Below, in pieces: positions 1 to 64,000 of a stretch of DNA of 64,000 bases. Position numbers and translations under genes: made by a program. The stretch comes from Natrinema caseinilyticum. GTDB taxonomy: Archaea; Halobacteriota; Halobacteria; Halobacteriales; Natrialbaceae. Each line of letters begins with the position of its first letter. Positions within the stretch are counted from its first letter, which is position 1. The notes under the pieces are model-generated. The model did not search any database. It saw only the letters and a program-made list of their open reading frames with translations, and was not told the origin of the DNA. Location: NCBI RefSeq assembly GCF_024227435.1, contig NZ_CP100445.1, forward strand, positions 1,733,369-1,797,368, read 5' to 3'.

Positions 1-2
1 CG

Positions 3-3000
3 GAATTCGACGTCGTCACCGAGCGAACCCGCCGGCGGATCATCGGACGGCTGCTCGCCGAAACCGACTACGAGTTCGCGGCCGCGGCGACCCGCGACGA
101 CGGTTCGCCGGCCGACCTCGCCGCGTCGGTCGATCGATTCATTCGGGCGATGAGCCGGGAGAACATCACGCCCGACCAACTACGGGACGGCCTGCCGCCG
201 GTTCGAACGCTCGAACTGTGCAACGAGTTCGTCCTGTGGCTCGAACGAACCGCGGCGGAGGAACTGTCGTTCGACAACGAGGCGCTCCGGTACTTCAATC
301 GGGACGAACACGTAGACGGCGCCCGGGAGTCGCTGGTCGACTACGGCAAACTCATCTCGTACTGCCGGGAGAAGATCGCCGAGGCGCCGGCGGCCTTCCG
401 CGACGAGGCGGTGGTTCGCGACGTGGATCGCTACCTCAGAGTCCTGCAACAGTGCGTCACGAACACCATCGAGGCGCTCACGCTCGAGGACCCGAGCACG
501 AAGCACCTGCCGCGGGCGCTGTTCGGCAACGAAATCTGGGGACGGGCCACGAACAGAATCGAACAGACCCCGTTCGGCCGCCTGAAACAGTACGTCGAGT
601 TCCTCCGGCTGGCACGTCACTACGCCGACGTCTACGCTGACTACCACGAGCACCTCGCGGCCGAGCGGACGATGGACTTCGACGAACTGGTGCGGACGGC
701 GACCGAACTACTGGCGGACGACTCGATCGCGGACGAGATCACCGGCCAGTGGACGCAGGTCTACTGCGACGAATTCCAGGACACCGACAGGACGCAGTTC
801 GCACTGCTCACTCGACTCACGGACGGCCGCGACCGGCCGGATCTGCTCGCGATCGGCGACAAGGATCAGGCGATATACGGCTGGCGCGGCACCGACCGCG
901 AGGGACTGGATAGACTGGCCGACGCCTCCGACGACCACGAAGCGATCGAACTCGAGCTCAACTTTCGCTCGAGACAGGAGATTCTCGACCTGACGAACGG
1001 GTGTGATTACGGACCCCAGGCCTCGAAGACGCTTCGCGAGGACGGGCGGACGCCCGGAACGTACGACGAGGACGAGCCGCCGGACCGCGTGGTCAAGATC
1101 GAAAGCGAGGGGGTGGCTCAGTCGACGGCCGAACAGGTGGCGACGACTGTCTCACGGCTGTTGAACGGCGCAGCCGAGAACGTTCCTCGGCGGTCGCTGG
1201 GCGATATCGCCGTCATCGTCCGGACAAACCGTCACGCACAGACGATCGCGGACGAACTCCGGGAACTGCAGATACCCCACGAGATATCCGGCTCGCCGCG
1301 GGGAGAGATTTCCCCGGGGATGCAGACGGTCCTCTCGTACCTCCGGGTGCTCGTCGACCCGGACGCCGATGCACACCTCCGGCGCGTGCTCCTCTACCGC
1401 TACCGGCTCACCGAAGGCGATCTGCGGACGCTTCACGCGCGGGACGGCTCGCTGTACGAGGCAGTGATGAACGCGGAGACGACGACGGGCGAAGCGACCG
1501 AGGCGGACGGACGGCCGGATCGACTCGAGCGGCCGGACAGCGTCGAGCGGGCTCGAGACCACCTCGCTGCGCTCGAGCGGTTCCGGGACGTCTACCCGCT
1601 CTCGGGGTTCGTCCGCCGGTTCCGAGAGCTCACTCGAATCGAGTGGTTCTGCTCGAGCGAGGAACGGGCCGAATTCGACCGCCTCGAGCGATTCGTCGAG
1701 GCGTACGATTCCGATGGCGTCGTCCAGTCGCTCTCGACGGAGTTCGTCGAGGCGCTCGCACAGACGCTGCGAAGCGGCGGGAGCGACCGCACCCGCGGGA
1801 CCCGATCCGCCGACAGCGTCGACGTCATGACGGTCCACCAGGCCAAGGGCCTCGAGTTCGACACCGTCCTCGTTCCATACCTCTCCGACGAGGAGTGGTG
1901 CGTCGACGGGGATTACGTCGAGCGAGCGCGCTACGGGCTGTTAGCCGCCACGCTCGACGAGGACGTCACGTCTCCGCTGCTCGCCGATCTGTCCGCCGAG
2001 CGGGTCAGCGAGGAGTGGCGGGTGCTTCACGTCGCGCTCACGCGGGCCGAAAACCACCTGTTCGTCTTCGGATCGGATTACGAGTACGACGGCGACGAGG
2101 AGCAACTCGCCGCCTCGACCGCGGAAGCGTGCCTGGCGACCGACATCGAGTGGTCGGTCACCGGCCAGCGGATGGACCTCTGGTCGTCGCTGACCGAGAG
2201 TTTCGAACGGGTTCGAGAGACCTATCCCGAGACCGTCGTCGACCGCACGGACGAAATCGCCGCTTCGGCGGGCGTTCGTCCGGGGACGATCACCTACTAT
2301 GCGGACCACGGAGACCGCCCCGTCGAACCGCTCGAGACCCGCCGCGCGATCGAAACCGCGCACCGATTGGGTCGGCTGCTTCGCGACGGAACGCTGTTGG
2401 CGGCGGCCGACGCGGCGAGCCACGCCGGCGGACAACTGCGAAGCGACGAACGTGGCACCGGAACCCCGCTCACGCCGGTTCCAAGCGGCCGCCAGCCGTC
2501 CGCACTGACGACCGACACCGTTCGGTTCCCGGTCGAGACGCTCGCGTCGGCGACCGACGTTCCGGTCGCGATGCGCCACAGCTACTCCGCGATCGACACC
2601 CACGAGACCTGCCCCCGGAAGCACTACCTCGATCACGTCGTCCGCGCGATCGACGATCCGCTCGAGCCGACGGGAGGCCGTGGCGAGACGACGAGCACGA
2701 ACGGCGGGACCCCAGTATCGAGCGGCGAGACGGCGGCGCGAATCGTCGGCACCGTCTTCCACGACGTCGCAGAGGAGGCGTTCCACCGGAACGACGAGAC
2801 TCGAGACGCGTGGCGCGACGCAGCCGTTCGACAGCTCACCGCGCGTGACCTGCTCGCCCACCGCGAATCCGTTCTCGCGTGCGTCGACCGCTACTTCGAA
2901 GCGACGGCACCCGCGTTCGACCGGCCGGTCGCCGACTGGGAGCCGCTGGCCGCGGAACTGCCGTTCTCGCTCGAGGACGTAGCCGGCGTGGCGGGAACCG

Positions 3001-3383
3001 TCGTCGGCGTCGTCGACACGGTCCGACGACTCCCCGACGGCGGCCTCGCAGTGCTGGATTACAAGACCACCGCCGAACGGATCGCTCCCGACGACGCGGT
3101 CCAGCTCGCGCTCTACCGTCGGGCCTGTGCTGACCGGTTCGACGAACCGATCGCGGCCGTCGGCTACGTCTACGTCGGCGACGTCGAGGGCCCCCGAATC
3201 GACCTCTTCGCGACCGACGAGCTTCCGTCGTGGGAAACCGTCCTCGAGACGCTCGAGGCGGTCGACGACCCCTCGTTCACGGAGACGACAGCGGGCGATC
3301 ACTGTCGATACTGTCCGCATCGATCGCTGGGGTGTGGACCGGCGACGGACGCGTCGGACGGCGGGACGTCGGGTGATGGGTGA
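3..3383 (+). CDS. UvrD/Rep-family helicase fused to PD-(D/E)XK nuclease, 5' partial
   Basis: ATP-dependent DNA helicase-nuclease for DNA repair or recombination. The frame is open from base 3, so the N-terminus with Walker A lies outside the window; the ATG at 150 is internal. Superfamily 1 motifs follow in order: DEFQDTD (about 768-790), AIGDKDQAIYGWRG (about 848-890), LELNFRS (about 955-975), VMTVHQAKGLEFD (about 1826-1864) and LHVALTRAENHL (about 2024-2060). The last third is RecB/AddB-like: a lone Cys in HETCPRKHY (near 2610), VLDYKTTA (near 3052) and the closing cluster CRYCPHRSLGC (near 3302-3336). Four such cysteines are typical of the 4Fe-4S-bound nuclease fold. The stop codon lies inside a heptamer repeat array. 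Family assignment is firm; which pathway it serves is not visible. Confidence 0.9.
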   Translation, partial: EFDVVTERTRRRIIGRLLAETDYEFAAAATRDDGSPADLAASVDRFIRAMSRENITPDQLRDGLPPVRTLELCNEFVLWLERTAAEELSFDNEALRYFNRDEHVDGARESLVDYGKLISYCREKIAEAPAAFRDEAVVRDVDRYLRVLQQCVTNTIEALTLEDPSTKHLPRALFGNEIWGRATNRIEQTPFGRLKQYVEFLRLARHYADVYADYHEHLAAERTMDFDELVRTATELLADDSIADEITGQWTQVYCDEFQDTDRTQFALLTRLTDGRDRPDLLAIGDKDQAIYGWRGTDREGLDRLADASDDHEAIELELNFRSRQEILDLTNGCDYGPQASKTLREDGRTPGTYDEDEPPDRVVKIESEGVAQSTAEQVATTVSRLLNGAAENVPRRSLGDIAVIVRTNRHAQTIADELRELQIPHEISGSPRGEISPGMQTVLSYLRVLVDPDADAHLRRVLLYRYRLTEGDLRTLHARDGSLYEAVMNAETTTGEATEADGRPDRLERPDSVERARDHLAALERFRDVYPLSGFVRRFRELTRIEWFCSSEERAEFDRLERFVEAYDSDGVVQSLSTEFVEALAQTLRSGGSDRTRGTRSADSVDVMTVHQAKGLEFDTVLVPYLSDEEWCVDGDYVERARYGLLAATLDEDVTSPLLADLSAERVSEEWRVLHVALTRAENHLFVFGSDYEYDGDEEQLAASTAEACLATDIEWSVTGQRMDLWSSLTESFERVRETYPETVVDRTDEIAASAGVRPGTITYYADHGDRPVEPLETRRAIETAHRLGRLLRDGTLLAAADAASHAGGQLRSDERGTGTPLTPVPSGRQPSALTTDTVRFPVETLASATDVPVAMRHSYSAIDTHETCPRKHYLDHVVRAIDDPLEPTGGRGETTSTNGGTPVSSGETAARIVGTVFHDVAEEAFHRNDETRDAWRDAAVRQLTARDLLAHRESVLACVDRYFEATAPAFDRPVADWEPLAAELPFSLEDVAGVAGTVVGVVDTVRRLPDGGLAVLDYKTTAERIAPDDAVQLALYRRACADRFDEPIAAVGYVYVGDVEGPRIDLFATDELPSWETVLETLEAVDDPSFTETTAGDHCRYCPHRSLGCGPATDASDGGTSGDG

Positions 3384-3433
3384 CGGGTAACGGATGACGG
3401 GCAACGGATGACAGGTGACGGGCGGCGGGCGAG
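3371..3433. repeat. degenerate 7-bp tandem repeat array, nine units
   Basis: Nine consecutive heptamers read gggtgat, gggtgac, gggtaac, ggatgac, gggcaac, ggatgac, aggtgac, gggcggc, gggcgag; consensus GGGTGAC. The array overlaps the last four codons and the stop of the helicase-nuclease gene and runs into the spacer before the next promoter. A 7-bp unit is not a multiple of three, so gain or loss of a unit would change the C-terminal reading frame. Confidence 0.75.
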
Positions 3434-3473
3434 AACCGGACCGGAACCGTCGTGTTGCGCGTGCCGGCAACGA

Positions 3474-3480
3474 GTTATAA
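3474..3480 (+). promoter_or_regulatory. TATA box of the TOBE-domain gene
   Basis: The sequence gttataa is centred about 28 nt before the ATG at 3506. That is the usual archaeal spacing for a TATA box to a leaderless start, and it supports choosing 3506 over the upstream in-frame ATG at 3452. Confidence 0.6.
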
Positions 3481-3505
3481 CTCGCTCATCGCGGTGGAAC
3501 CTCGT

Positions 3506-3721
3506 ATGGCACTCAGTGCTCGCAATCGACTCCAGGGAACCGTACGGTCGCTCGAGACGGACGGAATCATGGCCGACATCGAGATCGAGACGGACGGGGG
3601 ACAGACCGTCACGGCGGTGATAACGAGCGACTCCGTGGAGCGACTCGGAATCGACGAGGGTGACGACGTCAACGCAGTAATCAAAGCGACCGAGGTGATG
3701 GTCGAAAACGCGTCGGATTAA
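3506..3721 (+). CDS. TOBE (Mop-like) small molybdate-binding-type protein
   Basis: A 71-residue protein that starts MALSARNRLQGTV and fits a single TOBE/Mop domain: a beta-rich unit with alternating short hydrophobic strands (VRSLETDGIMADIEIE, VTAVITSDSVERLGI, VNAVIKATEVMV). Free-standing Mop-type proteins bind molybdate or tungstate oxyanions in the cytoplasm, or act in regulation. The start at 3506 is chosen from the leaderless TATA spacing. The stop codon shares its ttaa bases with the stop of the convergent folate gene, leaving no intergenic space. Ligand and role are inferred from the family only. Confidence 0.8.
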   Translation: MALSARNRLQGTVRSLETDGIMADIEIETDGGQTVTAVITSDSVERLGIDEGDDVNAVIKATEVMVENASD

Positions 3722-6327
3722 GCGGTCCAGTCGAACCGCTCGGGGTCGCGCGCCGAAAGCGCCGTCCGGACCGCGGCGACGTTCTCCGGAACGTCGTGGA
3801 CGCGGACGATGTCGGCACCGCGGTCGGCCGCGAGTGCGGTGGCCGCGACGGTCGCCTCGAGCCGCTCGCCGTGATCCCGCCCGACCCGGGCGAACATGCT
3901 TTTGTGGGAGTGCCCGAACAGCACTGGGCATCCGAGCGCGTGAAACTCGTCGATTCGGTCGAGCAGTTCGAAGCTTTCGGCCGACGACTTCCCGAAGCCG
4001 ATACCGGGATCGACGATGATACGCTCGCGGTCCAGGCCGGCCTTCTCGGCCAGCAACACCCGTTCGGAGAGGCGATCGATGACGTCCGCGACGACGTCGT
4101 CGTACTGGATATCGCGATCGGGTACGACCGGCGCATCGATACTGTGCATCACCACCAGCCCCGCATCGTGCTCGGCGGCGACGAAGCGCATCTCGGGATC
4201 TTCGAGCCCGGAGACGTCGTTGATGATGTCGGCACCGGCCTCGAGCGCCGCGTCGGCGACGGCGGCCCGGCGGGTGTCGACCGAAATCTGCGCGTCCAGG
4301 TCGGCGATGCGATCGATCACCGGCACGACGCGGTCCAGTTCCTCGTCGATCGGGACGGGGGCCGCCCCCGGCCGCGTCGACTCGCCGCCGACGTCGATCA
4401 CGTCGACGTCCGCTTCGACCATCGACTCGGCGCGAGCCACCGCGTCCTCGACGGCGTCGTACCGGCCGCCGTCGTGGAAGCTGTCGGGAGTGACGTTCAA
4501 AATGCCCATTACCGCCGTTCGGTCCGTCCAGGGAAACGCGGCCTCGCTCCCGCCGGCCGCCCGGTCGGCGTCCGAGCGGGACACTCCCCGCGAGCGGGTC
4601 CCGGTCGCTCGTCGCGAGTCGTCCACGCCGTCAGCGCCGTCAGCGCCGTCGCCATCGATCGCGCCGGCGTCCCGCTCGAGAACGTCCCGTAATTCCCGAG
4701 CGACGTCGGTCAGCCCGTGTGGTCGAGCGCGGGCCTCGAGCCGCTCGACGAGGGCCTCGAACTGCGTGAGCGTGCCCATCAGGACGGCGTCGACGGCCTC
4801 GTCGTCCCGCTCGAGGCCGGAGAGGGCGCACTCGCCGCCGAGCCGGAGCAGTTCCGCCTTGAGAACCGTGGCCTGCCGATCGCGGAGTACCGTCCTGACG
4901 ACCCGGTGGACGGCGTCCCCGTCCAGGCGCTCGACATCGCCAGCGGCGACGTTCGCGTCCTCGAGCGCCTCCCGAGCGTCCGAGAGGTCGCGGACGCGCT
5001 TTGGAACGTCGGTTCGGGTCCACCGCGAGCGGGCCTCCGCGACCGTGAACAGGGAGCCGGTGACGAGGAGACAGTCGTCGCGTTCGGCCGCATCGAGTGC
5101 GGTCGCGAGGGCGTCTTGAACCGCAGCCTCGACCCGGATCGAAACTGCACCGGCGTCGTCAAACGCCGCTGCCAGGACGGCGGGATCTTCGGCGCGATCG
5201 AGAGACGGGTCGGTCGTGACGACCGCGTCCGGCGTCGGGAGCGCGTCGATCATCGCGCGGTGGTCCTTGTCGTGCATCGCACCGAAGACGACGTGGAGGC
5301 GGTCGTAGTCGTAGGTGTCGAGCGTTTCGGCGAGGCGCTCGCAGGCGCCCGGGTTGTGCGCCCCGTCTAACACGACCAGCGGCTCCGTGTTCATCACCTC
5401 GAATCGGCCCGGCCAGAAGGCGCTTCGGAGTCCACGCTCGAGGTGCGCGTCCGAGACGTCGCCGATCTGGGCCGCGAGCGCGGCGGCGATGCCGGCGTTG
5501 ACGGCCTGATGCTCGCCCAGCAGTGGAATCCGGGTCTCGACGTCCCAGCCGTCAGCCACGATCGAAACGGCGGCTTCGGTGTGGTTCGTCCGCCCGCCGT
5601 AGGCGACGCGGACGTCCGGCCCGGGCGTCGAATCCCCGGCGCTTACACCCTCGTTCGGCTCGGTTTCGTCCGTCGCGGTCCCGACGGTCACGACCTCGCC
5701 GGCCACGTCCCGGACCGCCTCGAGCGGGGCGCCGGTGACGCCGGTCACCAGCGGGACGTCGTCGGGGGAGACGTGGGCTTTGTCGCGTGCGATTTCGGCC
5801 TCGGTGTCGCCCAGAATGCCCGTGTGTTCGAGCGTCACGCTCGTCACCGCGCTCGCGGTCGGGTCGACGACGCTCGTGGCGTCGTACTTGCCGCCGATAC
5901 CGACCTCGAGGACGGCGACGTCGACGTCTTCGCGGCCGAACTGCCACAGGGCCATGGCGGTCATCGTCTCGAAGAACGTGGGAGACTCCCCGTCGGCCGC
6001 GCGATCCGTGATGTATTCGCGGGCGGACTCGACGAAGTCACAGACGGCCGCCCGCGGAATTTTCCGACCGTCGACGCGAATCCGCTCGCGCAGGTCCTCG
6101 AGGTGTGGCGACGTGTAGAGGCCGACAGAATACCCGGCTTCCCGCAGAACCCGCTCGAGCATTCGGGCCGTACTCCCTTTCCCGTTGGAACCGGCTATCT
6201 GAACGAAATCGACGTCAGCGTGTGGGTCCTCGAGGTGGGCCAGGAGCCGAGCCGTCGACTCCGTGCCCGGCTTCGGGCGGAACCGCCGCAGATCGAAACA
6301 GAAGTCTGCGGCCTCGTGATACTCCAT
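3718..6327 (-). CDS. folCP: bifunctional dihydrofolate synthase / dihydropteroate synthase (FolC-FolP fusion)
   Basis: An 869-residue folate-biosynthesis fusion. The first ~420 residues are a Mur-ligase-type FolC domain with the ATP loop SNGKGST (residues 47-53), adding glutamate to dihydropteroate. The C-terminal domain from about residue 600 is dihydropteroate synthase, with GILNVTPDSFHDGG, DVGGESTRPGA and VDPGIGFGKS, joining pterin pyrophosphate to p-aminobenzoate. A FolC-FolP fusion is established in Haloferax. A roughly 180-residue middle segment links the two domains; it includes a predicted helical part (VLRDRQATVLKAELLRLGG) that I cannot name. The start MEYHEAADFCF is preferred to the upstream ATG at 6438, whose extension reads like spacer. 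It is convergent with the TOBE gene. Confidence 0.95.
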   Translation of the reverse strand: MEYHEAADFCFDLRRFRPKPGTESTARLLAHLEDPHADVDFVQIAGSNGKGSTARMLERVLREAGYSVGLYTSPHLEDLRERIRVDGRKIPRAAVCDFVESAREYITDRAADGESPTFFETMTAMALWQFGREDVDVAVLEVGIGGKYDATSVVDPTASAVTSVTLEHTGILGDTEAEIARDKAHVSPDDVPLVTGVTGAPLEAVRDVAGEVVTVGTATDETEPNEGVSAGDSTPGPDVRVAYGGRTNHTEAAVSIVADGWDVETRIPLLGEHQAVNAGIAAALAAQIGDVSDAHLERGLRSAFWPGRFEVMNTEPLVVLDGAHNPGACERLAETLDTYDYDRLHVVFGAMHDKDHRAMIDALPTPDAVVTTDPSLDRAEDPAVLAAAFDDAGAVSIRVEAAVQDALATALDAAERDDCLLVTGSLFTVAEARSRWTRTDVPKRVRDLSDAREALEDANVAAGDVERLDGDAVHRVVRTVLRDRQATVLKAELLRLGGECALSGLERDDEAVDAVLMGTLTQFEALVERLEARARPHGLTDVARELRDVLERDAGAIDGDGADGADGVDDSRRATGTRSRGVSRSDADRAAGGSEAAFPWTDRTAVMGILNVTPDSFHDGGRYDAVEDAVARAESMVEADVDVIDVGGESTRPGAAPVPIDEELDRVVPVIDRIADLDAQISVDTRRAAVADAALEAGADIINDVSGLEDPEMRFVAAEHDAGLVVMHSIDAPVVPDRDIQYDDVVADVIDRLSERVLLAEKAGLDRERIIVDPGIGFGKSSAESFELLDRIDEFHALGCPVLFGHSHKSMFARVGRDHGERLEATVAATALAADRGADIVRVHDVPENVAAVRTALSARDPERFDWTA

Positions 6328-6389
6328 ATCGAAACCAGCGGGCCCGATGGTTTTAGCGGTGGCGATGGGGGCCCAGTGGGCAAACGTTT

Positions 6390-6838
6390 CTACCCGAGGC
6401 GGGTGGATAAAAGTGAGGTGGGACGGAACGCGGTGCACGTTCCCCGGAGCCCCGGCGGCGGCCGGAAGAATAGCCCGTCGAGCATGGCGAGTGCCGCGAT
6501 GGCGACACCACCGAGTACAGTCGCCTCGAGCGGAAGCCCCAGCGCGTGGCCGACGAGGTATAGTAGACTTTGAAAGTCAATGCGCACCCCGATCGCGAAT
6601 TCGCGGCCAGCGAGTCTTCGCTGGCCGCTTCACTGCGAGCGGTGAGTAAATCGTTTCAAAGACGACTATAGGCGGCTGCGAAAGCGACCGGAATCGAGCC
6701 GAGTAACAGGTCGTATCGATCGATCGTCGAGAGTCGGTTGGTGAGCCGAGAAGTACCGTCCGTACCGGTGACGGCTCTTCCGATGCCAGCGATGTCTGTG
6801 ACGACTCTTCCGAGACCGGTGATGTCTCTCAGTCCCAT
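6390..6838 (-). pseudogene. small two-helix membrane protein gene split by a MITE
   Basis: The 5' part (6838 down to 6671) encodes 56 residues starting MGLRDITGLG and ending GSIPVAFAAA. It has a strong Shine-Dalgarno (ggaggtg) just before the ATG. The 3' part (6558 down to 6390) encodes LVGHALGLPLEATVLGGVAI and on to a PPPGLRGT tail. Removing the 108-bp element and one TA joins the parts in frame (AAA-Y-LVG) as a 112-residue protein with two hydrophobic helices, a pattern I recall from short haloarchaeal membrane proteins (RYDLLL...LDGLF). As it stands, translation runs into the element and stops after 60 residues (ending YSRL), losing helix 2. Function unknown. Confidence 0.75.
6561..6668. 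mobile_element. 108-bp MITE, copy 1, with TA target duplication
   Basis: A non-coding element with imperfect terminal inverted repeats (tagtagactttgaaag on the left; the right end, reverse-complemented, reads tagtcgtctttgaaac). It is bounded by TA at 6559-6560 and 6669-6670. An internal perfect 11-bp hairpin (gcggccagcga, 6603-6613, with tcgctggccgc, 6618-6628) has a 4-nt loop. A second copy of identical length lies at 45400-45507. A TA duplication suits mobilisation by an IS630/Tc1-mariner-type transposase, which is not encoded in this window. Confidence 0.8.
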
Positions 6839-6972
6839 CGTTTCTCACCTCCGGCCGGGCAATACGACTGCATCGAATGAAAAATATCGGCAAACAAGCG
6901 CCACAGAGCGAGCGTGAGGAGGTCTGCGCGTTTTTCGAGCGGTCTCAGAGGAATCCGTCCTCGGACTCCGCG

Positions 6973-7758
6973 TTATCGGGATTCGGCCGGCCGTTCGGGA
7001 CGTCCTCCTTCGCCCGGTTCGCGGGTGATGTCGAGGAAGGCGTCTTCGAGGCTGCGCGCGTCGCCGGTCTCGGCGCGGGTCTTGAGCGTCTCGGGGTCGC
7101 CCTCGGCGACGAGCGTTCCGTCGTGCAACACGCCGATCTCGTCGGCCAGTTCGTCGACCACGGGGAGGATGTGTGTCGAGAGGAAGATGGTCATCTCCCG
7201 ATCGGCGAGGTCTGCGATCGTATCCCGCATGGTCCGAGCGGCGCGGGGATCGAGGCCGCTCGTGGGCTCGTCCAGGAAGGCGACGTCGGGTTCGTGCAAC
7301 ACGGCCTGGATGACGCCGACCTTCTGACGCATCCCCTTCGAGTAGTCTTCGATGCGTTTGTTCGCGTCCGCCAGGAGGTCGAATCGGTCGAGCATCGAGT
7401 CGATGCGCGCCGCCGCCTCCTCGTCCGGGATGTCTCGCAGTCCGGCCGCGTACTCGAGTTGTTCGCGGCCGGTGAGTTCGTCGTAGACGGGCGGATCTTC
7501 GGGCAGGTATCCGATGTGCGGAGTGACGGACTCGCGGTCGGTGATCGGGTGGCCAGCGACGCGAGCAGTCCCCGACGTCGGTTTCGTCAACGTCGTCAGT
7601 ATCCGCATCGTGGTCGTCTTCCCCGCGCCGTTCGGCCCGAGAAACCCGTAGACGGAACCGCGCTCGACGTCCATGGTCAGATCCGAGACGGCAGTCGTCT
7701 CGCCGTAGCGCTTGGTCAATCCGTCGGTTTCGATGGCGAGGGAATCGACAGGGCTCAT
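6973..7758 (-). CDS. ABC transporter ATP-binding protein
   Basis: A 261-residue cytoplasmic nucleotide-binding subunit of a type-2 (drug or polymer export-like) ABC transporter. Walker A GPNGAGKTTT lies near residues 38-47, the Q-loop region is IGYLPEDPPVYDELT, the signature is the variant YSKGMRQK, Walker B plus D-loop is FLDEPTSGLD, and the switch His is in STHIL. The YSKGMRQ form is usual for ABC-2 exporters with separate permeases. The likely partner is the divergent permease at 8103; the two genes are 344 bp apart. Substrate unknown. Confidence 0.9.
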   Translation of the reverse strand: MSPVDSLAIETDGLTKRYGETTAVSDLTMDVERGSVYGFLGPNGAGKTTTMRILTTLTKPTSGTARVAGHPITDRESVTPHIGYLPEDPPVYDELTGREQLEYAAGLRDIPDEEAAARIDSMLDRFDLLADANKRIEDYSKGMRQKVGVIQAVLHEPDVAFLDEPTSGLDPRAARTMRDTIADLADREMTIFLSTHILPVVDELADEIGVLHDGTLVAEGDPETLKTRAETGDARSLEDAFLDITREPGEGGRPERPAESR

Positions 7759-8102
7759 ACGGTTCGTTTCGTTCGGGTGTAGTTAAAGATATGTCATATG
7801 AGGCGATGCCGGAAACACGTTCTGCCACGCCGCCTCGTGCGTCCGGCGGAACCGTCGAGATGCGCCAGCTTCTCACCGATTGCCCGGATCCGATCGATTC
7901 CTCGGCGAGACCCCCGCGTTTTCGATTATCTGTACGAGCGTCCGGCGGCCTACCAGCGGGATCGAGGCCGAATCGCGTTCCCACAACGACTCCGGCCCCC
8001 TAATAGCGTGACAGAAATCCAAACAATTTACTGGGGCCACGGCTCGAATGTACGTATGAGGTCCACGATTCCCCGCGATTTGCACTCGAAGGGAGGTGTA
8101 CG
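7759..8102. other. intergenic region between divergent ABC genes
   Basis: 344 bp between the start codons of the divergent ATPase and permease genes. I see no convincing gene; the short open frames here lack a start signal or family resemblance. The permease end carries the Shine-Dalgarno gggaggtg (8091-8098), so that mRNA probably has a leader. The region should hold both promoters. Confidence 0.5.
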
Positions 8103-9764
8103 ATGACGGGACACGCTACCGCCTCGATTACCAGAACGGAGCTCCGACGCACGATTCGGGCGATGGCCGGTAATCGGACGAAACTACTCATGATGGTCGT
8201 GGTCGCCCTGTTCATGCTCGGGCCGGTCACGGCCGTCGGACTGCTCTTTCTCCCCCGGCTGGGAGAAGCGGCGGCGAACGGAATCGCCGCGGACACCGCC
8301 GTGACGGTGACCGATGTCGTCACCGGCGCCACAGCCGTCGTCTGGATCTTTCTGGTCATCATGACGGTCATGCGGACGGTCACGACGGTCGCCGACGTCG
8401 ACGAGCCGGCGTTCCTTCTGCTGTCGACGACGGTCCGAAACGCCGTCGTCGGCGTCATCGCGACGGAACTGTCACTCTTTGCGATCTGGTTCCTCCCAGT
8501 GACGGTTCTCTTCGCGTCGGCGTTCGCGTACGGCGCGGGAACGGTGCTCCCGGTGATCGTCGCGCCCGTCCTGATCGGTCTCGTTCTGGTGACGGCCGTC
8601 CCCGTCGGCTTCGTCGTCGGAATCTGGATCCGCCATCTGATCACCGTCTACGAACCAATCGCTCGGTACCGGACCCTGCTGTTCGCCGTGTTCTGGCTCG
8701 TCTATTTCGGCGTCATCGCGACCGGTGGGGTCGAGACCGTACTCCAGACGCTGTTTACCACGTTGCAATCGAGCCCGCTTGGCTGGCCCGGCCACGTGCT
8801 GTTGCTCGGAATCCCCGGCGTCGAGCCGTCGATGGTGGAACTGGGGGGGACGATCGTCGGCACTGTGTTCGTCGTCGGACTCGCGGTCGCCGTCGCAGTC
8901 CCGTCCGCACGGATCCACTGGTTCTCCGATCCGGCACGAACGAACGACGAGGAAGTCGACGCGGAAACGTCGTCCGACCGACTCGCCGGCATCCTTTCGG
9001 GTGCCGTCCCGAGTCCCGTCCGGACGGTGACGGTGACGGCGATACGCCGAACGAAACGAGCGCCGATTCGATTGGCCTACGCCGTCTACCCGCTTTTCGG
9101 CGCCGTCGGCTTCGCACAGCAAATCATCGAGAGCGGCACGATCCCCTCGTTTATGGCCGTCGTGTTCTGTCTGTACGTGATCTGGGCCGCCGGCGTCCTG
9201 TTCACGCTCAACCCACTGGGTGATCTGGGGCCGGCCCTTCCCGCCGTCGTAACCTCGACGCTCACCGGCCGAGAGGCCATTCGCGGCCGCATACTCGCCG
9301 GGTCGCTCGTCGGCGTCCCGCTCGCGCTCGTCGTCTCGATCGCGTTCGGCGTCGTGAGTCCGCTCTCGCTCGAGCGGACCGCAGCGCTCGTCGTCGGGAC
9401 CACCGCCGGCGCGGTCGCGACGCCGGCGCTCGCGTCGGGTATCGGCACCGCGTTCCCCCGCTTTGGCAGCGTCAAGGTCACCAACAACCGCGAAGCGGTA
9501 ATGCCGAGCAAGACGGCCTTTCTCGTGTACACGCTCGGGATTTTGCTTCCCGCGGTCGCGGGTCTGGTGCTCTACCTCGAGGCACCCGAACTGATCGCCG
9601 GATTACTCTCGTCGCTGTCGGCACTGACGCCGCTGTCCGAGGTCACGGTTCCCGCCCGCGCGATCGCGATCGGCGCCTGGACCGTCCTGATCGTCGGACT
9701 GATCGCGCCGTTCGTCTCCTATCGATACGCGATCGAGCGGTTCGACTGGTACGCACTCGAGTGA
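8103..9764 (+). CDS. ABC transporter permease, large ABC-2-like membrane protein
   Basis: A 553-residue integral membrane protein with about 11-12 hydrophobic segments, the first at LLMMVVVALFMLGPVTAV and the last at WTVLIVGLIAPFVSY. A hydrophilic break near residues 280-310 (PARTNDEEVDAETSSDR) divides two halves. It starts at an ATG preceded by gggaggtg. It is encoded next to, and divergent from, an export-type ABC ATPase, so it is probably the translocation channel of that exporter. I cannot name the substrate; similar large permeases occur in many haloarchaea. Confidence 0.8.
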   Translation: MTGHATASITRTELRRTIRAMAGNRTKLLMMVVVALFMLGPVTAVGLLFLPRLGEAAANGIAADTAVTVTDVVTGATAVVWIFLVIMTVMRTVTTVADVDEPAFLLLSTTVRNAVVGVIATELSLFAIWFLPVTVLFASAFAYGAGTVLPVIVAPVLIGLVLVTAVPVGFVVGIWIRHLITVYEPIARYRTLLFAVFWLVYFGVIATGGVETVLQTLFTTLQSSPLGWPGHVLLLGIPGVEPSMVELGGTIVGTVFVVGLAVAVAVPSARIHWFSDPARTNDEEVDAETSSDRLAGILSGAVPSPVRTVTVTAIRRTKRAPIRLAYAVYPLFGAVGFAQQIIESGTIPSFMAVVFCLYVIWAAGVLFTLNPLGDLGPALPAVVTSTLTGREAIRGRILAGSLVGVPLALVVSIAFGVVSPLSLERTAALVVGTTAGAVATPALASGIGTAFPRFGSVKVTNNREAVMPSKTAFLVYTLGILLPAVAGLVLYLEAPELIAGLLSSLSALTPLSEVTVPARAIAIGAWTVLIVGLIAPFVSYRYAIERFDWYALE

Positions 9765-9808
9765 CCGACGTCCCTGGGCCGATCGCCGCAAGCGTTCGAA
9801 TCGGGCGT

Positions 9809-10951
9809 TCAGATCCACTCCCCATCGAGGTACCGCTCGACCGACAGCGGTTCGTCGTCGGCGATTTCGATCGCGAGCATCGAAGTCGTATCGTCCGTCG
9901 AATTCGTGCTGTTGCCGCCGGTGTCGGTCGTGTTTCCGTCGTCGCCGCCACCGCCGGTTTCGCCAACGGGTCGCTCGAGGATCGTTCCGCCGTCGCCGAC
10001 CGCGACGTCGTACGTCGATCCTTTCGCGACGCCGTCCAGTTTGGTTTCCACCGCGGTTTCGTACTGTTTCCACTGACCCGCGGACTGTCGCTCGTAGACG
10101 GCACCACCGTCGCCTGCTGCGAGCCCCGCGGCCCCCGCGCGGTCGACGGCCCGGATCGCCCGGCGCTCGTCGTCGACGACGTGGGGCGTCCAGCGAAAGC
10201 CGTCGTAGCGGTAGATGATCCCGGCGCCGGCGGCGACGTTCACGTCTTTCGCGCCCCGACTCGCGAGATCGTAAAACGCACCGCCCGCGAAGTCGATGCC
10301 GATCTGCGTCCACGTGCTCCCGCCGTCGAACGTCTCCGCGACGAACTGGCTCGTGCTGCAGACGTGACCGGCCTCTCGAGTGTTGAAGTCGATCGCCGGG
10401 ATAGTCGACCCGCCGCCGGGCTTGATCACTTTCTCGTATTTCATCGCCCCGCTGTCCTGTCGGACGCCGACGAGCAGTTCGCCGGAGCCGTTGACGAAGT
10501 AGACCCGCTCGTTCTCGCCGGCGGTTCCCCGGACGGCACAGTCCTCCCAGGTGCTCGTCTTCCCTTTCGGCGCGGAGTAGTTGGTCAGGGTTCGCGTTTG
10601 GACGTTGTACTCGCCGATGACGCCGCTTCCGCCGACGAACCAGACCGCTTTGCCGTCGTCGGTCGCGTCGATTCCGGTCAGACGACGGCTGCGGGCCTGC
10701 GGGCCGTAGGCGACGACTTTCTGCCAGCCGTTCTCCCGTCGAGCGAGAACGTTACCGTCGGCACCGGCCGCGAAGGGACCTGTAGCGGCATCGACGGCAT
10801 CGTTGAGCGCCTTTCCGGTCGGGGAATCGACCCGTCGCCACTCGGAGTCGCTCGATTGCGCGGTGGCGGCCGCCGAACCGAACGTGAGAACGCCGGCGGT
10901 CGTCGATGCTGTCGCGAGTCGAAGGACGTCGCGTCTGGTCTGTTCGGACAT
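9809..10951 (-). CDS. secreted beta-propeller protein with Tat signal
   Basis: A 380-residue protein with a twin-arginine signal (TRRDVLRLATASTTAG, then SAAATAQS as the likely cleavage area). The body has repeated strands of the Ycf48/WD-like kind: AVWFVGGSGVIGEYN, ERVYFVNGSGELLVG, AETFDGGSTWTQIG, GLAAGDGGAVYE and DVAVGDGGTILERP, probably a six- or seven-bladed propeller outside the cell. A Gly/Thr/Asn/Ser-rich linker (near residues 330-355) leads to a short C-terminal strand ending DGEWI. The sequence does not show what it binds. It is convergent with the ABC permease, 44 bp apart. Confidence 0.75.
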   Translation of the reverse strand: MSEQTRRDVLRLATASTTAGVLTFGSAAATAQSSDSEWRRVDSPTGKALNDAVDAATGPFAAGADGNVLARRENGWQKVVAYGPQARSRRLTGIDATDDGKAVWFVGGSGVIGEYNVQTRTLTNYSAPKGKTSTWEDCAVRGTAGENERVYFVNGSGELLVGVRQDSGAMKYEKVIKPGGGSTIPAIDFNTREAGHVCSTSQFVAETFDGGSTWTQIGIDFAGGAFYDLASRGAKDVNVAAGAGIIYRYDGFRWTPHVVDDERRAIRAVDRAGAAGLAAGDGGAVYERQSAGQWKQYETAVETKLDGVAKGSTYDVAVGDGGTILERPVGETGGGGDDGNTTDTGGNSTNSTDDTTSMLAIEIADDEPLSVERYLDGEWI

Positions 10952-11280
10952 TGATCGCGACCCGGGGTAACGCTCGAGGGACTATAAGACCGTGAGATAT
11001 TGAAGATAGTTATAATCGGAGCGGTGGAGGTCTCGGATCGCCTCCGTACCAAGTGCGGCCGGCCTCTCCCGAGTTGGATAGTCCGAGAAAGGAGGAATCG
11101 TCAGCTGGCATCGTGCCATCACTCAAAGCCACGGACGCGCTCGCCGAGACGATACCGCCGACCCCGGCATTCCAGTGGAGTAGCAAGACGTCTGCTGCCA
11201 CTGTAGCAGCAACACAAACGACAGAAATAACAGTATGACAGTCATCGCAGGCCGGAGCTGACAAATCCCGGTGAGAAACA
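10952..11280. other. spacer between propeller gene and AT-rich island
   Basis: 329 bp. The propeller-gene end holds a ttataat-like box (near 11008) and a gactataag stretch (10979-10987). One minus-strand frame (11010-11297, 95 residues) overlaps the end of the YIP1 gene and has one hydrophobic segment preceded by a Cys pair (CDDC), but no convincing family; it could be decayed coding sequence. Base composition drops towards the island. Confidence 0.4.
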
Positions 11281-11913
11281 TCAGGCAAAGACCACACCGT
11301 ATAGCTCGTACAGATTATAGGCGAATGTAAGCAAGGTCGGTAAACTGACTGTCACTATCGCTTCCTTAATAGTCAAGCTTCTTGCATACTTGACCGCGAG
11401 CGTCCAAATTGCTGCTTGCCAAATGAGAAGTGGAATACGAAGCACGGAACTGAACAGGATTGGTGTCCTAGATTCCAAACCTCGAATAAAGTTATCGAGT
11501 TGTGCAGGGTCCTGTGGAACGGTTATACCTTGCAGAGTATACTGGAGCATGAGGGCTGCAAAGAGGCCGTTCAAAACCAACGGGAAGAACCCCCATCCGG
11601 TAAGCAAAAACACCGTTCGAAAATCGCCTTCGCCATCAAAGTACACCGATATCGTATGGAAAACCCCAGCATAGATGAACCAGAGTACAAAAATCCCGGC
11701 TATTGATCCGACGACGCCAAGCAGCGTGATCACCGTAGCAAACATCTGATTCTCTGATGGAAGTGTCTGCGTCAGCTTGGGAAGCAACAGAACTGTGGCC
11801 ATGTTTAGCAGTATGCCAGTGAGAAGTACCGTTAGCACTGGTGGTAGCAATCGCGGATCTCTCGACTCTTGATCGAAAAACCGGTGGGGATCAAAGATAA
11901 GATTCCTATCCAT
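11281..11913 (-). CDS. YIP1-family integral membrane protein
   Basis: A 210-residue membrane protein starting MDRNLIFDPHRFF (the TTG-started extension to 11937 is less likely). It has about five hydrophobic helices, among them VLTVLLTGILLNMATVLLL, LLGVVGSIAGIFVLWFIYAG and FLLTGWGFFPLVLNGLFAAL, in the YIP1 fold arrangement. The gene lies in unusually AT-rich DNA. It is divergent from the peptide/SpoIIM operon across about 110 bp of AT-rich promoter DNA (TATA-like atttatttatatt near 11944-11957). Shared composition and the divergent promoter suggest a role with the peptide operon, perhaps export, maturation or self-protection; that is inference. Confidence 0.7.
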   Translation of the reverse strand: MDRNLIFDPHRFFDQESRDPRLLPPVLTVLLTGILLNMATVLLLPKLTQTLPSENQMFATVITLLGVVGSIAGIFVLWFIYAGVFHTISVYFDGEGDFRTVFLLTGWGFFPLVLNGLFAALMLQYTLQGITVPQDPAQLDNFIRGLESRTPILFSSVLRIPLLIWQAAIWTLAVKYARSLTIKEAIVTVSLPTLLTFAYNLYELYGVVFA

Positions 11914-12023
11914 CCACGTAACATGTATTATCAACACAGTGAATATAAATAAATAACCATTACTGCTTAACCAAAATTTTTATTATATAGAACGATTATA
12001 TTTCTATTTGGAGTTGATGAAAG

Positions 12024-12311
12024 ATGTACGTCTTCAATAACAAATCCGCTGTCTCCGAGGATAGAACAGTTGCAGCGATGACGGCGATGGCAATTATCGG
12101 CGTAGCTGTCAGCATGGCATTCGGAGGCGCTACTAGCGCTCTCTTAGAAGTAACGTACTATGCCACCAATAGCGGGGCAGCAGCAGGCGGCGCGTCTGCT
12201 GGTACGGGCGCAGTTGTCGGGGCAGGAATCGGTGCCTCGTCGCTAAGTGGTCTTGCACTCGCCGGAGCAGTCACTGGTGGTGCAGGGCTCGTAGTCGGCG
12301 CTGGTGTATAA
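12024..12311 (+). CDS. Gly/Ala-rich hydrophobic peptide, candidate bacteriocin (halocin) precursor
   Basis: A 95-residue peptide. All charged residues fall in the first 42 (K7, E12, D13, R14, E42); residues 43-95 are uncharged and built from Gly, Ala, Val, Ser and Thr with many GxxxG-like spacings (GTGAVVGAGIGASS, AVTGGAGLVVGAGV). A hydrophobic stretch at 16-33 ends in FGG (33-35), a possible leader boundary of double-glycine type. A Shine-Dalgarno-like ggag precedes the ATG, and a ttattatatag box lies near 11980-11990. It is the first gene of a tight three-gene operon with a tiny membrane protein and a SpoIIM/DUF95 protein. This layout resembles circular-bacteriocin operons. The precursor role is inference; no family match could be made. 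Confidence 0.5.
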   Translation: MYVFNNKSAVSEDRTVAAMTAMAIIGVAVSMAFGGATSALLEVTYYATNSGAAAGGASAGTGAVVGAGIGASSLSGLALAGAVTGGAGLVVGAGV

Positions 12312-12334
12312 GTACTCGAAGGAGAAATCACTGT

Positions 12335-12529
12335 ATGAGTATAAACAGCGAAAACGTCGAACGCCACACTGCAAGCGTTGTCATATTGGCCGGGGCATTA
12401 GCGACAGCGGCAATCTATCTACTGTCTGACTACGTTACAATAGAGCAGACAGTGCTCGTCGCTTCAACCCCAGTGGTTGTGGCCGCGTTCGTTGCTGCGG
12501 CTTCGATACTGTATTGGCAGTTGGAGTAG
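12335..12529 (+). CDS. 64-residue two-helix membrane protein, candidate immunity protein
   Basis: Begins MSINSENVERHTAS after a clear Shine-Dalgarno (aaggag at 12319-12324). Two hydrophobic helices (SVVILAGALATAAIYLLS and TVLVASTPVVVAAFVAAASI) are joined by an acidic turn. It lies 23 bp after the peptide gene and 2 bp before the SpoIIM-like gene. In bacterial circular-bacteriocin operons a short hydrophobic protein next to the DUF95 gene gives self-immunity; that role is proposed here by position and size only. Bacterial examples are usually cationic, and this one is not clearly so. Confidence 0.5.
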   Translation: MSINSENVERHTASVVILAGALATAAIYLLSDYVTIEQTVLVASTPVVVAAFVAAASILYWQLE

Positions 12530-12531
12530 CA

Positions 12532-13050
12532 GTGGTACGGACAAGAAGACCCGATTCTCCGCTTATCGCATCGATCATCCTCTTTTTTGCCGGAGTGGCT
12601 GTAGGTCTCTTACTGCAGAGTCCGGTTATACCGGTCGATTCTCCGACAGGAAGCGAGCGGTCGATCTGGTTTTTCTTCTCGACGAACGCTATGGTAGCAA
12701 CGCTTCTTTATTTCGGTACGTTCACTTTCGGAGTTAGTACTTCGATTACACTATTGTACAACGGTTTTGTCGTCGGATACGCACTTAGCGGAAGTGAGAA
12801 CGTTCTATATTCCATCGTTCTCTTAGTACCACACGCTATCGTTGAATTGCCAGCGTTTTGGATTGCGGGCGCAGCAGGTCTGCGCGTGCCGTTCGAACTA
12901 ATTCGGTACTTTTCAGGTCGTCAAGAGAGATTAGTTAGGAAGTCTTCCGTGAAGCGGAGTGGCCGTCAGTTCGCATTCGCAATCGTGTTGCTCGGTGTTG
13001 CAGCGTGGATAGAAGCAGCAGTCACACCGATGGTCGCTACAGCTTTCTAG
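12532..13050 (+). CDS. SpoIIM/DUF95-family membrane protein
   Basis: A 172-residue membrane protein. The GTG at 12532 is chosen because ggag (12522-12525) sits six bases upstream; a TTG at 12514 would overlap the previous gene. The family pattern is seen in SIWFFFSTNAMVAT, TFGVSTSITLLYNGFVVGYA, PHAIVELPAFWIAGAAGL and a final helix AIVLLGVAAWIEAAVTP, about five helices in all. DUF95/SpoIIM proteins are established components of circular-bacteriocin clusters (peptide maturation or secretion), but also occur widely elsewhere. It ends the operon begun at 12024. No dedicated ABC ATPase accompanies it, unlike most bacterial clusters. Confidence 0.75.
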   Translation: MVRTRRPDSPLIASIILFFAGVAVGLLLQSPVIPVDSPTGSERSIWFFFSTNAMVATLLYFGTFTFGVSTSITLLYNGFVVGYALSGSENVLYSIVLLVPHAIVELPAFWIAGAAGLRVPFELIRYFSGRQERLVRKSSVKRSGRQFAFAIVLLGVAAWIEAAVTPMVATAF

Positions 13051-13218
13051 CGAGCTACAATATACCCCTATTCCGCTAGTCACCGTATATATCGGGCTCA
13101 AACGGTCGAATTCCTCACTTTATCGCTCGCCATTACGAACGTGCGTAAATTCCCTGTGACGATGGGCAACCGACGATCGAACCGTGTTACGGATCAGTCG
13201 CGCTTCGCTCGAGTCAGT

Positions 13219-16200
13219 TTACTCCGACCGGCCCCACTCGGCCGCGCCCTTCGGGCGGTCGGTGACGGCGGCGACCTCGAGCGTCCCGTCGAAGCTGTCG
13301 AGTGCCTCGACGTAGGCCTCGGCGCTGGCTTCGGTCGACAGGTAGGGGATCTCTTCTTCGACCGCCATCTCGAGGGAGTCGCGGTCCCGGCTGACGACGA
13401 AGTCGATCTCGCCGTCGCGAATGGCCTGTGGCACGTCGTCGAAGTCGGTCACGTCGAAGTGGTTCTCGAAGCCGTCGACGTCGAGGTCGACGACCGCGGT
13501 CCCCTCGCTGACGGCGTTGCCGGCGGCCTGCTGGGCCTTCCAGTAGGCGGTTCCGAACTCGCTCGCCGTCCCCATCACTTCGCCCGTCGACTTCATCTCC
13601 GGGCCGAGACGCGGGTCCGACCCAGGCAGGCGGTCGAACGGGAGGACGACCTCTTTGATCGACGTGTGATCTGGGAGTTGCTCTTCGGCCTCGAGACTCG
13701 CGAGCGTCTCGCCGGCCATGACTTTGGCCGCGAGTTTGGCGATCGGAACGCCCGTCGCCTTCGAGACGAACGGGACGGTGCGCGAAGAGCGCGGGTTCGC
13801 TTCCAGGACGTATACCTCGCCGTCACGAACGGCGAGTTGAACGTTCAACAGCCCCTTCGTCTTCAGCGCTTCGGCGATGTCCTCGGTGACTTCGCGGACG
13901 CGCTCGAGCGTGTCCGCATCGAGCGAACGCGGCGGGATCATGCAGGCGGAGTCGCCGGAGTGGACGCCCGCGGTCTCGACGTGTTCCATGATACCGCCGA
14001 TCAATACGTTGCGGCCGTCGGAGACGGCGTCGACGTCGAGTTCGATCGCGTCCTCGAGGAAGTCGTCGACGAGGATCGGTTTCTCGGGGCTGACGCGAAC
14101 GGCTTCCTCGATGTAGGTCTCGAGTTCGTCGTCGTCGTAGACCACGTCCATCGCGCGGCCGCCGAGCACGTAGGAGGGACGCACGAGGACGGGATACCCG
14201 ATGTCGTGGGCGAGGTCGAGGGCCTCCTCCTTGGAGAAAGCCGTCCCGCCGTCGGGCTGGGCGATGCCGAGTTCGTCCATCAGGGCGTTGAAGCGGTCGC
14301 GGTCCTCCGCTAAGTCCATCGCTTCGACGCTCGTTCCCATGACCTCACAGTCGAGGCCGCGACGCTCGAGTTCGTCCTCGAGCGGTTCGCCGATGTTGAC
14401 CGAGGTCTGGCCGCCGAACTGGACCATCACGCCGTCCGCGCCGGTCGCTTCGGCGACGTCGGCGACCTCTTCGGCGGTGATCGGCTCGAAGAAGAGGCCG
14501 TCGGAGGTGTCGTAGTCCGTCGAGACCGTTTCCGGGTTGTTGTTGACGACGTGGGCGTCGATTCCCAGCTCGCGCAGTGCACGAACCGCGTGAACCGAGC
14601 AGTAGTCGAACTCGACGCCCTGCCCGATACGGATCGGGCCGCCGCCGACGACGATCACGCTCTCTATATCCCGGTCGACCTCGAGTTCGCCCGAGGCGGC
14701 CTCGCCGAGCAGCGGCCCCGACTCGAATTCGTTCTTGCGCGACGAGTAGTAATACGGCGTCTCGGCTTTGAACTCGCCGGCGCAGGTATCGACCTGTTTG
14801 TACGTGCGACCGGGCACTTCCTGTTCGACCGTTCCGACGTCCGCGCCGGCCGCGGACGCGATCGTCGCGTTGGTGTGACCGGTGATCGCCGCCTCCGTGA
14901 AGTCGCCCTCCTGTGCGGCGAGCGTCGAATCGGCGACGTTCTTGTAGCGCTCGGTGTACCACTCGAAGATGCCCGTTCGCTCCTGGACCTCCGCGACGGT
15001 GTAGCCGCGTTCGAACGCTTCGAACATCGCGTAGGGACGGTCCGGGGACGGGCGCTCGAGGTAGCGCTCCTCGAGTTCCTCGTCCGAGACCTCGGCCCAG
15101 TCGACGTCGGGTTCGTACTCGGACGATCGGAGGGCTTTGAGCAGCGATTCCTCGAACGTCCGGCCGATCGCCATCGCCTCGCCGGTCGATTTCATCGCCG
15201 TCGTCAGTTCGAAATCGACGTCGTCGAACTTGTCCTTGGGCCACCGGGGGACCTTGGTGACGACGTAGTCGATCGCGGGTTCGAACGCGGCCGTGGTCTC
15301 GCCCGTAATTTCGTTTTCGATCTCGTGGAGGCGCTTGCCGAGTGCGACCTTCGCGGTCACGCGAGCGATCGGGTAGCCGGTCGCCTTGGAGGCGAGCGCG
15401 GAGGAACGCGAGACGCGCGGGTTGACCTCGACGACGCGGTACTCGCCGCCGGGGGTGCCGTCGTCGTGCCAGGCGAACTGGATGTTACAGCCGCCCTGAA
15501 TGCCGAGTTCGCGGATGACGTCGAGCGCGGCGGTGCGCATCTCCTGGTGGCCCTCGTCGGGAACGATCTGGGAGGGCGTGACGACGGTGGACTCGCCGGT
15601 GTGGATGCCCATCGGGTCGATGTTCTCCATGTTACAGATGATGATACACGAGTCGTCCGCGTCGCGCATCACCTCGTACTCGTACTCGACCCAGCCGGCG
15701 ATCGATTCGGTGATCAGGACCTCGCTGTTCCGGGAGAGGCGCAGTCCCTTGCGGACGCGTTCGATGAGTTCGTCCATCTCTTCGACGACGCCGGACCCGG
15801 AACCGCCGAGCGTGTACGTCGTTCGAGCGATGACCGGGAGGCCGCCGACCTCGTCGACGGCAGCCTCGACGCGGTCGACGAGGTCGGCTTCGGTCAGTTC
15901 CGAAACCGATTCGTCGTCGTCGAGCGCGATGGTGGTCGACTTCGGCACCGGCTGACCGATCTTCTCCATACGCTGGCGAAAGAGGTCGCGGTCTTCCGTC
16001 GCGTAGATCGTGTCGAGCGGCGTTCCCATGATCTCGACGTCGTACTCGTCGAGGACGCCCTCTTCTGCGAGCTCCGCGGTAACGTTGAGCCCGGTCTGGC
16101 CCCCCAGGCCGGCGATGACGCCGTCCGGGTTTTCCTCGCGAATGATCTCGGCGATGGCGTCCGTCGTGATCGGCTCGATGTACACGCGATCGGCCATCTC

Positions 16201-16395
16201 CGGATCGGTCATGATCGTCGCCGGGTTCGAGTTCACGAGGACGACTCGAGCACCTTCCTCCTGAAGTGCCCGGCAGGCCTGCGCCCCCGAGTAGTCGAAT
16301 TCGGCGGCCTGTCCGATCTGGATCGGCCCGCTTCCGATCAACAGGATCGTGCGTCCGTCCCCCGTCTCGCCGTCTGCGGCGGTGTCCGTACTCAT
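13219..16395 (-). CDS. carB: carbamoyl-phosphate synthase large subunit
   Basis: A 1058-residue enzyme making carbamoyl phosphate for arginine and pyrimidines, using ammonia delivered by CarA (not in this window). It has two homologous ATP-grasp halves: the first starts ILLIGSGPIQIGQAAEFDYS, the second VIVVGGGPIRIGQGVEFDYC. Typical ATP-grasp stretches include ARTTYTLGGSGSGVVE and VRPSYVLGGRAMDVVYDD, with EVNPRVSRSSALASKATG and EANPRSSRTVPFVSKATG at the metal sites. An allosteric MGS-like domain (FDVTDFDDVPQAIRDGEIDF) closes the protein. Start ATG at 16395; the longer frame to 16833 lacks family similarity. The length is normal for the family. Confidence 0.97.
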   Translation of the reverse strand: MSTDTAADGETGDGRTILLIGSGPIQIGQAAEFDYSGAQACRALQEEGARVVLVNSNPATIMTDPEMADRVYIEPITTDAIAEIIREENPDGVIAGLGGQTGLNVTAELAEEGVLDEYDVEIMGTPLDTIYATEDRDLFRQRMEKIGQPVPKSTTIALDDDESVSELTEADLVDRVEAAVDEVGGLPVIARTTYTLGGSGSGVVEEMDELIERVRKGLRLSRNSEVLITESIAGWVEYEYEVMRDADDSCIIICNMENIDPMGIHTGESTVVTPSQIVPDEGHQEMRTAALDVIRELGIQGGCNIQFAWHDDGTPGGEYRVVEVNPRVSRSSALASKATGYPIARVTAKVALGKRLHEIENEITGETTAAFEPAIDYVVTKVPRWPKDKFDDVDFELTTAMKSTGEAMAIGRTFEESLLKALRSSEYEPDVDWAEVSDEELEERYLERPSPDRPYAMFEAFERGYTVAEVQERTGIFEWYTERYKNVADSTLAAQEGDFTEAAITGHTNATIASAAGADVGTVEQEVPGRTYKQVDTCAGEFKAETPYYYSSRKNEFESGPLLGEAASGELEVDRDIESVIVVGGGPIRIGQGVEFDYCSVHAVRALRELGIDAHVVNNNPETVSTDYDTSDGLFFEPITAEEVADVAEATGADGVMVQFGGQTSVNIGEPLEDELERRGLDCEVMGTSVEAMDLAEDRDRFNALMDELGIAQPDGGTAFSKEEALDLAHDIGYPVLVRPSYVLGGRAMDVVYDDDELETYIEEAVRVSPEKPILVDDFLEDAIELDVDAVSDGRNVLIGGIMEHVETAGVHSGDSACMIPPRSLDADTLERVREVTEDIAEALKTKGLLNVQLAVRDGEVYVLEANPRSSRTVPFVSKATGVPIAKLAAKVMAGETLASLEAEEQLPDHTSIKEVVLPFDRLPGSDPRLGPEMKSTGEVMGTASEFGTAYWKAQQAAGNAVSEGTAVVDLDVDGFENHFDVTDFDDVPQAIRDGEIDFVVSRDRDSLEMAVEEEIPYLSTEASAEAYVEALDSFDGTLEVAAVTDRPKGAAEWGRSE

Positions 16396-16435
16396 CTGTC
16401 TTGTCGAACTGGAGTTCGCACATCGTAATAAGCCC

Positions 16436-16476
16436 CACGATATAGTACGAATCTCGAAATGGCTTTTCGAAATTCG
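16436..16476 (-). promoter_or_regulatory. carB promoter: TATA box with adjoining 12-bp inverted repeat
   Basis: On the minus strand a ctatatcg TATA box (16438-16445) lies about 46 bp before the carB ATG. Just upstream of it is an 11-of-12 inverted repeat (cgaatctcgaaa, 16448-16459; tttcgaaattcg, 16465-16476) with a 5-bp loop. It covers the BRE side of the box, a place where a dimeric regulator could act as activator or block TFB. No regulator is identified. Confidence 0.45.
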
Positions 16477-16664
16477 AACTCGAGCGGTGGGCGGTTCACG
16501 GAATCGACGCCCGTTTCGAGCGCGTGCGACCGGTCTCTCCCGACCGTGTGTGAGACACACCCGTACGTGACGTATCACCAGTGTGGCGGATTGTGAACGG
16601 ATATAGCCGCCATCGGTGGCCGTATCTCTTATGTCACCTCGCACCCACTCTCCGAGTCGACTAG

Positions 16665-18983
16665 ATGGCTGCGTTCGGCACCACCGATTTCCACCACCCA
16701 CACCGCGTTCTCTACCTCGATCCCGATCCCACGGCTCGGCGTCGGACCGCCGACGGACTCGAGTCGGCCGCCGATATCTCGGTCGAACCCGTCGCGACAC
16801 CGTCCGAGCTCCGAACCGCGCTCGCCGACGCACCCGAGTGCGCGTGCGTCGTCACCGAATACCGGTTCGAGGAAACGGATGCGCTGTCGCTGTGCGAACG
16901 ACTTCGGGACGACGGAGACGCAGACGTTCCGTTCGTCCTCTACACCGCCGACGGCGACGAGACGCTCGCCAGCGATGCGATTACGGCCGGCCTCGCGGGA
17001 TACGTCCCGCGAGAAGCCGAGGATTCGATCGAACGGTTGCTCGCCCAGATCGGGACGGTCGTCGACGCTGCGGGAGGGGCCGGCGAAACCGACGCCACCG
17101 ACCGGTCCCCGCGGACTCGCGAGCGACCGCCCCCTCGGGCCGAACGCGACCACTTCGCCGCGGTGTTCGAGCTCAGCCCCGATCCGATCGTGGTGAGACG
17201 CCGGGCCGAACCCACGGAGATCGTGGACGTCAACGACGCATTCGAGGCGACCTTCGGGTACGACCGGTCGGATATCGCCGAGAGCTCGCTCGAGGACTTC
17301 CTCGTTCCGGACGACGCGGAGCCGCTGTGTCTCGCCGAGGCGGACGGGCACGGGGAGGCGATCACCGCGGAGGTCGAGCGGCTAACGGCCGACGGTCGCA
17401 GCGAGTTCCGGCTCCTGAGATTCGAAACCGAATTCGAGGGAGAGGTCTACGAGTACGCGCTGTATACGGACATCAGCAAACAGAAGCGACGGGAACGCGA
17501 ACTCGAGCGGTACCGAACGCTGGTCGAAACGGTCGGCGATTCGATGTACGTTCTCGACGCCGAGGGCACGATCGAGATGGTCAACGACGCGATGGCGGAC
17601 CGGATCGGCGAGTCGCGAGAAAACCTCGTCGGTTCGGATCCCGCTGATTACATGTCGGACGAAGACATCGAACGGGGAAAGAAGACGCTGCTCGACATCG
17701 TCGACGACGACAGTCGAAACTGGGGAACCTTCGAAATGAGCTTCGAGCCCGTCGACGGCCAGCCGTCTCTGGCGGAGGACAACGTCGCACCGCTCGTGGA
17801 CGAGGACGGGAATCTGGCCGGCAGCGTCGGCGTCATCAGGGACATCAGCGATCGAAAGAAGCGCGAACGCCGCATCCGCCGACTTCACGACGGAACGCGA
17901 CTACTGATGGCGTCGTCGAAAACGGAGGACGTCGCACGCGTCGCCAGCCGGGTCGCACGCGACGCTCTCGAGTTGCGGATGAATGCCGTCCATCTCTACG
18001 ACGAGACCGAAGACGAGCTCGTTCCCGTCGCAGTGACCGATCGAACGGAGGAGTTGCTCGGCGAGGTTCCCGCGGTCGAACGCAACGGCGGACTCGCCTG
18101 GGACGCCTTCGAGGCCGGTGAAGCGATCGCTCACGGCGACGTTCGCCTCGATCCGAACGTCCGAAACCCCGAGACGCCGATCCGAAGCGAGGCACACATT
18201 CCGATCGGCGACGCGGGGGTGTTCATCGTCGGCTCGACCGAGCCGAACGACTTCGACGAGGAGGCGCTCGCACTCGCGAAGATCCTCGTCGCGAACGTCG
18301 AGGTCGCACTCCAGCGCGCCAATCGAGAGGACGAACTGGCCGCTCGCACGGCCGAACTCGAGCGCCAGAACGACCGACTCGAGGCCTTCGCCAGCACCGT
18401 CTCCCACGACCTCCGGAATCCGCTGACGCTCGCGATGGGTCACACGGAGAACGTAGCGCCTCACCTCGACGACGAGGGCGAACGCTACTGCGAAGAGATC
18501 CGCTGGGCCCTAGACCGGATGGACGGTCTCATCGAGAACCTCCTCACGCTCGCCCGGACCGGCCAACGCCTGACGACGACGGAGCCGGTCGACCTCGATA
18601 CGATCGTCGACCAGGCCCGTCGGACCGTCGATCCGGACCTCCGAGTCGTCCGAGACGAGCCGTTGCCGACGGTCGAGGCCGACGGAGATCGTCTGCTCGT
18701 CCTCTTCGAGAACGTCTTCCGCAACGCCCTCGAACACGCCGGCGATGACGTGGCGGTCACGATCGAGGGCACGGACGACGGGTTCGCGATCGCCGACGAC
18801 GGTCCCGGAATCCCGGTCGACGAGCGCGAGAACGTTCTCGAATCGGGATACAGCACCGCGTCGGACGGGACCGGCTTCGGGCTGGCGATCGTGTCCGAAG
18901 TCGTCCAGGCCCACGGCTGGTCGATCGCGGTCGACGAGAGCGACGCTGGCGGGTTGCGTCTGGCGTTTTCTATCGCGGAGTGA
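16665..18983 (+). CDS. PAS/PAS/GAF sensor histidine kinase with receiver-like N-terminus
   Basis: A 772-residue soluble signalling kinase with no membrane segment. Residues 1-135 resemble a response-regulator receiver (HRVLYLDPDPTARRRTADGL), but the usual phospho-acceptor Asp is Glu65 (VVTEYRF). PAS 1 lies around 165-270 (FELSPDPIVVRRR), PAS 2 around 283-400 (TVGDSMYVLDAEGTIEMVND), and a GAF domain around 405-555. HisKA has its phospho-His near 582 (STVSHDLRNPL). HATPase_c follows with the N-box VFRNALEHAG, G1 IADDGPGIP and G2 GTGFGLAIV. Bat/HTR-like kinases of this plan are common in haloarchaea; the signal is unknown. No response regulator gene is adjacent. Confidence 0.9.
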   Translation: MAAFGTTDFHHPHRVLYLDPDPTARRRTADGLESAADISVEPVATPSELRTALADAPECACVVTEYRFEETDALSLCERLRDDGDADVPFVLYTADGDETLASDAITAGLAGYVPREAEDSIERLLAQIGTVVDAAGGAGETDATDRSPRTRERPPPRAERDHFAAVFELSPDPIVVRRRAEPTEIVDVNDAFEATFGYDRSDIAESSLEDFLVPDDAEPLCLAEADGHGEAITAEVERLTADGRSEFRLLRFETEFEGEVYEYALYTDISKQKRRERELERYRTLVETVGDSMYVLDAEGTIEMVNDAMADRIGESRENLVGSDPADYMSDEDIERGKKTLLDIVDDDSRNWGTFEMSFEPVDGQPSLAEDNVAPLVDEDGNLAGSVGVIRDISDRKKRERRIRRLHDGTRLLMASSKTEDVARVASRVARDALELRMNAVHLYDETEDELVPVAVTDRTEELLGEVPAVERNGGLAWDAFEAGEAIAHGDVRLDPNVRNPETPIRSEAHIPIGDAGVFIVGSTEPNDFDEEALALAKILVANVEVALQRANREDELAARTAELERQNDRLEAFASTVSHDLRNPLTLAMGHTENVAPHLDDEGERYCEEIRWALDRMDGLIENLLTLARTGQRLTTTEPVDLDTIVDQARRTVDPDLRVVRDEPLPTVEADGDRLLVLFENVFRNALEHAGDDVAVTIEGTDDGFAIADDGPGIPVDERENVLESGYSTASDGTGFGLAIVSEVVQAHGWSIAVDESDAGGLRLAFSIAE

Positions 18984-19164
18984 TCGATCCGGTCGAAACG
19001 AGGCGTGACGGCCTCGAGTGGCGCGTCCTCGCACGCGTCGGCCGTCAACCCGTCCTCGAGGACGGCTATCGCTGCACGCTCGGCGCCAGCAGTGGCCGTC
19101 CGTCGGGGGTGACGGGCCACCGTCGATCGGTCGACGAAGAGGCGGTGGACACGTTGATCTACAC

Positions 19165-19701
19165 CTACACCGGCTGATCGTACTCGCTCTCGAAATCGCG
19201 CCGTCGCCGGTACTGATCGACGAATTCCGAGACGTCGAATTCGAGCATCTGTGACTCGAATTCGGTGATCGCGGCGTCGTCCTCGGCGTGGCTGATCGCG
19301 TGTTCCATGAGTTCGACGACGAGTTCGACGACGATCTCGTGAAGTCGCCGGGAATCGAAGTCGGTGAGCCAGAGCAACGCGTACCCAACGGCACCGTCGC
19401 CGCTCGCGTCGTAGACGGCCACCTGGTCGGGAAACTCCTCCATGACGACGCCGAGCAGATGAGGCGTGCCGAACTCGTCGAAATCGTCGTCGGTATCGAT
19501 GCTCTCCCGGAGGACGACCACGAGCGATTCGGGGAGAAACCGCGACGGAGGGTGGACGTCGGTGACGACGGCGTGGGTATCACCGCAGGAACAGCCGTAC
19601 TCGCGCATCCCGAGGTCGATCTCGTGGGGATCGACAGTTTCCCCGCAGGGAAGCTCGAGTTCGTCGCCGCCACCGGATCCGGGGACGCGGGGCGCTGCCA
19701 T
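19165..19701 (-). CDS. conserved haloarchaeal protein (DUF5815-like)
   Basis: A 178-residue acidic cytoplasmic protein starting MAAPRVPGSGGGDELELPCG. An N-terminal metal-site candidate has three cysteines (LPCGETVD, then YGCSCGDTHAVVTDVHPPSRF). The rest is helical and ends in a charged tail (QYRRRRDFESEYDQPV). I recall this arrangement as a haloarchaea-specific domain of unknown function (DUF5815), but the number is from memory. The gene stands alone between the kinase and the ABC exporter; nothing nearby points to a role. Confidence 0.75.
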   Translation of the reverse strand: MAAPRVPGSGGGDELELPCGETVDPHEIDLGMREYGCSCGDTHAVVTDVHPPSRFLPESLVVVLRESIDTDDDFDEFGTPHLLGVVMEEFPDQVAVYDASGDGAVGYALLWLTDFDSRRLHEIVVELVVELMEHAISHAEDDAAITEFESQMLEFDVSEFVDQYRRRRDFESEYDQPV

Positions 19702-19792
19702 GACGCGTGCTTCGACCGGAGCCGGGATAAGGGCGACGACTCGACACCTCCGGTTCGGGTCGACTACCGCGACGCGAACGGGCGAGCGACGG

Positions 19793-20665
19793 TCAGAAGT
19801 CGGCCCCGTCGAACCGATAGAAGCCGACGACGAGCGGGACGACGAACCACAGGCCGAGCACGACGAGCCCGATTACAGGACGCGAGTAGAACGGTTCCGC
19901 CGCGGCGGCGCTTGCCTGAACGCCGGCGCCCGACTGAGCGGGATCGGCACCGGCCGTCGCCGCGAGGTCGGGCAACAGCGCGACGATCGCGGAGAAGTAC
20001 GCCGCGGAGGGCGAGACCTGCATCAGCGGATACAGCCAGTCGGGCATCGTCGACGGGAGCGAAAGTCCGCCGACGACGTACAGGATCCCCATCGGGACCG
20101 CGTCCCACAGCAGTTCGAAGACGACGAAGAAGGCGAGCGAAAGCGTCGTCGCCCGCGACGTCGACCCGGTCGTCGCGGAGATGCCGACGACGATCGTCGC
20201 GTAAACGGCCGCGAATGCCAGCGTGATCAGGACGAACGTCAGGACCGCGAGGAGATCGATCTCGCCGAGCAGTGCGGCGCCGACGCCGAGGCCGGCGAGG
20301 AGCCCGACGCCGAGTCCGAAGACGAGGACGGCGGCCCGGCCGACGACCTTCCCGGCGAAGACCCGCCCGCGCGTAGTCGGGAGGGAGAGCAACAGCTTGA
20401 TGCTCCCGAGTTCGCGCTCCCCGGCGAGGGACTTGTAGCAGACGACGATCGCCGAGAGCGGCACGAACAGCCCGACGAGCCCGATCGTGAAGAACAGCAG
20501 GCCGCCGAAGGTCGCGCCGGTGGGCGAGCCGAGCAGTTCGGGGACCTCGACGTAGGCGTAGGTGGAAACCACCGAGAGGATCACGAAGACGGCAACGAGG
20601 GCCCACAGCGCCCGCGACTGGACGGCATCCCGGAAATCCTTCTTCGCGACGGCGGCCCAGGTCAT
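19793..20665 (-). CDS. ABC-2-type transporter permease
   Basis: A 290-residue membrane protein of the NosY/ABC-2 kind: MTWAAVAKKDFRDAVQSRALWAL, then about six helices (ALVAVFVILSVVSTYAYV, FTIGLVGLFVPLSAIVVCY, VLVFGLGVGLLAGLGVGAAL, LAFAAVYATIVVGISATTG, and two more). A coupling-helix-like cytoplasmic stretch GERELGSIKLLLSLPTTRG is typical of the family. Its start overlaps the end of the ATPase gene by 4 bp, so the two are translationally coupled subunits of one exporter. Substrate unknown. Confidence 0.9.
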   Translation of the reverse strand: MTWAAVAKKDFRDAVQSRALWALVAVFVILSVVSTYAYVEVPELLGSPTGATFGGLLFFTIGLVGLFVPLSAIVVCYKSLAGERELGSIKLLLSLPTTRGRVFAGKVVGRAAVLVFGLGVGLLAGLGVGAALLGEIDLLAVLTFVLITLAFAAVYATIVVGISATTGSTSRATTLSLAFFVVFELLWDAVPMGILYVVGGLSLPSTMPDWLYPLMQVSPSAAYFSAIVALLPDLAATAGADPAQSGAGVQASAAAAEPFYSRPVIGLVVLGLWFVVPLVVGFYRFDGADF

Positions 20666-21579
20666 GCCTCGACCTCCCGACCCTCATTTGTATAGCGGAC
20701 GAACAGGTCCTCGAGCGAGGACTCGACGACCGAGAAGTCCTGGACGGGGGACACCCCGTCGATGGCGTCCAGGGCGGCGAACTTCGAGACGCCGTCGATG
20801 CTCACCCGTAGCCTGTCCCCCTCGATCGAGGCGCTGGCGACGCCCTCGAGTCGCCGAACGCGCTCGTGGACGGCTGAATCGAGTTCCGAGACGGAGACGT
20901 ACAGGGTTTCGCCGGTCTCGCTCGAATCCCGAAGCCCGTCGATCGTATCGACCGCGACGAGTCGGCCGCTGTCGATGATCGCAACGCGGTCGCAGACCGC
21001 CTCGACCTGCTCCATGATGTGACTCGAGAAGAAGACCGTCGTCCCGCGCTCGTTCTCTTCGCGGATGATCTCGCGCATCTCGCGGGCACCGTTCGGGTCC
21101 AACCCCGTCGATGGTTCGTCGAGGACGAGGAGGTCCGGATCACCGACCAGCGCCATCGCCAGCACGAGCCGCTGTCGCATGCCCTTCGAGTAGCCGCCCG
21201 CTTTCCGATCGGCAGCGTCGGCGATCCGAACACGCTCGAGCAGCGCGGTCGGATCGTCGGCGACGCCTTTCATCTCGACGGCGAACTCGACGTGTTGACG
21301 GCCGGTGAGCCGGTCGTAGACGTGATACGCGTCGGGAAGAACGCCGATTCGGTTCCTGGCGGTCAGCCCGTCCGCTTGGGCGTCGTGTCCCAGAACGGTG
21401 GCGGTCCCACCGGTCGGCCGGATGAAATCCAGGAGGATGTCGATCGTCGTCGACTTCCCCGCGCCGTTGGGGCCGAGGAAGCCGAAGACTTCGCCTTCCT
21501 CGACGGTCAGGTCGAGTCCATCGACGGCGACGACGTCGCCGAATCGTTTCGTCAACCCCTCGAGTTCAATCGCCGCCAT
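20662..21579 (-). CDS. ABC transporter ATP-binding protein
   Basis: A 305-residue ATPase subunit paired with the overlapping permease. Walker A GPNGAGKSTT (near residues 36-45), variant signature YSKGMRQRL, Walker B VLDEPSTGLD and switch His in SSHIM are all present. The last ~90 residues form the extra domain common to ABC-2 ATPases (LYVSVSELDSAVHERVRRLE ... VVESSLEDLFVRYT). A Shine-Dalgarno (ggaggt) precedes the ATG. The domain plan is similar to the ATPase at 6973, but that protein lacks the C-terminal extension. Confidence 0.92.
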   Translation of the reverse strand: MAAIELEGLTKRFGDVVAVDGLDLTVEEGEVFGFLGPNGAGKSTTIDILLDFIRPTGGTATVLGHDAQADGLTARNRIGVLPDAYHVYDRLTGRQHVEFAVEMKGVADDPTALLERVRIADAADRKAGGYSKGMRQRLVLAMALVGDPDLLVLDEPSTGLDPNGAREMREIIREENERGTTVFFSSHIMEQVEAVCDRVAIIDSGRLVAVDTIDGLRDSSETGETLYVSVSELDSAVHERVRRLEGVASASIEGDRLRVSIDGVSKFAALDAIDGVSPVQDFSVVESSLEDLFVRYTNEGREVEA

Positions 21580-22190
21580 ACTTGAACCTCCAGTACGCCG
21601 TCAAAACATTCGGTATCGATGAGACAGACATAGAGGCCCTACCTCGGGAGGGCAAATAAGTATTGTCATTATTACGACATATTGACAACGGGCCTACTCA
21701 AATATGTTTGAGACGACGGAAACGAAAGGAGACGGGCCTCGCGCGTCGGCCGCGAACGGCGGTATCGGAGGGATTCGTCCATCGCGAGTCGAAGCGGATC
21801 GTTCTCGGAAGTCGGTTCGCGGTTCGAACGATCGCGTCGCCGTCGGTCGACCGATACTCGTCTGGAATCGCCGCGAGAGACGGCCCGACGAGCCACTCGA
21901 AAGGCAACGAAACCGGGACGCGCTATCGACGTCGACAGCCTCGGACGACGACGAAAACGGCCTCGTCACGACTGCCTTCCGTGGCATCGCTCGTCGTGAT
22001 CGCGCTGCGCATCGGCGAGCGCCTGTAAACGCTCGGAACTCGAGCCGGTGCCAAAGGGCGGGGATTCTCTCGCTGCTTACAGAGAGCGTCGCCGTCGCCC
22101 GAAAGAGGCGAAAAATACGCCGTTTCGCGTTCGCCGACCGTCGCTGTCCCTTCGGCGCCGACTCCATCGCATGCGTTCGCCCGAGCGGTC
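21580..22190. other. 611-bp region with no supported gene
   Basis: It lies between the ABC ATPase start and the end of the DUF7124-like gene. The ATPase side holds AT-rich promoter-like DNA (aataagtattgtcattattacg near 21655-21676). Several open frames cross it on both strands, but none has a good start signal or family resemblance. The minus frame at 21698-21907 (69 residues, TTG start) is the least bad and may be a decayed gene. No tRNA-like or hairpin structure was seen. Confidence 0.5.
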
Positions 22191-22601
22191 TCAGGGCCAG
22201 TCGTCGCGCACCGGTTCCTCGTCTTCGTCCTCGCCTTCGGCGTGCGTCGCCAGAACCCAGTCGGCCGCCTCCGCCGCGTCTTCGACGGCGAGATACTCCC
22301 AGTCGACCGCATCGGCCAGTTGCTCGTCCTCGTCGCTCGCACCGATGTAGACGTAGCGCTCGGTGTCGAACTGGTCTTTGACGCCCTCGAGGCTCTCTTC
22401 TTTGCCGCGGGGACCGGAGAAGAAGTCCTGGCGGATTCGGTTCTTTCGCGTGAAGTTCGTCACCACGTAGGTCGGCTTCTCGGAAACGACGCCGATGTAC
22501 TCGGTCCAGCCCCTGGCGTCCTCGAAGACGCGCTCGGGCGAGGCGAGTTCCTTCAGCGCCTCGAGTTCGAATGCCAGGGTCATGTCGCTTTCGCCGTTCA
22601 T
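22191..22601 (-). CDS. conserved haloarchaeal protein (DUF7124-like)
   Basis: A 136-residue acidic protein starting MNGESDMTLAFELEALKEL (a start at the second Met, 22583, is equally possible). The conserved-looking core is SPERVFEDARGWTEYIGVVS, TYVVTNFTRKNRIRQDFFSG and RYVYIGASDEDEQLADAVDW; it ends in an Asp/Glu-rich tail. I recall this as a haloarchaeal domain of unknown function (DUF7124), from memory. No membrane segment or signal. Neighbours give no functional hint. Confidence 0.8.
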   Translation of the reverse strand: MNGESDMTLAFELEALKELASPERVFEDARGWTEYIGVVSEKPTYVVTNFTRKNRIRQDFFSGPRGKEESLEGVKDQFDTERYVYIGASDEDEQLADAVDWEYLAVEDAAEAADWVLATHAEGEDEDEEPVRDDWP

Positions 22602-22712
22602 GCGTCACCGAAGGCACGCACCCGGGAAAACGACTTCGATACGGGCAGCCGGCATGGACGACGAGACGGACGGAGCGGAACCGGTTCAGTCGGTTCGACG
22701 GCGAGGACCGGC

Positions 22713-22940
22713 TCAGACGCGTTCGACGCGATAGTAGTCGGTAAAGACGATGATCTCGCCCTCCTCGAGGATCGTCTCCGCTGGCGAAACGGGTCGGTCG
22801 TCGGTAACGGCCTCGTAGAACGCCGCCAGGGTCTCCGAGTCGAGCTGGTCGACGTGGCGAACGGTCGCGGTCGCCGTGACGGACTCCACGCGCTCTACGG
22901 TCACCGATCGCCGACGAAGTTCGCTCGCGGTCATGTACAT
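22713..22940 (-). CDS. small conserved hypothetical protein
   Basis: A 75-residue soluble protein, MYMTASELRRRSVTVERVES through EGEIIVFTDYYRVERV. The regular alternation of charged and hydrophobic residues and normal haloarchaeal codon use support coding. The second Met (22934) is an alternative start. It may be a small beta/alpha domain. I do not recognise a function, and it is not in an obvious operon. Confidence 0.65.
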   Translation of the reverse strand: MYMTASELRRRSVTVERVESVTATATVRHVDQLDSETLAAFYEAVTDDRPVSPAETILEEGEIIVFTDYYRVERV

Positions 22941-23118
22941 TGATACCAGATAACACAGTACTCCTTAACAGTTCTGTCACCGGCGCTGAACGATCCGGGA
23001 CGAACGTTTCGTTTGGCAACAGAATCGCACTGATCCGACGCCGGTCCTGCCGCTCGAGGGAGACTGCTGCGGATCGTCTCCGGGCCGAAAAGAACGCGTC
23101 GAAACGGTTGCGGGGCGG

Positions 23119-24357
23119 TTACTGCTCCTGTTGGGGCGCGAGGTCGTCGAGATCGACGGACTGCTCCATGAGAACCTCGGCCTGATCGGCGACGACGCGC
23201 TGGTCGCGCATGAGCTGTTTGAACTTACTCTGTGGCGAGAGGTCGCCGATGAGGACGCCGCCGACTATCTTGCCGTCTTTGAAAGCGACGCGGCGCCACT
23301 CCGTGTCGCTGTAGCGGCGTTCGGCGTGTTCGTCGCCCAGTGTCGGGTGACCGAAGGAGAGAAACGGGAAGTCGAAGTGCGTAATCGAGTACGAGGAGAC
23401 CCACTGAAATTCCTCAGCTTCGTCGTCCGCAGCCATGTTGATCGCGGCGATCCGGCCCTGCTCCTTGGCCGAACCCCAGGACCCGTTCTGGGCGTGCTCG
23501 CCGAGCAGAACATCGTAGAAGCGCGTTATGTCGCCCGCGGCGTAGACGTCGTCGACGTTCGTCTGCATGTACTCGTCGACGACGATCCCGTTTTCCTCCT
23601 CGAGACCGGTTCCCCGGAGGTACTCCGTGTTGAACGACAGGCCGATGGCGACGCCGGCGAAGTCACACTCGTACCGGTCGCCGTTCGGATCGACCGCGGC
23701 GGTGACGCGACCGTCGTCGTCGGTCTCGAAGTGGTCGACGCCGCTGTCGAAGACGGGTTCGACGCCGACGTCACGCATTCCCTCGTGCATGATCTCCGCG
23801 CCGTCGGCCGAGAGCGCGTAGCGCCACCAGCGGTCGCCGCGCATCAGGTACTCGGCTTCGATGCCCTGTGCACCACAGACCGCGGCGAAGTCGATCCCGA
23901 GCAGACCGGCGCCGACGATGACGCCTTTGGCGGCGCGTTCGGCGTGTTCGCGGATTCCGCGAGCATCCTGAAACGTCCAGAAATGGTGAATCCCGTCCGC
24001 GTCGCTGTGCTCGACGGGGAGTTGCGTGGGCGTTCCACCGGTCGCGACGAGCAGTTTGTCGTACGGAACGTCACCGCTATCGTGCGTGTGGACGGTCTTT
24101 TCGGCGGTGTCGACGCTCGTCACGTGCGTGTTCAACAGGAGGTCGACATCGCGTTCTTCGTACCACTCCTCGTCGTGAATCGAAATGGGGGCTTCGGGGA
24201 GTTTTCCTTTCGCGTGTTCCTTGATGAGAATCCGATTATACAGTGGCTCCCCCTCATCGGTGATGACGGTAATCTTCGCGTCCGGGTCTTCCTCCCGGAG
24301 GGTCTCGGCGGCCGAACTACCCGAGATCCCGTCACCGATGATGACGTACTGAGTCAT
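23119..24357 (-). CDS. NAD(P)/FAD-dependent oxidoreductase
   Basis: A 412-residue flavoprotein of the pyridine-nucleotide-disulfide-reductase-like group (nitrite reductase / rubredoxin reductase type). FAD site YVIIGDGISGSSAAETLRE at residues 4-22; NAD(P) site GVIVGAGLLGIDFAAVCG; second FAD motif VDDVYAAGDI followed by a metal-independent C-terminal domain. There is no redox-active CxxC. The start at 24357 puts the FAD motif at the extreme N-terminus, as the family requires; the upstream extension to 24432 is not credible. The electron acceptor partner is not in this window, so the specific reaction is unknown. Confidence 0.88.
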   Translation of the reverse strand: MTQYVIIGDGISGSSAAETLREEDPDAKITVITDEGEPLYNRILIKEHAKGKLPEAPISIHDEEWYEERDVDLLLNTHVTSVDTAEKTVHTHDSGDVPYDKLLVATGGTPTQLPVEHSDADGIHHFWTFQDARGIREHAERAAKGVIVGAGLLGIDFAAVCGAQGIEAEYLMRGDRWWRYALSADGAEIMHEGMRDVGVEPVFDSGVDHFETDDDGRVTAAVDPNGDRYECDFAGVAIGLSFNTEYLRGTGLEEENGIVVDEYMQTNVDDVYAAGDITRFYDVLLGEHAQNGSWGSAKEQGRIAAINMAADDEAEEFQWVSSYSITHFDFPFLSFGHPTLGDEHAERRYSDTEWRRVAFKDGKIVGGVLIGDLSPQSKFKQLMRDQRVVADQAEVLMEQSVDLDDLAPQQEQ

Positions 24358-24647
24358 ATCCGAACGTTCGTAATGCGGGTTAAAGTGGGTTGCTATCTCG
24401 TCTATTTTGCCAGACGAGGTGTAACACCCCAACGATCGTACACTGAACGGCGGATCTGTTCACTATCGTGTATTCGAACCAGTCGGTCAGCGTATACGAC
24501 TCGAACGGGCAACCGGTGCCGCCATCTCCGACGGGCCGTCCCGGCGGAGCGGCGATCGGTCACACCGAACGCGTTCGACGATCGGTTCGGCGTCCGCCAC
24601 CATCGTTGCCCGAATCGTTCTTTAGTGTCTGCACCAAAGGCGGATCC

Positions 24648-25232
24648 ATGAAACTCCGCCAGAACGCGAAACACTTCGCCTATCGGAAGGCCCTCGAGAC
24701 ACCGGGGATTCGGTCGGTCGCCAACTCCGGACTCGTCACGCTCCATACGAAAATCTTCGCGGGGAAGGCCGACCCCGACCGCGCCGACGAACGGAAAGCC
24801 CACCTCGACGGACTCTTCGACGCGACGATGGACAGCTACCTGCGAGCGCTTCAGGAGGACTACTCCGAGGCCGAAGCCCGCGAGATCACCCACATCCAGG
24901 CCAACTTCGACTTCTACAACCACGGCTGGACCGAGATGATGGAGTTCCCGGAAGACGAACTCGAGGCCCATTACGACCGCTATCGAGCGTTCTTCGAGCG
25001 CTGGGACGTGACGATCGACGAGCCCCTCGGCCAATTCGCACCGCCCGAGGGCGTTCCCGAGGCACCGTCGACGCCCGAAAAACTCGAGGACCCCGTGCAT
25101 CCGCACGCGGAGGGCGGCTTCGCCGACGACGTCTACGTCGAAACCGAAGACGGCGAACTCGTCGTCGGCGGTCGGGACGAACCCGACGACGTCGACGTCT
25201 CACAGGCTATCGGGTCCCGCGACGAAGACTGA
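24648..25232 (+). CDS. conserved haloarchaeal protein (DUF6149-like)
   Basis: A 194-residue cytoplasmic protein beginning MKLRQNAKHFAYRKALETPG. It is largely helical, with conserved-looking stretches HTKIFAGKADPDRADERKAH and ITHIQANFDFYNHGWTEMME, and has an acidic tail. I recall it as a haloarchaeal domain of unknown function (DUF6149), from memory. The in-frame extension upstream to 24468 reads as spacer, and the ATG at 24648 gives the family's usual N-terminus. Confidence 0.82.
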   Translation: MKLRQNAKHFAYRKALETPGIRSVANSGLVTLHTKIFAGKADPDRADERKAHLDGLFDATMDSYLRALQEDYSEAEAREITHIQANFDFYNHGWTEMMEFPEDELEAHYDRYRAFFERWDVTIDEPLGQFAPPEGVPEAPSTPEKLEDPVHPHAEGGFADDVYVETEDGELVVGGRDEPDDVDVSQAIGSRDED

Positions 25233-25402
25233 TTTCACCCGGCCGATCGGCGCGTTCGGCCGACGCCGTTCGACCGCGGCGTCGTCCCGGATCAAGCTCC
25301 GCCGTATGAACCGACTACCGCCACGAGCGATGCGAGAGGGTCAGCGAGAGGTGACGGTAACGCGATCGTAACAATAGGGTTCGTTGACGTATCTCGTCGG
25401 CG

Positions 25403-26677
25403 ATGCAGCGACGAACGTATCTCGCGGCCGCGGCGACGCTGCCGCTTGCGGGCTGTACCGAAACGGAGACGAGTTCGAGTCCTCGAGACGACGATTCCCC
25501 GAGCGACGAACCGGCGACGAACGACGCAACCGACGGTTCGCGGGCCGATCCCGGGGCGGTCGGGACCGTCGACGATTTCGAAGCGCTAGCCGCCTGGGAT
25601 GCGGTCGCAGGAACGCTCTCCCCGGACCGCGACCGCGCCGTTCTCGGGTCACAGAGCGCTCGTCTCGAGGTCCCGGCCGAAGAGCCGAGCGCCAGGCTCA
25701 CACGGCGGCTTTCGACGCCGCTCGATTGTTCGGCCGTCGCGCCGGGACTCGCCGTCGCGTCCGACGGTCTCGTGGTCCCCTGGCTGCGGCTGGTCGACGT
25801 CGACGGGAACGGCGCCGACTTCCGCAGGGCAATCAAGGGCGGCCTGCCGCTCGTGCGGCACAATTTCGGCGTCAAGGAGATCGCGGACGGGTTCGACCCG
25901 ACCGCCGTCGAGACGATCCACCTGCTCGTCTGGACGGGCGAGGGAGCGACCGAGACGGTCTGGTTCGACGACCTCCACTTCGTGCCCCGACCGGAGCGGG
26001 GAAAGGTGATGATCCAGTTCGACGACGCTCACGTCACGGACTACACCGAGGCGCTGCCGATACTCGAGGAGCACGGGTACCCCGCGGTCTCGTTCGTTCC
26101 GACCGGCTACGTCGACTACGGCGAGGTTGCGGGCGATCCCAAGTTGACGACCGACCAAACCCGCGAGCTCCACGACGCGGGCTGGTGTATCGCCAATCAC
26201 ACCGTCAGTCACGAGGACCTTCCCGAACTCAGTGCAGACGAGCAGGCCGCGGAGATACGCGGGGGTCAGCGGTGGCTGCGCGAGCGCGGTTTCGATACCG
26301 GCGCGGACTACTTCGCCTACCCGTTCGGGGCGTACGACGGGACGACGCTCGAGATCGTCGCGAACACGCACGACCTCGCCTTCGGCGGCGGCCCGCCGGC
26401 GCAGGGCTACGTCACGAACACGACGCTCGCGCCGCGGATCGGTGAACCCACGGCCGAGCAATCGCGGACGGCGATCGAACACACGGCGTCGATGCGGGGG
26501 ATCACCTCGCTCTTCTTCCACCGGCTCGAGGGCGAGCAACTGGCCAACTTCGAGGCGACGGTCGAACTGATCGACGAGTACGAGTCAGCCGGCGAGATCG
26601 ACGTGATTCTGCCGGACGACATAGAGCGGCGGTTCGTCTCGTCGCCGCGGACGCGCGGGGCCGACACGAACGGCTGA
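25403..26677 (+). CDS. Tat lipoprotein with polysaccharide deacetylase domain
   Basis: A 424-residue exported lipoprotein: twin arginine in MQRRTYLAAAATLPLAGC with a lipobox Cys at residue 18. An N-terminal beta-sandwich-like region (about 50-195, ending TVWFDDLHFV) resembles a carbohydrate-binding module. A NodB-type deacetylase domain follows from KVMIQFDDAHVTDYTE, with metal-binding His residues in IANHTVSHEDL and the later strand YFAYPFGAYD. The first motif reads FDDAH in place of the usual FDDG. Likely substrates are acetylated glycans of the cell surface or exopolysaccharide; not provable here. Confidence 0.85.
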   Translation: MQRRTYLAAAATLPLAGCTETETSSSPRDDDSPSDEPATNDATDGSRADPGAVGTVDDFEALAAWDAVAGTLSPDRDRAVLGSQSARLEVPAEEPSARLTRRLSTPLDCSAVAPGLAVASDGLVVPWLRLVDVDGNGADFRRAIKGGLPLVRHNFGVKEIADGFDPTAVETIHLLVWTGEGATETVWFDDLHFVPRPERGKVMIQFDDAHVTDYTEALPILEEHGYPAVSFVPTGYVDYGEVAGDPKLTTDQTRELHDAGWCIANHTVSHEDLPELSADEQAAEIRGGQRWLRERGFDTGADYFAYPFGAYDGTTLEIVANTHDLAFGGGPPAQGYVTNTTLAPRIGEPTAEQSRTAIEHTASMRGITSLFFHRLEGEQLANFEATVELIDEYESAGEIDVILPDDIERRFVSSPRTRGADTNG

Positions 26678-26744
26678 GTTTCGCTGCGGGCGTCCCGGAT
26701 CGAACTCGAGGCGGATCGAACCGGTACCGGACCGATCGGTCCCC

Positions 26745-28097
26745 TCAGAGCCAGGGCGGCGTAACGTACTCCGTCGTCGCGTGCTTTTCGGGCCAGACGA
26801 TCTCCTGGACGCCCTCGCCGTCGTCGTTTTCCTGCCACTGGAAGTAGACGTTGTCTTTCACGTTGTACGTGAGGTCGTGGGGGTAGTCGTGATCCTTTAC
26901 GTAGAACGCGACCGTCCCGGCGCTTCCGTCGAACGAGACGTCCTCGAGGAAGGCGATCAGTTCGTCCGAATCGAGCGTCCCGGTCTCTTCGACGGCGTGG
27001 GCGAACAGGTCGACCGCGTCGTACGCATGGTATCCCGTGTAGACCGGGTTAGATCCCTGGAATTGGGCCTGGTAGTCCTGGACGAACGGCTGCGTTTTCG
27101 ACGTGATTTCGCTGGTCGGCGTCGCGCTGGTCTGGGTGACGGCGAATCGACACGCTCCATCGACCAGGTCGTAGTACGCCGGGAGTTGCATCGGCACGTG
27201 GATGCCGGCGAAGGCGAACGGTTGTGGCTGAGGCGGTTGTTCGGGACGGTTCGGGTACGACCAGTCGAGCAGCGCGGCGGTTCCGGTGTGGGCCGTGGAT
27301 ATGAACGCGAGGTCTGCGCCCGATTCCTGGACGTCGTTGTAGAGGGACGAGAAATCGTCGGTCGCCGGCGGATAGCGTCGCTCCAGTGCGACGTCGAGGT
27401 CCGTCTCGGGGAGTTGATCCTGGTACACCTCCCACGGTTTCTTCGTCCACTCGTAATCCTCGGCGATGACTGCGATGGACTCCCAGCCGGCCTTCGGAGC
27501 CATCGCATCGACGAAGTCGATCTGATTCCGACCGAGGTCGTAGTCGTTGTTCGGCCCGACCCGGAAGTGGTACTTGTACTTGTCGTACTCCTCTTTTACC
27601 AGCTGACTGACCTTCGTCGTCGCCGCACCCGCCGTGAGGTGAATCGTCTCCTGCTCGGCAATATCGTCGATGATGTTTACGAGTACCTCGCTGGTGAAGA
27701 CGCCGACCGTGACGTCCGCTCCCTCCTCGAGGACGAGCCGCTGGTACTGGCGGCGCCCCTCGAGCGGGCTCGAGTTCGTGTCCCCGACGACCAGTTCGAC
27801 GTCTCTGCCCCCGATCCCGCCGTTCTCGTTGGCGTGTTTGACGCCGATCTCGGCGCCGCGCACTATCGATCGGCCGATGAAATCGCTGTCCGGATTGGGT
27901 GCTAACACGCCGACCGTGATCGGACCCTCGCCGCCGCTTCCGCCGGAGATGGATCCGACAGTCTCCAAGCAGCCCGCAACAGATAGACTCGCCGCACCGG
28001 TGGCAGCCGTGAGGTAGTGTCGTCGTTTGAGATCGTTCCCGCGATCCGTTCGCTCGGGCACTCCCTTCCCGTTATCCGACCCATTACGTTCAGTCAT
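26745..28097 (-). CDS. branched-chain amino-acid-type substrate-binding lipoprotein (copy 1)
   Basis: A 450-residue LivK-like periplasmic-binding-protein homologue. A Tat/lipobox signal KRRHYLTAATGAASLSVAGC anchors it outside the membrane. The bilobed ligand fold starts TVGVLAPNPDSDFIGRSIVR, followed by DVELVVGDTNSSPLEGRRQY and VTVGVFTSEVLVNIID. It is clearly paralogous to the next gene (same order, shared blocks such as GDTNSSPLE and VLEEGADVTVG). No permease or ATPase gene is nearby, but a divergent chemotaxis transducer is. That suggests a receptor-associated ligand-binding role as well as, or in place of, transport. Confidence 0.88.
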   Translation of the reverse strand: MTERNGSDNGKGVPERTDRGNDLKRRHYLTAATGAASLSVAGCLETVGSISGGSGGEGPITVGVLAPNPDSDFIGRSIVRGAEIGVKHANENGGIGGRDVELVVGDTNSSPLEGRRQYQRLVLEEGADVTVGVFTSEVLVNIIDDIAEQETIHLTAGAATTKVSQLVKEEYDKYKYHFRVGPNNDYDLGRNQIDFVDAMAPKAGWESIAVIAEDYEWTKKPWEVYQDQLPETDLDVALERRYPPATDDFSSLYNDVQESGADLAFISTAHTGTAALLDWSYPNRPEQPPQPQPFAFAGIHVPMQLPAYYDLVDGACRFAVTQTSATPTSEITSKTQPFVQDYQAQFQGSNPVYTGYHAYDAVDLFAHAVEETGTLDSDELIAFLEDVSFDGSAGTVAFYVKDHDYPHDLTYNVKDNVYFQWQENDDGEGVQEIVWPEKHATTEYVTPPWL

Positions 28098-28373
28098 TCT
28101 GCCAATTCATTCTAACTTAACCAGCTTAACCTTTGGGGCAAGTTGACAAGACCGATCGGAATCGGGAGGAAGAGCGCCGAAATACCGTGCAGACGGATGA
28201 ATCGAGCGAAGAAAAAGTACTTCAAATAGATACGTTCAAGTGAATATTTTTTGGTGGTTCTCTGTAGTAATCCAAGGTGTCAGATAGTAACAAAAATGTG
28301 CCCAGTCTTTCCGCCGGCAGAGACAGCGGGTGACGTCCTGAGAGGCAGTCGAAACCGATGAAGCTAGCCGCCC

Positions 28374-29708
28374 TTAGAGCCAGTCAGGATCGACGTAGTC
28401 GGTCGTCTCGTAGGTATCGGGCCAGATCGTCTTCTGGACACCGGCTCCGTCGTCGCCTTCACGCCACTGGTAGTACAGCGGGTGGATGTTTTCTTTCCCG
28501 TAGATGACGTCGTGGGCGTGTTTGTGGTCGGGACCGTGGAATTCGATCGTTCCGGTCGTCCCGGTAACGGAGATTCCCTCGAGTTCGTTCACGAGTTCGT
28601 CGGGGTCGAGCGTGCCGGCCCCTTCGACGGCCTTCGCGAACAGTCTCACGGCGTCGAACGAAATATAGCCGGTGTAGACGGGCGCGGCCCCGTCGTTCCT
28701 GCCCTGGTACGTCTCGAGGAACGGTTGGGTCTTGTCCGTGTTCTTGCTTTCCGGTGTCGCGAAGGCGTACCCGACCGCATAGCGGCACGCACCGTCGACC
28801 ATCCCGTAGTACGACGATAGCTGCATCGGCACGTGGATCCCGCCGAAGGCGAATTTTCGCTCGGCCGGGCCCCAGTCCAGTACGGCGTCGGTCCCGGTGT
28901 GGGCGGCCGAAATGACCGCGGCGTCGGCCCCCGACCTTTCGACCTCGTCGTAGATCGTGGAGAAATTGTCGGTCGCGGGCGGGTACCGCTGCGACATCGT
29001 GACGTCGACGGGCGTGTCACCCAGACGGTTCTGGTACACGTCCCACAGGTTCTTCGTCCACTCGTAGTCTTCGACGAGAATGGCGACCGAGTCCCAGCCG
29101 ATTTGGCCGCTCATATCGGCCAGGAAGTCGACCTGAGTCTCGCCGAGGTTCACGTCGTTGAGCGGGCCGACGCGGAAATGATACTTGTACTTCTCGTATT
29201 GCTCGTTCACCAGACGGCTGGCCGCCGTCGTCGCAGACCCCGCCGTCAGGTGGGGGACTTGCTGTTCGGCGATGTCGTCCATCAGCGCGACAAGAGCCTC
29301 GCTCGTGGCGACGCCGACCGTGACGTCCGCTCCCTCCTCGAGGACGAGTCGCTGGTACTGCCGACGCGCCTCGAGCGGACTCGAGTTCGTGTCGCCGACG
29401 ACCAGTTCGACGTCCCTGCCGTCGATGCCGCCGTTGTCCTCGAGTTGGTTGCGGGCGATCCTGGCACCCTCGACGATCGACCGTCCGGTCGCGTTGCTTC
29501 CCGGATTGGGTGCGAGAACCCCGACTGTGACCGGGTCGGCGTCGGCGCCCGTAATGATAGACCCCGCAGTTTTGAGACAGCCCGCAAACGAGAGACCGAC
29601 CGTTCCACCAGCCGTCGTTTTCAGCACTCGACGGCGGTCGAGACCGCGTCGGTTATCTGACTGCGCGGAATCCCCTGCGTTCCCGCTTCCGGGTTCGAAA
29701 TCGTCCAT
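28374..29708 (-). CDS. branched-chain amino-acid-type substrate-binding lipoprotein (copy 2)
   Basis: A 444-residue paralogue of the preceding protein. Signal DRRRVLKTTAGGTVGLSFAGC has twin arginine and a lipobox Cys; the ligand fold starts TVGVLAPNPGSNATGRSIVE. It is divergent from the transducer at 29983, across about 275 bp containing AT-rich promoter DNA. In Halobacterium the binding lipoproteins BasB and CosB work with the transducers BasT and CosT; this arrangement matches that pattern. Ligand specificity cannot be read from sequence. Confidence 0.88.
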   Translation of the reverse strand: MDDFEPGSGNAGDSAQSDNRRGLDRRRVLKTTAGGTVGLSFAGCLKTAGSIITGADADPVTVGVLAPNPGSNATGRSIVEGARIARNQLEDNGGIDGRDVELVVGDTNSSPLEARRQYQRLVLEEGADVTVGVATSEALVALMDDIAEQQVPHLTAGSATTAASRLVNEQYEKYKYHFRVGPLNDVNLGETQVDFLADMSGQIGWDSVAILVEDYEWTKNLWDVYQNRLGDTPVDVTMSQRYPPATDNFSTIYDEVERSGADAAVISAAHTGTDAVLDWGPAERKFAFGGIHVPMQLSSYYGMVDGACRYAVGYAFATPESKNTDKTQPFLETYQGRNDGAAPVYTGYISFDAVRLFAKAVEGAGTLDPDELVNELEGISVTGTTGTIEFHGPDHKHAHDVIYGKENIHPLYYQWREGDDGAGVQKTIWPDTYETTDYVDPDWL

Positions 29709-29982
29709 CTCGAGCGGTCGTTTCAGCCTCTATTTCTTAATCCTTGCGAAGAAGGTACTAGAAAATTATGCAAAATATTACCAAGTCAGATAATTGTCGG
29801 CCAGAAATCATTAAGTCGGCGGCCCACCGGGAATTGTAAATTTTTCCGCGGCCAGTCGCGGTCATTAGAAACGGTCAGCCGCTGTCGGCATTAATATAAG
29901 GAATCCAGCCCGCACCCGATTATCAGCTTCGATAACTGTGGATGACAATTTATGTAGTGACGAAAATACGCGTGACGTATCC

Positions 29983-32940
29983 ATGGATTTTGTTCGACGA
30001 TTGGTGCCGACAGCTATCCGACGCAGGTACGCGGTCAAATTCGGGATCGCGTTAGTGATTCTCGGGATCTCTGTCGGTCTGATTGGATACGCTGCGACCG
30101 CAGCTATCACAAACCAGGTCGAAGATCGAGTCGAGAGCGACCACTCTTCGTCCGTTAGCCAGGAGGCACAAAGTCTGCAGATGTGGAACGAACAGAACGA
30201 ACATACGACCGGGATGATCGTCAGGTCCGACGTCGTCGCCAGTGACGATTCGGGGGCGATACAACGACGCTTCCTCGACTGGCAAGAACACCTCGATACG
30301 GATACGTTCGATATTTCTTATGTGAATTTGGACAGCGGGACGGTGAGTGCCAGTACGAACGAGGCGTACCGCGGCGCCTCGACCAGCGAACTCGAGAACG
30401 TCCCTGGCGACGCGTTCTCGCAGGCATCGCAGACCGTCCCCTGGGTCTCGGACGCCTACACCGCACAGGGTGAGTTCGGTCAGAATACCACCGTCGTCAC
30501 GTACGTCCAGATCACGGCCGAGAACGAAAACCGTGCAGTCATCTACACCGCCAATCTCGAGGCGTACTCGAACCAGCTTCAGGACGAGGAGGACGTCACG
30601 ACGATGGTCGTCGATAGCGACAACGAGGTCATGCTGGACAACCGCGGCTCCGATACGAGCACCGAGACGCTCGGAGTCTCTTACGGTGGCGACAAAAGCC
30701 TTCTGAGCGAAGCCCGGACGGAAGGCGCTACCACCCAAGACGTCCCCGGATCGGCGCTGTCGTTCGGGACCGATGCCTACACCTTCGACAACGACGAGTA
30801 CGTCACGAGCGCCGCACGCGTCTTCGGAACTGACTGGGTCGTCGTGAGCCACGAGCCGTCCAGCCAGGCGCTCGGGTACGTCAACAACATCAGAGAATGG
30901 GGGATCCTCGCGACGATCCTCGGTGTGTTCATGGTCGGCATGGTCGGTGCCGTCCTCGGCCGGAACACGGCCACTTCGATCGACCGTCTCACCGACAGAG
31001 CCAGCGAGATAGAGAACGGAAATCTCAGCGTCGACCTCGAGACGGAGCGAATCGACAACATCGGTCGGCTCTACAACGGATTCGATTCGATGCGCGATAC
31101 GCTCCGTAAACAGATCGAGGAAGCCGAAACCGCACGCGAAGAAGCCGAACGCGAGCGCAAGCGCGTCCAGGAACTCAACGACCACCTGGAGGACAAAGCT
31201 GCCGAGTACTGTTCGGTCATGGGTCGGGCCGCCGACGGCGACCTCACCGCCCGCGCGACGGTCGAAAGCCAGAACGAGGAGATGCAACAGATCGGGGAGG
31301 ACTTCAACGAGATGCTCGACGAAATCGAACAGACAATCGCCGAGCTCAACCGGTTCGCGACCGACGTCGCGACCGCCTCCGAACAGGTGACCGCCTCGAG
31401 CGAGGAAGTGAGATCCGCCTCGCAGCAGGTCACGGAATCGGTCCAAGAGATTTCCGACGGCGCGGACCGACAGAACGACTCGCTGCAGTCGGTCAACCAG
31501 GAGATGAGCGGTCTCTCGACCACGACCGAAGAGATTGCCGCGTCCTCGAACGAGGTCGCCGACATCGCCGAACGGACCGTCGACACCGGGCGAGCGGGGC
31601 AAGAAGCCGCTCAGGCGGCTATCGCCGCCATGGACGGGATCGAGACCGAAGCCAGCGACGCCGTCGACGAGATGCGTCGGCTCGAAGAGGAGGTCCAACA
31701 GATCGACGAACTGATCAACTCGATTTCGGAAATCGCGCGCCAGACGAACATGCTGGCACTGAACGCGAACATCGAGGCCTCCCGCTCCCAGGGCGGGGGC
31801 AGCGACGACGAAGGATTCTCCGTCGTGGCAAAGGAGGTCAAGGCCCTCTCCGAAGACGTCGCCGACGCGGCCGACGAGGCCGAAGACCGGCTCGAGGCGA
31901 TCCGCGAACGGACCGAAGAGTCCGCCGCCGAAGTCGAAGGGACGAGTTCCAATATCGAAGACGCGAGCGAGCAGGTTCAGGCGGCGGTCACCGCGCTCGA
32001 AGAAATCGCCGAACTCGCCCAGGAAACCAACGTGGGCGTCCAGGAGATCTCCGCGGCGACGGAAGAGCAAGCGGCGTCGACCCAGGAAGTCGTCTCGATG
32101 GTCGACGGCGCGGCGACGATTTCCGAAGAGACGACCGCCGAAGCCCAAAACGTCGCTGCAGCGGCAGAAGAGCAGACGACCGCACTGACCGAAGTGACGA
32201 AGTCCGCGTCGAACCTGTCCCAGCAGGCAGCACAGCTCTCCGAAGCGCTCGATCGGTTCGACACCGACGTCGACCGCGCGGACGTCGATCTCGGGTCGTC
32301 GTTCGACGTCGACGAGGAGCTGGCGGCGGGCGGAACGAAATTCGACGTCGACGGTGCCGACGACGAAGCCGACGATCGAGGCCCGGGAATCACGTTCGGG
32401 GACGACGTCGACGCCCGACAGGGTGCTACGGAAGGAACTCCCAACATGGGTGACGCCGACGAGCCGTCAGACGCGTTCGAACTCGATCCGAGCGAGAGAA
32501 TCGACGAGACGGACGACGGGAGCCAGCCGACGAACGACGCGTTCGCGGGCGATTCGGGGACCGGATCGTTCGGGTCCGGGACGCCTGCGAGCGAAGAGCC
32601 GTCGTACGAAGCCGCGGAGATGCCGGCGGCCGACGAACAGGACGACGGCGACGCCGATCCCGGAACGTCGACGGAGTCCCCGACTACCGACAGCGACGAG
32701 ACGGCAGCCCTCCCGATGGATCCGGTCGACGACGGAGACGACACCACCGGGTCACCGGAATCCGACGAGGAGCGAGAATCGGCCGCTTTCGGCGACGACG
32801 GTAATGAGGGGACCACCTGGGCGGGCGGCAACGAGTCGGATGCGGCCGACGACGTGGAACGAGACGACGACGGCGACGATGCCGACAGGACCGAAAGCGA
32901 GGACGTGTTCACGTTCGGCGCGACCACCGAAGACGAGTAA
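29983..32940 (+). CDS. methyl-accepting chemotaxis transducer (halobacterial Htr type)
   Basis: A 985-residue transducer from the ATG at 29983 (a GTG at 29938 would add 15 residues). TM1 is IALVILGISVGLIGYAATA near residues 20-40. An extracellular dCache-like domain of about 260 residues follows, then TM2 WGILATILGVFMVGMVG near 303-325, a HAMP segment, and a long coiled-coil signalling domain with the hairpin tip IARQTNMLALNANIEASRSQ near 580-600. The last ~220 residues are an extremely acidic Asp/Glu/Gly/Ser tail without clear fold. It signals to CheA/CheW, which are not in this window. A TATA-like attaatataagg lies near 29891-29902. Confidence 0.92.
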   Translation: MDFVRRLVPTAIRRRYAVKFGIALVILGISVGLIGYAATAAITNQVEDRVESDHSSSVSQEAQSLQMWNEQNEHTTGMIVRSDVVASDDSGAIQRRFLDWQEHLDTDTFDISYVNLDSGTVSASTNEAYRGASTSELENVPGDAFSQASQTVPWVSDAYTAQGEFGQNTTVVTYVQITAENENRAVIYTANLEAYSNQLQDEEDVTTMVVDSDNEVMLDNRGSDTSTETLGVSYGGDKSLLSEARTEGATTQDVPGSALSFGTDAYTFDNDEYVTSAARVFGTDWVVVSHEPSSQALGYVNNIREWGILATILGVFMVGMVGAVLGRNTATSIDRLTDRASEIENGNLSVDLETERIDNIGRLYNGFDSMRDTLRKQIEEAETAREEAERERKRVQELNDHLEDKAAEYCSVMGRAADGDLTARATVESQNEEMQQIGEDFNEMLDEIEQTIAELNRFATDVATASEQVTASSEEVRSASQQVTESVQEISDGADRQNDSLQSVNQEMSGLSTTTEEIAASSNEVADIAERTVDTGRAGQEAAQAAIAAMDGIETEASDAVDEMRRLEEEVQQIDELINSISEIARQTNMLALNANIEASRSQGGGSDDEGFSVVAKEVKALSEDVADAADEAEDRLEAIRERTEESAAEVEGTSSNIEDASEQVQAAVTALEEIAELAQETNVGVQEISAATEEQAASTQEVVSMVDGAATISEETTAEAQNVAAAAEEQTTALTEVTKSASNLSQQAAQLSEALDRFDTDVDRADVDLGSSFDVDEELAAGGTKFDVDGADDEADDRGPGITFGDDVDARQGATEGTPNMGDADEPSDAFELDPSERIDETDDGSQPTNDAFAGDSGTGSFGSGTPASEEPSYEAAEMPAADEQDDGDADPGTSTESPTTDSDETAALPMDPVDDGDDTTGSPESDEERESAAFGDDGNEGTTWAGGNESDAADDVERDDDGDDADRTESEDVFTFGATTEDE

Positions 32941-33094
32941 CTGCGCTCGCGGTTCGGACGTCCCGAATCGACGATAGCACTCGAGTTGACCGCCGCCAGC
33001 CCACATCGGCCGGGAAGCGACGACGCGTTCTCGTCGCGCTGTGGCATCGGCTTCGTTCGCTACCTTTTTGACCGCAGTCTCGGAAGGAACCGGC

Positions 33095-33973
33095 ATGCTC
33101 ACCGTGCGGGCGCCCGCGACGAGTGCGAACCTCGGGAGTGGCTTCGACGTCTTCGGCGTCGCTCTCGGAACGCCCGCCGACGTCGTCCGCGTCGAGCGCG
33201 CCCAGGAAACGACGATCACGGTGACCGGCGCGGGCAGCAAATACATTCCCGAAGATCCCGCGAAGAACACCGTCGGTGCGGTTGCAAAAGCGCTCGATGC
33301 GCCGGCTCACATTCGGATCGACAAGGGCGTTCGGCCCTCGTCGGGACTCGGATCGTCGGCCGCGAGCGCGGCCGCGGCAGCCGTCGCGCTGAACGCGCTG
33401 TACGACCGCGGTCGCTCACGGGAGGAACTCGTCCCGATCGCGGCCGAAGGCGAGGCGCTCGTCTCGGGAGAAGCACACGCGGACAACGTCGCCCCCTCGC
33501 TGCTCGGTGGATTTACCATCGTCACCGACGACGGCGTCACGCAGGTCGACGCCGCAGTCCCCGTCGTCGCCTGTCTCCCCGAGATGTCCGTATCGACGCG
33601 CGACGCCCGCGGCGTAGTGCCCCGGTCGGCCCCACTCGAGGAGGTCGTCGATACCGTCGGCAACGCCGCCACGCTAACAGTCGGCATGACCCGGAACGAC
33701 CCCGAACTCGTCGGAAAGGGTATGTGCGACGATATCGTCACGCCCGAGCGCACCGCCCTGATCGACGGCTACGAGCGGGTTCGCGACGCCGCTCTCGAGG
33801 CGGGCGCGACCGGCGTGACGGTAAGTGGTGCCGGGCCGGGCATTCTGGCGGTCTGTCACCGGCGAAACCAGCGAGCGATCGCCTCGGCGATGGTGGACGC
33901 ATTCGACGCGGTCGGCGTCGAGAGTCGAGCGTACCAAACCGCCATCGGAGAGGGCGCGCGACTGTACCGCTGA
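33095..33973 (+). CDS. thrB: homoserine kinase
   Basis: A 292-residue GHMP-family kinase phosphorylating homoserine in threonine synthesis. The N-terminus MLTVRAPATSANLGSGFDVF has the substrate-site pattern; the ATP motif is RPSSGLGSSAASAAAAA; a C-terminal motif GATGVTVSGAGPGILAVC completes the fold. The ATG at 33095 is chosen because it puts the family motif at the N-terminus; the frame extends upstream to 33041. It is followed after 4 bp by a small membrane-protein gene, so the two are probably co-transcribed. No other threonine gene is adjacent. Confidence 0.95.
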   Translation: MLTVRAPATSANLGSGFDVFGVALGTPADVVRVERAQETTITVTGAGSKYIPEDPAKNTVGAVAKALDAPAHIRIDKGVRPSSGLGSSAASAAAAAVALNALYDRGRSREELVPIAAEGEALVSGEAHADNVAPSLLGGFTIVTDDGVTQVDAAVPVVACLPEMSVSTRDARGVVPRSAPLEEVVDTVGNAATLTVGMTRNDPELVGKGMCDDIVTPERTALIDGYERVRDAALEAGATGVTVSGAGPGILAVCHRRNQRAIASAMVDAFDAVGVESRAYQTAIGEGARLYR

Positions 33974-33977
33974 GTCG

Positions 33978-34307
33978 ATGAGCGAGAGAACCGATGGCGT
34001 CCTCGCGGTGATCACACTCGCGGCGTTCGGCGGCGGCCTCGTCGCCGCGAGTGCGCCGCTTTCGGTTCCGTTCGTCGCGATCGGCGGCCTGGGGACGCTC
34101 GGTTTCGAAGCCGTCGCGTTCAGTCACAGCGAAACCGTCCGCCACTACTGGGACCGACCGGTCGTACAGGCGGGGACGCTCGCGGGCGCGTTCGCGATCG
34201 TCGGCGTCGGAATCGTGGTCGCCCCCTCGAGTATTCTCTCGGCGGGGATCGGTTCGCTGACGACCTATCTGTTGTTCCTGTCGTTCGTTCTGGCGACGCG
34301 GTCGTGA
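33978..34307 (+). CDS. small membrane protein downstream of thrB
   Basis: A 109-residue protein, MSERTDGVLAVITLAAFGGG, with four hydrophobic helices (the last is SAGIGSLTTYLLFLSFVLA). It begins 4 bp after the thrB stop, indicating an operon. The single charged loop is in the middle (SHSETVRHYWDRPVVQ). I do not recognise the family; coding is supported by the tight spacing and membrane-protein composition. Confidence 0.7.
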   Translation: MSERTDGVLAVITLAAFGGGLVAASAPLSVPFVAIGGLGTLGFEAVAFSHSETVRHYWDRPVVQAGTLAGAFAIVGVGIVVAPSSILSAGIGSLTTYLLFLSFVLATRS

Positions 34308-34333
34308 CGGTCGGGATCGTCCTCGGGCCGGTA

Positions 34334-35098
34334 TCACCGCCTCCTCGCGGTGGTCCGCCAGCGTCGACCGTAGATTCGAGGGATGGCATCGACTCTCGCC
34401 TGTCGAACGTTCGTCGGGACGGTCGAGACGCTCGCGGAGACGCCGGCCGGAAGCGGGCCCGGGGGCGCCGTCGAGACGGCAGTCGAATTATTCGAGGCCG
34501 GTTCCCGGCCGCGTTGCGTCGTCACGTACAGCGTTTCGAACTCCGAATGGGCTTCGAGGAGACCGTTTCGTGCCACCGTCGCACTTTGTTTCGCCGCCTG
34601 TTGAAACGCTGCGTTGGCCGCATCCGGTTGGATGTCCTCGATGTAGGTTTCGACGTCGGTGACGGCCGCCGTGTCGTCGGCCGACTCGAACGCGCCGGGG
34701 CCGACGACGTCCTCGAGTTCGCGCTTCAACCGGCGCAACTCGCGACTGAAATCGACGACGTCGACGGTGTTCCACAGTTCTCGCAGGACGATCACGTCCT
34801 CCAGACGACCGAGATCCAGTGCCGGATCGGGATTCCGCTCGCGGATCGCGTCCGGAAGCGCGTCGAATTCGACGAGGTCGGGCAGCGCCGATATCTCGAC
34901 CGCCTCGGGCAGCCGCTCGAAATCGATCGTCTCGAGGAGGTCGTCGACTGCCGAGACGACGTCCAGGAGTTCCGCCACCGTCGCCGCGAGCGTTTCGTCC
35001 GATGCGTCGGTCTCGAGTTCCCGGAGCAATCGCTCGGTCCCCGCGAAGAGGCCGTCGACGAGTTGCTCGACGCTGGTCGGGGACTGTGCCTGATTCAT
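34334..35098 (-). CDS. conserved hypothetical helical protein
   Basis: A 254-residue soluble protein, MNQAQSPTSVEQLVDGLFAG, with acidic amphipathic helices (LRELETDASDETLAATVAEL, then EISALPDLVEFDALPDAIRE) and a basic C-terminus ending RRWRTTARRR. Repeated Leu/Val-Pro-Asp turns in the middle suggest a helical repeat-like segment. The longer frame to 35392 overlaps pdxS and is not credible. It lies between the thrB pair and pdxS on the opposite strand to thrB. Function unknown. Confidence 0.7.
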   Translation of the reverse strand: MNQAQSPTSVEQLVDGLFAGTERLLRELETDASDETLAATVAELLDVVSAVDDLLETIDFERLPEAVEISALPDLVEFDALPDAIRERNPDPALDLGRLEDVIVLRELWNTVDVVDFSRELRRLKRELEDVVGPGAFESADDTAAVTDVETYIEDIQPDAANAAFQQAAKQSATVARNGLLEAHSEFETLYVTTQRGREPASNNSTAVSTAPPGPLPAGVSASVSTVPTNVRQARVDAIPRIYGRRWRTTARRR

Positions 35099-35190
35099 AC
35101 CGTCGAGACGCTTCGCTCGGAGAAAACGCACGCGCTTGCTGGTCGATCGCTCGTTCCCAGTATCGAACCGAAAAGACGTCCCGCCGGTCC

Positions 35191-36099
35191 TCAGACGCCG
35201 CGACCCTGCAGCTTCTCCTCGTCGGGCAGGTCGACGTTCGCGTCGCCTTTCATCCCCTCGCCGAGGTTCTTCGAAATTTCGGCGAGCGCCGCGGGGTCGT
35301 CCCAGTTGGTCGTCGCTTCGACGATGGCCTCGCCCATCGCGGGCGGGTTCTCCGCGCCGAAGATGCCGCTGCCGACGAAGATGCCGTCGCACTCGTGGTG
35401 CATCATCAAAGCTGCGTCGGCGGGCGTCGCGATGCCGCCGGCCGCGAAGTTGACCACCGGGAGCCGGCCCATGTCGGCGGTCTCGTGGACCAGATCCGCG
35501 GGCGCTTCGATCTCGCGCGCGTAGGCTTCGCGTTCCTCGTGGCTCATCCCCTCGAGTTTGCGGATGGCGCCCTTGATGGTGCGCTGGTGATGGACGGCCT
35601 GATTGACGTCACCGGTGCCGGCCTCGCCTTTGGTGCGGATCATCGCCGCGCCCTCGTCGATTCGGCGCAGCGCCTCACCGAGGTTGCGCGCGCCACAGAC
35701 GAACGGCGCGGTAAAGTCGCGCTTGTCGATGTGGTAGGCGTCGTCGGCGGGCGTCAGCACCTCGCTCTCGTCGATCATGTCGACCCCGACGGCCTCGAGG
35801 ATCTGCGCTTCCTTCGTGTGGCCGATGCGGGCCTTCCCCATGACGGGGATCGAGACGGAGTCGACGATCTCCGCGACGTCTGCGGGGTCTGCCATCCGGG
35901 CGACGCCGCCGCGCTTGCGGATGTCCGCAGGGACGGCCTCGAGGGCCATGACGGCAACCGCGCCGGCGTCTTCGGCGATGCGCGCCTGTTCGGGGTCGAC
36001 GACGTCCATGATGACGCCGCCTTTCTGCATCCGCGCGAACCCGCGCTTGACGAGTTCCGTTCCGCGTCGCAATTCCTCGAGATCGGTGTTCTCGGCCAT
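35191..36099 (-). CDS. pdxS: pyridoxal 5'-phosphate synthase, PdxS lyase subunit
   Basis: A 302-residue TIM-barrel enzyme that builds PLP from ribose 5-phosphate, glyceraldehyde 3-phosphate and ammonia supplied by PdxT (not in this window). It is nearly full-length identical in pattern to the family: [44 protein letters not shown] (substrate Lys region), [25 protein letters not shown] (second Lys region) and [18 protein letters not shown]. The length is normal. Start ATG at 36099. It is the only PLP gene here. Confidence 0.97.
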
Positions 36100-36255
36100 A
36101 CTGCGCGGTTAGGTGCCACAGCACTTACGCGTGTTCTTTGGAGGCGATCCAGCCGCAGTCGCCGAAAACGGTCGAACACGGCTCGCTCGCACCGGTCGGA
36201 GCCCACTCACTGGTAAATCAAACAGCCGGTATTTGCCGCGACGCGAGTCGTCGCT

Positions 36256-37047
36256 TCATCCCCGTCGGTGGGCGATCCGCTCACCCTCGTGCAGGCGCGC
36301 CCGAACGTGCGCACCGTACATCCTCCCCAGCGACCGCTGCCGGAGTCCGAGTTCCCGTCGCACGGTCGAAGAGACCTCGAGTCGGGTGCCGACGGAGGGG
36401 CCGAACCCGATCGCCACATCGCCACTGACGTGGACCGGCGTCCGCAGGAGGTCGTCGTCTTTCACCGTGTAGCTGTGCATCGTCCACTCGCGCGCTCGAG
36501 CGTCTGTTCGTGGTCGAGCGACCTCGAGTCGAACGGCCTCGTCGCCGCCGTAGCGCCCACCATCGACGACGGCACGGACACCGGTCGGCCCGTCGGTCAC
36601 GGTGATGTCGGCCCGCTCCTTTGGGTACCCCCAGAGTTCGCGACCGAGCGCGACCGAAGCCTCGGTCGTAACGGGGAGCCAGTGAACGTACCCGCCGATC
36701 GCACCGTCCGCAAGCTGTGCCAGCGGGAGGGAGGTTCGGCTGCCGTGGACCGCCGGGACGATGAGGGCGAACTCGTCGTAGGGCTCGAACTGCGACGAGT
36801 CCGTCTCCCCACCGCCGACCCGATGGTACTGAATCCCGACGAGGGCGACGCAGCCCACGCCGGGCGCGATCGCGAGCGATGACAGTGCGTCCGGGAGGAT
36901 CGCCTCGAGTCTGCTGCGGCGCGCGGGGACCGTCACGCCGCCCATCGCGAACGAGAGTTCGAGCGGCAGTTCGACGACGTGACCGGTCGAGAGATTGGTT
37001 CGCGTCCGTTCGCCGACTGGAGTTGCGGCCGAGGCGCCGGTGGTCAT
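36256..37047 (-). CDS. acetoacetate decarboxylase-family protein
   Basis: A 263-residue protein of the acetoacetate decarboxylase fold. The stretch GRELWGYPKERADITV corresponds to the family's conserved Gly-x-Pro-Lys region with a candidate Schiff-base lysine; SFAMGGVTVPARRSRL and VSGDVAIGFGPSVGTRL are the other conserved-looking blocks. Start MTTGASAATPVG at 37047; the upstream frame to 37278 runs into the divergent gene. Many family members act on other keto acids, so the exact substrate is uncertain. Confidence 0.8.
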   Translation of the reverse strand: MTTGASAATPVGERTRTNLSTGHVVELPLELSFAMGGVTVPARRSRLEAILPDALSSLAIAPGVGCVALVGIQYHRVGGGETDSSQFEPYDEFALIVPAVHGSRTSLPLAQLADGAIGGYVHWLPVTTEASVALGRELWGYPKERADITVTDGPTGVRAVVDGGRYGGDEAVRLEVARPRTDARAREWTMHSYTVKDDDLLRTPVHVSGDVAIGFGPSVGTRLEVSSTVRRELGLRQRSLGRMYGAHVRARLHEGERIAHRRG

Positions 37048-37147
37048 ACCCGCGGCTACGACGGGGGTGGCCGTAGTGGTACGGGATGGCCGACGGCCGG
37101 GGACGCAACCGCTACTGTTTTGCGGGTCCCGTCCGTCGCGCCGGACG

Positions 37148-37852
37148 ATGACCGCGTCGACTCGGATGGCTGATCGCGAGGGTGGCGACCGCGAGTCGCT
37201 ACCGGCGTATCTCGCGCCCGTGCCGCACACGTTGGAGGACCTGGGGCTGCGATTTGCCTGGCTCGTCGTGGCGATCAACCTCGCCGGAACGGCGTTCGGG
37301 TTCTGGTACTACGGCCCGCAGTTAGGCCGAACGGCCGTCGTGATGTGGCCCTGGGTTCCGGACAGTCCGCTCGCGACCCTGTTCGTCGCGCTGGCGATCG
37401 GGGCCTGGAAAGTGGGACGGGAACAGCCGTGGATGACGGCGCTGGCCTTTTTCGGTAACATCGTGCTCGGATTGTGGACGCCCTACACGTTACTCGTGTT
37501 CGCCGATTCCTACACCTACCTCCCCGTGTGGATGTACCACTTTCTCTTCTGGAGTCACCTCGCGATGGTCGTCCAGGCTCTGGTCCTCTATCGGATCAGT
37601 GACTTTCCGATCTGGGCCGTCGCCGTCGCTTCGCTCTGGTACTGGAGCAACCTGATCGTGGACTACTTCGTCCCCGTCGTCGGCGGCCTACACCACACGA
37701 TCATCCCCGTTTCGCGGGACACACCCCTGTTCCTCGGGGCCGACGCGCTGGGCGCGATCGCCGCCGGTGAAGTGACGTTCGTCCTTCTGGCGCTCTTTCT
37801 CGCGCTCTCGATCCGGGTTAAAAAGTGCGAAGCGGCTCGAGACCGGCGATAG
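37148..37852 (+). CDS. DUF1405 membrane protein
   Basis: A 234-residue membrane protein. After a charged N-terminus (MTASTRMADREGGDRESLPA) come six hydrophobic helices, including FAWLVVAINLAGTAFGFWYY, MTALAFFGNIVLGLWTPYTL, LPVWMYHFLFWSHLAMVVQA and WAVAVASLWYWSNLIVDYF. This matches DUF1405 as I remember it. A second Met six codons later (37166) is an alternative start. It is divergent from the acetoacetate-decarboxylase-like gene. Function unknown. Confidence 0.85.
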   Translation: MTASTRMADREGGDRESLPAYLAPVPHTLEDLGLRFAWLVVAINLAGTAFGFWYYGPQLGRTAVVMWPWVPDSPLATLFVALAIGAWKVGREQPWMTALAFFGNIVLGLWTPYTLLVFADSYTYLPVWMYHFLFWSHLAMVVQALVLYRISDFPIWAVAVASLWYWSNLIVDYFVPVVGGLHHTIIPVSRDTPLFLGADALGAIAAGEVTFVLLALFLALSIRVKKCEAARDRR

Positions 37853-37880
37853 CCGACGACTCGAACGGGTTCGATCTCTC

Positions 37881-38234
37881 TCACAGGTCGCCGACGAACG
37901 CGAGTTCGAGATAGGGATCGAGTGTGCGGGCTGCGGCCCGGCGTTCGACCGTTCCCGCGTCCGCATCGTATCGGAGCACCTCCGATTCGACGAGCTTTCG
38001 AAGGTGGTTGTGGTGGAACTCGACCGTGATTTGCTCGACGCGTTCGGGGGTCGGGTTTTCGTCTCGGTCGGCGATCCGCTCGGTCAGTTCCTCGATGGTC
38101 ACGGCGCCCACTTTCCGTGACAGGTAATATAATGCATACCGGCGCTGCTCGTCCAGCAACAGCTCGAATACCGTGTTCGAGGGGAGCGTGACATCGGTTC
38201 CGGAGACGTCGGCGTCTGAGATATCTGTCTTCAT
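37881..38234 (-). CDS. winged-helix DNA-binding protein (DUF7344-like)
   Basis: A 117-residue haloarchaeal regulator-type protein, MKTDISDADVSGTDVTLPSN. The helix-turn-helix unit is FELLLDEQRRYALYYLSRKV then VTIEELTERIADRD, with the recognition part ITVEFHHNHLRKLVESEVLR and a wing at YDADAGTVER. Such single-domain winged-helix proteins are abundant in haloarchaea, and DUF7344 is the name I recall. A second member lies at 55486. Targets unknown. Confidence 0.85.
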   Translation of the reverse strand: MKTDISDADVSGTDVTLPSNTVFELLLDEQRRYALYYLSRKVGAVTIEELTERIADRDENPTPERVEQITVEFHHNHLRKLVESEVLRYDADAGTVERRAAARTLDPYLELAFVGDL

Positions 38235-38584
38235 GGGTGCTCTGTACTCGGCTTACGCGACGGCGAGCAACGCATCGGCTCGATCCAACTTCAGCAGAGC
38301 ACACTCACCTCTTCGAACATGCAGTCATAACCTTTCTGCAACTCACGATATATGCAACATATTCTCGGCACTCGAAGCCATATCGACACAAAGGGAGAAT
38401 TACTCGGCAGTGTGATACTCCACCGATCGCCGAAATACGACGTTCGTCGAATTGTAGTCGAATCCGACATCACGAGACGCGGGCGTTCGGGACTCGACAC
38501 GGTAAAATCGGATTTCTCGACGCCGAACCGCCGCGCGTCGGGACGGAAGCTCGAACGGTGATCGCTCGACGCGCGACGGGACGA
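38235..38584. other. 350-bp intergenic region upstream of the winged-helix gene
   Basis: It holds AT-rich stretches (cataacctttctgc near 38328 and acgatatatgcaacatatt near 38347-38365) that look like promoter DNA for the winged-helix gene. The other end abuts the 3' end of valS. The short frames crossing it (for example 38352-38561 plus) show no family resemblance. I see no RNA-like structure. Confidence 0.5.
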
Positions 38585-41242
38585 CTACTCGAGGATGAGG
38601 ACCGCCGACTCGGTCTCGATCATCTCGCCCTCGCCCGAGTAGGTTCGCTCGAGTTCGACCTCGAACAGGTCCGCTTCGAGTTCCTCGCCGGCGACTCGAA
38701 GCACGCTTTCGTCGTCGTCGATTTCGTACTCGCCGCTCTCGATTCCGGCGTCGATGTCGCCGACTTTCGAGCCGTACCTCGGTCCGAGCGTCGAGTAGTC
38801 GAGGTCGATCGACGCGACGGCGGTCGTGATCTCCGGGGGTTCCGCGAGTACGGTGAGATCCCGAACGTGCATCACGTTCTGAATCGCGTCCTCGAAGCCG
38901 TCGATCGGGCCGAAGATCGACACCGACTCGAGGTCGGCGTTCAACGGGAGCTGATTCTCGCTCTTGTACCGACGCAGCGCCGAGATGACCTCCATGGCGG
39001 TCTCGCCGGCCTCGAGATCGGCCTCGTAGCCCTGCGGGGCGGGCCAGTCGCGAGTGTGGATGCTGTCGAACGCCCCGTCGCCGGTCTCGTAGACCGATTG
39101 CCAGATCTCCTCGGTCACGTGCGGCAAGAACGGCGCCCACAACTCGAGGAACGTTCGATGCGCGGTTCGGAGGGCGTACTGGGTCGATGGGTTCTCTTCG
39201 CGAGTCTTCGCGATTTCGAGGTAGTCGTCACAGAAGGTGTTCCAGAAGAACGTTCGCAGGCGGTCGCGGGCCTTCGCGAACTCGTAGGCCTCGAGGTGGT
39301 CGGTCAGATCGGCGACGGCGGCGTCGAGTTCCGCGAGCAGCCACCGGTCGATCGCCTCGAGTTCGCCGGGTTCCTCGGGGTCGGCGGGCGCGAGCGTGTC
39401 GACGAGCTTCGACGCGTTCCAGAGTTTGCGAAGGAGTTTCTCGCCGGCGGTGAGATCTTTCTCCTGGTAGGGGAAATCGTCGCCGACGGCGGCGCTGGCC
39501 GCCCAGAAGCGGACGGCATCGACCGGATACTCCGCGAGCACCTCGTCGGGTTCGACGACGTTCCCCCGCGATTTGGACATCTTCTCGCGGTTCTCGTCTA
39601 AGACGTGACCGTTGATCATCGTCGCGTCGAATGGAACCTCGCCGGTGTGCTCGTAGCACTTGACGATGGTGTGGAACAGCCAGAACGAGATGATGTCGTG
39701 GCCCTGCGGGCGCAGGTCGAACGGATACAGTTCGGGGTTGTCCATCGTGAACGTCTCGCTCTCTTCGTCCCAGTCCCACCCGGCGTTGATCAGCGGCGTC
39801 AACGAGGACGTCGCCCACGTGTCGAAGACGTCCTCCTCGGCGTCGAACTCGTCGTGGCCACACTCCGGACAGCCGTCCACGGGCGGGTCGTCGCTCAGGG
39901 GATCGACCGGCAGGTCCTCCCGCTCGGCCACGATCGGATGGTCGCAGTCCTCGCAGTACCAGACCGGGAACGGAATGCCGGAGTCGCGCTGGCGCGAGAT
40001 CAGCCAGTCCCACTCGAGCCCTTCGATCCAGTGGCGGTACCGAGTGAACATCTTCTCGGGGTACCAGTCCATCTCACGGCCGGCCGCCAGGTACTCATCC
40101 TTGTGATCGAGGATCTCGACGTACCACTGCTTGGAGACGCGGAACTCGACGGGCGTATCACAGCGTTCGTGGACCTGCACCGCGTGGGTAATCTCCCAGC
40201 GGTCGCGCAGGTAGCCCGCGTCGTCGAGGTCCTCGACGATCGCCTCGCGGGCCTCCTCGGTGGACAGGCCTTCGTAGTCGCCGGCGAGGTCGGTCATCGT
40301 CGCGGATTCGTCGATGGCCACGCGAAGCGGCAGGTCGTGGGCCTGGTACCACTCGATGTCCTTCTGGTCGCCGAAGGTACAGCACATGACGATCCCGCTG
40401 CCTTTCTCCATGTCGACGCGGTCGTCCTCGATGATCGGCACCTCGTGGCCGAAGATCGGAATGCGGGCGGTTTCGCCGACGAGATCGCGATTTTCCTCGT
40501 CGTCGGGGTGGACGAAGACGGAGACACAGGCCGGAATGAGTTCCGGACGCGTCGTGGAGATGACGAACTCCTCGCGGGGAGGGTTGTCACCCGCGAGTTC
40601 GAACGCGATGTCGTTGAAGTGCGAGCCGCGTTCGTCGTCTTCCATCTCGACCTGCGAGATCGCCGTCTCGCACTCGGGACACCAGATCGCGGGGGCCTTC
40701 TTGCGGTACTCCCGACCCTTCTCGTAGAGGTCGAGGAAGGAGAGTTGCGAGATTCGCTGGACGCGCGGTTCGATCGTCTTGTAGGTGTTGTTCCAGTCGA
40801 TCGAACACCCGAGGCCCTGCATTTTCTCCGTGAAGTCGGCCTCGTACTCCGCACAGACGTCCCGGCAGAGTTCCTGGAACTCGCGGCGTTCGTAGTCCTG
40901 ATGGCGGATGTCCAGTTCCTTCTCGGTCAGGCGCTCGCTCGCAATCCCGTTGTCGTCGTAGCCGAACGGAAAGAGCACGTCGCCGTCGTGCATGCGCTGG
41001 AACCGGGCGGCGAAGTCCTGGAGCGTGTGCCCGTAGAGGTGCCCCATGTGCAGGCTTCCCGAGACCGTCGGCGGCGGCGTATCGATGGCGTAGACCGTGT
41101 TCGGATCCCGTTGCTCGTCTCCCTCGTAGGCGTACACCTCCTCGTCGATCCAGCGCCGTTGCCAGCGGGATTCGACTGCGTCGGGATCGTATCCGCCCTC
41201 GAGACTCGGCGCGTCCTCCTGCTCCGGCGCGTCCGTGCTCAT
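38585..41242 (-). CDS. valS: valyl-tRNA synthetase
   Basis: An 885-residue class I synthetase charging tRNA-Val. The HIGH-type motif is HMGH at residues 65-68 and KMSKSRGN lies near 552. A Cys-rich insert with WYCEDCDHPIVA and GCPECGHDEFD is a likely zinc site, and the editing domain holds FVISTTRPELIPACVSVFVH. The anticodon-binding domain (DRLRTFFWNTFCDDYLEIAK) and C-terminal region are complete, ending VLILE. The length is typical for archaeal ValS. No adjacent translation gene. Confidence 0.97.
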   Translation of the reverse strand: MSTDAPEQEDAPSLEGGYDPDAVESRWQRRWIDEEVYAYEGDEQRDPNTVYAIDTPPPTVSGSLHMGHLYGHTLQDFAARFQRMHDGDVLFPFGYDDNGIASERLTEKELDIRHQDYERREFQELCRDVCAEYEADFTEKMQGLGCSIDWNNTYKTIEPRVQRISQLSFLDLYEKGREYRKKAPAIWCPECETAISQVEMEDDERGSHFNDIAFELAGDNPPREEFVISTTRPELIPACVSVFVHPDDEENRDLVGETARIPIFGHEVPIIEDDRVDMEKGSGIVMCCTFGDQKDIEWYQAHDLPLRVAIDESATMTDLAGDYEGLSTEEAREAIVEDLDDAGYLRDRWEITHAVQVHERCDTPVEFRVSKQWYVEILDHKDEYLAAGREMDWYPEKMFTRYRHWIEGLEWDWLISRQRDSGIPFPVWYCEDCDHPIVAEREDLPVDPLSDDPPVDGCPECGHDEFDAEEDVFDTWATSSLTPLINAGWDWDEESETFTMDNPELYPFDLRPQGHDIISFWLFHTIVKCYEHTGEVPFDATMINGHVLDENREKMSKSRGNVVEPDEVLAEYPVDAVRFWAASAAVGDDFPYQEKDLTAGEKLLRKLWNASKLVDTLAPADPEEPGELEAIDRWLLAELDAAVADLTDHLEAYEFAKARDRLRTFFWNTFCDDYLEIAKTREENPSTQYALRTAHRTFLELWAPFLPHVTEEIWQSVYETGDGAFDSIHTRDWPAPQGYEADLEAGETAMEVISALRRYKSENQLPLNADLESVSIFGPIDGFEDAIQNVMHVRDLTVLAEPPEITTAVASIDLDYSTLGPRYGSKVGDIDAGIESGEYEIDDDESVLRVAGEELEADLFEVELERTYSGEGEMIETESAVLILE

Positions 41243-41864
41243 GCTCTCACCGCCCGTCGCGGGCGTCGTCGGTGCGTCGTCAGGCTGTGGGGTTGACTAT
41301 CGTCCATAGAGCGGTCGTTGCTCGGTGAATGCTGGTCAGCGACAATACATCCGTCGAAACGGGGTGGAAAATCGGCGGCTCCGAAGCCCCTACCTGGGCG
41401 GACGTAAGTCGTCGGAGGGAGGCGACCGAATCCCCGTGAATCGTCACGTCCGCCCGGATACGAAAACGGCGCCACGAGGGTCGTCGTGGCGATCGGACGC
41501 GGCCGCGACGGTAGCAGGCATACCCGACAATTCGGGCGGCAAGCGTCATAGCCCTTTCGTCGTCGGATAGCCGCCACTGCTCCGGGACGACACCGCCGTC
41601 TCGAACGGGTGGCGCGCTCGATACGGCGAAGATTCGTTCTCGAGGCCGTCGGTCATCGCTTTCGATCCGGAACCCGATCCGTCGCACGACGGAAGCAATA
41701 TCGCGACTCACGGCGCCGAAAACGGGCTATCGACGGCACGATCGCGTCGATGCAGACGAGAACAAAATCGGCCGCTCACTCGGCAGTCCGGGTCGATTCG
41801 GATGGGGCGCTCGCGGGGGTCGATGGCGTCGACCGAAAAAACCGAACGCGTTCGCGGTAGGCAG
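41243..41864. other. 622-bp region between valS and the peptide gene, no supported gene
   Basis: This stretch lies upstream of valS and downstream of the peptide gene, so it should contain the valS promoter. A 10-bp inverted repeat (gggcggacgt, 41396-41405; acgtccgccc, 41446-41455) is present, of unknown meaning. T-rich DNA on the minus strand just after the peptide stop (ttttttcgg, near 41834-41842) may end its transcript. The open frames here are Arg/Ser-rich shadows typical of non-coding high-GC DNA. Confidence 0.5.
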
Positions 41865-42002
41865 TTAGCAACCGGTTTCCGCACAGGACATCGTGACCGG
41901 TCCCTCCTCGCCGAGCGCCAGCGTCGTAAGCATCGGGGAGGCGTTCGCGCGTTCTTCGAGGTCTTCGACGAAATGCACATCATCCGTATTGTCTGCGGAC
42001 AT
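41865..42002 (-). CDS. 45-residue peptide, candidate graspetide-type RiPP precursor
   Basis: A small gene starting MSADNTDDVHFVEDLEERAN and ending in a Cys-containing tail. The first ~21 residues are acidic and helix-like (leader-like). The last ~22 contain two related blocks, LTTLALGEEG and VTMSCAETG, that place Thr/Ser before Glu. That is the donor and acceptor pattern for side-chain ester or amide crosslinks made by ATP-grasp enzymes. A TATA-like aaatatta (42026-42033) lies 27 nt before the ATG, so it is probably leaderless; T-rich DNA follows the stop. It is divergent from the ATP-grasp gene at 42252. The coding call rests on promoter spacing and context; the product is inference. Confidence 0.6.
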   Translation of the reverse strand: MSADNTDDVHFVEDLEERANASPMLTTLALGEEGPVTMSCAETGC

Positions 42003-42251
42003 ACAGGACGGCGGTCAACGGCCACAAATATTAAGCTTTCTCCGGGTTAATATATCACCTCCAATAGACGTGTTTTCCGTTTTATTCTCCGCGAGAACAC
42101 AGCGATCCTCACCCGTGCGGACCGGTTCTGATCGGGACGGTACAGGCGCGTCCGAAAAGTGCCTGACAGTCGGCGAGCCGTCTTCCCGGTGGGAAATACC
42201 TATACAATTCGCCTGTAGAATTATGTGTTCGAGCGACGGAATAATGTCGTA
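42003..42251. promoter_or_regulatory. divergent promoter region of the peptide and ATP-grasp genes
   Basis: 249 bp with an outward TATA-like box at each end: aaatatta (42026-42033) for the peptide gene, and gaattatg (42219-42226), about 30 nt before the ATP-grasp ATG. A second AT-rich block (gttaatatatcacctccaat, 42046-42065) and cctatacaattcgcc (42199-42213) lie between. Shared control of precursor and enzyme is likely. Confidence 0.5.
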
Positions 42252-43187
42252 ATGGGTGTCCTGTTAATCGGCCCGAAAGCGGACCCGCAGGTCGACGTGG
42301 TGACGCGGGAACTCGAATCGCGTGGAGTCGAAACGAGCCTGTGGGATGCGTCGTCTTGGCCCGGAGCGACACCAGCGACGGTCCGGCAGGCGGCGGACGA
42401 AACGCGGATTTCAATCGACGGGACCGGTTCCATTCTCGACGAGTGCCACACGATCTACTTGCGACGCCTCGGCCTCGATCCACGCTATCCGGAGTTCGAG
42501 GCCGACTTCGAGGAGCGACCGCTGTCGGTGATCAATCAGTTACGCGAGTATCGCGGCCTCCTCCTCTCGGCCATCAGGTCCCTCCAGGACGACGGTGTGC
42601 GGGTGATCAACCCACCCGACGTGCTCGGCATTCACGCCCTCAAACCCTGGCAGCTCTCGACGCTCGCGGCGGCCGGGATTCCGGTGCCGGAGACCTGCTC
42701 GACGAACGATCCGGCCGAAGTGCGGGCCTTCGCGGACCGCGTCGAGAACGTCATCTACAAGCCGATCGGCGGCGGCGGCCACGCACATCACCTCGAGAGC
42801 GACGATCTCGACGACGACAGACTCTCGCGGCTCGCGAACTCCCCCGTTCAGTTTCAAGAGCGCGTCGACGGGGACGACGTTCGCGTCTTCGTCGTCGACG
42901 GCGAAGTCGTCGCCGCGGCTCGCATCGTCTCGGATGCGCTCGATTACCGCAGCGAACGTCACGACGTCGAACGAATCGGACTCGAGTCCCTCGACCCCGA
43001 GATCGAACGGGCGGCCTGCCGTGCGGCCGAGCGGCTCGGCCTGCCGTTTACCGGCGTCGACGTGGTCGACGCGGCCGATCGCTTCGTCGTCCTCGAAGCG
43101 AACCCGTCACCGATGTTCGCGACGTTCGACGAACTCGCCGGAACGAAGGTTGCGAGCGAACTCGCGGGGTTCCTCGCCGACCCATGA
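42252..43187 (+). CDS. RimK-like ATP-grasp peptide ligase
   Basis: A 311-residue carboxylate-amine/hydroxyl ligase, starting MGVLLIGPKADPQVDVVTRE. The ATP-grasp parts are the ATP-lysine strand ENVIYKPIGGGGHAHHLE, VQFQERVDGDDVRVFVVDGE with VVAAARI, and the metal-binding FVVLEANPSPMFATFDE. The N-terminal half (residues 1-110) is the variable recognition domain. RimK-like enzymes glutamylate proteins or, in microviridin/graspetide systems, crosslink acidic and Ser/Thr/Lys side chains of a precursor. The precursor-like ORF upstream and the overlapping protease favour the second role. The stop overlaps the next start (ATGA). Confidence 0.85.
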   Translation: MGVLLIGPKADPQVDVVTRELESRGVETSLWDASSWPGATPATVRQAADETRISIDGTGSILDECHTIYLRRLGLDPRYPEFEADFEERPLSVINQLREYRGLLLSAIRSLQDDGVRVINPPDVLGIHALKPWQLSTLAAAGIPVPETCSTNDPAEVRAFADRVENVIYKPIGGGGHAHHLESDDLDDDRLSRLANSPVQFQERVDGDDVRVFVVDGEVVAAARIVSDALDYRSERHDVERIGLESLDPEIERAACRAAERLGLPFTGVDVVDAADRFVVLEANPSPMFATFDELAGTKVASELAGFLADP

Positions 43188-44104
43188 CGACGAGCGGCGA
43201 TGGCGAATCCGGTACCGACCGAACGCACGACGGGGCTCACGTCCGCCGCAACTTCGGATACACGTGGGGCGAGACCGGTGGAACACTGTGGCTCCGCAAC
43301 GACAACGGTGACTACAAGCGAATCGATCCCGCGTTCCGGGAGCCCCTCCGCGCCCTCGCCCGCGGCGAGCGAGAACCCTCGGCAGCCGATCCCGCCGTTC
43401 TCGAGGCGATCGATGTGCTGGCGGATGAGGGGTATCTCGAGCCCAGCGGCGAGAGACGGCGACTCGAGATGTCCGCGGACATTCGGCTGTGGCCGCGGCT
43501 CGTCGCGACCGGAGCGGTGACGATCGTCCTCTGTGCGCTGATCGTGGCCCAGTGGGAGACGATCTGGAGCCCGCCGGGCTCGGTCGGAAAGACGGTCGTC
43601 CTCGCGCCGTTTTTCGTCGGTGCGACGCTTCTGCACGAACTCGGCCACTACGTGGCCGGTCGCCCCTATTTCGAGCCGTCGATTTCGATCGGGCGTCTGA
43701 ACGGGGTCATTCCGGCGGTGATCACGCGGACCGGAGACGCCTGGCAGTGTCCGCGCAACGTCCGAATCTGGATCAGCCTCGCCGGACCGGTCGTCGATAT
43801 CGTCGTGACGCTGGAACTGGCGATCGCGTTACTGCAGTTTCCCGGCTACAGCGTGCTCGGTTCGTGTATTCTCGTCCAGCTGTTCCGGCTGCTGTTCGTC
43901 CTCAATCCGCTCGTCGACGGCGACGGCTACTGGCTGTTCGTCGACGTGTTCGGAACCCACAACCTTCGAAACCACGCGTTCAGGGATTTGAAACGAGGGC
44001 GACCGACCCCGAAAGCGGCGTTCGCGCTCACGATCGTCGTCTTCACCGGCTGGTTCGTCGCCGCCAGCGGCTACTTCCTCGGCCACACGCTGGGCATTCT
44101 CTGA
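43184..44104 (+). CDS. PqqD-like/M50-family membrane metalloprotease
   Basis: A 306-residue protein translationally coupled to the ATP-grasp gene by a 4-bp overlap. Residues ~20-95 look PqqD-like (YTWGETGGTLWLRNDNGDYK, then VLEAIDVLADEGYLEPSGE), the fold used in many RiPP systems to hold the leader peptide. Next is a membrane M50 protease: FVGATLLHELGHYVAG carries HExxH, and FVLNPLVDGDGYWLFVD supplies the later Asp ligand, within about five helices. The likely job is leader removal or export of a modified peptide in the membrane. The PqqD assignment is by eye. Confidence 0.8.
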   Translation: MTTSGDGESGTDRTHDGAHVRRNFGYTWGETGGTLWLRNDNGDYKRIDPAFREPLRALARGEREPSAADPAVLEAIDVLADEGYLEPSGERRRLEMSADIRLWPRLVATGAVTIVLCALIVAQWETIWSPPGSVGKTVVLAPFFVGATLLHELGHYVAGRPYFEPSISIGRLNGVIPAVITRTGDAWQCPRNVRIWISLAGPVVDIVVTLELAIALLQFPGYSVLGSCILVQLFRLLFVLNPLVDGDGYWLFVDVFGTHNLRNHAFRDLKRGRPTPKAAFALTIVVFTGWFVAASGYFLGHTLGIL

Positions 44105-44188
44105 CCCCGTCTTCCGTCGCCGCCGCCGCTCAGTTGCGATCGAGCGCCCTCGAGAGGACGGCTGTCCGTTCCGCCGTCCGAGACGCTC

Positions 44189-45094
44189 TCACGGGCCGTT
44201 ATCGGAGTGGGCACGGACCCACAGTTCGCCGATCCGCGACAGTCGCGTCCGGTAGGATTTCCCGTGTTCTTCGCGCTCGATGTAGCCCTTTCCGCCGGGA
44301 CCCAGACGATCGACGTTGTAGATGACCTTCGAGCGGAAACTGTCGGTGTACTCTTCGTTGAGTTCGCGAGCCAGTGACTCCGCGAGTTCCGAGACCGAAT
44401 CGAACTCGCCGTCTTCGCCGAGTTTGTACAGAATGAGTTCCTCGAACGGTTTGACGTTCGAAAAGGACGCCACCGGCAACTCGACGATGTGCTTTCCGGC
44501 AATCTCCTTCGCGCCGATCGTCGTTCCGCGTTCGTCGAACTCGGCTAACAGATCACGGGCGCTCTCGAGACGGTTCGCGAGTCGCGTGTCCTCGATCTCG
44601 TCGGCCGCCTCCGCCTCGCGGAGGTCCTCGAGCAGGGCGATCTGTTTGCGCAGTTCCTCGGCGAGTTCGGTCTCCAAGTACTTCTCGGGGGCGGTGTAGT
44701 AGGTGTGGATCCCCTCCCGATCCTCCTGGCGCTCGACCATCAGCGAGTGAGCGGCGTTCGCGAACGCGAAGCTCACGGTCCGGGGCATGGCGGCGACGTT
44801 GACCCAGACCTCGTTCCCCCGGTCGAGTTCCGCCGTGATCAGTTCGTACGCCTGCTCGAAGGCCTCGTCGTAGTCGTAGACGTCCTCCAGGACGAACCGG
44901 TTCGTCTGGGCACCCAGCAGGTTCTTGAAATCCGTCTCGAGCTTCTTCGAGAGGTGGCGGGAGTATTCGACGTTGGCCTCGCTGCCGACGGCCCCCTCGA
45001 GAAGGATGACGCTGTCGACGTCGATCTGATCGCGGACGAGCGGCGCGATCAGCCGGTCGTAGTCGAAGCCGACCGGAACGATGTGCGTTTGCAT
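44189..45094 (-). CDS. CARF-like/winged-helix transcriptional regulator (HFX_2341-type)
   Basis: A 301-residue protein, MQTHIVPVGFDYDRLIAPLV. The first ~125 residues look like a Rossmann-type CARF-like domain (IVPVGFDYDRLIAPLVRDQ, SVILLEGAVGS, VWVNVAAMPRTVSFAFANAA), followed by a charged helical linker and a C-terminal winged helix (EELILYKLGEDGEFDSVSEL, then KVIYNVDRLGPGGKGYIERE). HFX_2341-family regulators of this plan are known in haloarchaea. No CRISPR array or cas gene is in this window. It is convergent with the M50 gene and may or may not regulate the RiPP-like cluster. Confidence 0.8.
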   Translation of the reverse strand: MQTHIVPVGFDYDRLIAPLVRDQIDVDSVILLEGAVGSEANVEYSRHLSKKLETDFKNLLGAQTNRFVLEDVYDYDEAFEQAYELITAELDRGNEVWVNVAAMPRTVSFAFANAAHSLMVERQEDREGIHTYYTAPEKYLETELAEELRKQIALLEDLREAEAADEIEDTRLANRLESARDLLAEFDERGTTIGAKEIAGKHIVELPVASFSNVKPFEELILYKLGEDGEFDSVSELAESLARELNEEYTDSFRSKVIYNVDRLGPGGKGYIEREEHGKSYRTRLSRIGELWVRAHSDNGP

Positions 45095-45144
45095 GGTCGT
45101 TAGTTAGGCGGAGCCGTAACAAAACCACCGAGTCGAGGCGCGGC

Positions 45145-45372
45145 TCATTCAACGAGCGGCATGACGACGCCGAAGACGAACGGCGAGAAAAAGCCGACGA
45201 GGAAACCCACGGCGATCAGGGTCACAAAGAGCGTATTTTCCCACTGCGGGAGCGATCCGAACAGCGCGTGTCCGATCAGTTCGCTTCCGCTTCCGACGAC
45301 GAACAGAACCAGTCCGAGGAGGAAGCCGGTTTTCGCCAGCTCCGGATACTCGTGCCCGCTGTGCCGAGCCAT
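45145..45372 (-). CDS. 75-residue two-helix membrane protein
   Basis: Starts MARHSGHEYPELAKTGFLLG at 45372 (the frame opens further, to 45396). Two hydrophobic helices are FLLGLVLFVVGSGSELIGHA and LFVTLIAVGFLVGFFSPFVFG. The TATA-like box tataatt that would drive it as a leaderless gene lies across the end of a MITE (see 45395-45401). The family is a short haloarchaeal membrane protein of unknown function. It follows the regulator gene on the same strand, 50 bp upstream of that gene's start. Confidence 0.75.
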   Translation of the reverse strand: MARHSGHEYPELAKTGFLLGLVLFVVGSGSELIGHALFGSLPQWENTLFVTLIAVGFLVGFFSPFVFGVVMPLVE

Positions 45373-45394
45373 ATCGGGAGAGATGCGCCGCGTC

Positions 45395-45401
45395 AATTAT
45401 A
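45395..45401 (-). promoter_or_regulatory. TATA box formed at the MITE/genome junction
   Basis: Reading the minus strand, tataatt spans the TA target duplication (45398-45399) and the first bases of the MITE (45400-45401). Its centre is about 26 nt upstream of the ATG at 45372, the normal distance for a leaderless haloarchaeal gene. Half of the box comes from the inserted element. Confidence 0.5.
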
Positions 45402-45507
45402 GTAGACGTCGAAAGTCAGTGCACACCCCGCTCGCGAAGGCGCGGCCAGCGAGTCTTCGCTGGCCGCTTTACTGCGAGCGGTGAGTAAATCGTTTCAACG
45501 ACTGCGA
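45400..45507. mobile_element. 108-bp MITE, copy 2
   Basis: Same length and layout as the copy at 6561-6668: left end tagtagacgtcgaaag, internal hairpin of two perfect 11-bp arms (gcggccagcga and tcgctggccgc) around a 4-nt loop, then a right half with tactgcgagcggtgagtaa. It is bounded by TA at 45398-45399 and 45508-45509. The right terminal repeat has decayed more than in copy 1. No transposase in the window. Confidence 0.8.
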
Positions 45508-45509
45508 TA

Positions 45510-45991
45510 GGTATTTCGACACTTCGCAGACGCGTTTCGATAGCGCGGAGAAGCGTTCACTCGAGGTCGGCGGACTTTCCAGCCGAGTCACCACCTCGCG
45601 AACGCTCTGTGACTCGATCACGATCTCGGAAAACGACGGACCGAGAAGCGGTGGGGAACCTGACCGGGAATCCCGCGACGTCGTCACCGAAAAACGATAT
45701 CACTGACGGACGTACGTGGTACGAGTTATTTTCACGGGTAGCGTTCGGTCCGTTTCCGTCACTGCAAGGGACCACGGGTTTCGAATCGATCACCGTCGCG
45801 TCGAAACGGCGTTTTTCGCTCCACATACCCCTCTCGCAGCTTCGTTCGAGAGCGACAACGGGTTTTTTGTGAAGGTAATTCGTCCGGAAACTCGACGGAA
45901 ACCGACCGACTGGTCCGAATAAATGTAATCCATCACACATAATCTCTCTAACAGAACCATAGTAAGGAGTCGGAAAGGAGACGCCGTCGGT
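45510..45991. other. 482-bp spacer with a repeated gene-end fragment
   Basis: No gene is supported. At 45557-45584 it carries a close match (24 of 28 positions, by eye) to the last codons of the gene ending at 47709, on the same strand (both read ...SADLE-stop). This makes a direct repeat on either side of the PQQ-like gene. The rest is ordinary spacer with T-rich stretches and presumably the promoter of the next gene. Confidence 0.5.
45557..45584 (-). repeat. direct repeat A flanking the PQQ-like gene
   Basis: 28 bp, starting tcactcgaggtcggcggac, matching 47709-47736 at about 24 positions. It lies 2.15 kb from its partner and encloses the PQQ-repeat gene. It looks like a remnant of the 3' end of the gene at 47709. 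Confidence 0.5.
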
Positions 45992-47695
45992 ATGAACGAG
46001 TTCCGACGACGGACGGTGCTGTCGACGGCTGTGGCACTCGCGGCAGGTGGGTCACTCGGGTCCGTCGGTGCGGACGACGATGGTGGTGGGGAGTTGCTCG
46101 AGGAACCGGCTGGCTGGTCGTCGCACGGTGGGAACCCGGCGAACGGCAGATACGTCCCATCCGAGGACGGCATCGCCAGGCCCGACACCGTCGCGTGGAC
46201 GTACGACGAATACAGGTGGCACGGAAGCACCGCCGTCGTCGACGGCACGGTATACGTCAGGCCTGGCGTCGAGACGACCGGTGTTCACGCCCTCGACGCG
46301 GACGACGGCTCGGTCAAGTGGCGGAACGACGAGGTCCCCGCCGAGGGGACGCCGGCGATAGCCGGGGAGACGGTCTACGTCGGCGGTGACCAGTTGATGG
46401 CCCTCGATGCGGCCGACGGATCGATTCGCTGGACCAGAGAATTCGACTACGAACCGCTCGAAGACGAAAACGAGTGGGACGTGTTCCCCGTCGCGGATCC
46501 GACGATCAGATACGGACGGGTGTACGTCGTCGTCGATGGAACGATCTACGCGTTCGATCCCACTGATGGCTCGACCGACTGGAAGTGCGAAGCCGTCGAC
46601 GTCGACATGTCCGGCCACTACGAAGATGAAAGCGACATCGAGACGTTTCACTTCGAGACGCTCCCGATTCCTGTCGCGAACGGATCAGTGTATGCGTCGA
46701 CCGAGGACGGCAAAGCGGTCGTCGCATTCGATGCGATGACGGGCGAGAAACGATGGGCCTCAGACACGACGTATTCGTGGAGAGTAGCTGGACATCTCAC
46801 AGCGAACGATACAGCAGTCTTCGGCGGTTCTTTCGGTGCAGAAGAGAGCGTCATGATAGATGCAGAGACTGGTGAAAGGGATATCTTGCAGGGACACTTT
46901 TTGGATGCCACGAAGGGAGATATTAGAGTCAATTCCGGCGATGCGCGGATCTTCGTAAGCGACTTTGGAGACGACCCGGTTGATCAATCGTGGACGAGCC
47001 CCTATTTTAAAGCGACTAATCTGGTAGTTGGTGGCGGAAATATCGCAATTGTCGGGAATACGCTCGTTTTCACGCTAGACGCAATGTACGAAGGCGAGAA
47101 AAGTGCAGTCGGGTTCGATCTCGATGACGGCAGCGAGAAGTGGGTGATCTGGAACAGTGATGAACTACACGTGAACCCTATCGAGGCAGTCAGCGCCGAT
47201 ACGATCTACGACTATAATCACGATGACCGCCTTCGTGCCCTCCGAGCGACGAACGAGGACGAAGACAGCAACGGGAGTGAGGAGAAAGACAGCAACGGGA
47301 GTGAGGACGGAAGCGAGGAGAGCGAGGACGAACGAGACAGCGATGGAGACGATAACGGAAGCGGTGGTTCAGAAAGTCAGCGTGACGACGAAGGAAATGG
47401 GGATGCTGAAGATGGCCGCCAAGACGAGAGCAAGAGCGGGGGAAGTGATGAGCCCGGACGTGGTCGAGAGACGGACGAAAGTGGCACCGAAACCCGGGAA
47501 AACACGAACGTGAGTGGGTCCACTACTGGAGAAGGCGATACCGAGAGCAGTCGCGGCGAAGGCGGCGACAGTGAGACCACTGAAGATTCAACATCGGGGT
47601 TCACTCCCATCGCAGGCCTCACTGCGGGCGCGCTGACGCTCGAGGGACTCTGTCGGAAGGCGGACGGTGAGAGCGACGGAACCGACCAGGAGTGA
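45992..47695 (+). CDS. secreted PQQ-like beta-propeller protein with degenerate C-terminal sorting signal
   Basis: A 567-residue exported protein. Tat signal FRRRTVLSTAVALAAGGSLG; then repeated propeller blades with the PQQ-type pattern (VYVRPGVETTGVHALDADDG, VYVGGDQLMALDAADGSIRW, VYVVVDGTIYAFDPTDGSTD, VYASTEDGKAVVAFDAMTG). From about residue 425 a long Asp/Glu/Ser/Gly linker leads to a hydrophobic end (FTPIAGLTAGALTLEGLCRK) that resembles a worn PGF-CTERM tail. The middle of the gene (about 46750-47250) is visibly AT-richer than its ends. It is convergent with 47709. Ligand unknown. Confidence 0.8.
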   Translation: MNEFRRRTVLSTAVALAAGGSLGSVGADDDGGGELLEEPAGWSSHGGNPANGRYVPSEDGIARPDTVAWTYDEYRWHGSTAVVDGTVYVRPGVETTGVHALDADDGSVKWRNDEVPAEGTPAIAGETVYVGGDQLMALDAADGSIRWTREFDYEPLEDENEWDVFPVADPTIRYGRVYVVVDGTIYAFDPTDGSTDWKCEAVDVDMSGHYEDESDIETFHFETLPIPVANGSVYASTEDGKAVVAFDAMTGEKRWASDTTYSWRVAGHLTANDTAVFGGSFGAEESVMIDAETGERDILQGHFLDATKGDIRVNSGDARIFVSDFGDDPVDQSWTSPYFKATNLVVGGGNIAIVGNTLVFTLDAMYEGEKSAVGFDLDDGSEKWVIWNSDELHVNPIEAVSADTIYDYNHDDRLRALRATNEDEDSNGSEEKDSNGSEDGSEESEDERDSDGDDNGSGGSESQRDDEGNGDAEDGRQDESKSGGSDEPGRGRETDESGTETRENTNVSGSTTGEGDTESSRGEGGDSETTEDSTSGFTPIAGLTAGALTLEGLCRKADGESDGTDQE

Positions 47696-47708
47696 GTCGC
47701 TGGCGAAC

Positions 47709-47736
47709 TCACTCGAGGTCCGCGGACTCCCCAGCG
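47709..47736 (-). repeat. direct repeat B flanking the PQQ-like gene
   Basis: The 3' end of the gene at 47709-48365 (stop plus about eight codons), similar to 45557-45584. Together the two copies bracket the PQQ-like gene. Confidence 0.5.
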
Positions 47737-48365
47737 GCGGCTCCGAGGTCGAGCCCCCGGAACAGATCGACGATCACTTCGCGGTCGCGGGCCGGATCGA
47801 CGTCGAGCGCAGCGGCGAGGAGGTCCGCACCGTCGGGTCCCTCGAGCGGGACCAGGCCGCCGGCCAGGACGTAGGCGTCGGCGGCCGGCCAGACGGCGAC
47901 GTGAGCCTCGGCGGCGATACTCGCGGTCGCGGCCGCGGTGTCGTCGCTCTCGGACGCGGTGGACGGATCGATCGGGTACGCGACCTCGAGAACGGTGAGG
48001 TGCCCCACGACGCCGTCGGGCCGGTCGATAAATTCGGTCGCGCGTTCGCCGCGGACCGTGATGTCGTCGCGTTCTACGGTGTCGACGAACTGCTCGCGAG
48101 CGGCGGGAGCGGCGGTCTCGAGCGCGTCCGCGGCCGAGAGGCCGATCGTCTCGAGAGCGGGGCTGACGCGCACGTCGACGGTGAACAGCGACCGTGCCGG
48201 GACGTCGCCGTCGGGGCGGAGTCGCTCTATGGCGTCGGCGGTCGGCCGGTGTTCGAAGACCGTCGTCTCGGCGGTGATCGTCGCGATAGAAAGGGACCGA
48301 TCGTCGGTTCGACGACCGACGCGGTGCCAGTCGTCCGCGACGGTGGGCGGCAGGTCGATAGCCAT
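47709..48365 (-). CDS. conserved haloarchaeal hypothetical protein
   Basis: A 218-residue acidic soluble protein, MAIDLPPTVADDWHRVGRRT through AAAGESADLE. Alternating beta-like stretches (LSIATITAETTVFEHRPTAD, GVVGHLTVLEVAYPIDPS, AEAHVAVWPAADAYVLAGGL) suggest a ferredoxin-like or lipocalin-like fold. No signal peptide or membrane helix. I cannot name the family. It lies 51 bp beyond the stop of the symporter on the same strand. Confidence 0.75.
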   Translation of the reverse strand: MAIDLPPTVADDWHRVGRRTDDRSLSIATITAETTVFEHRPTADAIERLRPDGDVPARSLFTVDVRVSPALETIGLSAADALETAAPAAREQFVDTVERDDITVRGERATEFIDRPDGVVGHLTVLEVAYPIDPSTASESDDTAAATASIAAEAHVAVWPAADAYVLAGGLVPLEGPDGADLLAAALDVDPARDREVIVDLFRGLDLGAAAGESADLE

Positions 48366-48416
48366 CGTCGCGTCGTTGACGCGCCGCGCCGTTTATTCTC
48401 CCGGTTCGGAGCCCGA

Positions 48417-49895
48417 TCAGTCCGCACCCAGCTTGTCGAAGTAGATCGCGCGGCGCTCGGCGGCGGCCGGCGACGTGACCAGAGAGACGGCGACGGTGAC
48501 GAGCAGCCCGAAGGCCATGCCGACGATGCCGGCCGTCCAGCCCGCGTAGGAACCGGGAACGACGTCGATGAAGAGACTCGCCATGTAGAACAGCTGGCTC
48601 GAGACGATGCCGGCGGTGATGCCGGCGCGCGTCGTCCGTCGCCAGTAGAGCGCGAGCAGAACGGGCAACGCGAGCTGAGCGAAGCCGCTGAAGGCGGCTT
48701 CACCGATCTCGAACAGCGTCGCGGGCTGGAACAGGCTTCCGATGAAGGCAGCGGTTGCGAAGATCACGACCCCGCCGCGGGCGAGCAAGTCCTCGCGGCG
48801 ATCGGGGAGGTTCCGGTCGACGAACGGGCGGTAGAGGTCCCGCGTGATGTACGACGATCCGGAGAGCAACATCGAGTCGGACGAGGACATCATCGCCGCC
48901 ATCGCGCCGGCGATGACGACCGCGGCGAACCAGACCGGCGTGTACTCGGCGAGGACGGCCGGGAGGATGTTTCCGCTGTCGGGCATCGCGACGCCGAGGC
49001 CGGCGGCCCACGCGCCGAGCATGAACGAGGGGACGAACAGCAAGACACAGAGGATCGGCCAGAGGGCCAGAGACCGCTTGATCACGGTCCGCGAGCCGGC
49101 GGCGAAAAAGCGCTGGTTGACCTGCGGGAACATCGCGACGCCGAAGCCGATCGTGATCGCCGTCGAGAGGATCCAGGGGACCGAGTAGACGCCGCCCCCG
49201 AGCGAGAGGAAGCCGGCGGTGTCGGGGTTCGACGCGAGCGCCTCGGTCGCAGCGCCGGGGCCGCCCACGGCCGCGAGGACCCACAGCAGCGCGGCCCAGG
49301 TCGTGATCAGCATGAACGCGCCCTGTATCGTATCGGTCCAGGCGACCCCTCGCATCCCGGCGGCGACGACGTAAAGGATCATGAACACGGTAATCAGCCC
49401 GGCTCCGGTGGCGTACGAGACCGTCCCCTCGGTCAGCGCCTCGAGCGCGGTCCCCGCACCGACCTGCTGGAGCATGACGTACGGGAAGAGCCACACCAGG
49501 CTGACGCCCGCGACGATCCCGCGGAGCCACCGCGAACCGAAGCGGTCGCCGAGCATCTCGCCCAGCGTGACGTACCCGTACTGCTGGCCGAGCAACCACT
49601 GCTTGTAGCCGATCACGTACCAGAGAACGGCGAAGATGATACCGTCCATCAGCCCCATGACCAGGATCCACTCGGGCCCGTTCGCGTACGCGATGTTCGG
49701 CCCCGCGAAGAACGTGAACGCGGACAGCAGCGTCGCGAACGTCGTAAAGAGCAGGACGACGGTTCCGAGCGTCCGGCTCGCGAGGTAGAAGTCCTCCGCG
49801 GTCCGCTCGGTCAGTCGGTAGGCGACCAGGCCGACCGCGAGCGCGATCAGGAGGTAGCCCACGATGATAGCGAGTTGCAGCGTAACCTGGTTCAC
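48417..49895 (-). CDS. sodium:solute symporter (SSS family)
   Basis: A 492-residue, 12-13-helix membrane transporter, MNQVTLQLAIIVGYLLIALA. Family landmarks include SRTLGTVVLLFTTFATLLSA, QYGYVTLGEMLGDRFGSRWL, LGVAMPDSGNILPAVLAEY and AGAMAAMMSSSDSMLLSGSS. The SSD...LLSGSS region is the conserved sodium-site helix of this superfamily. It probably imports an organic acid or vitamin with sodium. It overlaps the DUF3311 gene by 4 bp; such a small partner is typical of PanF/YhdT-type symporters. Confidence 0.93.
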   Translation of the reverse strand: MNQVTLQLAIIVGYLLIALAVGLVAYRLTERTAEDFYLASRTLGTVVLLFTTFATLLSAFTFFAGPNIAYANGPEWILVMGLMDGIIFAVLWYVIGYKQWLLGQQYGYVTLGEMLGDRFGSRWLRGIVAGVSLVWLFPYVMLQQVGAGTALEALTEGTVSYATGAGLITVFMILYVVAAGMRGVAWTDTIQGAFMLITTWAALLWVLAAVGGPGAATEALASNPDTAGFLSLGGGVYSVPWILSTAITIGFGVAMFPQVNQRFFAAGSRTVIKRSLALWPILCVLLFVPSFMLGAWAAGLGVAMPDSGNILPAVLAEYTPVWFAAVVIAGAMAAMMSSSDSMLLSGSSYITRDLYRPFVDRNLPDRREDLLARGGVVIFATAAFIGSLFQPATLFEIGEAAFSGFAQLALPVLLALYWRRTTRAGITAGIVSSQLFYMASLFIDVVPGSYAGWTAGIVGMAFGLLVTVAVSLVTSPAAAERRAIYFDKLGAD

Positions 49896-50173
49896 GGCGA
49901 CTCACCCCTCGAATTCGTCTTTCGGGTGCCGTCGGCCGCCCCAGGGGGCGTCGCGCTCGAGTCCGGTCCGGTTCGATCGATGCCGATCCCCCACGCACGC
50001 CTGGTGAACACCCAGAAGACGATCGACGCGAGTCCCATCCAGCCGACGTGCCACCAGAGCCACACCGGCAGACTGGCGACGACGGTCCCGGATCCCCACA
50101 GGAACCACGGGACAGCGAGCCCGGCGAGGACGACGGCCACCGCGATCCAGAGTCCCAGTTCGGTTCGGCGCAT
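49892..50173 (-). CDS. DUF3311 small membrane protein, symporter partner
   Basis: A 93-residue membrane protein, MRRTELGLWIAVAVVLAGLA, with two hydrophobic helices (the second VWLWWHVGWMGLASIVFWVF) and a Pro/Ser/Gly-rich C-terminal tail. The stop overlaps the symporter start by 4 bp, so the two are translationally coupled. DUF3311 proteins accompany SSS symporters in many genomes. Transcription begins upstream of 50173. Confidence 0.85.
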   Translation of the reverse strand: MRRTELGLWIAVAVVLAGLAVPWFLWGSGTVVASLPVWLWWHVGWMGLASIVFWVFTRRAWGIGIDRTGPDSSATPPGAADGTRKTNSRGESP

Positions 50174-50348
50174 GCGTGTGAGTTCGTCCCAGTATGGGTA
50201 ATTCTTACTATTCGAACGCCGCTATCGAAGAGAATTGTTCATCGATCCGGTCTGGCGGTCGCGTCAGGCGGTTTTCCGTAGCTGAAATCGCTCTTTCAGC
50301 GAGGAAAAAGAGTATAGGCGTTTGATTGCAAAGACAAAACGAACTGGT

Positions 50349-51182
50349 ATGGCCCGTCTATTTCCCTTTCGCTCAGAGACGGCCGTCGAAGAGGGCCACC
50401 CTCGTATCGTCGACCTCGAGGGCGAGGACGCCGACGCGGTGTTCGCCGCCCTCTCTTCGACGACGGCCCGGCAGATCTACGCGCGCCTCGACGACGAACC
50501 CGGAACGCCGAGCGACATCGCCGATGCGGTCGATTCGTCGATCCAGAACGTGCGGTACCACCTGGAGAATCTAGAGGACGCCGGTCTCGTCGAAGTGATA
50601 GACACGTGGTACTCCTCGCGCGGGAACGAGATGAGCGTCTACGCGACGATGGACGGGCCGTTGATCGTGACGAGCGACGAATCACGGGCGACGCAGTTGA
50701 AGGAAGCGCTCTCGCGATTTATCGGCGGCGTCGGCGCGCTGGCTGGCGGGAGTCTCCTGGTTCAGTACGGCCTCGCGTGGTGGTTCACGCGGACCGGAAC
50801 ACAGTCGACGAAAGGAGGGGCGCCTCCGGCGGAATCGGACGGAACGAGCGCCGGCGGATCGGGAGACGAGTCACAGCTATCGGGGTCGGACAGTACGGAC
50901 GCCACGGGCGAACGTTCGTCCGCCGGAGACGACGGGTTCAACATCGATAGCATCGACGAGACGAATAATACGGGGACAGACACCGCGGGTGGGAGCGACG
51001 GCGCGACCGGCCCGGCACTCGACGCCGGAAACGAGGGCGTCCAAAACGCGAGCGACGGCGGCGCCGAGGCGGCAGAGGCGGTGTTCGGAACCGTGCCGCC
51101 CGGCCTCCTCTTCTTCCTCGGCGGACTGGTCGTTTTGCTCGCGGTGACGGTCTACTGGTACTGGTATCGACCCGCGTACTGA
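50349..51182 (+). CDS. membrane-anchored ArsR-like transcriptional regulator
   Basis: A 277-residue protein, MARLFPFRSETAVEEGHPRI. The winged helix is FAALSSTTARQIYARLDDEP, TPSDIADAVDSSIQNVRYHL and ENLEDAGLVEVIDTWYSSRG at residues ~30-105. Then comes a helix FIGGVGALAGGSLLVQYGLA, a Ser/Gly/Asp linker of about 90 residues, and a second helix GLLFFLGGLVVLLAVTVYWY. DNA-binding is inside, the linker outside. ATG at 50349 chosen over 50322 for fit to the family; a TATA-like gtatagg lies near 50312-50318. Signal unknown. Confidence 0.85.
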   Translation: MARLFPFRSETAVEEGHPRIVDLEGEDADAVFAALSSTTARQIYARLDDEPGTPSDIADAVDSSIQNVRYHLENLEDAGLVEVIDTWYSSRGNEMSVYATMDGPLIVTSDESRATQLKEALSRFIGGVGALAGGSLLVQYGLAWWFTRTGTQSTKGGAPPAESDGTSAGGSGDESQLSGSDSTDATGERSSAGDDGFNIDSIDETNNTGTDTAGGSDGATGPALDAGNEGVQNASDGGAEAAEAVFGTVPPGLLFFLGGLVVLLAVTVYWYWYRPAY

Positions 51183-51392
51183 ACGGGCACCGACGCGCCA
51201 CCGGACCATTCGGTTCGCTGCGTCGGATTCCCGTCGTCCGGATATCAGGATGGTGCGATCGATACCCGTTCGGACACACAATCGAATTGCGGCGGTCAAC
51301 AGCTATTTGCCCCCCACGAACGAAATCTTACATAAACCGGTCTCTGCACGCGACTCCCGCGTCACCGCGCCCCTCGCGGGGACTGATCTCCA

Positions 51393-52850
51393 ATGGAAGA
51401 CACTTCGAAATACCTCATTCACGCGAACGTGACGGCTGACGGGGTCGTCGAACGTAGCGACGTCGTCGGGGCGATCTTCGGCCAGACCGAAGGGCTGCTC
51501 GGCGACGACCTCGATCTCCGCGACCTCCGACAGTCGGGAAAGGTCGGCCGTATCGACGTCGAAATCGCAAGCACACAGGGCCAATCCGACGGCCAGGTAA
51601 CGATCGCGAGCAGCCTCGACAAGGTCGAAACTGCCACCCTCGCCGCCGCCCTCGAGACGATCACTCGAGTCGGGCCCTGCCGGGCCGACCTCGAGGTGGA
51701 AGAAATCGAGGACGTCCGAGCGGCGAAGCGAAAGGAAGTCGTCGACCGGGCGAAGGAACTGCTGCGGGCCGGGTTCGACGACTCGATCATGTCGTCCGAC
51801 GAGATCTTAGCGGAGGTGCGCCAGCACGTCCGCGTCGAGGACATCACCGAGTTCGAAGGGTTGCCCGCCGGTCCGCGCGTCACCGACAGCGACGCGATCA
51901 TCGTCGTCGAGGGACGAGCGGACGTCCTCACGCTGCTCAAGTACGGCATCAAAAACGCGATCGCGGTCGAGGGAACGAGCGTTCCCGACGCGGTCGCCGA
52001 ACTGACTCGCCACCGGACGGTCACGGCCTTCCTCGATGGCGACCGCGGCGGAGACCTCATTCTCGAGGAACTCTCGCAGGTCGGCGACATCGATTACGTC
52101 GCCTTCGCCCCGGCCGACAGCTCCGTCGAGGAACTCGACCACCACGAACTGTTCGCCGCCCTCCGGAACAAGGTCCCCTACGAGACCGTCTCGGAACTGA
52201 ACGAACCCCGAGAAGCGGTCGCCGCGACCGACGGCAGTACCACGCCGGCACCGCCGCCGGCTGACCCGGGCACCGCCTCGCCGACCACCCTCGAAGAGGA
52301 GCCGTCCCCCTCGAACCAGCACGATCGCGAATCGTCCGCCCGCGCGGATTCGGTATTCGACTCGGCCAGCGACGTCGGCACGGACTCCGAGACACCGGCG
52401 AAAGCCAAAACCGACCGGACGACTGCGAATCGGGAGCGACCCGGCTCGGCAACCCTCGAGTCCGGACCCGCGGAAGCGACGGTGGCCGAGCGAGACGACG
52501 AAGCGACCGCGCCCGAATCCGGTCGTGAGCGCGAGCCGGAAACCGTCTACGGTCACGCGACGGCGGTGATCCGGGCGGATACCGATCGCGTTCGCTTCCT
52601 CGATGCGGACGGTGAGACGGTAGCCGAGACCGATGCGAGCGACGCCTACGACGCCCTCGAGTCGGCCGAGACGGCGCCGACGACGGTCGTGCTCGACGAC
52701 ATCCTCGGCCAGCGACTGCTGGATCTGGCGGCCGATCGCGGCGTCGATCGGATCGTCGCACGGTCGCTCGGACAGTTTACCAAGCGCCCGACCGACGTTC
52801 GGCTTCACCCCGTCGACGAAATCGCCGAACGGTCACCGGACGCCGAGTGA
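51393..52850 (+). CDS. dnaG: DnaG primase (archaeal Toprim type)
   Basis: A 485-residue archaeal DnaG. The Toprim domain is seen in SDAIIVVEGRADVLTLLKYG and TVTAFLDGDRGGDLILEELS, giving the metal-binding Glu and Asp-x-Asp sites. A helical N-terminal domain (MEDTSKYLIHANVTADGVVE) precedes it; a long disordered acidic linker (about 275-390) leads to a conserved C-terminal domain (VLDDILGQRLLDLAADRGVD). In archaea this protein joins the exosome and makes short RNA primers in vitro. Start ATG at 51393 fits the family N-terminus. Confidence 0.95.
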   Translation: MEDTSKYLIHANVTADGVVERSDVVGAIFGQTEGLLGDDLDLRDLRQSGKVGRIDVEIASTQGQSDGQVTIASSLDKVETATLAAALETITRVGPCRADLEVEEIEDVRAAKRKEVVDRAKELLRAGFDDSIMSSDEILAEVRQHVRVEDITEFEGLPAGPRVTDSDAIIVVEGRADVLTLLKYGIKNAIAVEGTSVPDAVAELTRHRTVTAFLDGDRGGDLILEELSQVGDIDYVAFAPADSSVEELDHHELFAALRNKVPYETVSELNEPREAVAATDGSTTPAPPPADPGTASPTTLEEEPSPSNQHDRESSARADSVFDSASDVGTDSETPAKAKTDRTTANRERPGSATLESGPAEATVAERDDEATAPESGREREPETVYGHATAVIRADTDRVRFLDADGETVAETDASDAYDALESAETAPTTVVLDDILGQRLLDLAADRGVDRIVARSLGQFTKRPTDVRLHPVDEIAERSPDAE

Positions 52851-53085
52851 GGTGCGCGTCAGCCCCGTTCTCGAGGCGCGTTCCCGTCGATCTGTTCCTG
52901 GCCCGCGCGATCACAGGAGGGAACCGTCCGGAGTGCGAGACGGGCTCGCGAACGGCACGCCGACGAGCGACGAGCACGGCGACCGAAGCCGCCATCCGTC
53001 TGACCGGACCGATCGGAACGGTACTCGCCTTCGGTCTCGGTCCGGTCCGAGTCGTTGATATGGCATCGCGGCCGAGCTATTCTCG

Positions 53086-53289
53086 ATGGCACCGCCACCG
53101 GCGGCAGCGCTCGCCCTCCTCGGTACCTGGGCGCTGCTGGTCGTCTGGATAACGAGTACGGCCGCGGGAGCGCACGTCCGAGCCGACATTCGCCTGGAGA
53201 GTCACCCGTCCGACGAACGATCGGAGCGCCCGGATGGGGCGCCGGACGGCGTCTCGCCGAACGGGGAGTTTCCGTCGATGGACGACTGA
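53086..53289 (+). CDS. small membrane-anchored protein
   Basis: A 67-residue protein, MAPPPAAALALLGTWALLVV, with one hydrophobic helix (residues ~6-27) and an acidic/Arg-rich remainder ending GEFPSMDD. The composition is that of a small type II membrane protein. A start signal is not obvious and the family is not recognised, so the call is tentative. It is convergent with the DUF92 gene. Confidence 0.45.
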   Translation: MAPPPAAALALLGTWALLVVWITSTAAGAHVRADIRLESHPSDERSERPDGAPDGVSPNGEFPSMDD

Positions 53290-53385
53290 CAGCCCCGCGT
53301 TCGGGATCGACGAACGCCGGATTCGCGTTCGCCGTCTCGAGACGACGATCCGAGAGCGCAGGCGGCGTCAGTGTTCGCGGGCGGA

Positions 53386-54711
53386 TCAGCCGAGAACGGG
53401 AAACGAAAGCACCAGAACCGCGCTGATCAGCGCACCGGACAACGTCGCCAGGAAGTTTACGCCCTGATTTCCCAGAAACGTTCCCTCGAGTGTCGCCCCC
53501 AGCAGGCTATCGACGGTCATCCCCACGATACCGGCGGCGACGATGATCGCCGCACCGACGACCCCGACTTCCGGAAAGAGCCCGTAAGCGATGGCAGCGA
53601 CGATCGTCGCGCCGGCGATGCCGGCGAGTTCCCCCTGCCACGTGACGCCGCCGTCCGTGCCGGGGTCGACCGGCTCGAGAGTCGTGATCAGTCGCGGCGT
53701 CTCGAAGACGCTGCCGATTTCGCTCGAGAGGGTGTCGCTCATCGCGGTCGCGATGGAACCGGCGAACGTAAAGAGAAAGAGTGTGGGATCGCGGGGGAGA
53801 AACCCGGCGTCACTGGCCGCATAGCCCAGCACGGCGACGAGTGCAACGGCGGCGTTTCCGAGGACGTTGCCGCTGCCGCGTGCACCGTTGTTGTCCTCCG
53901 CGACGCCGAGCGTTTCCTTTCGCTCGTAGCGGAACTTCGTCGAGATACCGCCGATGGCGAAGAACGAGATGAGGACGGCGAACCAGCCGTAGCCGCCCAG
54001 CACGATCGTCAACAGCCCCAGGAGGATCCCGGTTAGCATACCCGCGATCGAGGCCGTTTCGAGGGCGTAGGACGCGTACCCGAGCGCGACGGTGACGACG
54101 AGTGCGACGACGATCTCCCACGCGCCGATCGACGGCTCGAGTTCGGCGAGCAGCCAGAGGAGGAGCCCGACCGAGAGGACGACGATCGGGTCGTCGGAGC
54201 GCAACAGCACGTCTCGGAGAAGCGCCGCGAGAAATGCACCGCTTGCGGCGAGAAAGACGACGCTCGGCAGCGACGATGCGACGGCGTCGCCCACGAGCGA
54301 CTGCGTGATGGTCTGACCGACGATGGCGGCGCTCGTCGCGGCGAGACAGAACCCGACGACCCGGACGACGGACAACTCGAACCGCAGTCTGACGAGTTGT
54401 TCGCCGAAATTGCCGTAGCCGACGAGCAGTAACGTCGCGACGAAGACAGCGACCGGCATCGACGCTTTCGTCGCCATGAGGCCGAGCGCGACGCCCGAAA
54501 GCACGAACGTGATAAGGCCGTAGAGCCGCGAATCCTCGTAATCGCCCGGATAGGCGAGCAGATCGAACAGCGGGCCGTCGGTGATAACGTAGGCGGCGAG
54601 CAAGACGACGCCGGCGAGCGCGGCTCCCACCCGAGGGCCGGAGAGCGGGACGGCGAGCGAAAGTGTACAGAGTACCGCAAACACGCCGGCTCGCCGAACG
54701 GGTGCTGTCAC
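53386..54711 (-). CDS. DUF92 membrane protein
   Basis: A 441-residue membrane protein with roughly 11-12 helices, starting MTAPVRRAGVFAVLCTLSLA. The C-terminal half has the DUF92 pattern: GGISTKFRYERKETLGVAED, GSIATAMSDTLSSEIGSVFE, PVDPGTDGGVTWQGELAGIA and MTVDSLLGATLEGTFLGNQG. Bacterial and plant relatives include a phytol/isoprenol-kinase-like family. In a haloarchaeon next to two cis-prenyltransferase genes, a link to prenyl-alcohol metabolism is possible but unproved. It is divergent from the gene at 54871. Confidence 0.88.
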   Translation of the reverse strand: MTAPVRRAGVFAVLCTLSLAVPLSGPRVGAALAGVVLLAAYVITDGPLFDLLAYPGDYEDSRLYGLITFVLSGVALGLMATKASMPVAVFVATLLLVGYGNFGEQLVRLRFELSVVRVVGFCLAATSAAIVGQTITQSLVGDAVASSLPSVVFLAASGAFLAALLRDVLLRSDDPIVVLSVGLLLWLLAELEPSIGAWEIVVALVVTVALGYASYALETASIAGMLTGILLGLLTIVLGGYGWFAVLISFFAIGGISTKFRYERKETLGVAEDNNGARGSGNVLGNAAVALVAVLGYAASDAGFLPRDPTLFLFTFAGSIATAMSDTLSSEIGSVFETPRLITTLEPVDPGTDGGVTWQGELAGIAGATIVAAIAYGLFPEVGVVGAAIIVAAGIVGMTVDSLLGATLEGTFLGNQGVNFLATLSGALISAVLVLSFPVLG

Positions 54712-54870
54712 GATATCGGTTCCTTTCTGTGGCGGTTACTTCAAGGTTCGTGAACCCGGCTCGAGTCGGTTTTCACGGCGGTCAGCGGCCCGGTTGGGTC
54801 GAGTTCGGTATCCCGGTCCGGACGGGGACAACCCGTAACCCGTATCACAGCGGCCGAAAAAGTCACTCAC

Positions 54871-55476
54871 GTGGGAGTATACGAACGGTACCTCGCCCTT
54901 CGAATCCGCCGCCACAGGGCCGATCCACCCGATCACGTCGCGCTCGTGATCACCGAGCGAGACCTCCTCGAGCGGGGGGCCTACGAAACGCTCACCGATT
55001 TCTTCGAGTGGGCCGTCGAGTACGCCTCGCAGATTACCGTCTACGTCAGCGTCCTCGATGCGGCCGCCGTGCCCGCGCTCCGACGCGAACTCGAGACGAT
55101 CGACGCACCCCTCGAGGTGGCCGTTCGCGGACCGGAAGACAAGACGCGTGCCGACGCGCCGATCCGGATCGGGATCGGCCTCGGCGGGAAACACGAATTT
55201 ACGAGCGCGGTCCGGACGCTCGCAGAGCGCGTCGAGACGGGGGATTTAGAGCCCGACGAAATCGACGACGAACACGTCGAGGACCACCTCGTGTTCCCGT
55301 CGGAACCGGATCTGGTGATCAAGACCGGCGCGGAACGGCTCTCGGATTTCATGATCTGGCAGTCGGTCTACTCGGAACTGTATTTCACGGACGTCAACTG
55401 GCGGGACTTTCGCAAGCGGGACTTCCTTCGTGCGGTCCGCGAGTACTGTAATCGATCGCGGCGATTCGGCCGGTAG
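54871..55476 (+). CDS. cis-prenyltransferase-like protein lacking the catalytic N-terminal motif
   Basis: A 201-residue UppS-family paralogue with a GTG start. The C-terminal half keeps the family landmarks (VIKTGAERLSDFMIWQSVYS, ELYFTDVNWRDFRKRDFLRA). The N-terminal motif that should read like DGNRRWA, holding the catalytic Asp, is replaced by HVALVITERDLLERGAYETL. This is the combination seen in non-catalytic partner subunits of heteromeric cis-prenyltransferases; such a pair has been reported in Methanosarcina mazei. The likely partner is the canonical enzyme at 55943-56875. Confidence 0.7.
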   Translation: MGVYERYLALRIRRHRADPPDHVALVITERDLLERGAYETLTDFFEWAVEYASQITVYVSVLDAAAVPALRRELETIDAPLEVAVRGPEDKTRADAPIRIGIGLGGKHEFTSAVRTLAERVETGDLEPDEIDDEHVEDHLVFPSEPDLVIKTGAERLSDFMIWQSVYSELYFTDVNWRDFRKRDFLRAVREYCNRSRRFGR

Positions 55477-55485
55477 TCGATCGGC

Positions 55486-55866
55486 TCACGTCGGCGGACT
55501 GTTGGCGCCTGGCCACCGAGGAACGTCCGAGAGTTCCGCGACGGGGGTCTCGACGTCCACGACCGGCCGATCGAGGTAAATCAGACCGGCGTCGGCATCG
55601 TACTCGAGGAGACCGTGGGCCTCGAGTTTGGGCAGGACGGCGTGGGCGAGCGAAACGTGGACCGCGTATTCGTCGGCATCGTCGCGACTGGAGACGATAT
55701 CGGTCAGTCTGTCGACGGAGAACGGGGGTGCACACGTCGAGAGGACGTGAAGGGTGAGTCGCGTCCGCGAATTCGCGAGGAGTTCGTACGCTTCGTCGGG
55801 CGGGACGTCTGTGAGCCGAACGAACTGCTCGACGTCGACCACGGGAGCGCTCTCGAAGGGGGGCAT
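55486..55866 (-). CDS. winged-helix DNA-binding protein (DUF7344-like)
   Basis: A 126-residue haloarchaeal winged-helix protein, MPPFESAPVVDVEQFVRLTD. HTH parts: AYELLANSRTRLTLHVLSTC, VDRLTDIVSSRDDADEYAVH and LPKLEAHGLLEYDADAGLIY. Same family plan as the gene at 37881. It sits between the two cis-prenyltransferase-like genes, 9 bp from the stop of the first (convergent). The frame extends upstream, overlapping uppS, but the ATG at 55866 fits the family. Target unknown. Confidence 0.8.
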   Translation of the reverse strand: MPPFESAPVVDVEQFVRLTDVPPDEAYELLANSRTRLTLHVLSTCAPPFSVDRLTDIVSSRDDADEYAVHVSLAHAVLPKLEAHGLLEYDADAGLIYLDRPVVDVETPVAELSDVPRWPGANSPPT

Positions 55867-55942
55867 CGCGGTTACTGTTGCTAGAATGACTGATAAAGAT
55901 TGTGGTGTGTGGACATACCGCGATCGGAGCGCCGAGGGTCGC

Positions 55943-56875
55943 TCAGTCGGCGATCCGTCCGCTCGAGTCGTTCGCCTCGATATCGCCGGTGTCGGGCCGC
56001 TCGGCCGACGGGAGAGAGTCGCGGAACCGGTCGACGATCGAGTGGGCTTCCACGAGTTCGGGTTCGCTGACGGCGCCGAGCAGTGCCAGTGCGCGGCGAG
56101 CGCGGGTCCGGCGCCAGGATTCTTCGCGGTGTTCGTACGTGCGAATCCCCCGCAGGAAGTCCGCTTTCGAAAACTCCGGCCAGTACGGCGTACAGAAGAA
56201 AACGGCCGCTTCGTTACCGTTGGCGTGCCAGGGGAGGAAATTCGACGTGCGCTCGTCACCGCCCGTTCGGATGATCAGGTCGACGTCCCGGACCGGCTGA
56301 TCGTACAGCCTGTCTTCGATGTCCTCGACGTCGATTTCGCCGGGTTCCAGATCGTCCGCGTCGACGCTGTCGGCGACGCCGCGGACGGCTTCGAGCAGTT
56401 GTGCGCGGCCGCCGTACGCCAGCGCGATGTTGAGAACGAACTGATCGTACCCACGGGTTTCCTCCTCGGCGTATGCGACGGCGTCACGAACCCGCTCCGG
56501 AAGCCGTTCGACGTCGCCGATGGCTCGAATGCGAACCTCGTTTCCGTGGACGCGTTCGGCCCGTGCGAACTTCCGCAGTTTCTCACAGAGCAGATCGAAC
56601 AGCGCCTCGTTCTCTTCGTCAGGACGGTCGAAATTCTCCGTCGAGAACGCATACAACGTCAGTTCCTCGACGCCGATGTCGTGGCACCACTCGAGGATCT
56701 GTTCCGTCGTTTCGGCGCCGGCACGGTGGCCGTCGTGGGCGTTTCCGCCCCGCTTGCGAGAGTACCGTCGGTTACCGTCCTGAATCACTGCGACGTGGGT
56801 CGGCGCGCCGGATATCTCTCGCGAGAGCAGCCGTTCGTAGGCCGCATCGACGCGTTGACGGAGCCACCGCTTCAT
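55943..56875 (-). CDS. uppS: undecaprenyl (di- trans,poly-cis) diphosphate synthase
   Basis: A 310-residue cis-prenyltransferase making the long polyprenyl carrier for glycosylation (dolichol-type in archaea). HVAVIQDGNRRYSRKRGG holds the catalytic Asp; AFSTENFDRPDEENEALF and IIRTGGDERTSNFLPWH are the substrate-binding blocks. The last ~60 residues (from EHREESWRRTRARRALALLG) are a longer acidic tail than usual. ATG at 56875; a GTG six codons upstream is unlikely. It may work with the divergent-motif paralogue at 54871. Confidence 0.93.
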   Translation of the reverse strand: MKRWLRQRVDAAYERLLSREISGAPTHVAVIQDGNRRYSRKRGGNAHDGHRAGAETTEQILEWCHDIGVEELTLYAFSTENFDRPDEENEALFDLLCEKLRKFARAERVHGNEVRIRAIGDVERLPERVRDAVAYAEEETRGYDQFVLNIALAYGGRAQLLEAVRGVADSVDADDLEPGEIDVEDIEDRLYDQPVRDVDLIIRTGGDERTSNFLPWHANGNEAAVFFCTPYWPEFSKADFLRGIRTYEHREESWRRTRARRALALLGAVSEPELVEAHSIVDRFRDSLPSAERPDTGDIEANDSSGRIAD

Positions 56876-57023
56876 TGGACGGGGAAAGGTCACCGAGGAC
56901 TATGTGTCTTGTGTCTTGTGTGTTGCGGTACGTCACGACGTTCGACACGACGGCTCGCCGGTTGCGGCCGCCGAGACGACGGAATCGTGACGGCTATCCG
57001 TCCAGCCGCCCAACGTCCGAGCG

Positions 57024-57425
57024 ATGGCAGACGTGATCGACGAGGACCTCTATCAGCGGACCAGGACGTTGCTCGAGCCCGGAGACATCGAACTGAACGG
57101 GGCGATCGTCCACACCGACTACGATGGGAGCGAGGACGTCCAGATGATGCAGGCGACGATCGACGTCGGCGACGTCATCGCCGAACACTCGGGACACGAC
57201 CCGAAAGATTGCTACGTCTACTCGGGCAACGACGATACCGACTTCTCGTCGAACCAGCACCAGGGCCTGACGCTCGAGGGCGAGGAATTCGTCTGGGAGT
57301 GCCAGCAGCTCCTGCGACAGGGGAGTTTCGACATCGTCATCTATTACGAAGCGAGCGCGGACCACGAAGCGATCCTCGAAGACGTTCGAGACCTCGGCTT
57401 CGAGGTGACGGGCGTCGAGGGCTGA
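57024..57425 (+). CDS. conserved haloarchaeal protein (DUF5778-like)
   Basis: A 133-residue soluble protein, MADVIDEDLYQRTRTLLEPG. Conserved-looking blocks are ELNGAIVHTDYDGSEDVQMM, GHDPKDCYVYSGNDDTDFSS, GLTLEGEEFVWECQQLLRQG and a beta-strand end FDIVIYYEASADHEAI. DUF5778 is the name I recall. It lies just before the heme genes, separated from them by two hairpins; possible co-regulation but different promoters. Confidence 0.82.
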   Translation: MADVIDEDLYQRTRTLLEPGDIELNGAIVHTDYDGSEDVQMMQATIDVGDVIAEHSGHDPKDCYVYSGNDDTDFSSNQHQGLTLEGEEFVWECQQLLRQGSFDIVIYYEASADHEAILEDVRDLGFEVTGVEG

Positions 57426-57447
57426 TACGGTCTGCCGTAACGATGTA

Positions 57448-57482
57448 CCGGGGCAACCACAGGACGGTCGCGGTTGCCCCGG
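57448..57482 (+). terminator. perfect 11-bp hairpin after the DUF5778 gene
   Basis: Stem ccggggcaacc (57448-57458) pairs with ggttgccccgg (57472-57482) across a 13-nt loop, 22 bp beyond the DUF5778 stop. No T-run follows, so it may act as a processing or termination element, or as a control site for the heme operon. Confidence 0.45.
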
Positions 57483-57508
57483 AAACGACTTACAGTAGTC
57501 CGTATGAG

Positions 57509-57532
57509 CGGTCCGCCGCGTGGAGCGGACCG
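57509..57532 (+). promoter_or_regulatory. 8-bp inverted repeat upstream of the siroheme/heme operon TATA box
   Basis: Arms cggtccgc (57509-57516) and gcggaccg (57525-57532) around an 8-nt spacer, ending about 11 bp upstream of the TATA box at 57543. The position is suitable for an operator controlling the heme operon. No regulator is identified. Confidence 0.4.
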
Positions 57533-57542
57533 TCCCGGTTCG

Positions 57543-57549
57543 CTTATAC
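57543..57549 (+). promoter_or_regulatory. TATA box of the ahbAB-met8-hemA operon
   Basis: The sequence cttatac is centred 27 nt before the ATG at 57573, the standard leaderless spacing. It fixes 57573 rather than the upstream ATG at 57474. Confidence 0.6.
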
Positions 57550-57572
57550 GAGCGCAGTCCCGACGACCACGT

Positions 57573-58655
57573 ATGTCCACGGACGTCGACCTCACCGAAC
57601 GGGAGCGGGCGGTCGTCAACGCATTTCAGGGCGGCTTCCCCGTCGTGGAGCGGCCCTTCGAGCCCGCCGCAGCGGCGATGTGCGATCGCGGGGTCGACAT
57701 CGACGCGGCCGGGTTGCGAGAGACCATCCAAACCCTCGACGAGCGAGGCGTCCTCTCTCGATTCGGACCGCTCGTCAACGCACAGGAAATCGGCGGCGCG
57801 GCGACGCTGGTCGCGATGCACGCTCCCGAAGACCGTTTCGACGACATCGTCGAACGGGTAAACGGACACCGCGAGGTAGCACACAACTACGAGCGCGAGC
57901 ATCCGTCTCTGAACGTCTGGTTCGTCGTGAGCGTCGCCGACGAGGACCGGGTCGGGGAGGTCCTGGCCGAAATCGAAGCCGAGACCGGACAGGAGACGTA
58001 CAACCTGCCCAAACAACAGGAGTTCCGCGTCGAGGCCAAATTCTACGTCGACGGCCCGCTCGACGGCGAGGGCGACGCCGAGGACGCCGGCATCGATCTC
58101 AGCCGCCTCGGACCCACCGTCTCGCCGAGCGCCGACCCCACGCTCTCGCCGGCCGAGCGCGACCTCGTCCTCGAGATTCAGGACGGGGTTCCCCTCACCG
58201 AAACGCCGTATACAGACGTCGCCGGTGCGATCGGAGTCGAGACCGAGTGGGTACTCGAGACGATCAAACGATTCGAGCGCGAGGGCAAGATTCGTCGAAT
58301 CGGCGTCGTCCCGAATCACTACGCGCTCGGCTACACGGAAAACGGGATGACGGTCTGGAACGTCCCGGACGAACTGGTCGCAGATGTCGGCCCCGAAGTC
58401 GCCTCGCTGCCGTTCGTGACGCACTGCTACCGACGGCCGCGCCACGAGGGTGTCTGGCCGTACAATTTCTTCGCGATGACCCACGGCCGGAGCGAGGCGG
58501 AGAGCGAACGGCGTATCGAGCAGGTTCGCGAGACCATGGCCGGCTACTGGGACGTCACCGAAGACGACTGGGACAGTCTGTTTTCGACGCAAATATTGAA
58601 AAAGACCGGCATTCGTCTGGCAGAACGCGCTGCCTCGAACACCAGAGAGCGGTAA
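57573..58655 (+). CDS. ahbAB: siroheme decarboxylase, AhbA-AhbB-like fusion
   Basis: A 360-residue protein made of two AsnC/Lrp-like units, each a winged helix plus an AsnC-type sensor-like domain. Unit 1 begins LTERERAVVNAFQGGFPVVE, unit 2 LSPAERDLVLEIQDGVPLTE; both carry the family's shared N-terminal pattern. AhbA and AhbB decarboxylate siroheme to 12,18-didecarboxysiroheme in the alternative heme pathway. They are usually separate proteins of ~170 residues; here they are joined. It is followed by met8 and hemA, which supports the assignment. Confidence 0.85.
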   Translation: MSTDVDLTERERAVVNAFQGGFPVVERPFEPAAAAMCDRGVDIDAAGLRETIQTLDERGVLSRFGPLVNAQEIGGAATLVAMHAPEDRFDDIVERVNGHREVAHNYEREHPSLNVWFVVSVADEDRVGEVLAEIEAETGQETYNLPKQQEFRVEAKFYVDGPLDGEGDAEDAGIDLSRLGPTVSPSADPTLSPAERDLVLEIQDGVPLTETPYTDVAGAIGVETEWVLETIKRFEREGKIRRIGVVPNHYALGYTENGMTVWNVPDELVADVGPEVASLPFVTHCYRRPRHEGVWPYNFFAMTHGRSEAESERRIEQVRETMAGYWDVTEDDWDSLFSTQILKKTGIRLAERAASNTRER

Positions 58656-58684
58656 CGCCGAACGGAGAGAGCCAAGGCCCTACG

Positions 58685-59341
58685 ATGATTCCACTCGTGC
58701 ACGACTTCACCGACGAAACGGTGCTCGTCTTCGGCGGCGGACCCGTCGGCGCCCGAAAGGCCCGTCGGTTCGCCCGAGAAGCGCGGGTCCTCGTCGTCAG
58801 CCCCGCGTTCGCCGACCGTGAATTCGGCCCGGCCGAACTGATCCGCGCCGCGCCGACGCCCGACGAGGTCGCCCCGTGGCTCGAGCGAGTCGAACCCGCC
58901 CTCGCCGTCGCGGCGACGGACGACGAGGCGATCAACGAGGCGGTCGCCGACGCGAGCCGCGAGCGGGGAATCCTCGTCAACCGTGCCGACCGAGCGGGCG
59001 AGCGCGACGCCGGTAGCGTCGTCGTACCGGCGACCGTGTCCGAAGACCCCGTCACCGTCTCGATCGCGACCGGTGGCACGGCACCCGCACTGAGTAAGTA
59101 CCTCCGACGAGAACTCGAGGAGACGCTGGCGGGAGCCGGCGAGATGGCGCGCGTCTGTGCGGGGCTGCGCGAGGAGCTGAAATCTCGAGACGTGCCGGCC
59201 GACCGCCGCCGAGAGATCGTCACCGACGTCGTCAATTCTCCGGATCTTTGGACAGCTTTACGTACGGGTACTTCCAACTGTCCGCAAGTGATCGAGGACG
59301 TGCTCGGCGACGAACTGTCTACCGGGGGTGAACGGCCGTGA
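58685..59341 (+). CDS. precorrin-2 dehydrogenase / sirohydrochlorin ferrochelatase (Met8-like)
   Basis: A 218-residue NAD-dependent enzyme making siroheme from precorrin-2. N-terminal Rossmann stretch TVLVFGGGPVGARKARRFAR, then AVAATDDEAINEAVADASRE, RGILVNRADRAGERDAGSVV and VSIATGGTAPALSKYLRREL; a helical C-terminal domain follows. Start ATG at 58685, 29 bp after ahbAB. Its stop overlaps hemA by 4 bp, so the genes are translationally coupled. Confidence 0.92.
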   Translation: MIPLVHDFTDETVLVFGGGPVGARKARRFAREARVLVVSPAFADREFGPAELIRAAPTPDEVAPWLERVEPALAVAATDDEAINEAVADASRERGILVNRADRAGERDAGSVVVPATVSEDPVTVSIATGGTAPALSKYLRRELEETLAGAGEMARVCAGLREELKSRDVPADRRREIVTDVVNSPDLWTALRTGTSNCPQVIEDVLGDELSTGGERP

Positions 59342-60684
59342 TTTCGACCGGGGTCGTCACCGCAGCGCGAGTTACGCACGAAAGCGGCAGCGTCGATCAA
59401 CTCGCCGCTGCAAGCCCAGCGAGCCAGCACGCCGCCGTTTCGGAGTTGCTGACCGTACCAGGTATCGAAGAAGCGTACGTCCTCTCGACGTGCAACCGGG
59501 TCGAAGCGTACGTCGTCGGCCCGGATCACGCTATCGGCCGGGCTGCGCTACAGGAGTTTTTTGCCGACGCGGACGACGATGCGGTCGTCACGACCCACCA
59601 CGACGAGAGCCTCCGACACCTGCTCAGAATCGCCGCCGGCCTCGAGTCGGTGATACTCGGCGAGGACCAGATCATCGGCCAGGTCCGAGCCGCCTACGAG
59701 GACGCCCGCGACGCCGGCGGCATCGGCTCGATGCTCGAGGCCGCCGTCACGAAGGCGATCCACGTCGGCGAACGCGCCCGGACGGAAACCGCGATCAACG
59801 AGGGCGTCGTGTCGCTTGGCTCGGCCGCGACGCGACGTGCCGCGGCAGAAGTCGACCTCGAGGGGGCGAGCGCGCTGGTCGTCGGCGCCGGCGAAATGGG
59901 CCGACTCGCGGCTCGGAGCCTCGTGGCCGCCGGCGTCGACGAACTCGTCGTCGTCAACCGGACCGTCGCCCACGCCGAACACATCGTCGACGAGGTCTGC
60001 GAGGAGACCGACGCAGGCGCCGCGCCGCTCGAGGACCTCGATTCCATCGCGGGCCGGACGGACATCGTCGTTGCCGCCACCGGCAGCGAGGAACCGATAC
60101 TCGAACCGCACCATCTCGACGGCGCACGCGACGGTGCGACCGAGACCGAGCAGGTGATCGTCGACCTCGGCCAGCCCCGCGACGTCGCTCCGAGAACCGG
60201 TTCGTTACCCGCCGTGACGGTCTTCGATCTGGACGACCTCGAGTCGATAACCGCGGAGACGCGCGAACAGCGGGCCGACGCGGCCCGCGACGTCGAGGGG
60301 ATGATCGACCACGAGTTTCAGTTGCTGACGGAACAGTACAAACGAGCGCGCGCGGACGAAGCGATCGCCGCGATGTACGAGTCCGCCGAACGAATCAAAG
60401 AGCGTGAGGTGGAGACGGCGCTCTCGCGTCTCGGCGGCGAGGACGTCTCCGACGAACAGCGCGAGATCGTCGAGTCGATGGCGGACTCCCTCGTCAATCA
60501 GTTGCTCGCGCCGCCGACCAAGAGCCTGCGCGAGGCCGCAGCGGAAGACGACTGGAGCACCATCCACACCGCCCTCCAGTTGTTCGATCCCGAGTTCGGT
60601 CCCAACGACGGGCCGATCGCGCCGACGGCGCTCGCCGCGGCAGCGAGCAGCGATCCAGGGATCGGCGCCACGGACGACGATTGA
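59338..60684 (+). CDS. hemA: glutamyl-tRNA reductase
   Basis: A 448-residue first enzyme of tetrapyrrole synthesis, reducing Glu-tRNA to glutamate-1-semialdehyde. GTG start overlapping the previous stop (gtga). Catalytic Cys52 lies in VLSTCNRVEAY; NADPH-binding GASALVVGAGEMGRLAARSL; quinate-dehydrogenase-like DIVVAATGSEEPILEP; and the C-terminal dimerisation helices. The length is usual for archaeal HemA. It closes the operon that supplies siroheme and heme. Confidence 0.95.
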   Translation: MISTGVVTAARVTHESGSVDQLAAASPASQHAAVSELLTVPGIEEAYVLSTCNRVEAYVVGPDHAIGRAALQEFFADADDDAVVTTHHDESLRHLLRIAAGLESVILGEDQIIGQVRAAYEDARDAGGIGSMLEAAVTKAIHVGERARTETAINEGVVSLGSAATRRAAAEVDLEGASALVVGAGEMGRLAARSLVAAGVDELVVVNRTVAHAEHIVDEVCEETDAGAAPLEDLDSIAGRTDIVVAATGSEEPILEPHHLDGARDGATETEQVIVDLGQPRDVAPRTGSLPAVTVFDLDDLESITAETREQRADAARDVEGMIDHEFQLLTEQYKRARADEAIAAMYESAERIKEREVETALSRLGGEDVSDEQREIVESMADSLVNQLLAPPTKSLREAAAEDDWSTIHTALQLFDPEFGPNDGPIAPTALAAAASSDPGIGATDDD

Positions 60685-60850
60685 TCGCGGTCTCCGGCGC
60701 GTCCGCTGATCGGTCGATTCTCGGCAGCGGTACCCAGTACCGATGTCCGTGACGCCGACGGTTCGGGCGGACGCGTTCACACCGGTCGCTCGGCGTCGTC
60801 AGCAGGCGGAAACCGCGTTCCCGGAGTCCGTTCTCGGATCGAGAATCGCG

Positions 60851-61183
60851 TTATCGATCCGCAGCGCCGTACTCGACGTGGACCGTCGGGACGCTCGCGG
60901 AATCGGGCGCTTCGTTACCGTTCCAATCGACGAGTCGGACGTTCGCCATCTGCCCGGAAAACCGGAAGCGCCTGACGCCGACGTCGATCGCTCCCTCGGC
61001 GACGCCACAGGAGACTACCGTTCCTTCGGCCACGGGATCGTCGGCGAGCATCTCGAGATCGCCGTCGACGGTGATTTCGAAGTTCGACGGAACGCCTCGC
61101 CCGACGATCGTCACGAGGTTCGGAAGCGCACTGTCGGTTGCGGCCGCATCGGTTCGATTTCGTACCGGCGTATCGCGTGCCAT
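60851..61183 (-). CDS. conserved haloarchaeal hypothetical protein
   Basis: A 110-residue soluble protein, MARDTPVRNRTDAAATDSAL. Beta-rich middle: NLVTIVGRGVPSNFEITVDG, GTVVSCGVAEGAIDVGVRRF and FSGQMANVRLVDWNGNEAPD. A TATA-like gcttatg (centred near 61210) lies 27 nt before the ATG at 61183, suggesting a leaderless gene and deciding against the longer frame. Fold and function unknown. Confidence 0.65.
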   Translation of the reverse strand: MARDTPVRNRTDAAATDSALPNLVTIVGRGVPSNFEITVDGDLEMLADDPVAEGTVVSCGVAEGAIDVGVRRFRFSGQMANVRLVDWNGNEAPDSASVPTVHVEYGAADR

Positions 61184-61284
61184 GCTACGATAAGCCGAGC
61201 ATCCCAGCATAAGCTTTCCTGTCGATCTAATGGTAAGAATCTGTGAATGCGGGCGCGTGAGCGCAGTTTCCGACCGGCGGCCCA

Positions 61285-61482
61285 TCACTCGTTTCGGATA
61301 TCGAAGCCGGGGACAGCGCCCTCACTGCTGACGTCGGGTGTCGTCGGAGGGACGGTCGAATCGTTCGACTCGATCGCGTGTCCCGTCGCGACGTAGTGGT
61401 CGATTTCGGCTCGAGACCGCGCTCGTCGTGAGGGCTCGTCGGTCCGTACGGCGCTCCACTCGCAGTCGAGGCAGTACTTCAT
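61285..61482 (-). CDS. small zinc-finger-like protein
   Basis: A 65-residue protein, MKYCLDCEWSAVRTDEPSRR. Cys4 and Cys7 with two later His (DHYVATGHAIE) could form one metal site of CC-HH type. The Arg-rich middle and acidic tail are typical of small haloarchaeal zinc proteins. The ATG at 61482 gives the MKYC start typical of this kind; a longer frame to 61599 is less likely. Function unknown. Confidence 0.65.
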   Translation of the reverse strand: MKYCLDCEWSAVRTDEPSRRARSRAEIDHYVATGHAIESNDSTVPPTTPDVSSEGAVPGFDIRNE

Positions 61483-61626
61483 CGTGGGTCCGTCGCCGAC
61501 CGGACCCCTGAATCCCTTTTGGTCTCGATTCGACCGCGGTCGTTCGTGACTCGAGTTCGGCGTTCGTTCGTCGCTGACTCGCCGCTGGCTCTCGGTCACG
61601 GTCGCTCGACGGCCGCAGAAAGCCGT

Positions 61627-62262
61627 TCAGTAAAGCTCGTCGAACGACTGGACGCGATAGTCGCCGAGGACGCACCGTCCGCGGCGTTCGTGGCCAACAC
61701 GTTCGACGTGGATCGCATCGAGCCCGGCGTTCCAGGCCGCGCCGATGTCGTTGGCACCGTCGCCCGCGAGAACCCCTCGGTGACCGTTGTGCCCGACGCC
61801 GAGGTCGGACATGACTCGCTCGACTGGATCCGGGTCGGGTTTCCAGCCCGTTTCCTCGGTACAGCAGAGCTGCGCGTCGAACCAGTCGCGGATACCGACG
61901 TGATCCAGCACCGGCTCACAGAGGAACTCCTGGCAGTGAGTGACGAGTCCGACCGGTTCCTCGAGGTCGGCGACGAACGCGGCGTCCTCGTGGAGGTAAG
62001 TCTGTTCGGCCCGCACCAGCGGATCCTCCTCCTCGTGGAACGCGGTCCAGAATTCGTCGGGGGCGACGCCCCAGTCTTCGAGCTGGCGGTCCCGGGACCC
62101 GGTCAGGCCGTTCCAGATGATGTCGGCTTCTCGGTCGGTGAACTCGCGACCGAGCCGGTCGCCGACCCGGTCGAACACCTCCCGCGTATAGGACCACTCG
62201 ACGTCGACGATGGTCCCGTCGAGATCGAGCAGCCAGAAGTCGTAGTCGGGTTCCGAGGCCAT
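61627..62262 (-). CDS. HAD-superfamily hydrolase
   Basis: A 211-residue phosphatase/phosphoglycolate-phosphatase-like protein. Motif I YDFWLLDLDGTIVDVEWSYT (nucleophile Asp in LDLDGT), motif II Thr in VGLVTHC, and motif III/IV GWKPDPDPVERV and VLAGDGANDIGAAWNAGLD. Start at 62262 puts motif I near the N-terminus; the longer frame to 62373 is spacer-like. Substrate unknown. Confidence 0.88.
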   Translation of the reverse strand: MASEPDYDFWLLDLDGTIVDVEWSYTREVFDRVGDRLGREFTDREADIIWNGLTGSRDRQLEDWGVAPDEFWTAFHEEEDPLVRAEQTYLHEDAAFVADLEEPVGLVTHCQEFLCEPVLDHVGIRDWFDAQLCCTEETGWKPDPDPVERVMSDLGVGHNGHRGVLAGDGANDIGAAWNAGLDAIHVERVGHERRGRCVLGDYRVQSFDELY

Positions 62263-62405
62263 CTGGAGGCACAGATAAGGGAGCCTCGAGTAAATGGTTA
62301 TCGACTGTTCGGTTTTCGGGATCGAACGTCCGTCGCCGCTCGGCCGCTCACCGTTCATCGGCCGCCCGACCATCCGTCACCGCCCGCTCGATTACCGGTC
62401 GTCGC

Positions 62406-63383
62406 TCACTCGACCGCCGGTCGAACCCGATCGGCGTACTCGGAGACGATCGGCTCGTCGACGGGGCGGAACTCGCCGGTCCAGACCGCGTCCGGATCGA
62501 TCGAGCCCTCGAGCAGTGCGGTCTCGGAGAGCGTCTCGCCGAGGCGTCGCCACCGGGCCGGATCCTGTGCCCCCCAGCCGTGATCCCGCACGTACGGCGT
62601 GAACTGGAGCCGGTTCGCCGCAGTTTCGAACTTCAGGCGCTCGATCTCCCGATTGCGCTCGAGTGTCGCGTTTCGGCCGACGAGGACGTCGATCGCACGC
62701 GCCGGATCGCGGGTCGCGGCGGCCCACCCGCGCGCGCTCGCTCGGATGAACGATCGAATCGAGTCCGGCCGTTCGCGCGCGAGCTCGGGGCCGGTGACGA
62801 GCGTCATGCCGTAGACGTCCAGATAGTCCCCGATCGGAAGCTCGTCGGGCGTCCGGTCGTGCTCGCGGCCGATCTCGATCCCATTTGTGACCACGCCGAC
62901 CGCGGCGTCGACCGCGCCGTCGACGACCTTGTGCTGGACGCGGTGGTGGGTGTGCGGATCGACGTCGAGCAGTTCGACGTCGTCTCGGATGCCCGTGTTC
63001 TCGAGCAACTGGGCGGTGAGAATCCGTGTCTTCGTCGCGGAGGGCGCGACGGTCCGGCCCGCGAGCTGTGCGGGCTCTGTGAGTGGCTCACCGAAGACGT
63101 CCCGCAGGGTGTAGACGGCCGCCGGCGTCTTCTGCGTCACCGCGGCGACCGCCAGCGGCTCGAACCCCTTGCTCTGCGTCGTCAACACGGCGCTGGCACC
63201 CGCGAGCGCGACGTCCGCACGTCCGCGCGCAGCGCGTTCGGCCGCGTACGGCGAGCCGTGGCCCTCGACGAACTCGATCTCGAGGCCAGCCTCTCGATAG
63301 AACCCCTCCTCGCGGGCGAGGAAGTACGGCGACTGGAATCCGTTCGGCTCCCAGTTGAGCTGGAACGAGAGCGTCTCTGTCAT
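62406..63383 (-). CDS. NMT1/ThiY-like binding protein without an export signal
   Basis: A 325-residue bilobed ligand-binding protein, MTETLSFQLNWEPNGFQSPY. The N-terminal pattern (LNWEPN...YFLAREEGFYREAGLEIEF) is that of pyrimidine-precursor or alkanesulfonate-type binding proteins (NMT1/THI5/ThiY group). Unlike normal binding proteins, it has no signal peptide or lipobox; the fold starts almost at residue 6. It overlaps its neighbour at 63380 by 4 bp. Ligand, and whether it is exported, are uncertain. Confidence 0.75.
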   Translation of the reverse strand: MTETLSFQLNWEPNGFQSPYFLAREEGFYREAGLEIEFVEGHGSPYAAERAARGRADVALAGASAVLTTQSKGFEPLAVAAVTQKTPAAVYTLRDVFGEPLTEPAQLAGRTVAPSATKTRILTAQLLENTGIRDDVELLDVDPHTHHRVQHKVVDGAVDAAVGVVTNGIEIGREHDRTPDELPIGDYLDVYGMTLVTGPELARERPDSIRSFIRASARGWAAATRDPARAIDVLVGRNATLERNREIERLKFETAANRLQFTPYVRDHGWGAQDPARWRRLGETLSETALLEGSIDPDAVWTGEFRPVDEPIVSEYADRVRPAVE

Positions 63384-64000
63384 GGCCGCCCCTCCATTTC
63401 CACGTCCGTCCGGAACACCCCGTCCGGTAGCTCGTCGACGCCGAGCGCGTCCGCGCCCGCGACCGCTTTCAGCCGGTCGAACAGTCGTTCCATCCCATCG
63501 ACGGTGGACTCGTCCCAGTCGGCGACGACCATCTCGCGCCAGCGATCGCGCACGGCGCGGATGACCGCGGGGTCGTCTTCGTACATGAGCTGTGCGCCCA
63601 GTTCCTCCCAGAGGCTGTCGTCGCGTTTGAGCCGCTCGACGGCGTCTCGAAAGGCCCCTTCGAAGCCGCGGACCGCGTCGGGGTGGTCGGCCAGATACGG
63701 TTCGCTCGTCAGAAACGTCGAGATCGGAATCGGGCGCTCGCCGTCGGTGTCTGCGAGCCGGTCGACCAGCCGCGACATCGACAGTACCTCCCGGTAGGGG
63801 CCGGATTCGACGATCTCCGGGACGATCTGCCAGAACTGAAGAATGGCGTCGACCTCGCCGTTTCGGAGTTGCCGAGTGAGTTCGACCTTCGATCCGGCCT
63901 CGAGGGGCGTCGCCGTCTCGTCCGGGTCGAAGCCGTGGAACTCCCGGCACGCCGCCCTGACGAGAATCCAGTTCTTGTCGCGTCGCCTGACGACGCCGAT
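63380..64000 (-). CDS. NMT1/SsuA-like binding protein, 5' end beyond window
   Basis: The visible 206 residues continue to the window edge without a start; the ATG at 63778 is internal. The C-terminal part reads PIPISTFLTSEPYLADHPDA and WEELGAQLMYEDDPAVIRAV; further upstream, LRNGEVDAILQFWQIVPEIV resembles binding-protein lobe sequence. It is paired with the overlapping gene at 62406, so the two probably form an operon with transporter genes beyond the edge. Confidence 0.7.
   Translation of the reverse strand: MGVVRRRDKNWILVRAACREFHGFDPDETATPLEAGSKVELTRQLRNGEVDAILQFWQIVPEIVESGPYREVLSMSRLVDRLADTDGERPIPISTFLTSEPYLADHPDAVRGFEGAFRDAVERLKRDDSLWEELGAQLMYEDDPAVIRAVRDRWREMVVADWDESTVDGMERLFDRLKAVAGADALGVDELPDGVFRTDVEMEGRP

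Follow-up and report, generated by a model that had tools for sequence, protein, structure and literature searches.

A three-gene cassette of Natrinema caseinilyticum that probably encodes a plesiocin-type graspetide

A three-gene cassette of the haloarchaeon Natrinema caseinilyticum very probably makes a plesiocin-type graspetide, in which a ligase would form Thr-Glu esters, an M50 protease would cleave off the leader and protease inhibition would be the likeliest activity of the product. This assignment was made because the ligase is nearest to PsnB and a profile of the precursor peptide picks out PsnA2. The sequence-only reading had proposed a graspetide-type RiPP locus; the proposal was borne out and is narrowed here to the plesiocin type by these two matches. 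The analyzed stretch of 64,000 nucleotides (the window) contains a gene for a 45-residue peptide on the minus strand (41865-42002), divergent from two genes on the plus strand which encode a PsnB-like ATP-grasp ligase of 311 amino acids (42252-43187) and an M50-type intramembrane metalloprotease of 306 amino acids (43184-44104). The start of the ligase gene was placed at the ATG conserved among its homologues. The start of the M50 gene overlaps the end of the ligase gene by ATGA at 43184-43187, as had been noticed before.

The translation of the peptide gene is MSADNTDDVHFVEDLEERANASPMLTTLALGEEGPVTMSCAETGC. Homologues of this precursor adjoin the same ATP-grasp ligase in 11 of 11 other close loci examined (L058-L065 and L066-L068, which together with the window make 12), and in every close locus examined the distance to the ligase or protease gene is within about 1 kb. 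An additional tandem set of three precursors was found beside the ligase in one metagenome-assembled genome (MAG). A search of 100 relatives revealed the precursor both within the genus and in further genera of the taxonomic family. In the alignment of 12 precursors the residues H10, F11, E13, L15-R18, N20, A21, T26, T27, G31 and E32 are invariant; the linker and the tail vary, with T26, T27, G31 and E32 fixed. The leader motif VHFVEDLEERANA (residues 9-21; 41940-41978, minus strand) is nearly invariant in the close homologues. For most species pairs synonymous changes amounted to 0.2-0.85 per site versus 0.02-0.26 for non-synonymous ones, pN/pS was about 0.1-0.4, and the precursor is under purifying selection. 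Homologues beside the ligase together with this selection establish the 45-residue ORF as a real gene, as the sequence-only reading had supposed; conservation of the peptide beside the ligase in relatives, which it had named as a check, was observed in all close loci. By inspection, AT-rich TATA-like elements were recognized upstream of most precursor homologues. In the window the archaeal BRE/TATA-like sequence GAAAGCTTAATATTTG (42025-42040, minus strand), 23-38 nt upstream of the precursor start, is the putative promoter element. The congener G028, which has neither ligase nor protease at the site, carries a decayed precursor beside valS (L086:6666-6758), consisting of a leader remnant devoid of a start codon and of the TT...GE core.

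A profile of the precursors was compared with 177,635 distinct PDB sequences. The top match was the PsnA2 14-38 peptide co-crystallized with PsnB. This peptide, FIEDLGKVTGGKGGPYTTLAIGEE, aligned to the profile FVEDLEERSNA...TTLAxGEE with 14.4 bits and an E-value of 0.26, which is modest by itself. None of 20,000 shuffles of the PsnA2 peptide scored as high, the best reaching 11.2 versus 14.4 bits. In the reverse search with PsnA2, none of the window's 1,208 stop-to-stop segments ranked above the 45-residue ORF. The profile was required for this match; phmmer with a single precursor gave none in the PDB. The leader element is FVEDL in the window and FIEDL in PsnA2, and the first core module, TTLALGEE (residues 26-33; 41904-41927, minus strand), has the same TTxxxxEE spacing as TTLAIGEE of PsnA2. 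It is followed by a second unit, TMSCAETGC (residues 37-45; 41868-41894, minus strand), which contains T-x4-E and two Cys. TTxxxxEE thus occurs only once in the window precursor, and the several repeats of plesiocin are absent, with a different second module instead. A related second subgroup carries the core TTxxxxEC (TTxATGECPEKC) in place of TTxxxxEE. Taken together, a peptide adjacent to the ligase combines a conserved leader with a variable core, and in this core a Thr/Ser nucleophile precedes Asp/Glu at conserved spacing (TTxxxxEE/EC invariant), as expected for a graspetide. No leader cleavage site was evident in the precursor.

The core modules were also found in other arrangements. The ligase of the MAG Halobacteriales archaeon QS_1_68_17 (locus L109) is 56% identical to that of the window, and its three tandem precursors (4710-5551) contain TTQACYETGC alone, TTANHFEE, and ITQACYETGC followed by TTFAIGEE, respectively. 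The module order of the third precursor is the reverse of that in the window. The ligase tree divides the subgroups by core type. The modules resemble units of a multi-core graspetide that have been shuffled. No M50 protease was found beside the L109 ligase. An MFS-like transporter ORF is located upstream of the precursors of this locus (2603-4021).

The identity of the ligase was determined by comparison with all PDB sequences. The best match over residues 3-304 was entry 7drm (E-value 1.7e-46, 162 bits), which we take to be PsnB from the name PsnA2 of the co-crystallized chain. The next match reached 52 bits and RimK 36 bits, and the graspetide synthetases MdnB-MdnC, CdnC and AMdnB just 27-31 bits. 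The ligase is hence of the graspetide-synthetase kind, with PsnB best by a wide margin. The ligase and precursor matches therefore point independently to the same known pair, PsnB/PsnA2. The best NCBIfam model was TIGR04187, 'ATP-grasp ribosomal peptide maturase', with 113 bits, under the cut-off of 350. All 31 haloarchaeal ligases compared keep the metal site residues D270, E282 and N284. In the ligase gene of N. gelatinilyticum (L058) a 7-bp tandem duplication (ACCCGCA) around 5999-6047 causes a frameshift near codon 10. The remainder of this gene is intact, so that it may be disrupted, may use a later start or may reflect an assembly error.

The sequence-only reading had described the product of the third gene as a PqqD-like segment followed by an HExxH membrane protease. 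The protease part of this description stands. The window protein contains HELGH (151-155) and NPLVDGDGY (241-249), and the M50 residues H151, E152, H155 and D247 are invariant in 24 homologues. Pfam PF02163 matched all 24, the window protein under the gathering score. The nearest NCBIfam models were those of daptide and epipeptide M50 proteases (NF041824 and NF058609), NF041824 matching with 2e-13, under the family cut-off; phmmer of the protease against the PDB gave no match. The PqqD label was not confirmed: Pfam detected PqqD in the N-terminal segment of 0 of 24 homologues, hhalign against haloarchaeal PqqD sequences gave a probability of 16.7%, and Foldseek searches with the whole protease and with the N-terminal domain returned no PqqD/RRE match. 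In the AlphaFold2 model (pLDDT 86.5) a soluble N-terminal domain of predicted b-b-b-a-a topology (43235-43489, plus strand) precedes the membrane part. This topology is compatible with an RRE, and the domain possibly binds the leader. The M50 gene is paired with the ligase in 12 of 12 close loci. Because of this constant pairing and of the kinship to daptide and epipeptide proteases, the M50 enzyme is probably the leader peptidase and perhaps also acts in release, a role proposed for the M50 protease EpeP (PMC10885120).

The cassette is located between valS and an HFX_2341-like gene. A functional partnership of the latter was considered and rejected, because 54 of 61 relatives carry this gene and related genomes have the valS-HFX_2341 interval without the cassette. 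In L059 the cassette lies on the opposite side of the HFX_2341-like gene, and in G028 this gene is located elsewhere in the genome. The closest locus was found in the genome of Natrinema gelatinilyticum, which belongs to the same genus group as the host. Between valS and the precursor, window positions 41243-41564 are 83-100% identical to N. gelatinilyticum, the level of coding DNA, and match no RNA family. The family of such loci is unevenly distributed (9 of the 125 genomes examined in the host's taxonomic family, 21 of 392 in the order), and in a phylum sample of 393 genomes matches were confined to the window's own taxonomic family. RNA families gave no match near the locus, and a search for viral carriage yielded only one distant match of 27% identity. 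Among the loci examined no transporter, no immunity or receptor gene and no further enzyme was found as a conserved neighbor of the cassette.

More distant haloarchaeal ligases (30-40% identity) are adjoined by ORFs of 28-40 residues in 16 loci. The leader of this branch resembles H-F-I-E-E-L...E-x-R-x-N, and the cores are varied. From both branches the 18 cores having both residue kinds were tested. T/S-x4-D/E was present in 17 of these 18 versus 6.0 expected in shuffles (0 of 2,000 shuffles as high), a count of related sequences that represent roughly seven or eight independent lineages. The core boundary set automatically by the script was misplaced for L070, L072 and L080, and these were read by eye. 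Four precursors (L071:8220-8330, L072:5368-5490, L074:7125-7223 and L080:5060-5152) have apparent cores devoid of Asp and Glu. A Thr-Glu ester mechanism does not explain these acid-free precursors; candidates for the carboxylate are the C-terminal carboxylate or acids of the leader. It is conceivable, and in our view improbable, that the window cassette belongs to a large haloarchaea-specific graspetide family whose ligases reach beyond side-chain esters, cyclizing the acid-free precursors via the C-terminal carboxylate (lactone or thiolactone) or by another bond to give haloarchaeal signals. Such a C-terminal lactone or thiolactone, if formed, would resemble bacterial autoinducing peptides. 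In L078, L079 and L081 one M50 gene and one precursor, with a TQHTSGPSDDK-like core, are common to two tandem, diverged ligases. Possibly these are two enzymes for two rings, by analogy to microviridin. In L070 and L073 a ligase and a precursor without M50 gene stand beside a five-gene operon that the two genomes have in common.

For the window cassette we infer an ester pattern, a cleavage step, export and an activity of the product. The ligase would recognize the leader VHFVEDLEER of the precursor, phosphorylate Glu side chains with ATP and join them to Thr hydroxyls, yielding hairpin-like ester rings. In TTLALGEE an inner ring T27-E32 and an outer ring T26-E33 are predicted. The outer ring is not universal, because the second subgroup has TTxxxxEC. 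The Cys-containing module might carry a further ester, T37-E42. The predicted mass loss would be 36 Da for two esters or 54 Da for three; with reduced Cys and Met1 retained, the calculated mass of the full-length peptide is 4756.06 Da unmodified, 4720.04 Da with two esters and 4702.03 Da with three. The membrane M50 protease would then remove the leader and may assist the release of the peptide. By analogy to plesiocin, the product most likely inhibits proteases.

Other explanations were weighed against this one. The RimK Pfam domain of the ligase, which is above cut-off, and 93 bits for TIGR00768 (rimK_fam) would also suit an ordinary RimK/LysX/MptN-type amino-acid ligase that acts on a protein or cofactor, the small ORF being unrelated. 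We regard this as extremely unlikely: all RimK/LysX/MptN models are far under their cut-offs (40 bits for the RimK equivalog PRK10446, cut-off 331), PsnB outscores RimK by 162 versus 36 bits, and throughout the close clade the small ORF adjoins the ligase, and it decays where the ligase is absent. A standard protein-glutamylating RimK, an outcome for which the sequence-only reading had asked to check, is thus very probably not what the gene encodes. The ligase could instead attach a free amino acid or make another bond, for example at a conserved Cys or at the C-terminus, with the M50 protease freeing a small C-terminal product. The M50 proteases TglG and TmoG are used in this way in pearlin pathways (PMC10885120), the window peptide has a C-terminal Cys, and several distant precursors have cores lacking Asp or Glu. 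On the other hand, the core residues that do not vary are precisely TT and GE at plesiocin spacing, the C-terminal residues of the precursors vary (C, W, S, I), and no other enzyme is conserved next to the cassette, so that we consider this pathway very unlikely.

Even with the cross-links formed as described, the product might be an antimicrobial or a signal instead of inhibiting proteases. Lanthipeptides of archaea have anti-archaeal activity and influence motility (PMC12144867), EpeP, a related M50 protease, acts in the pathway of an antimicrobial epipeptide (PMC10885120), and the cores differ strongly between clades. However, the closest known compounds, plesiocin and microviridin, are serine protease inhibitors (PMC13097080), and no conserved immunity or receptor gene lies by the cassette. 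An antimicrobial or signal is therefore a real possibility, although not the outcome we expect.

The RiPPs known from archaea are mainly lanthipeptides, YcaO products or radical-SAM products. Our literature search, which covered main texts without supplements, found no earlier report of archaeal graspetides, and a prior listing is possible. Graspetides are absent from the main text of a 2025 paper on archaeal RiPPs (PMC12144867), and haloarchaea are unnamed in that of a 2022 graspetide survey (PMC8939145). With its two enzymes and a modular core that evolves, such a compact system would bring a new cyclic-peptide class to genetically tractable haloarchaea. It would also supply peptide engineering with macrocyclases adapted to salt, and PsnB with a natural counterpart for comparison.

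Plesiocin (PsnA2/PsnB) of Plesiocystis pacifica shares with the window system a ligase homologous over its length, the leader element FxEDL and the TTxxxxEE core. It differs by its four repeats, whereas the window has one TTxxxxEE unit and a Cys-bearing T-x4-E module. Unlike plesiocin, the window system has an archaeal host, a dedicated M50 protease and a divergent gene order. With microviridin and the synthetases MdnB-MdnC, CdnC and AMdnB it has in common the logic of an ATP-grasp macrocyclase and a nucleophile before the acid in the core, but the window precursor has no PFFARFL leader and is served by a single ligase. Daptide and epipeptide loci likewise contain an intramembrane HExxH protease. 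In contrast to these, the window protease has an extra N-terminal domain and is not accompanied by enzymes of daptide or epipeptide pathways. Judged by their sequences, the enzyme and the core motif are recognizably those of a known bacterial graspetide, and what appears to be new is an archaeal plesiocin-type machinery with its own protease and its own set of modules.
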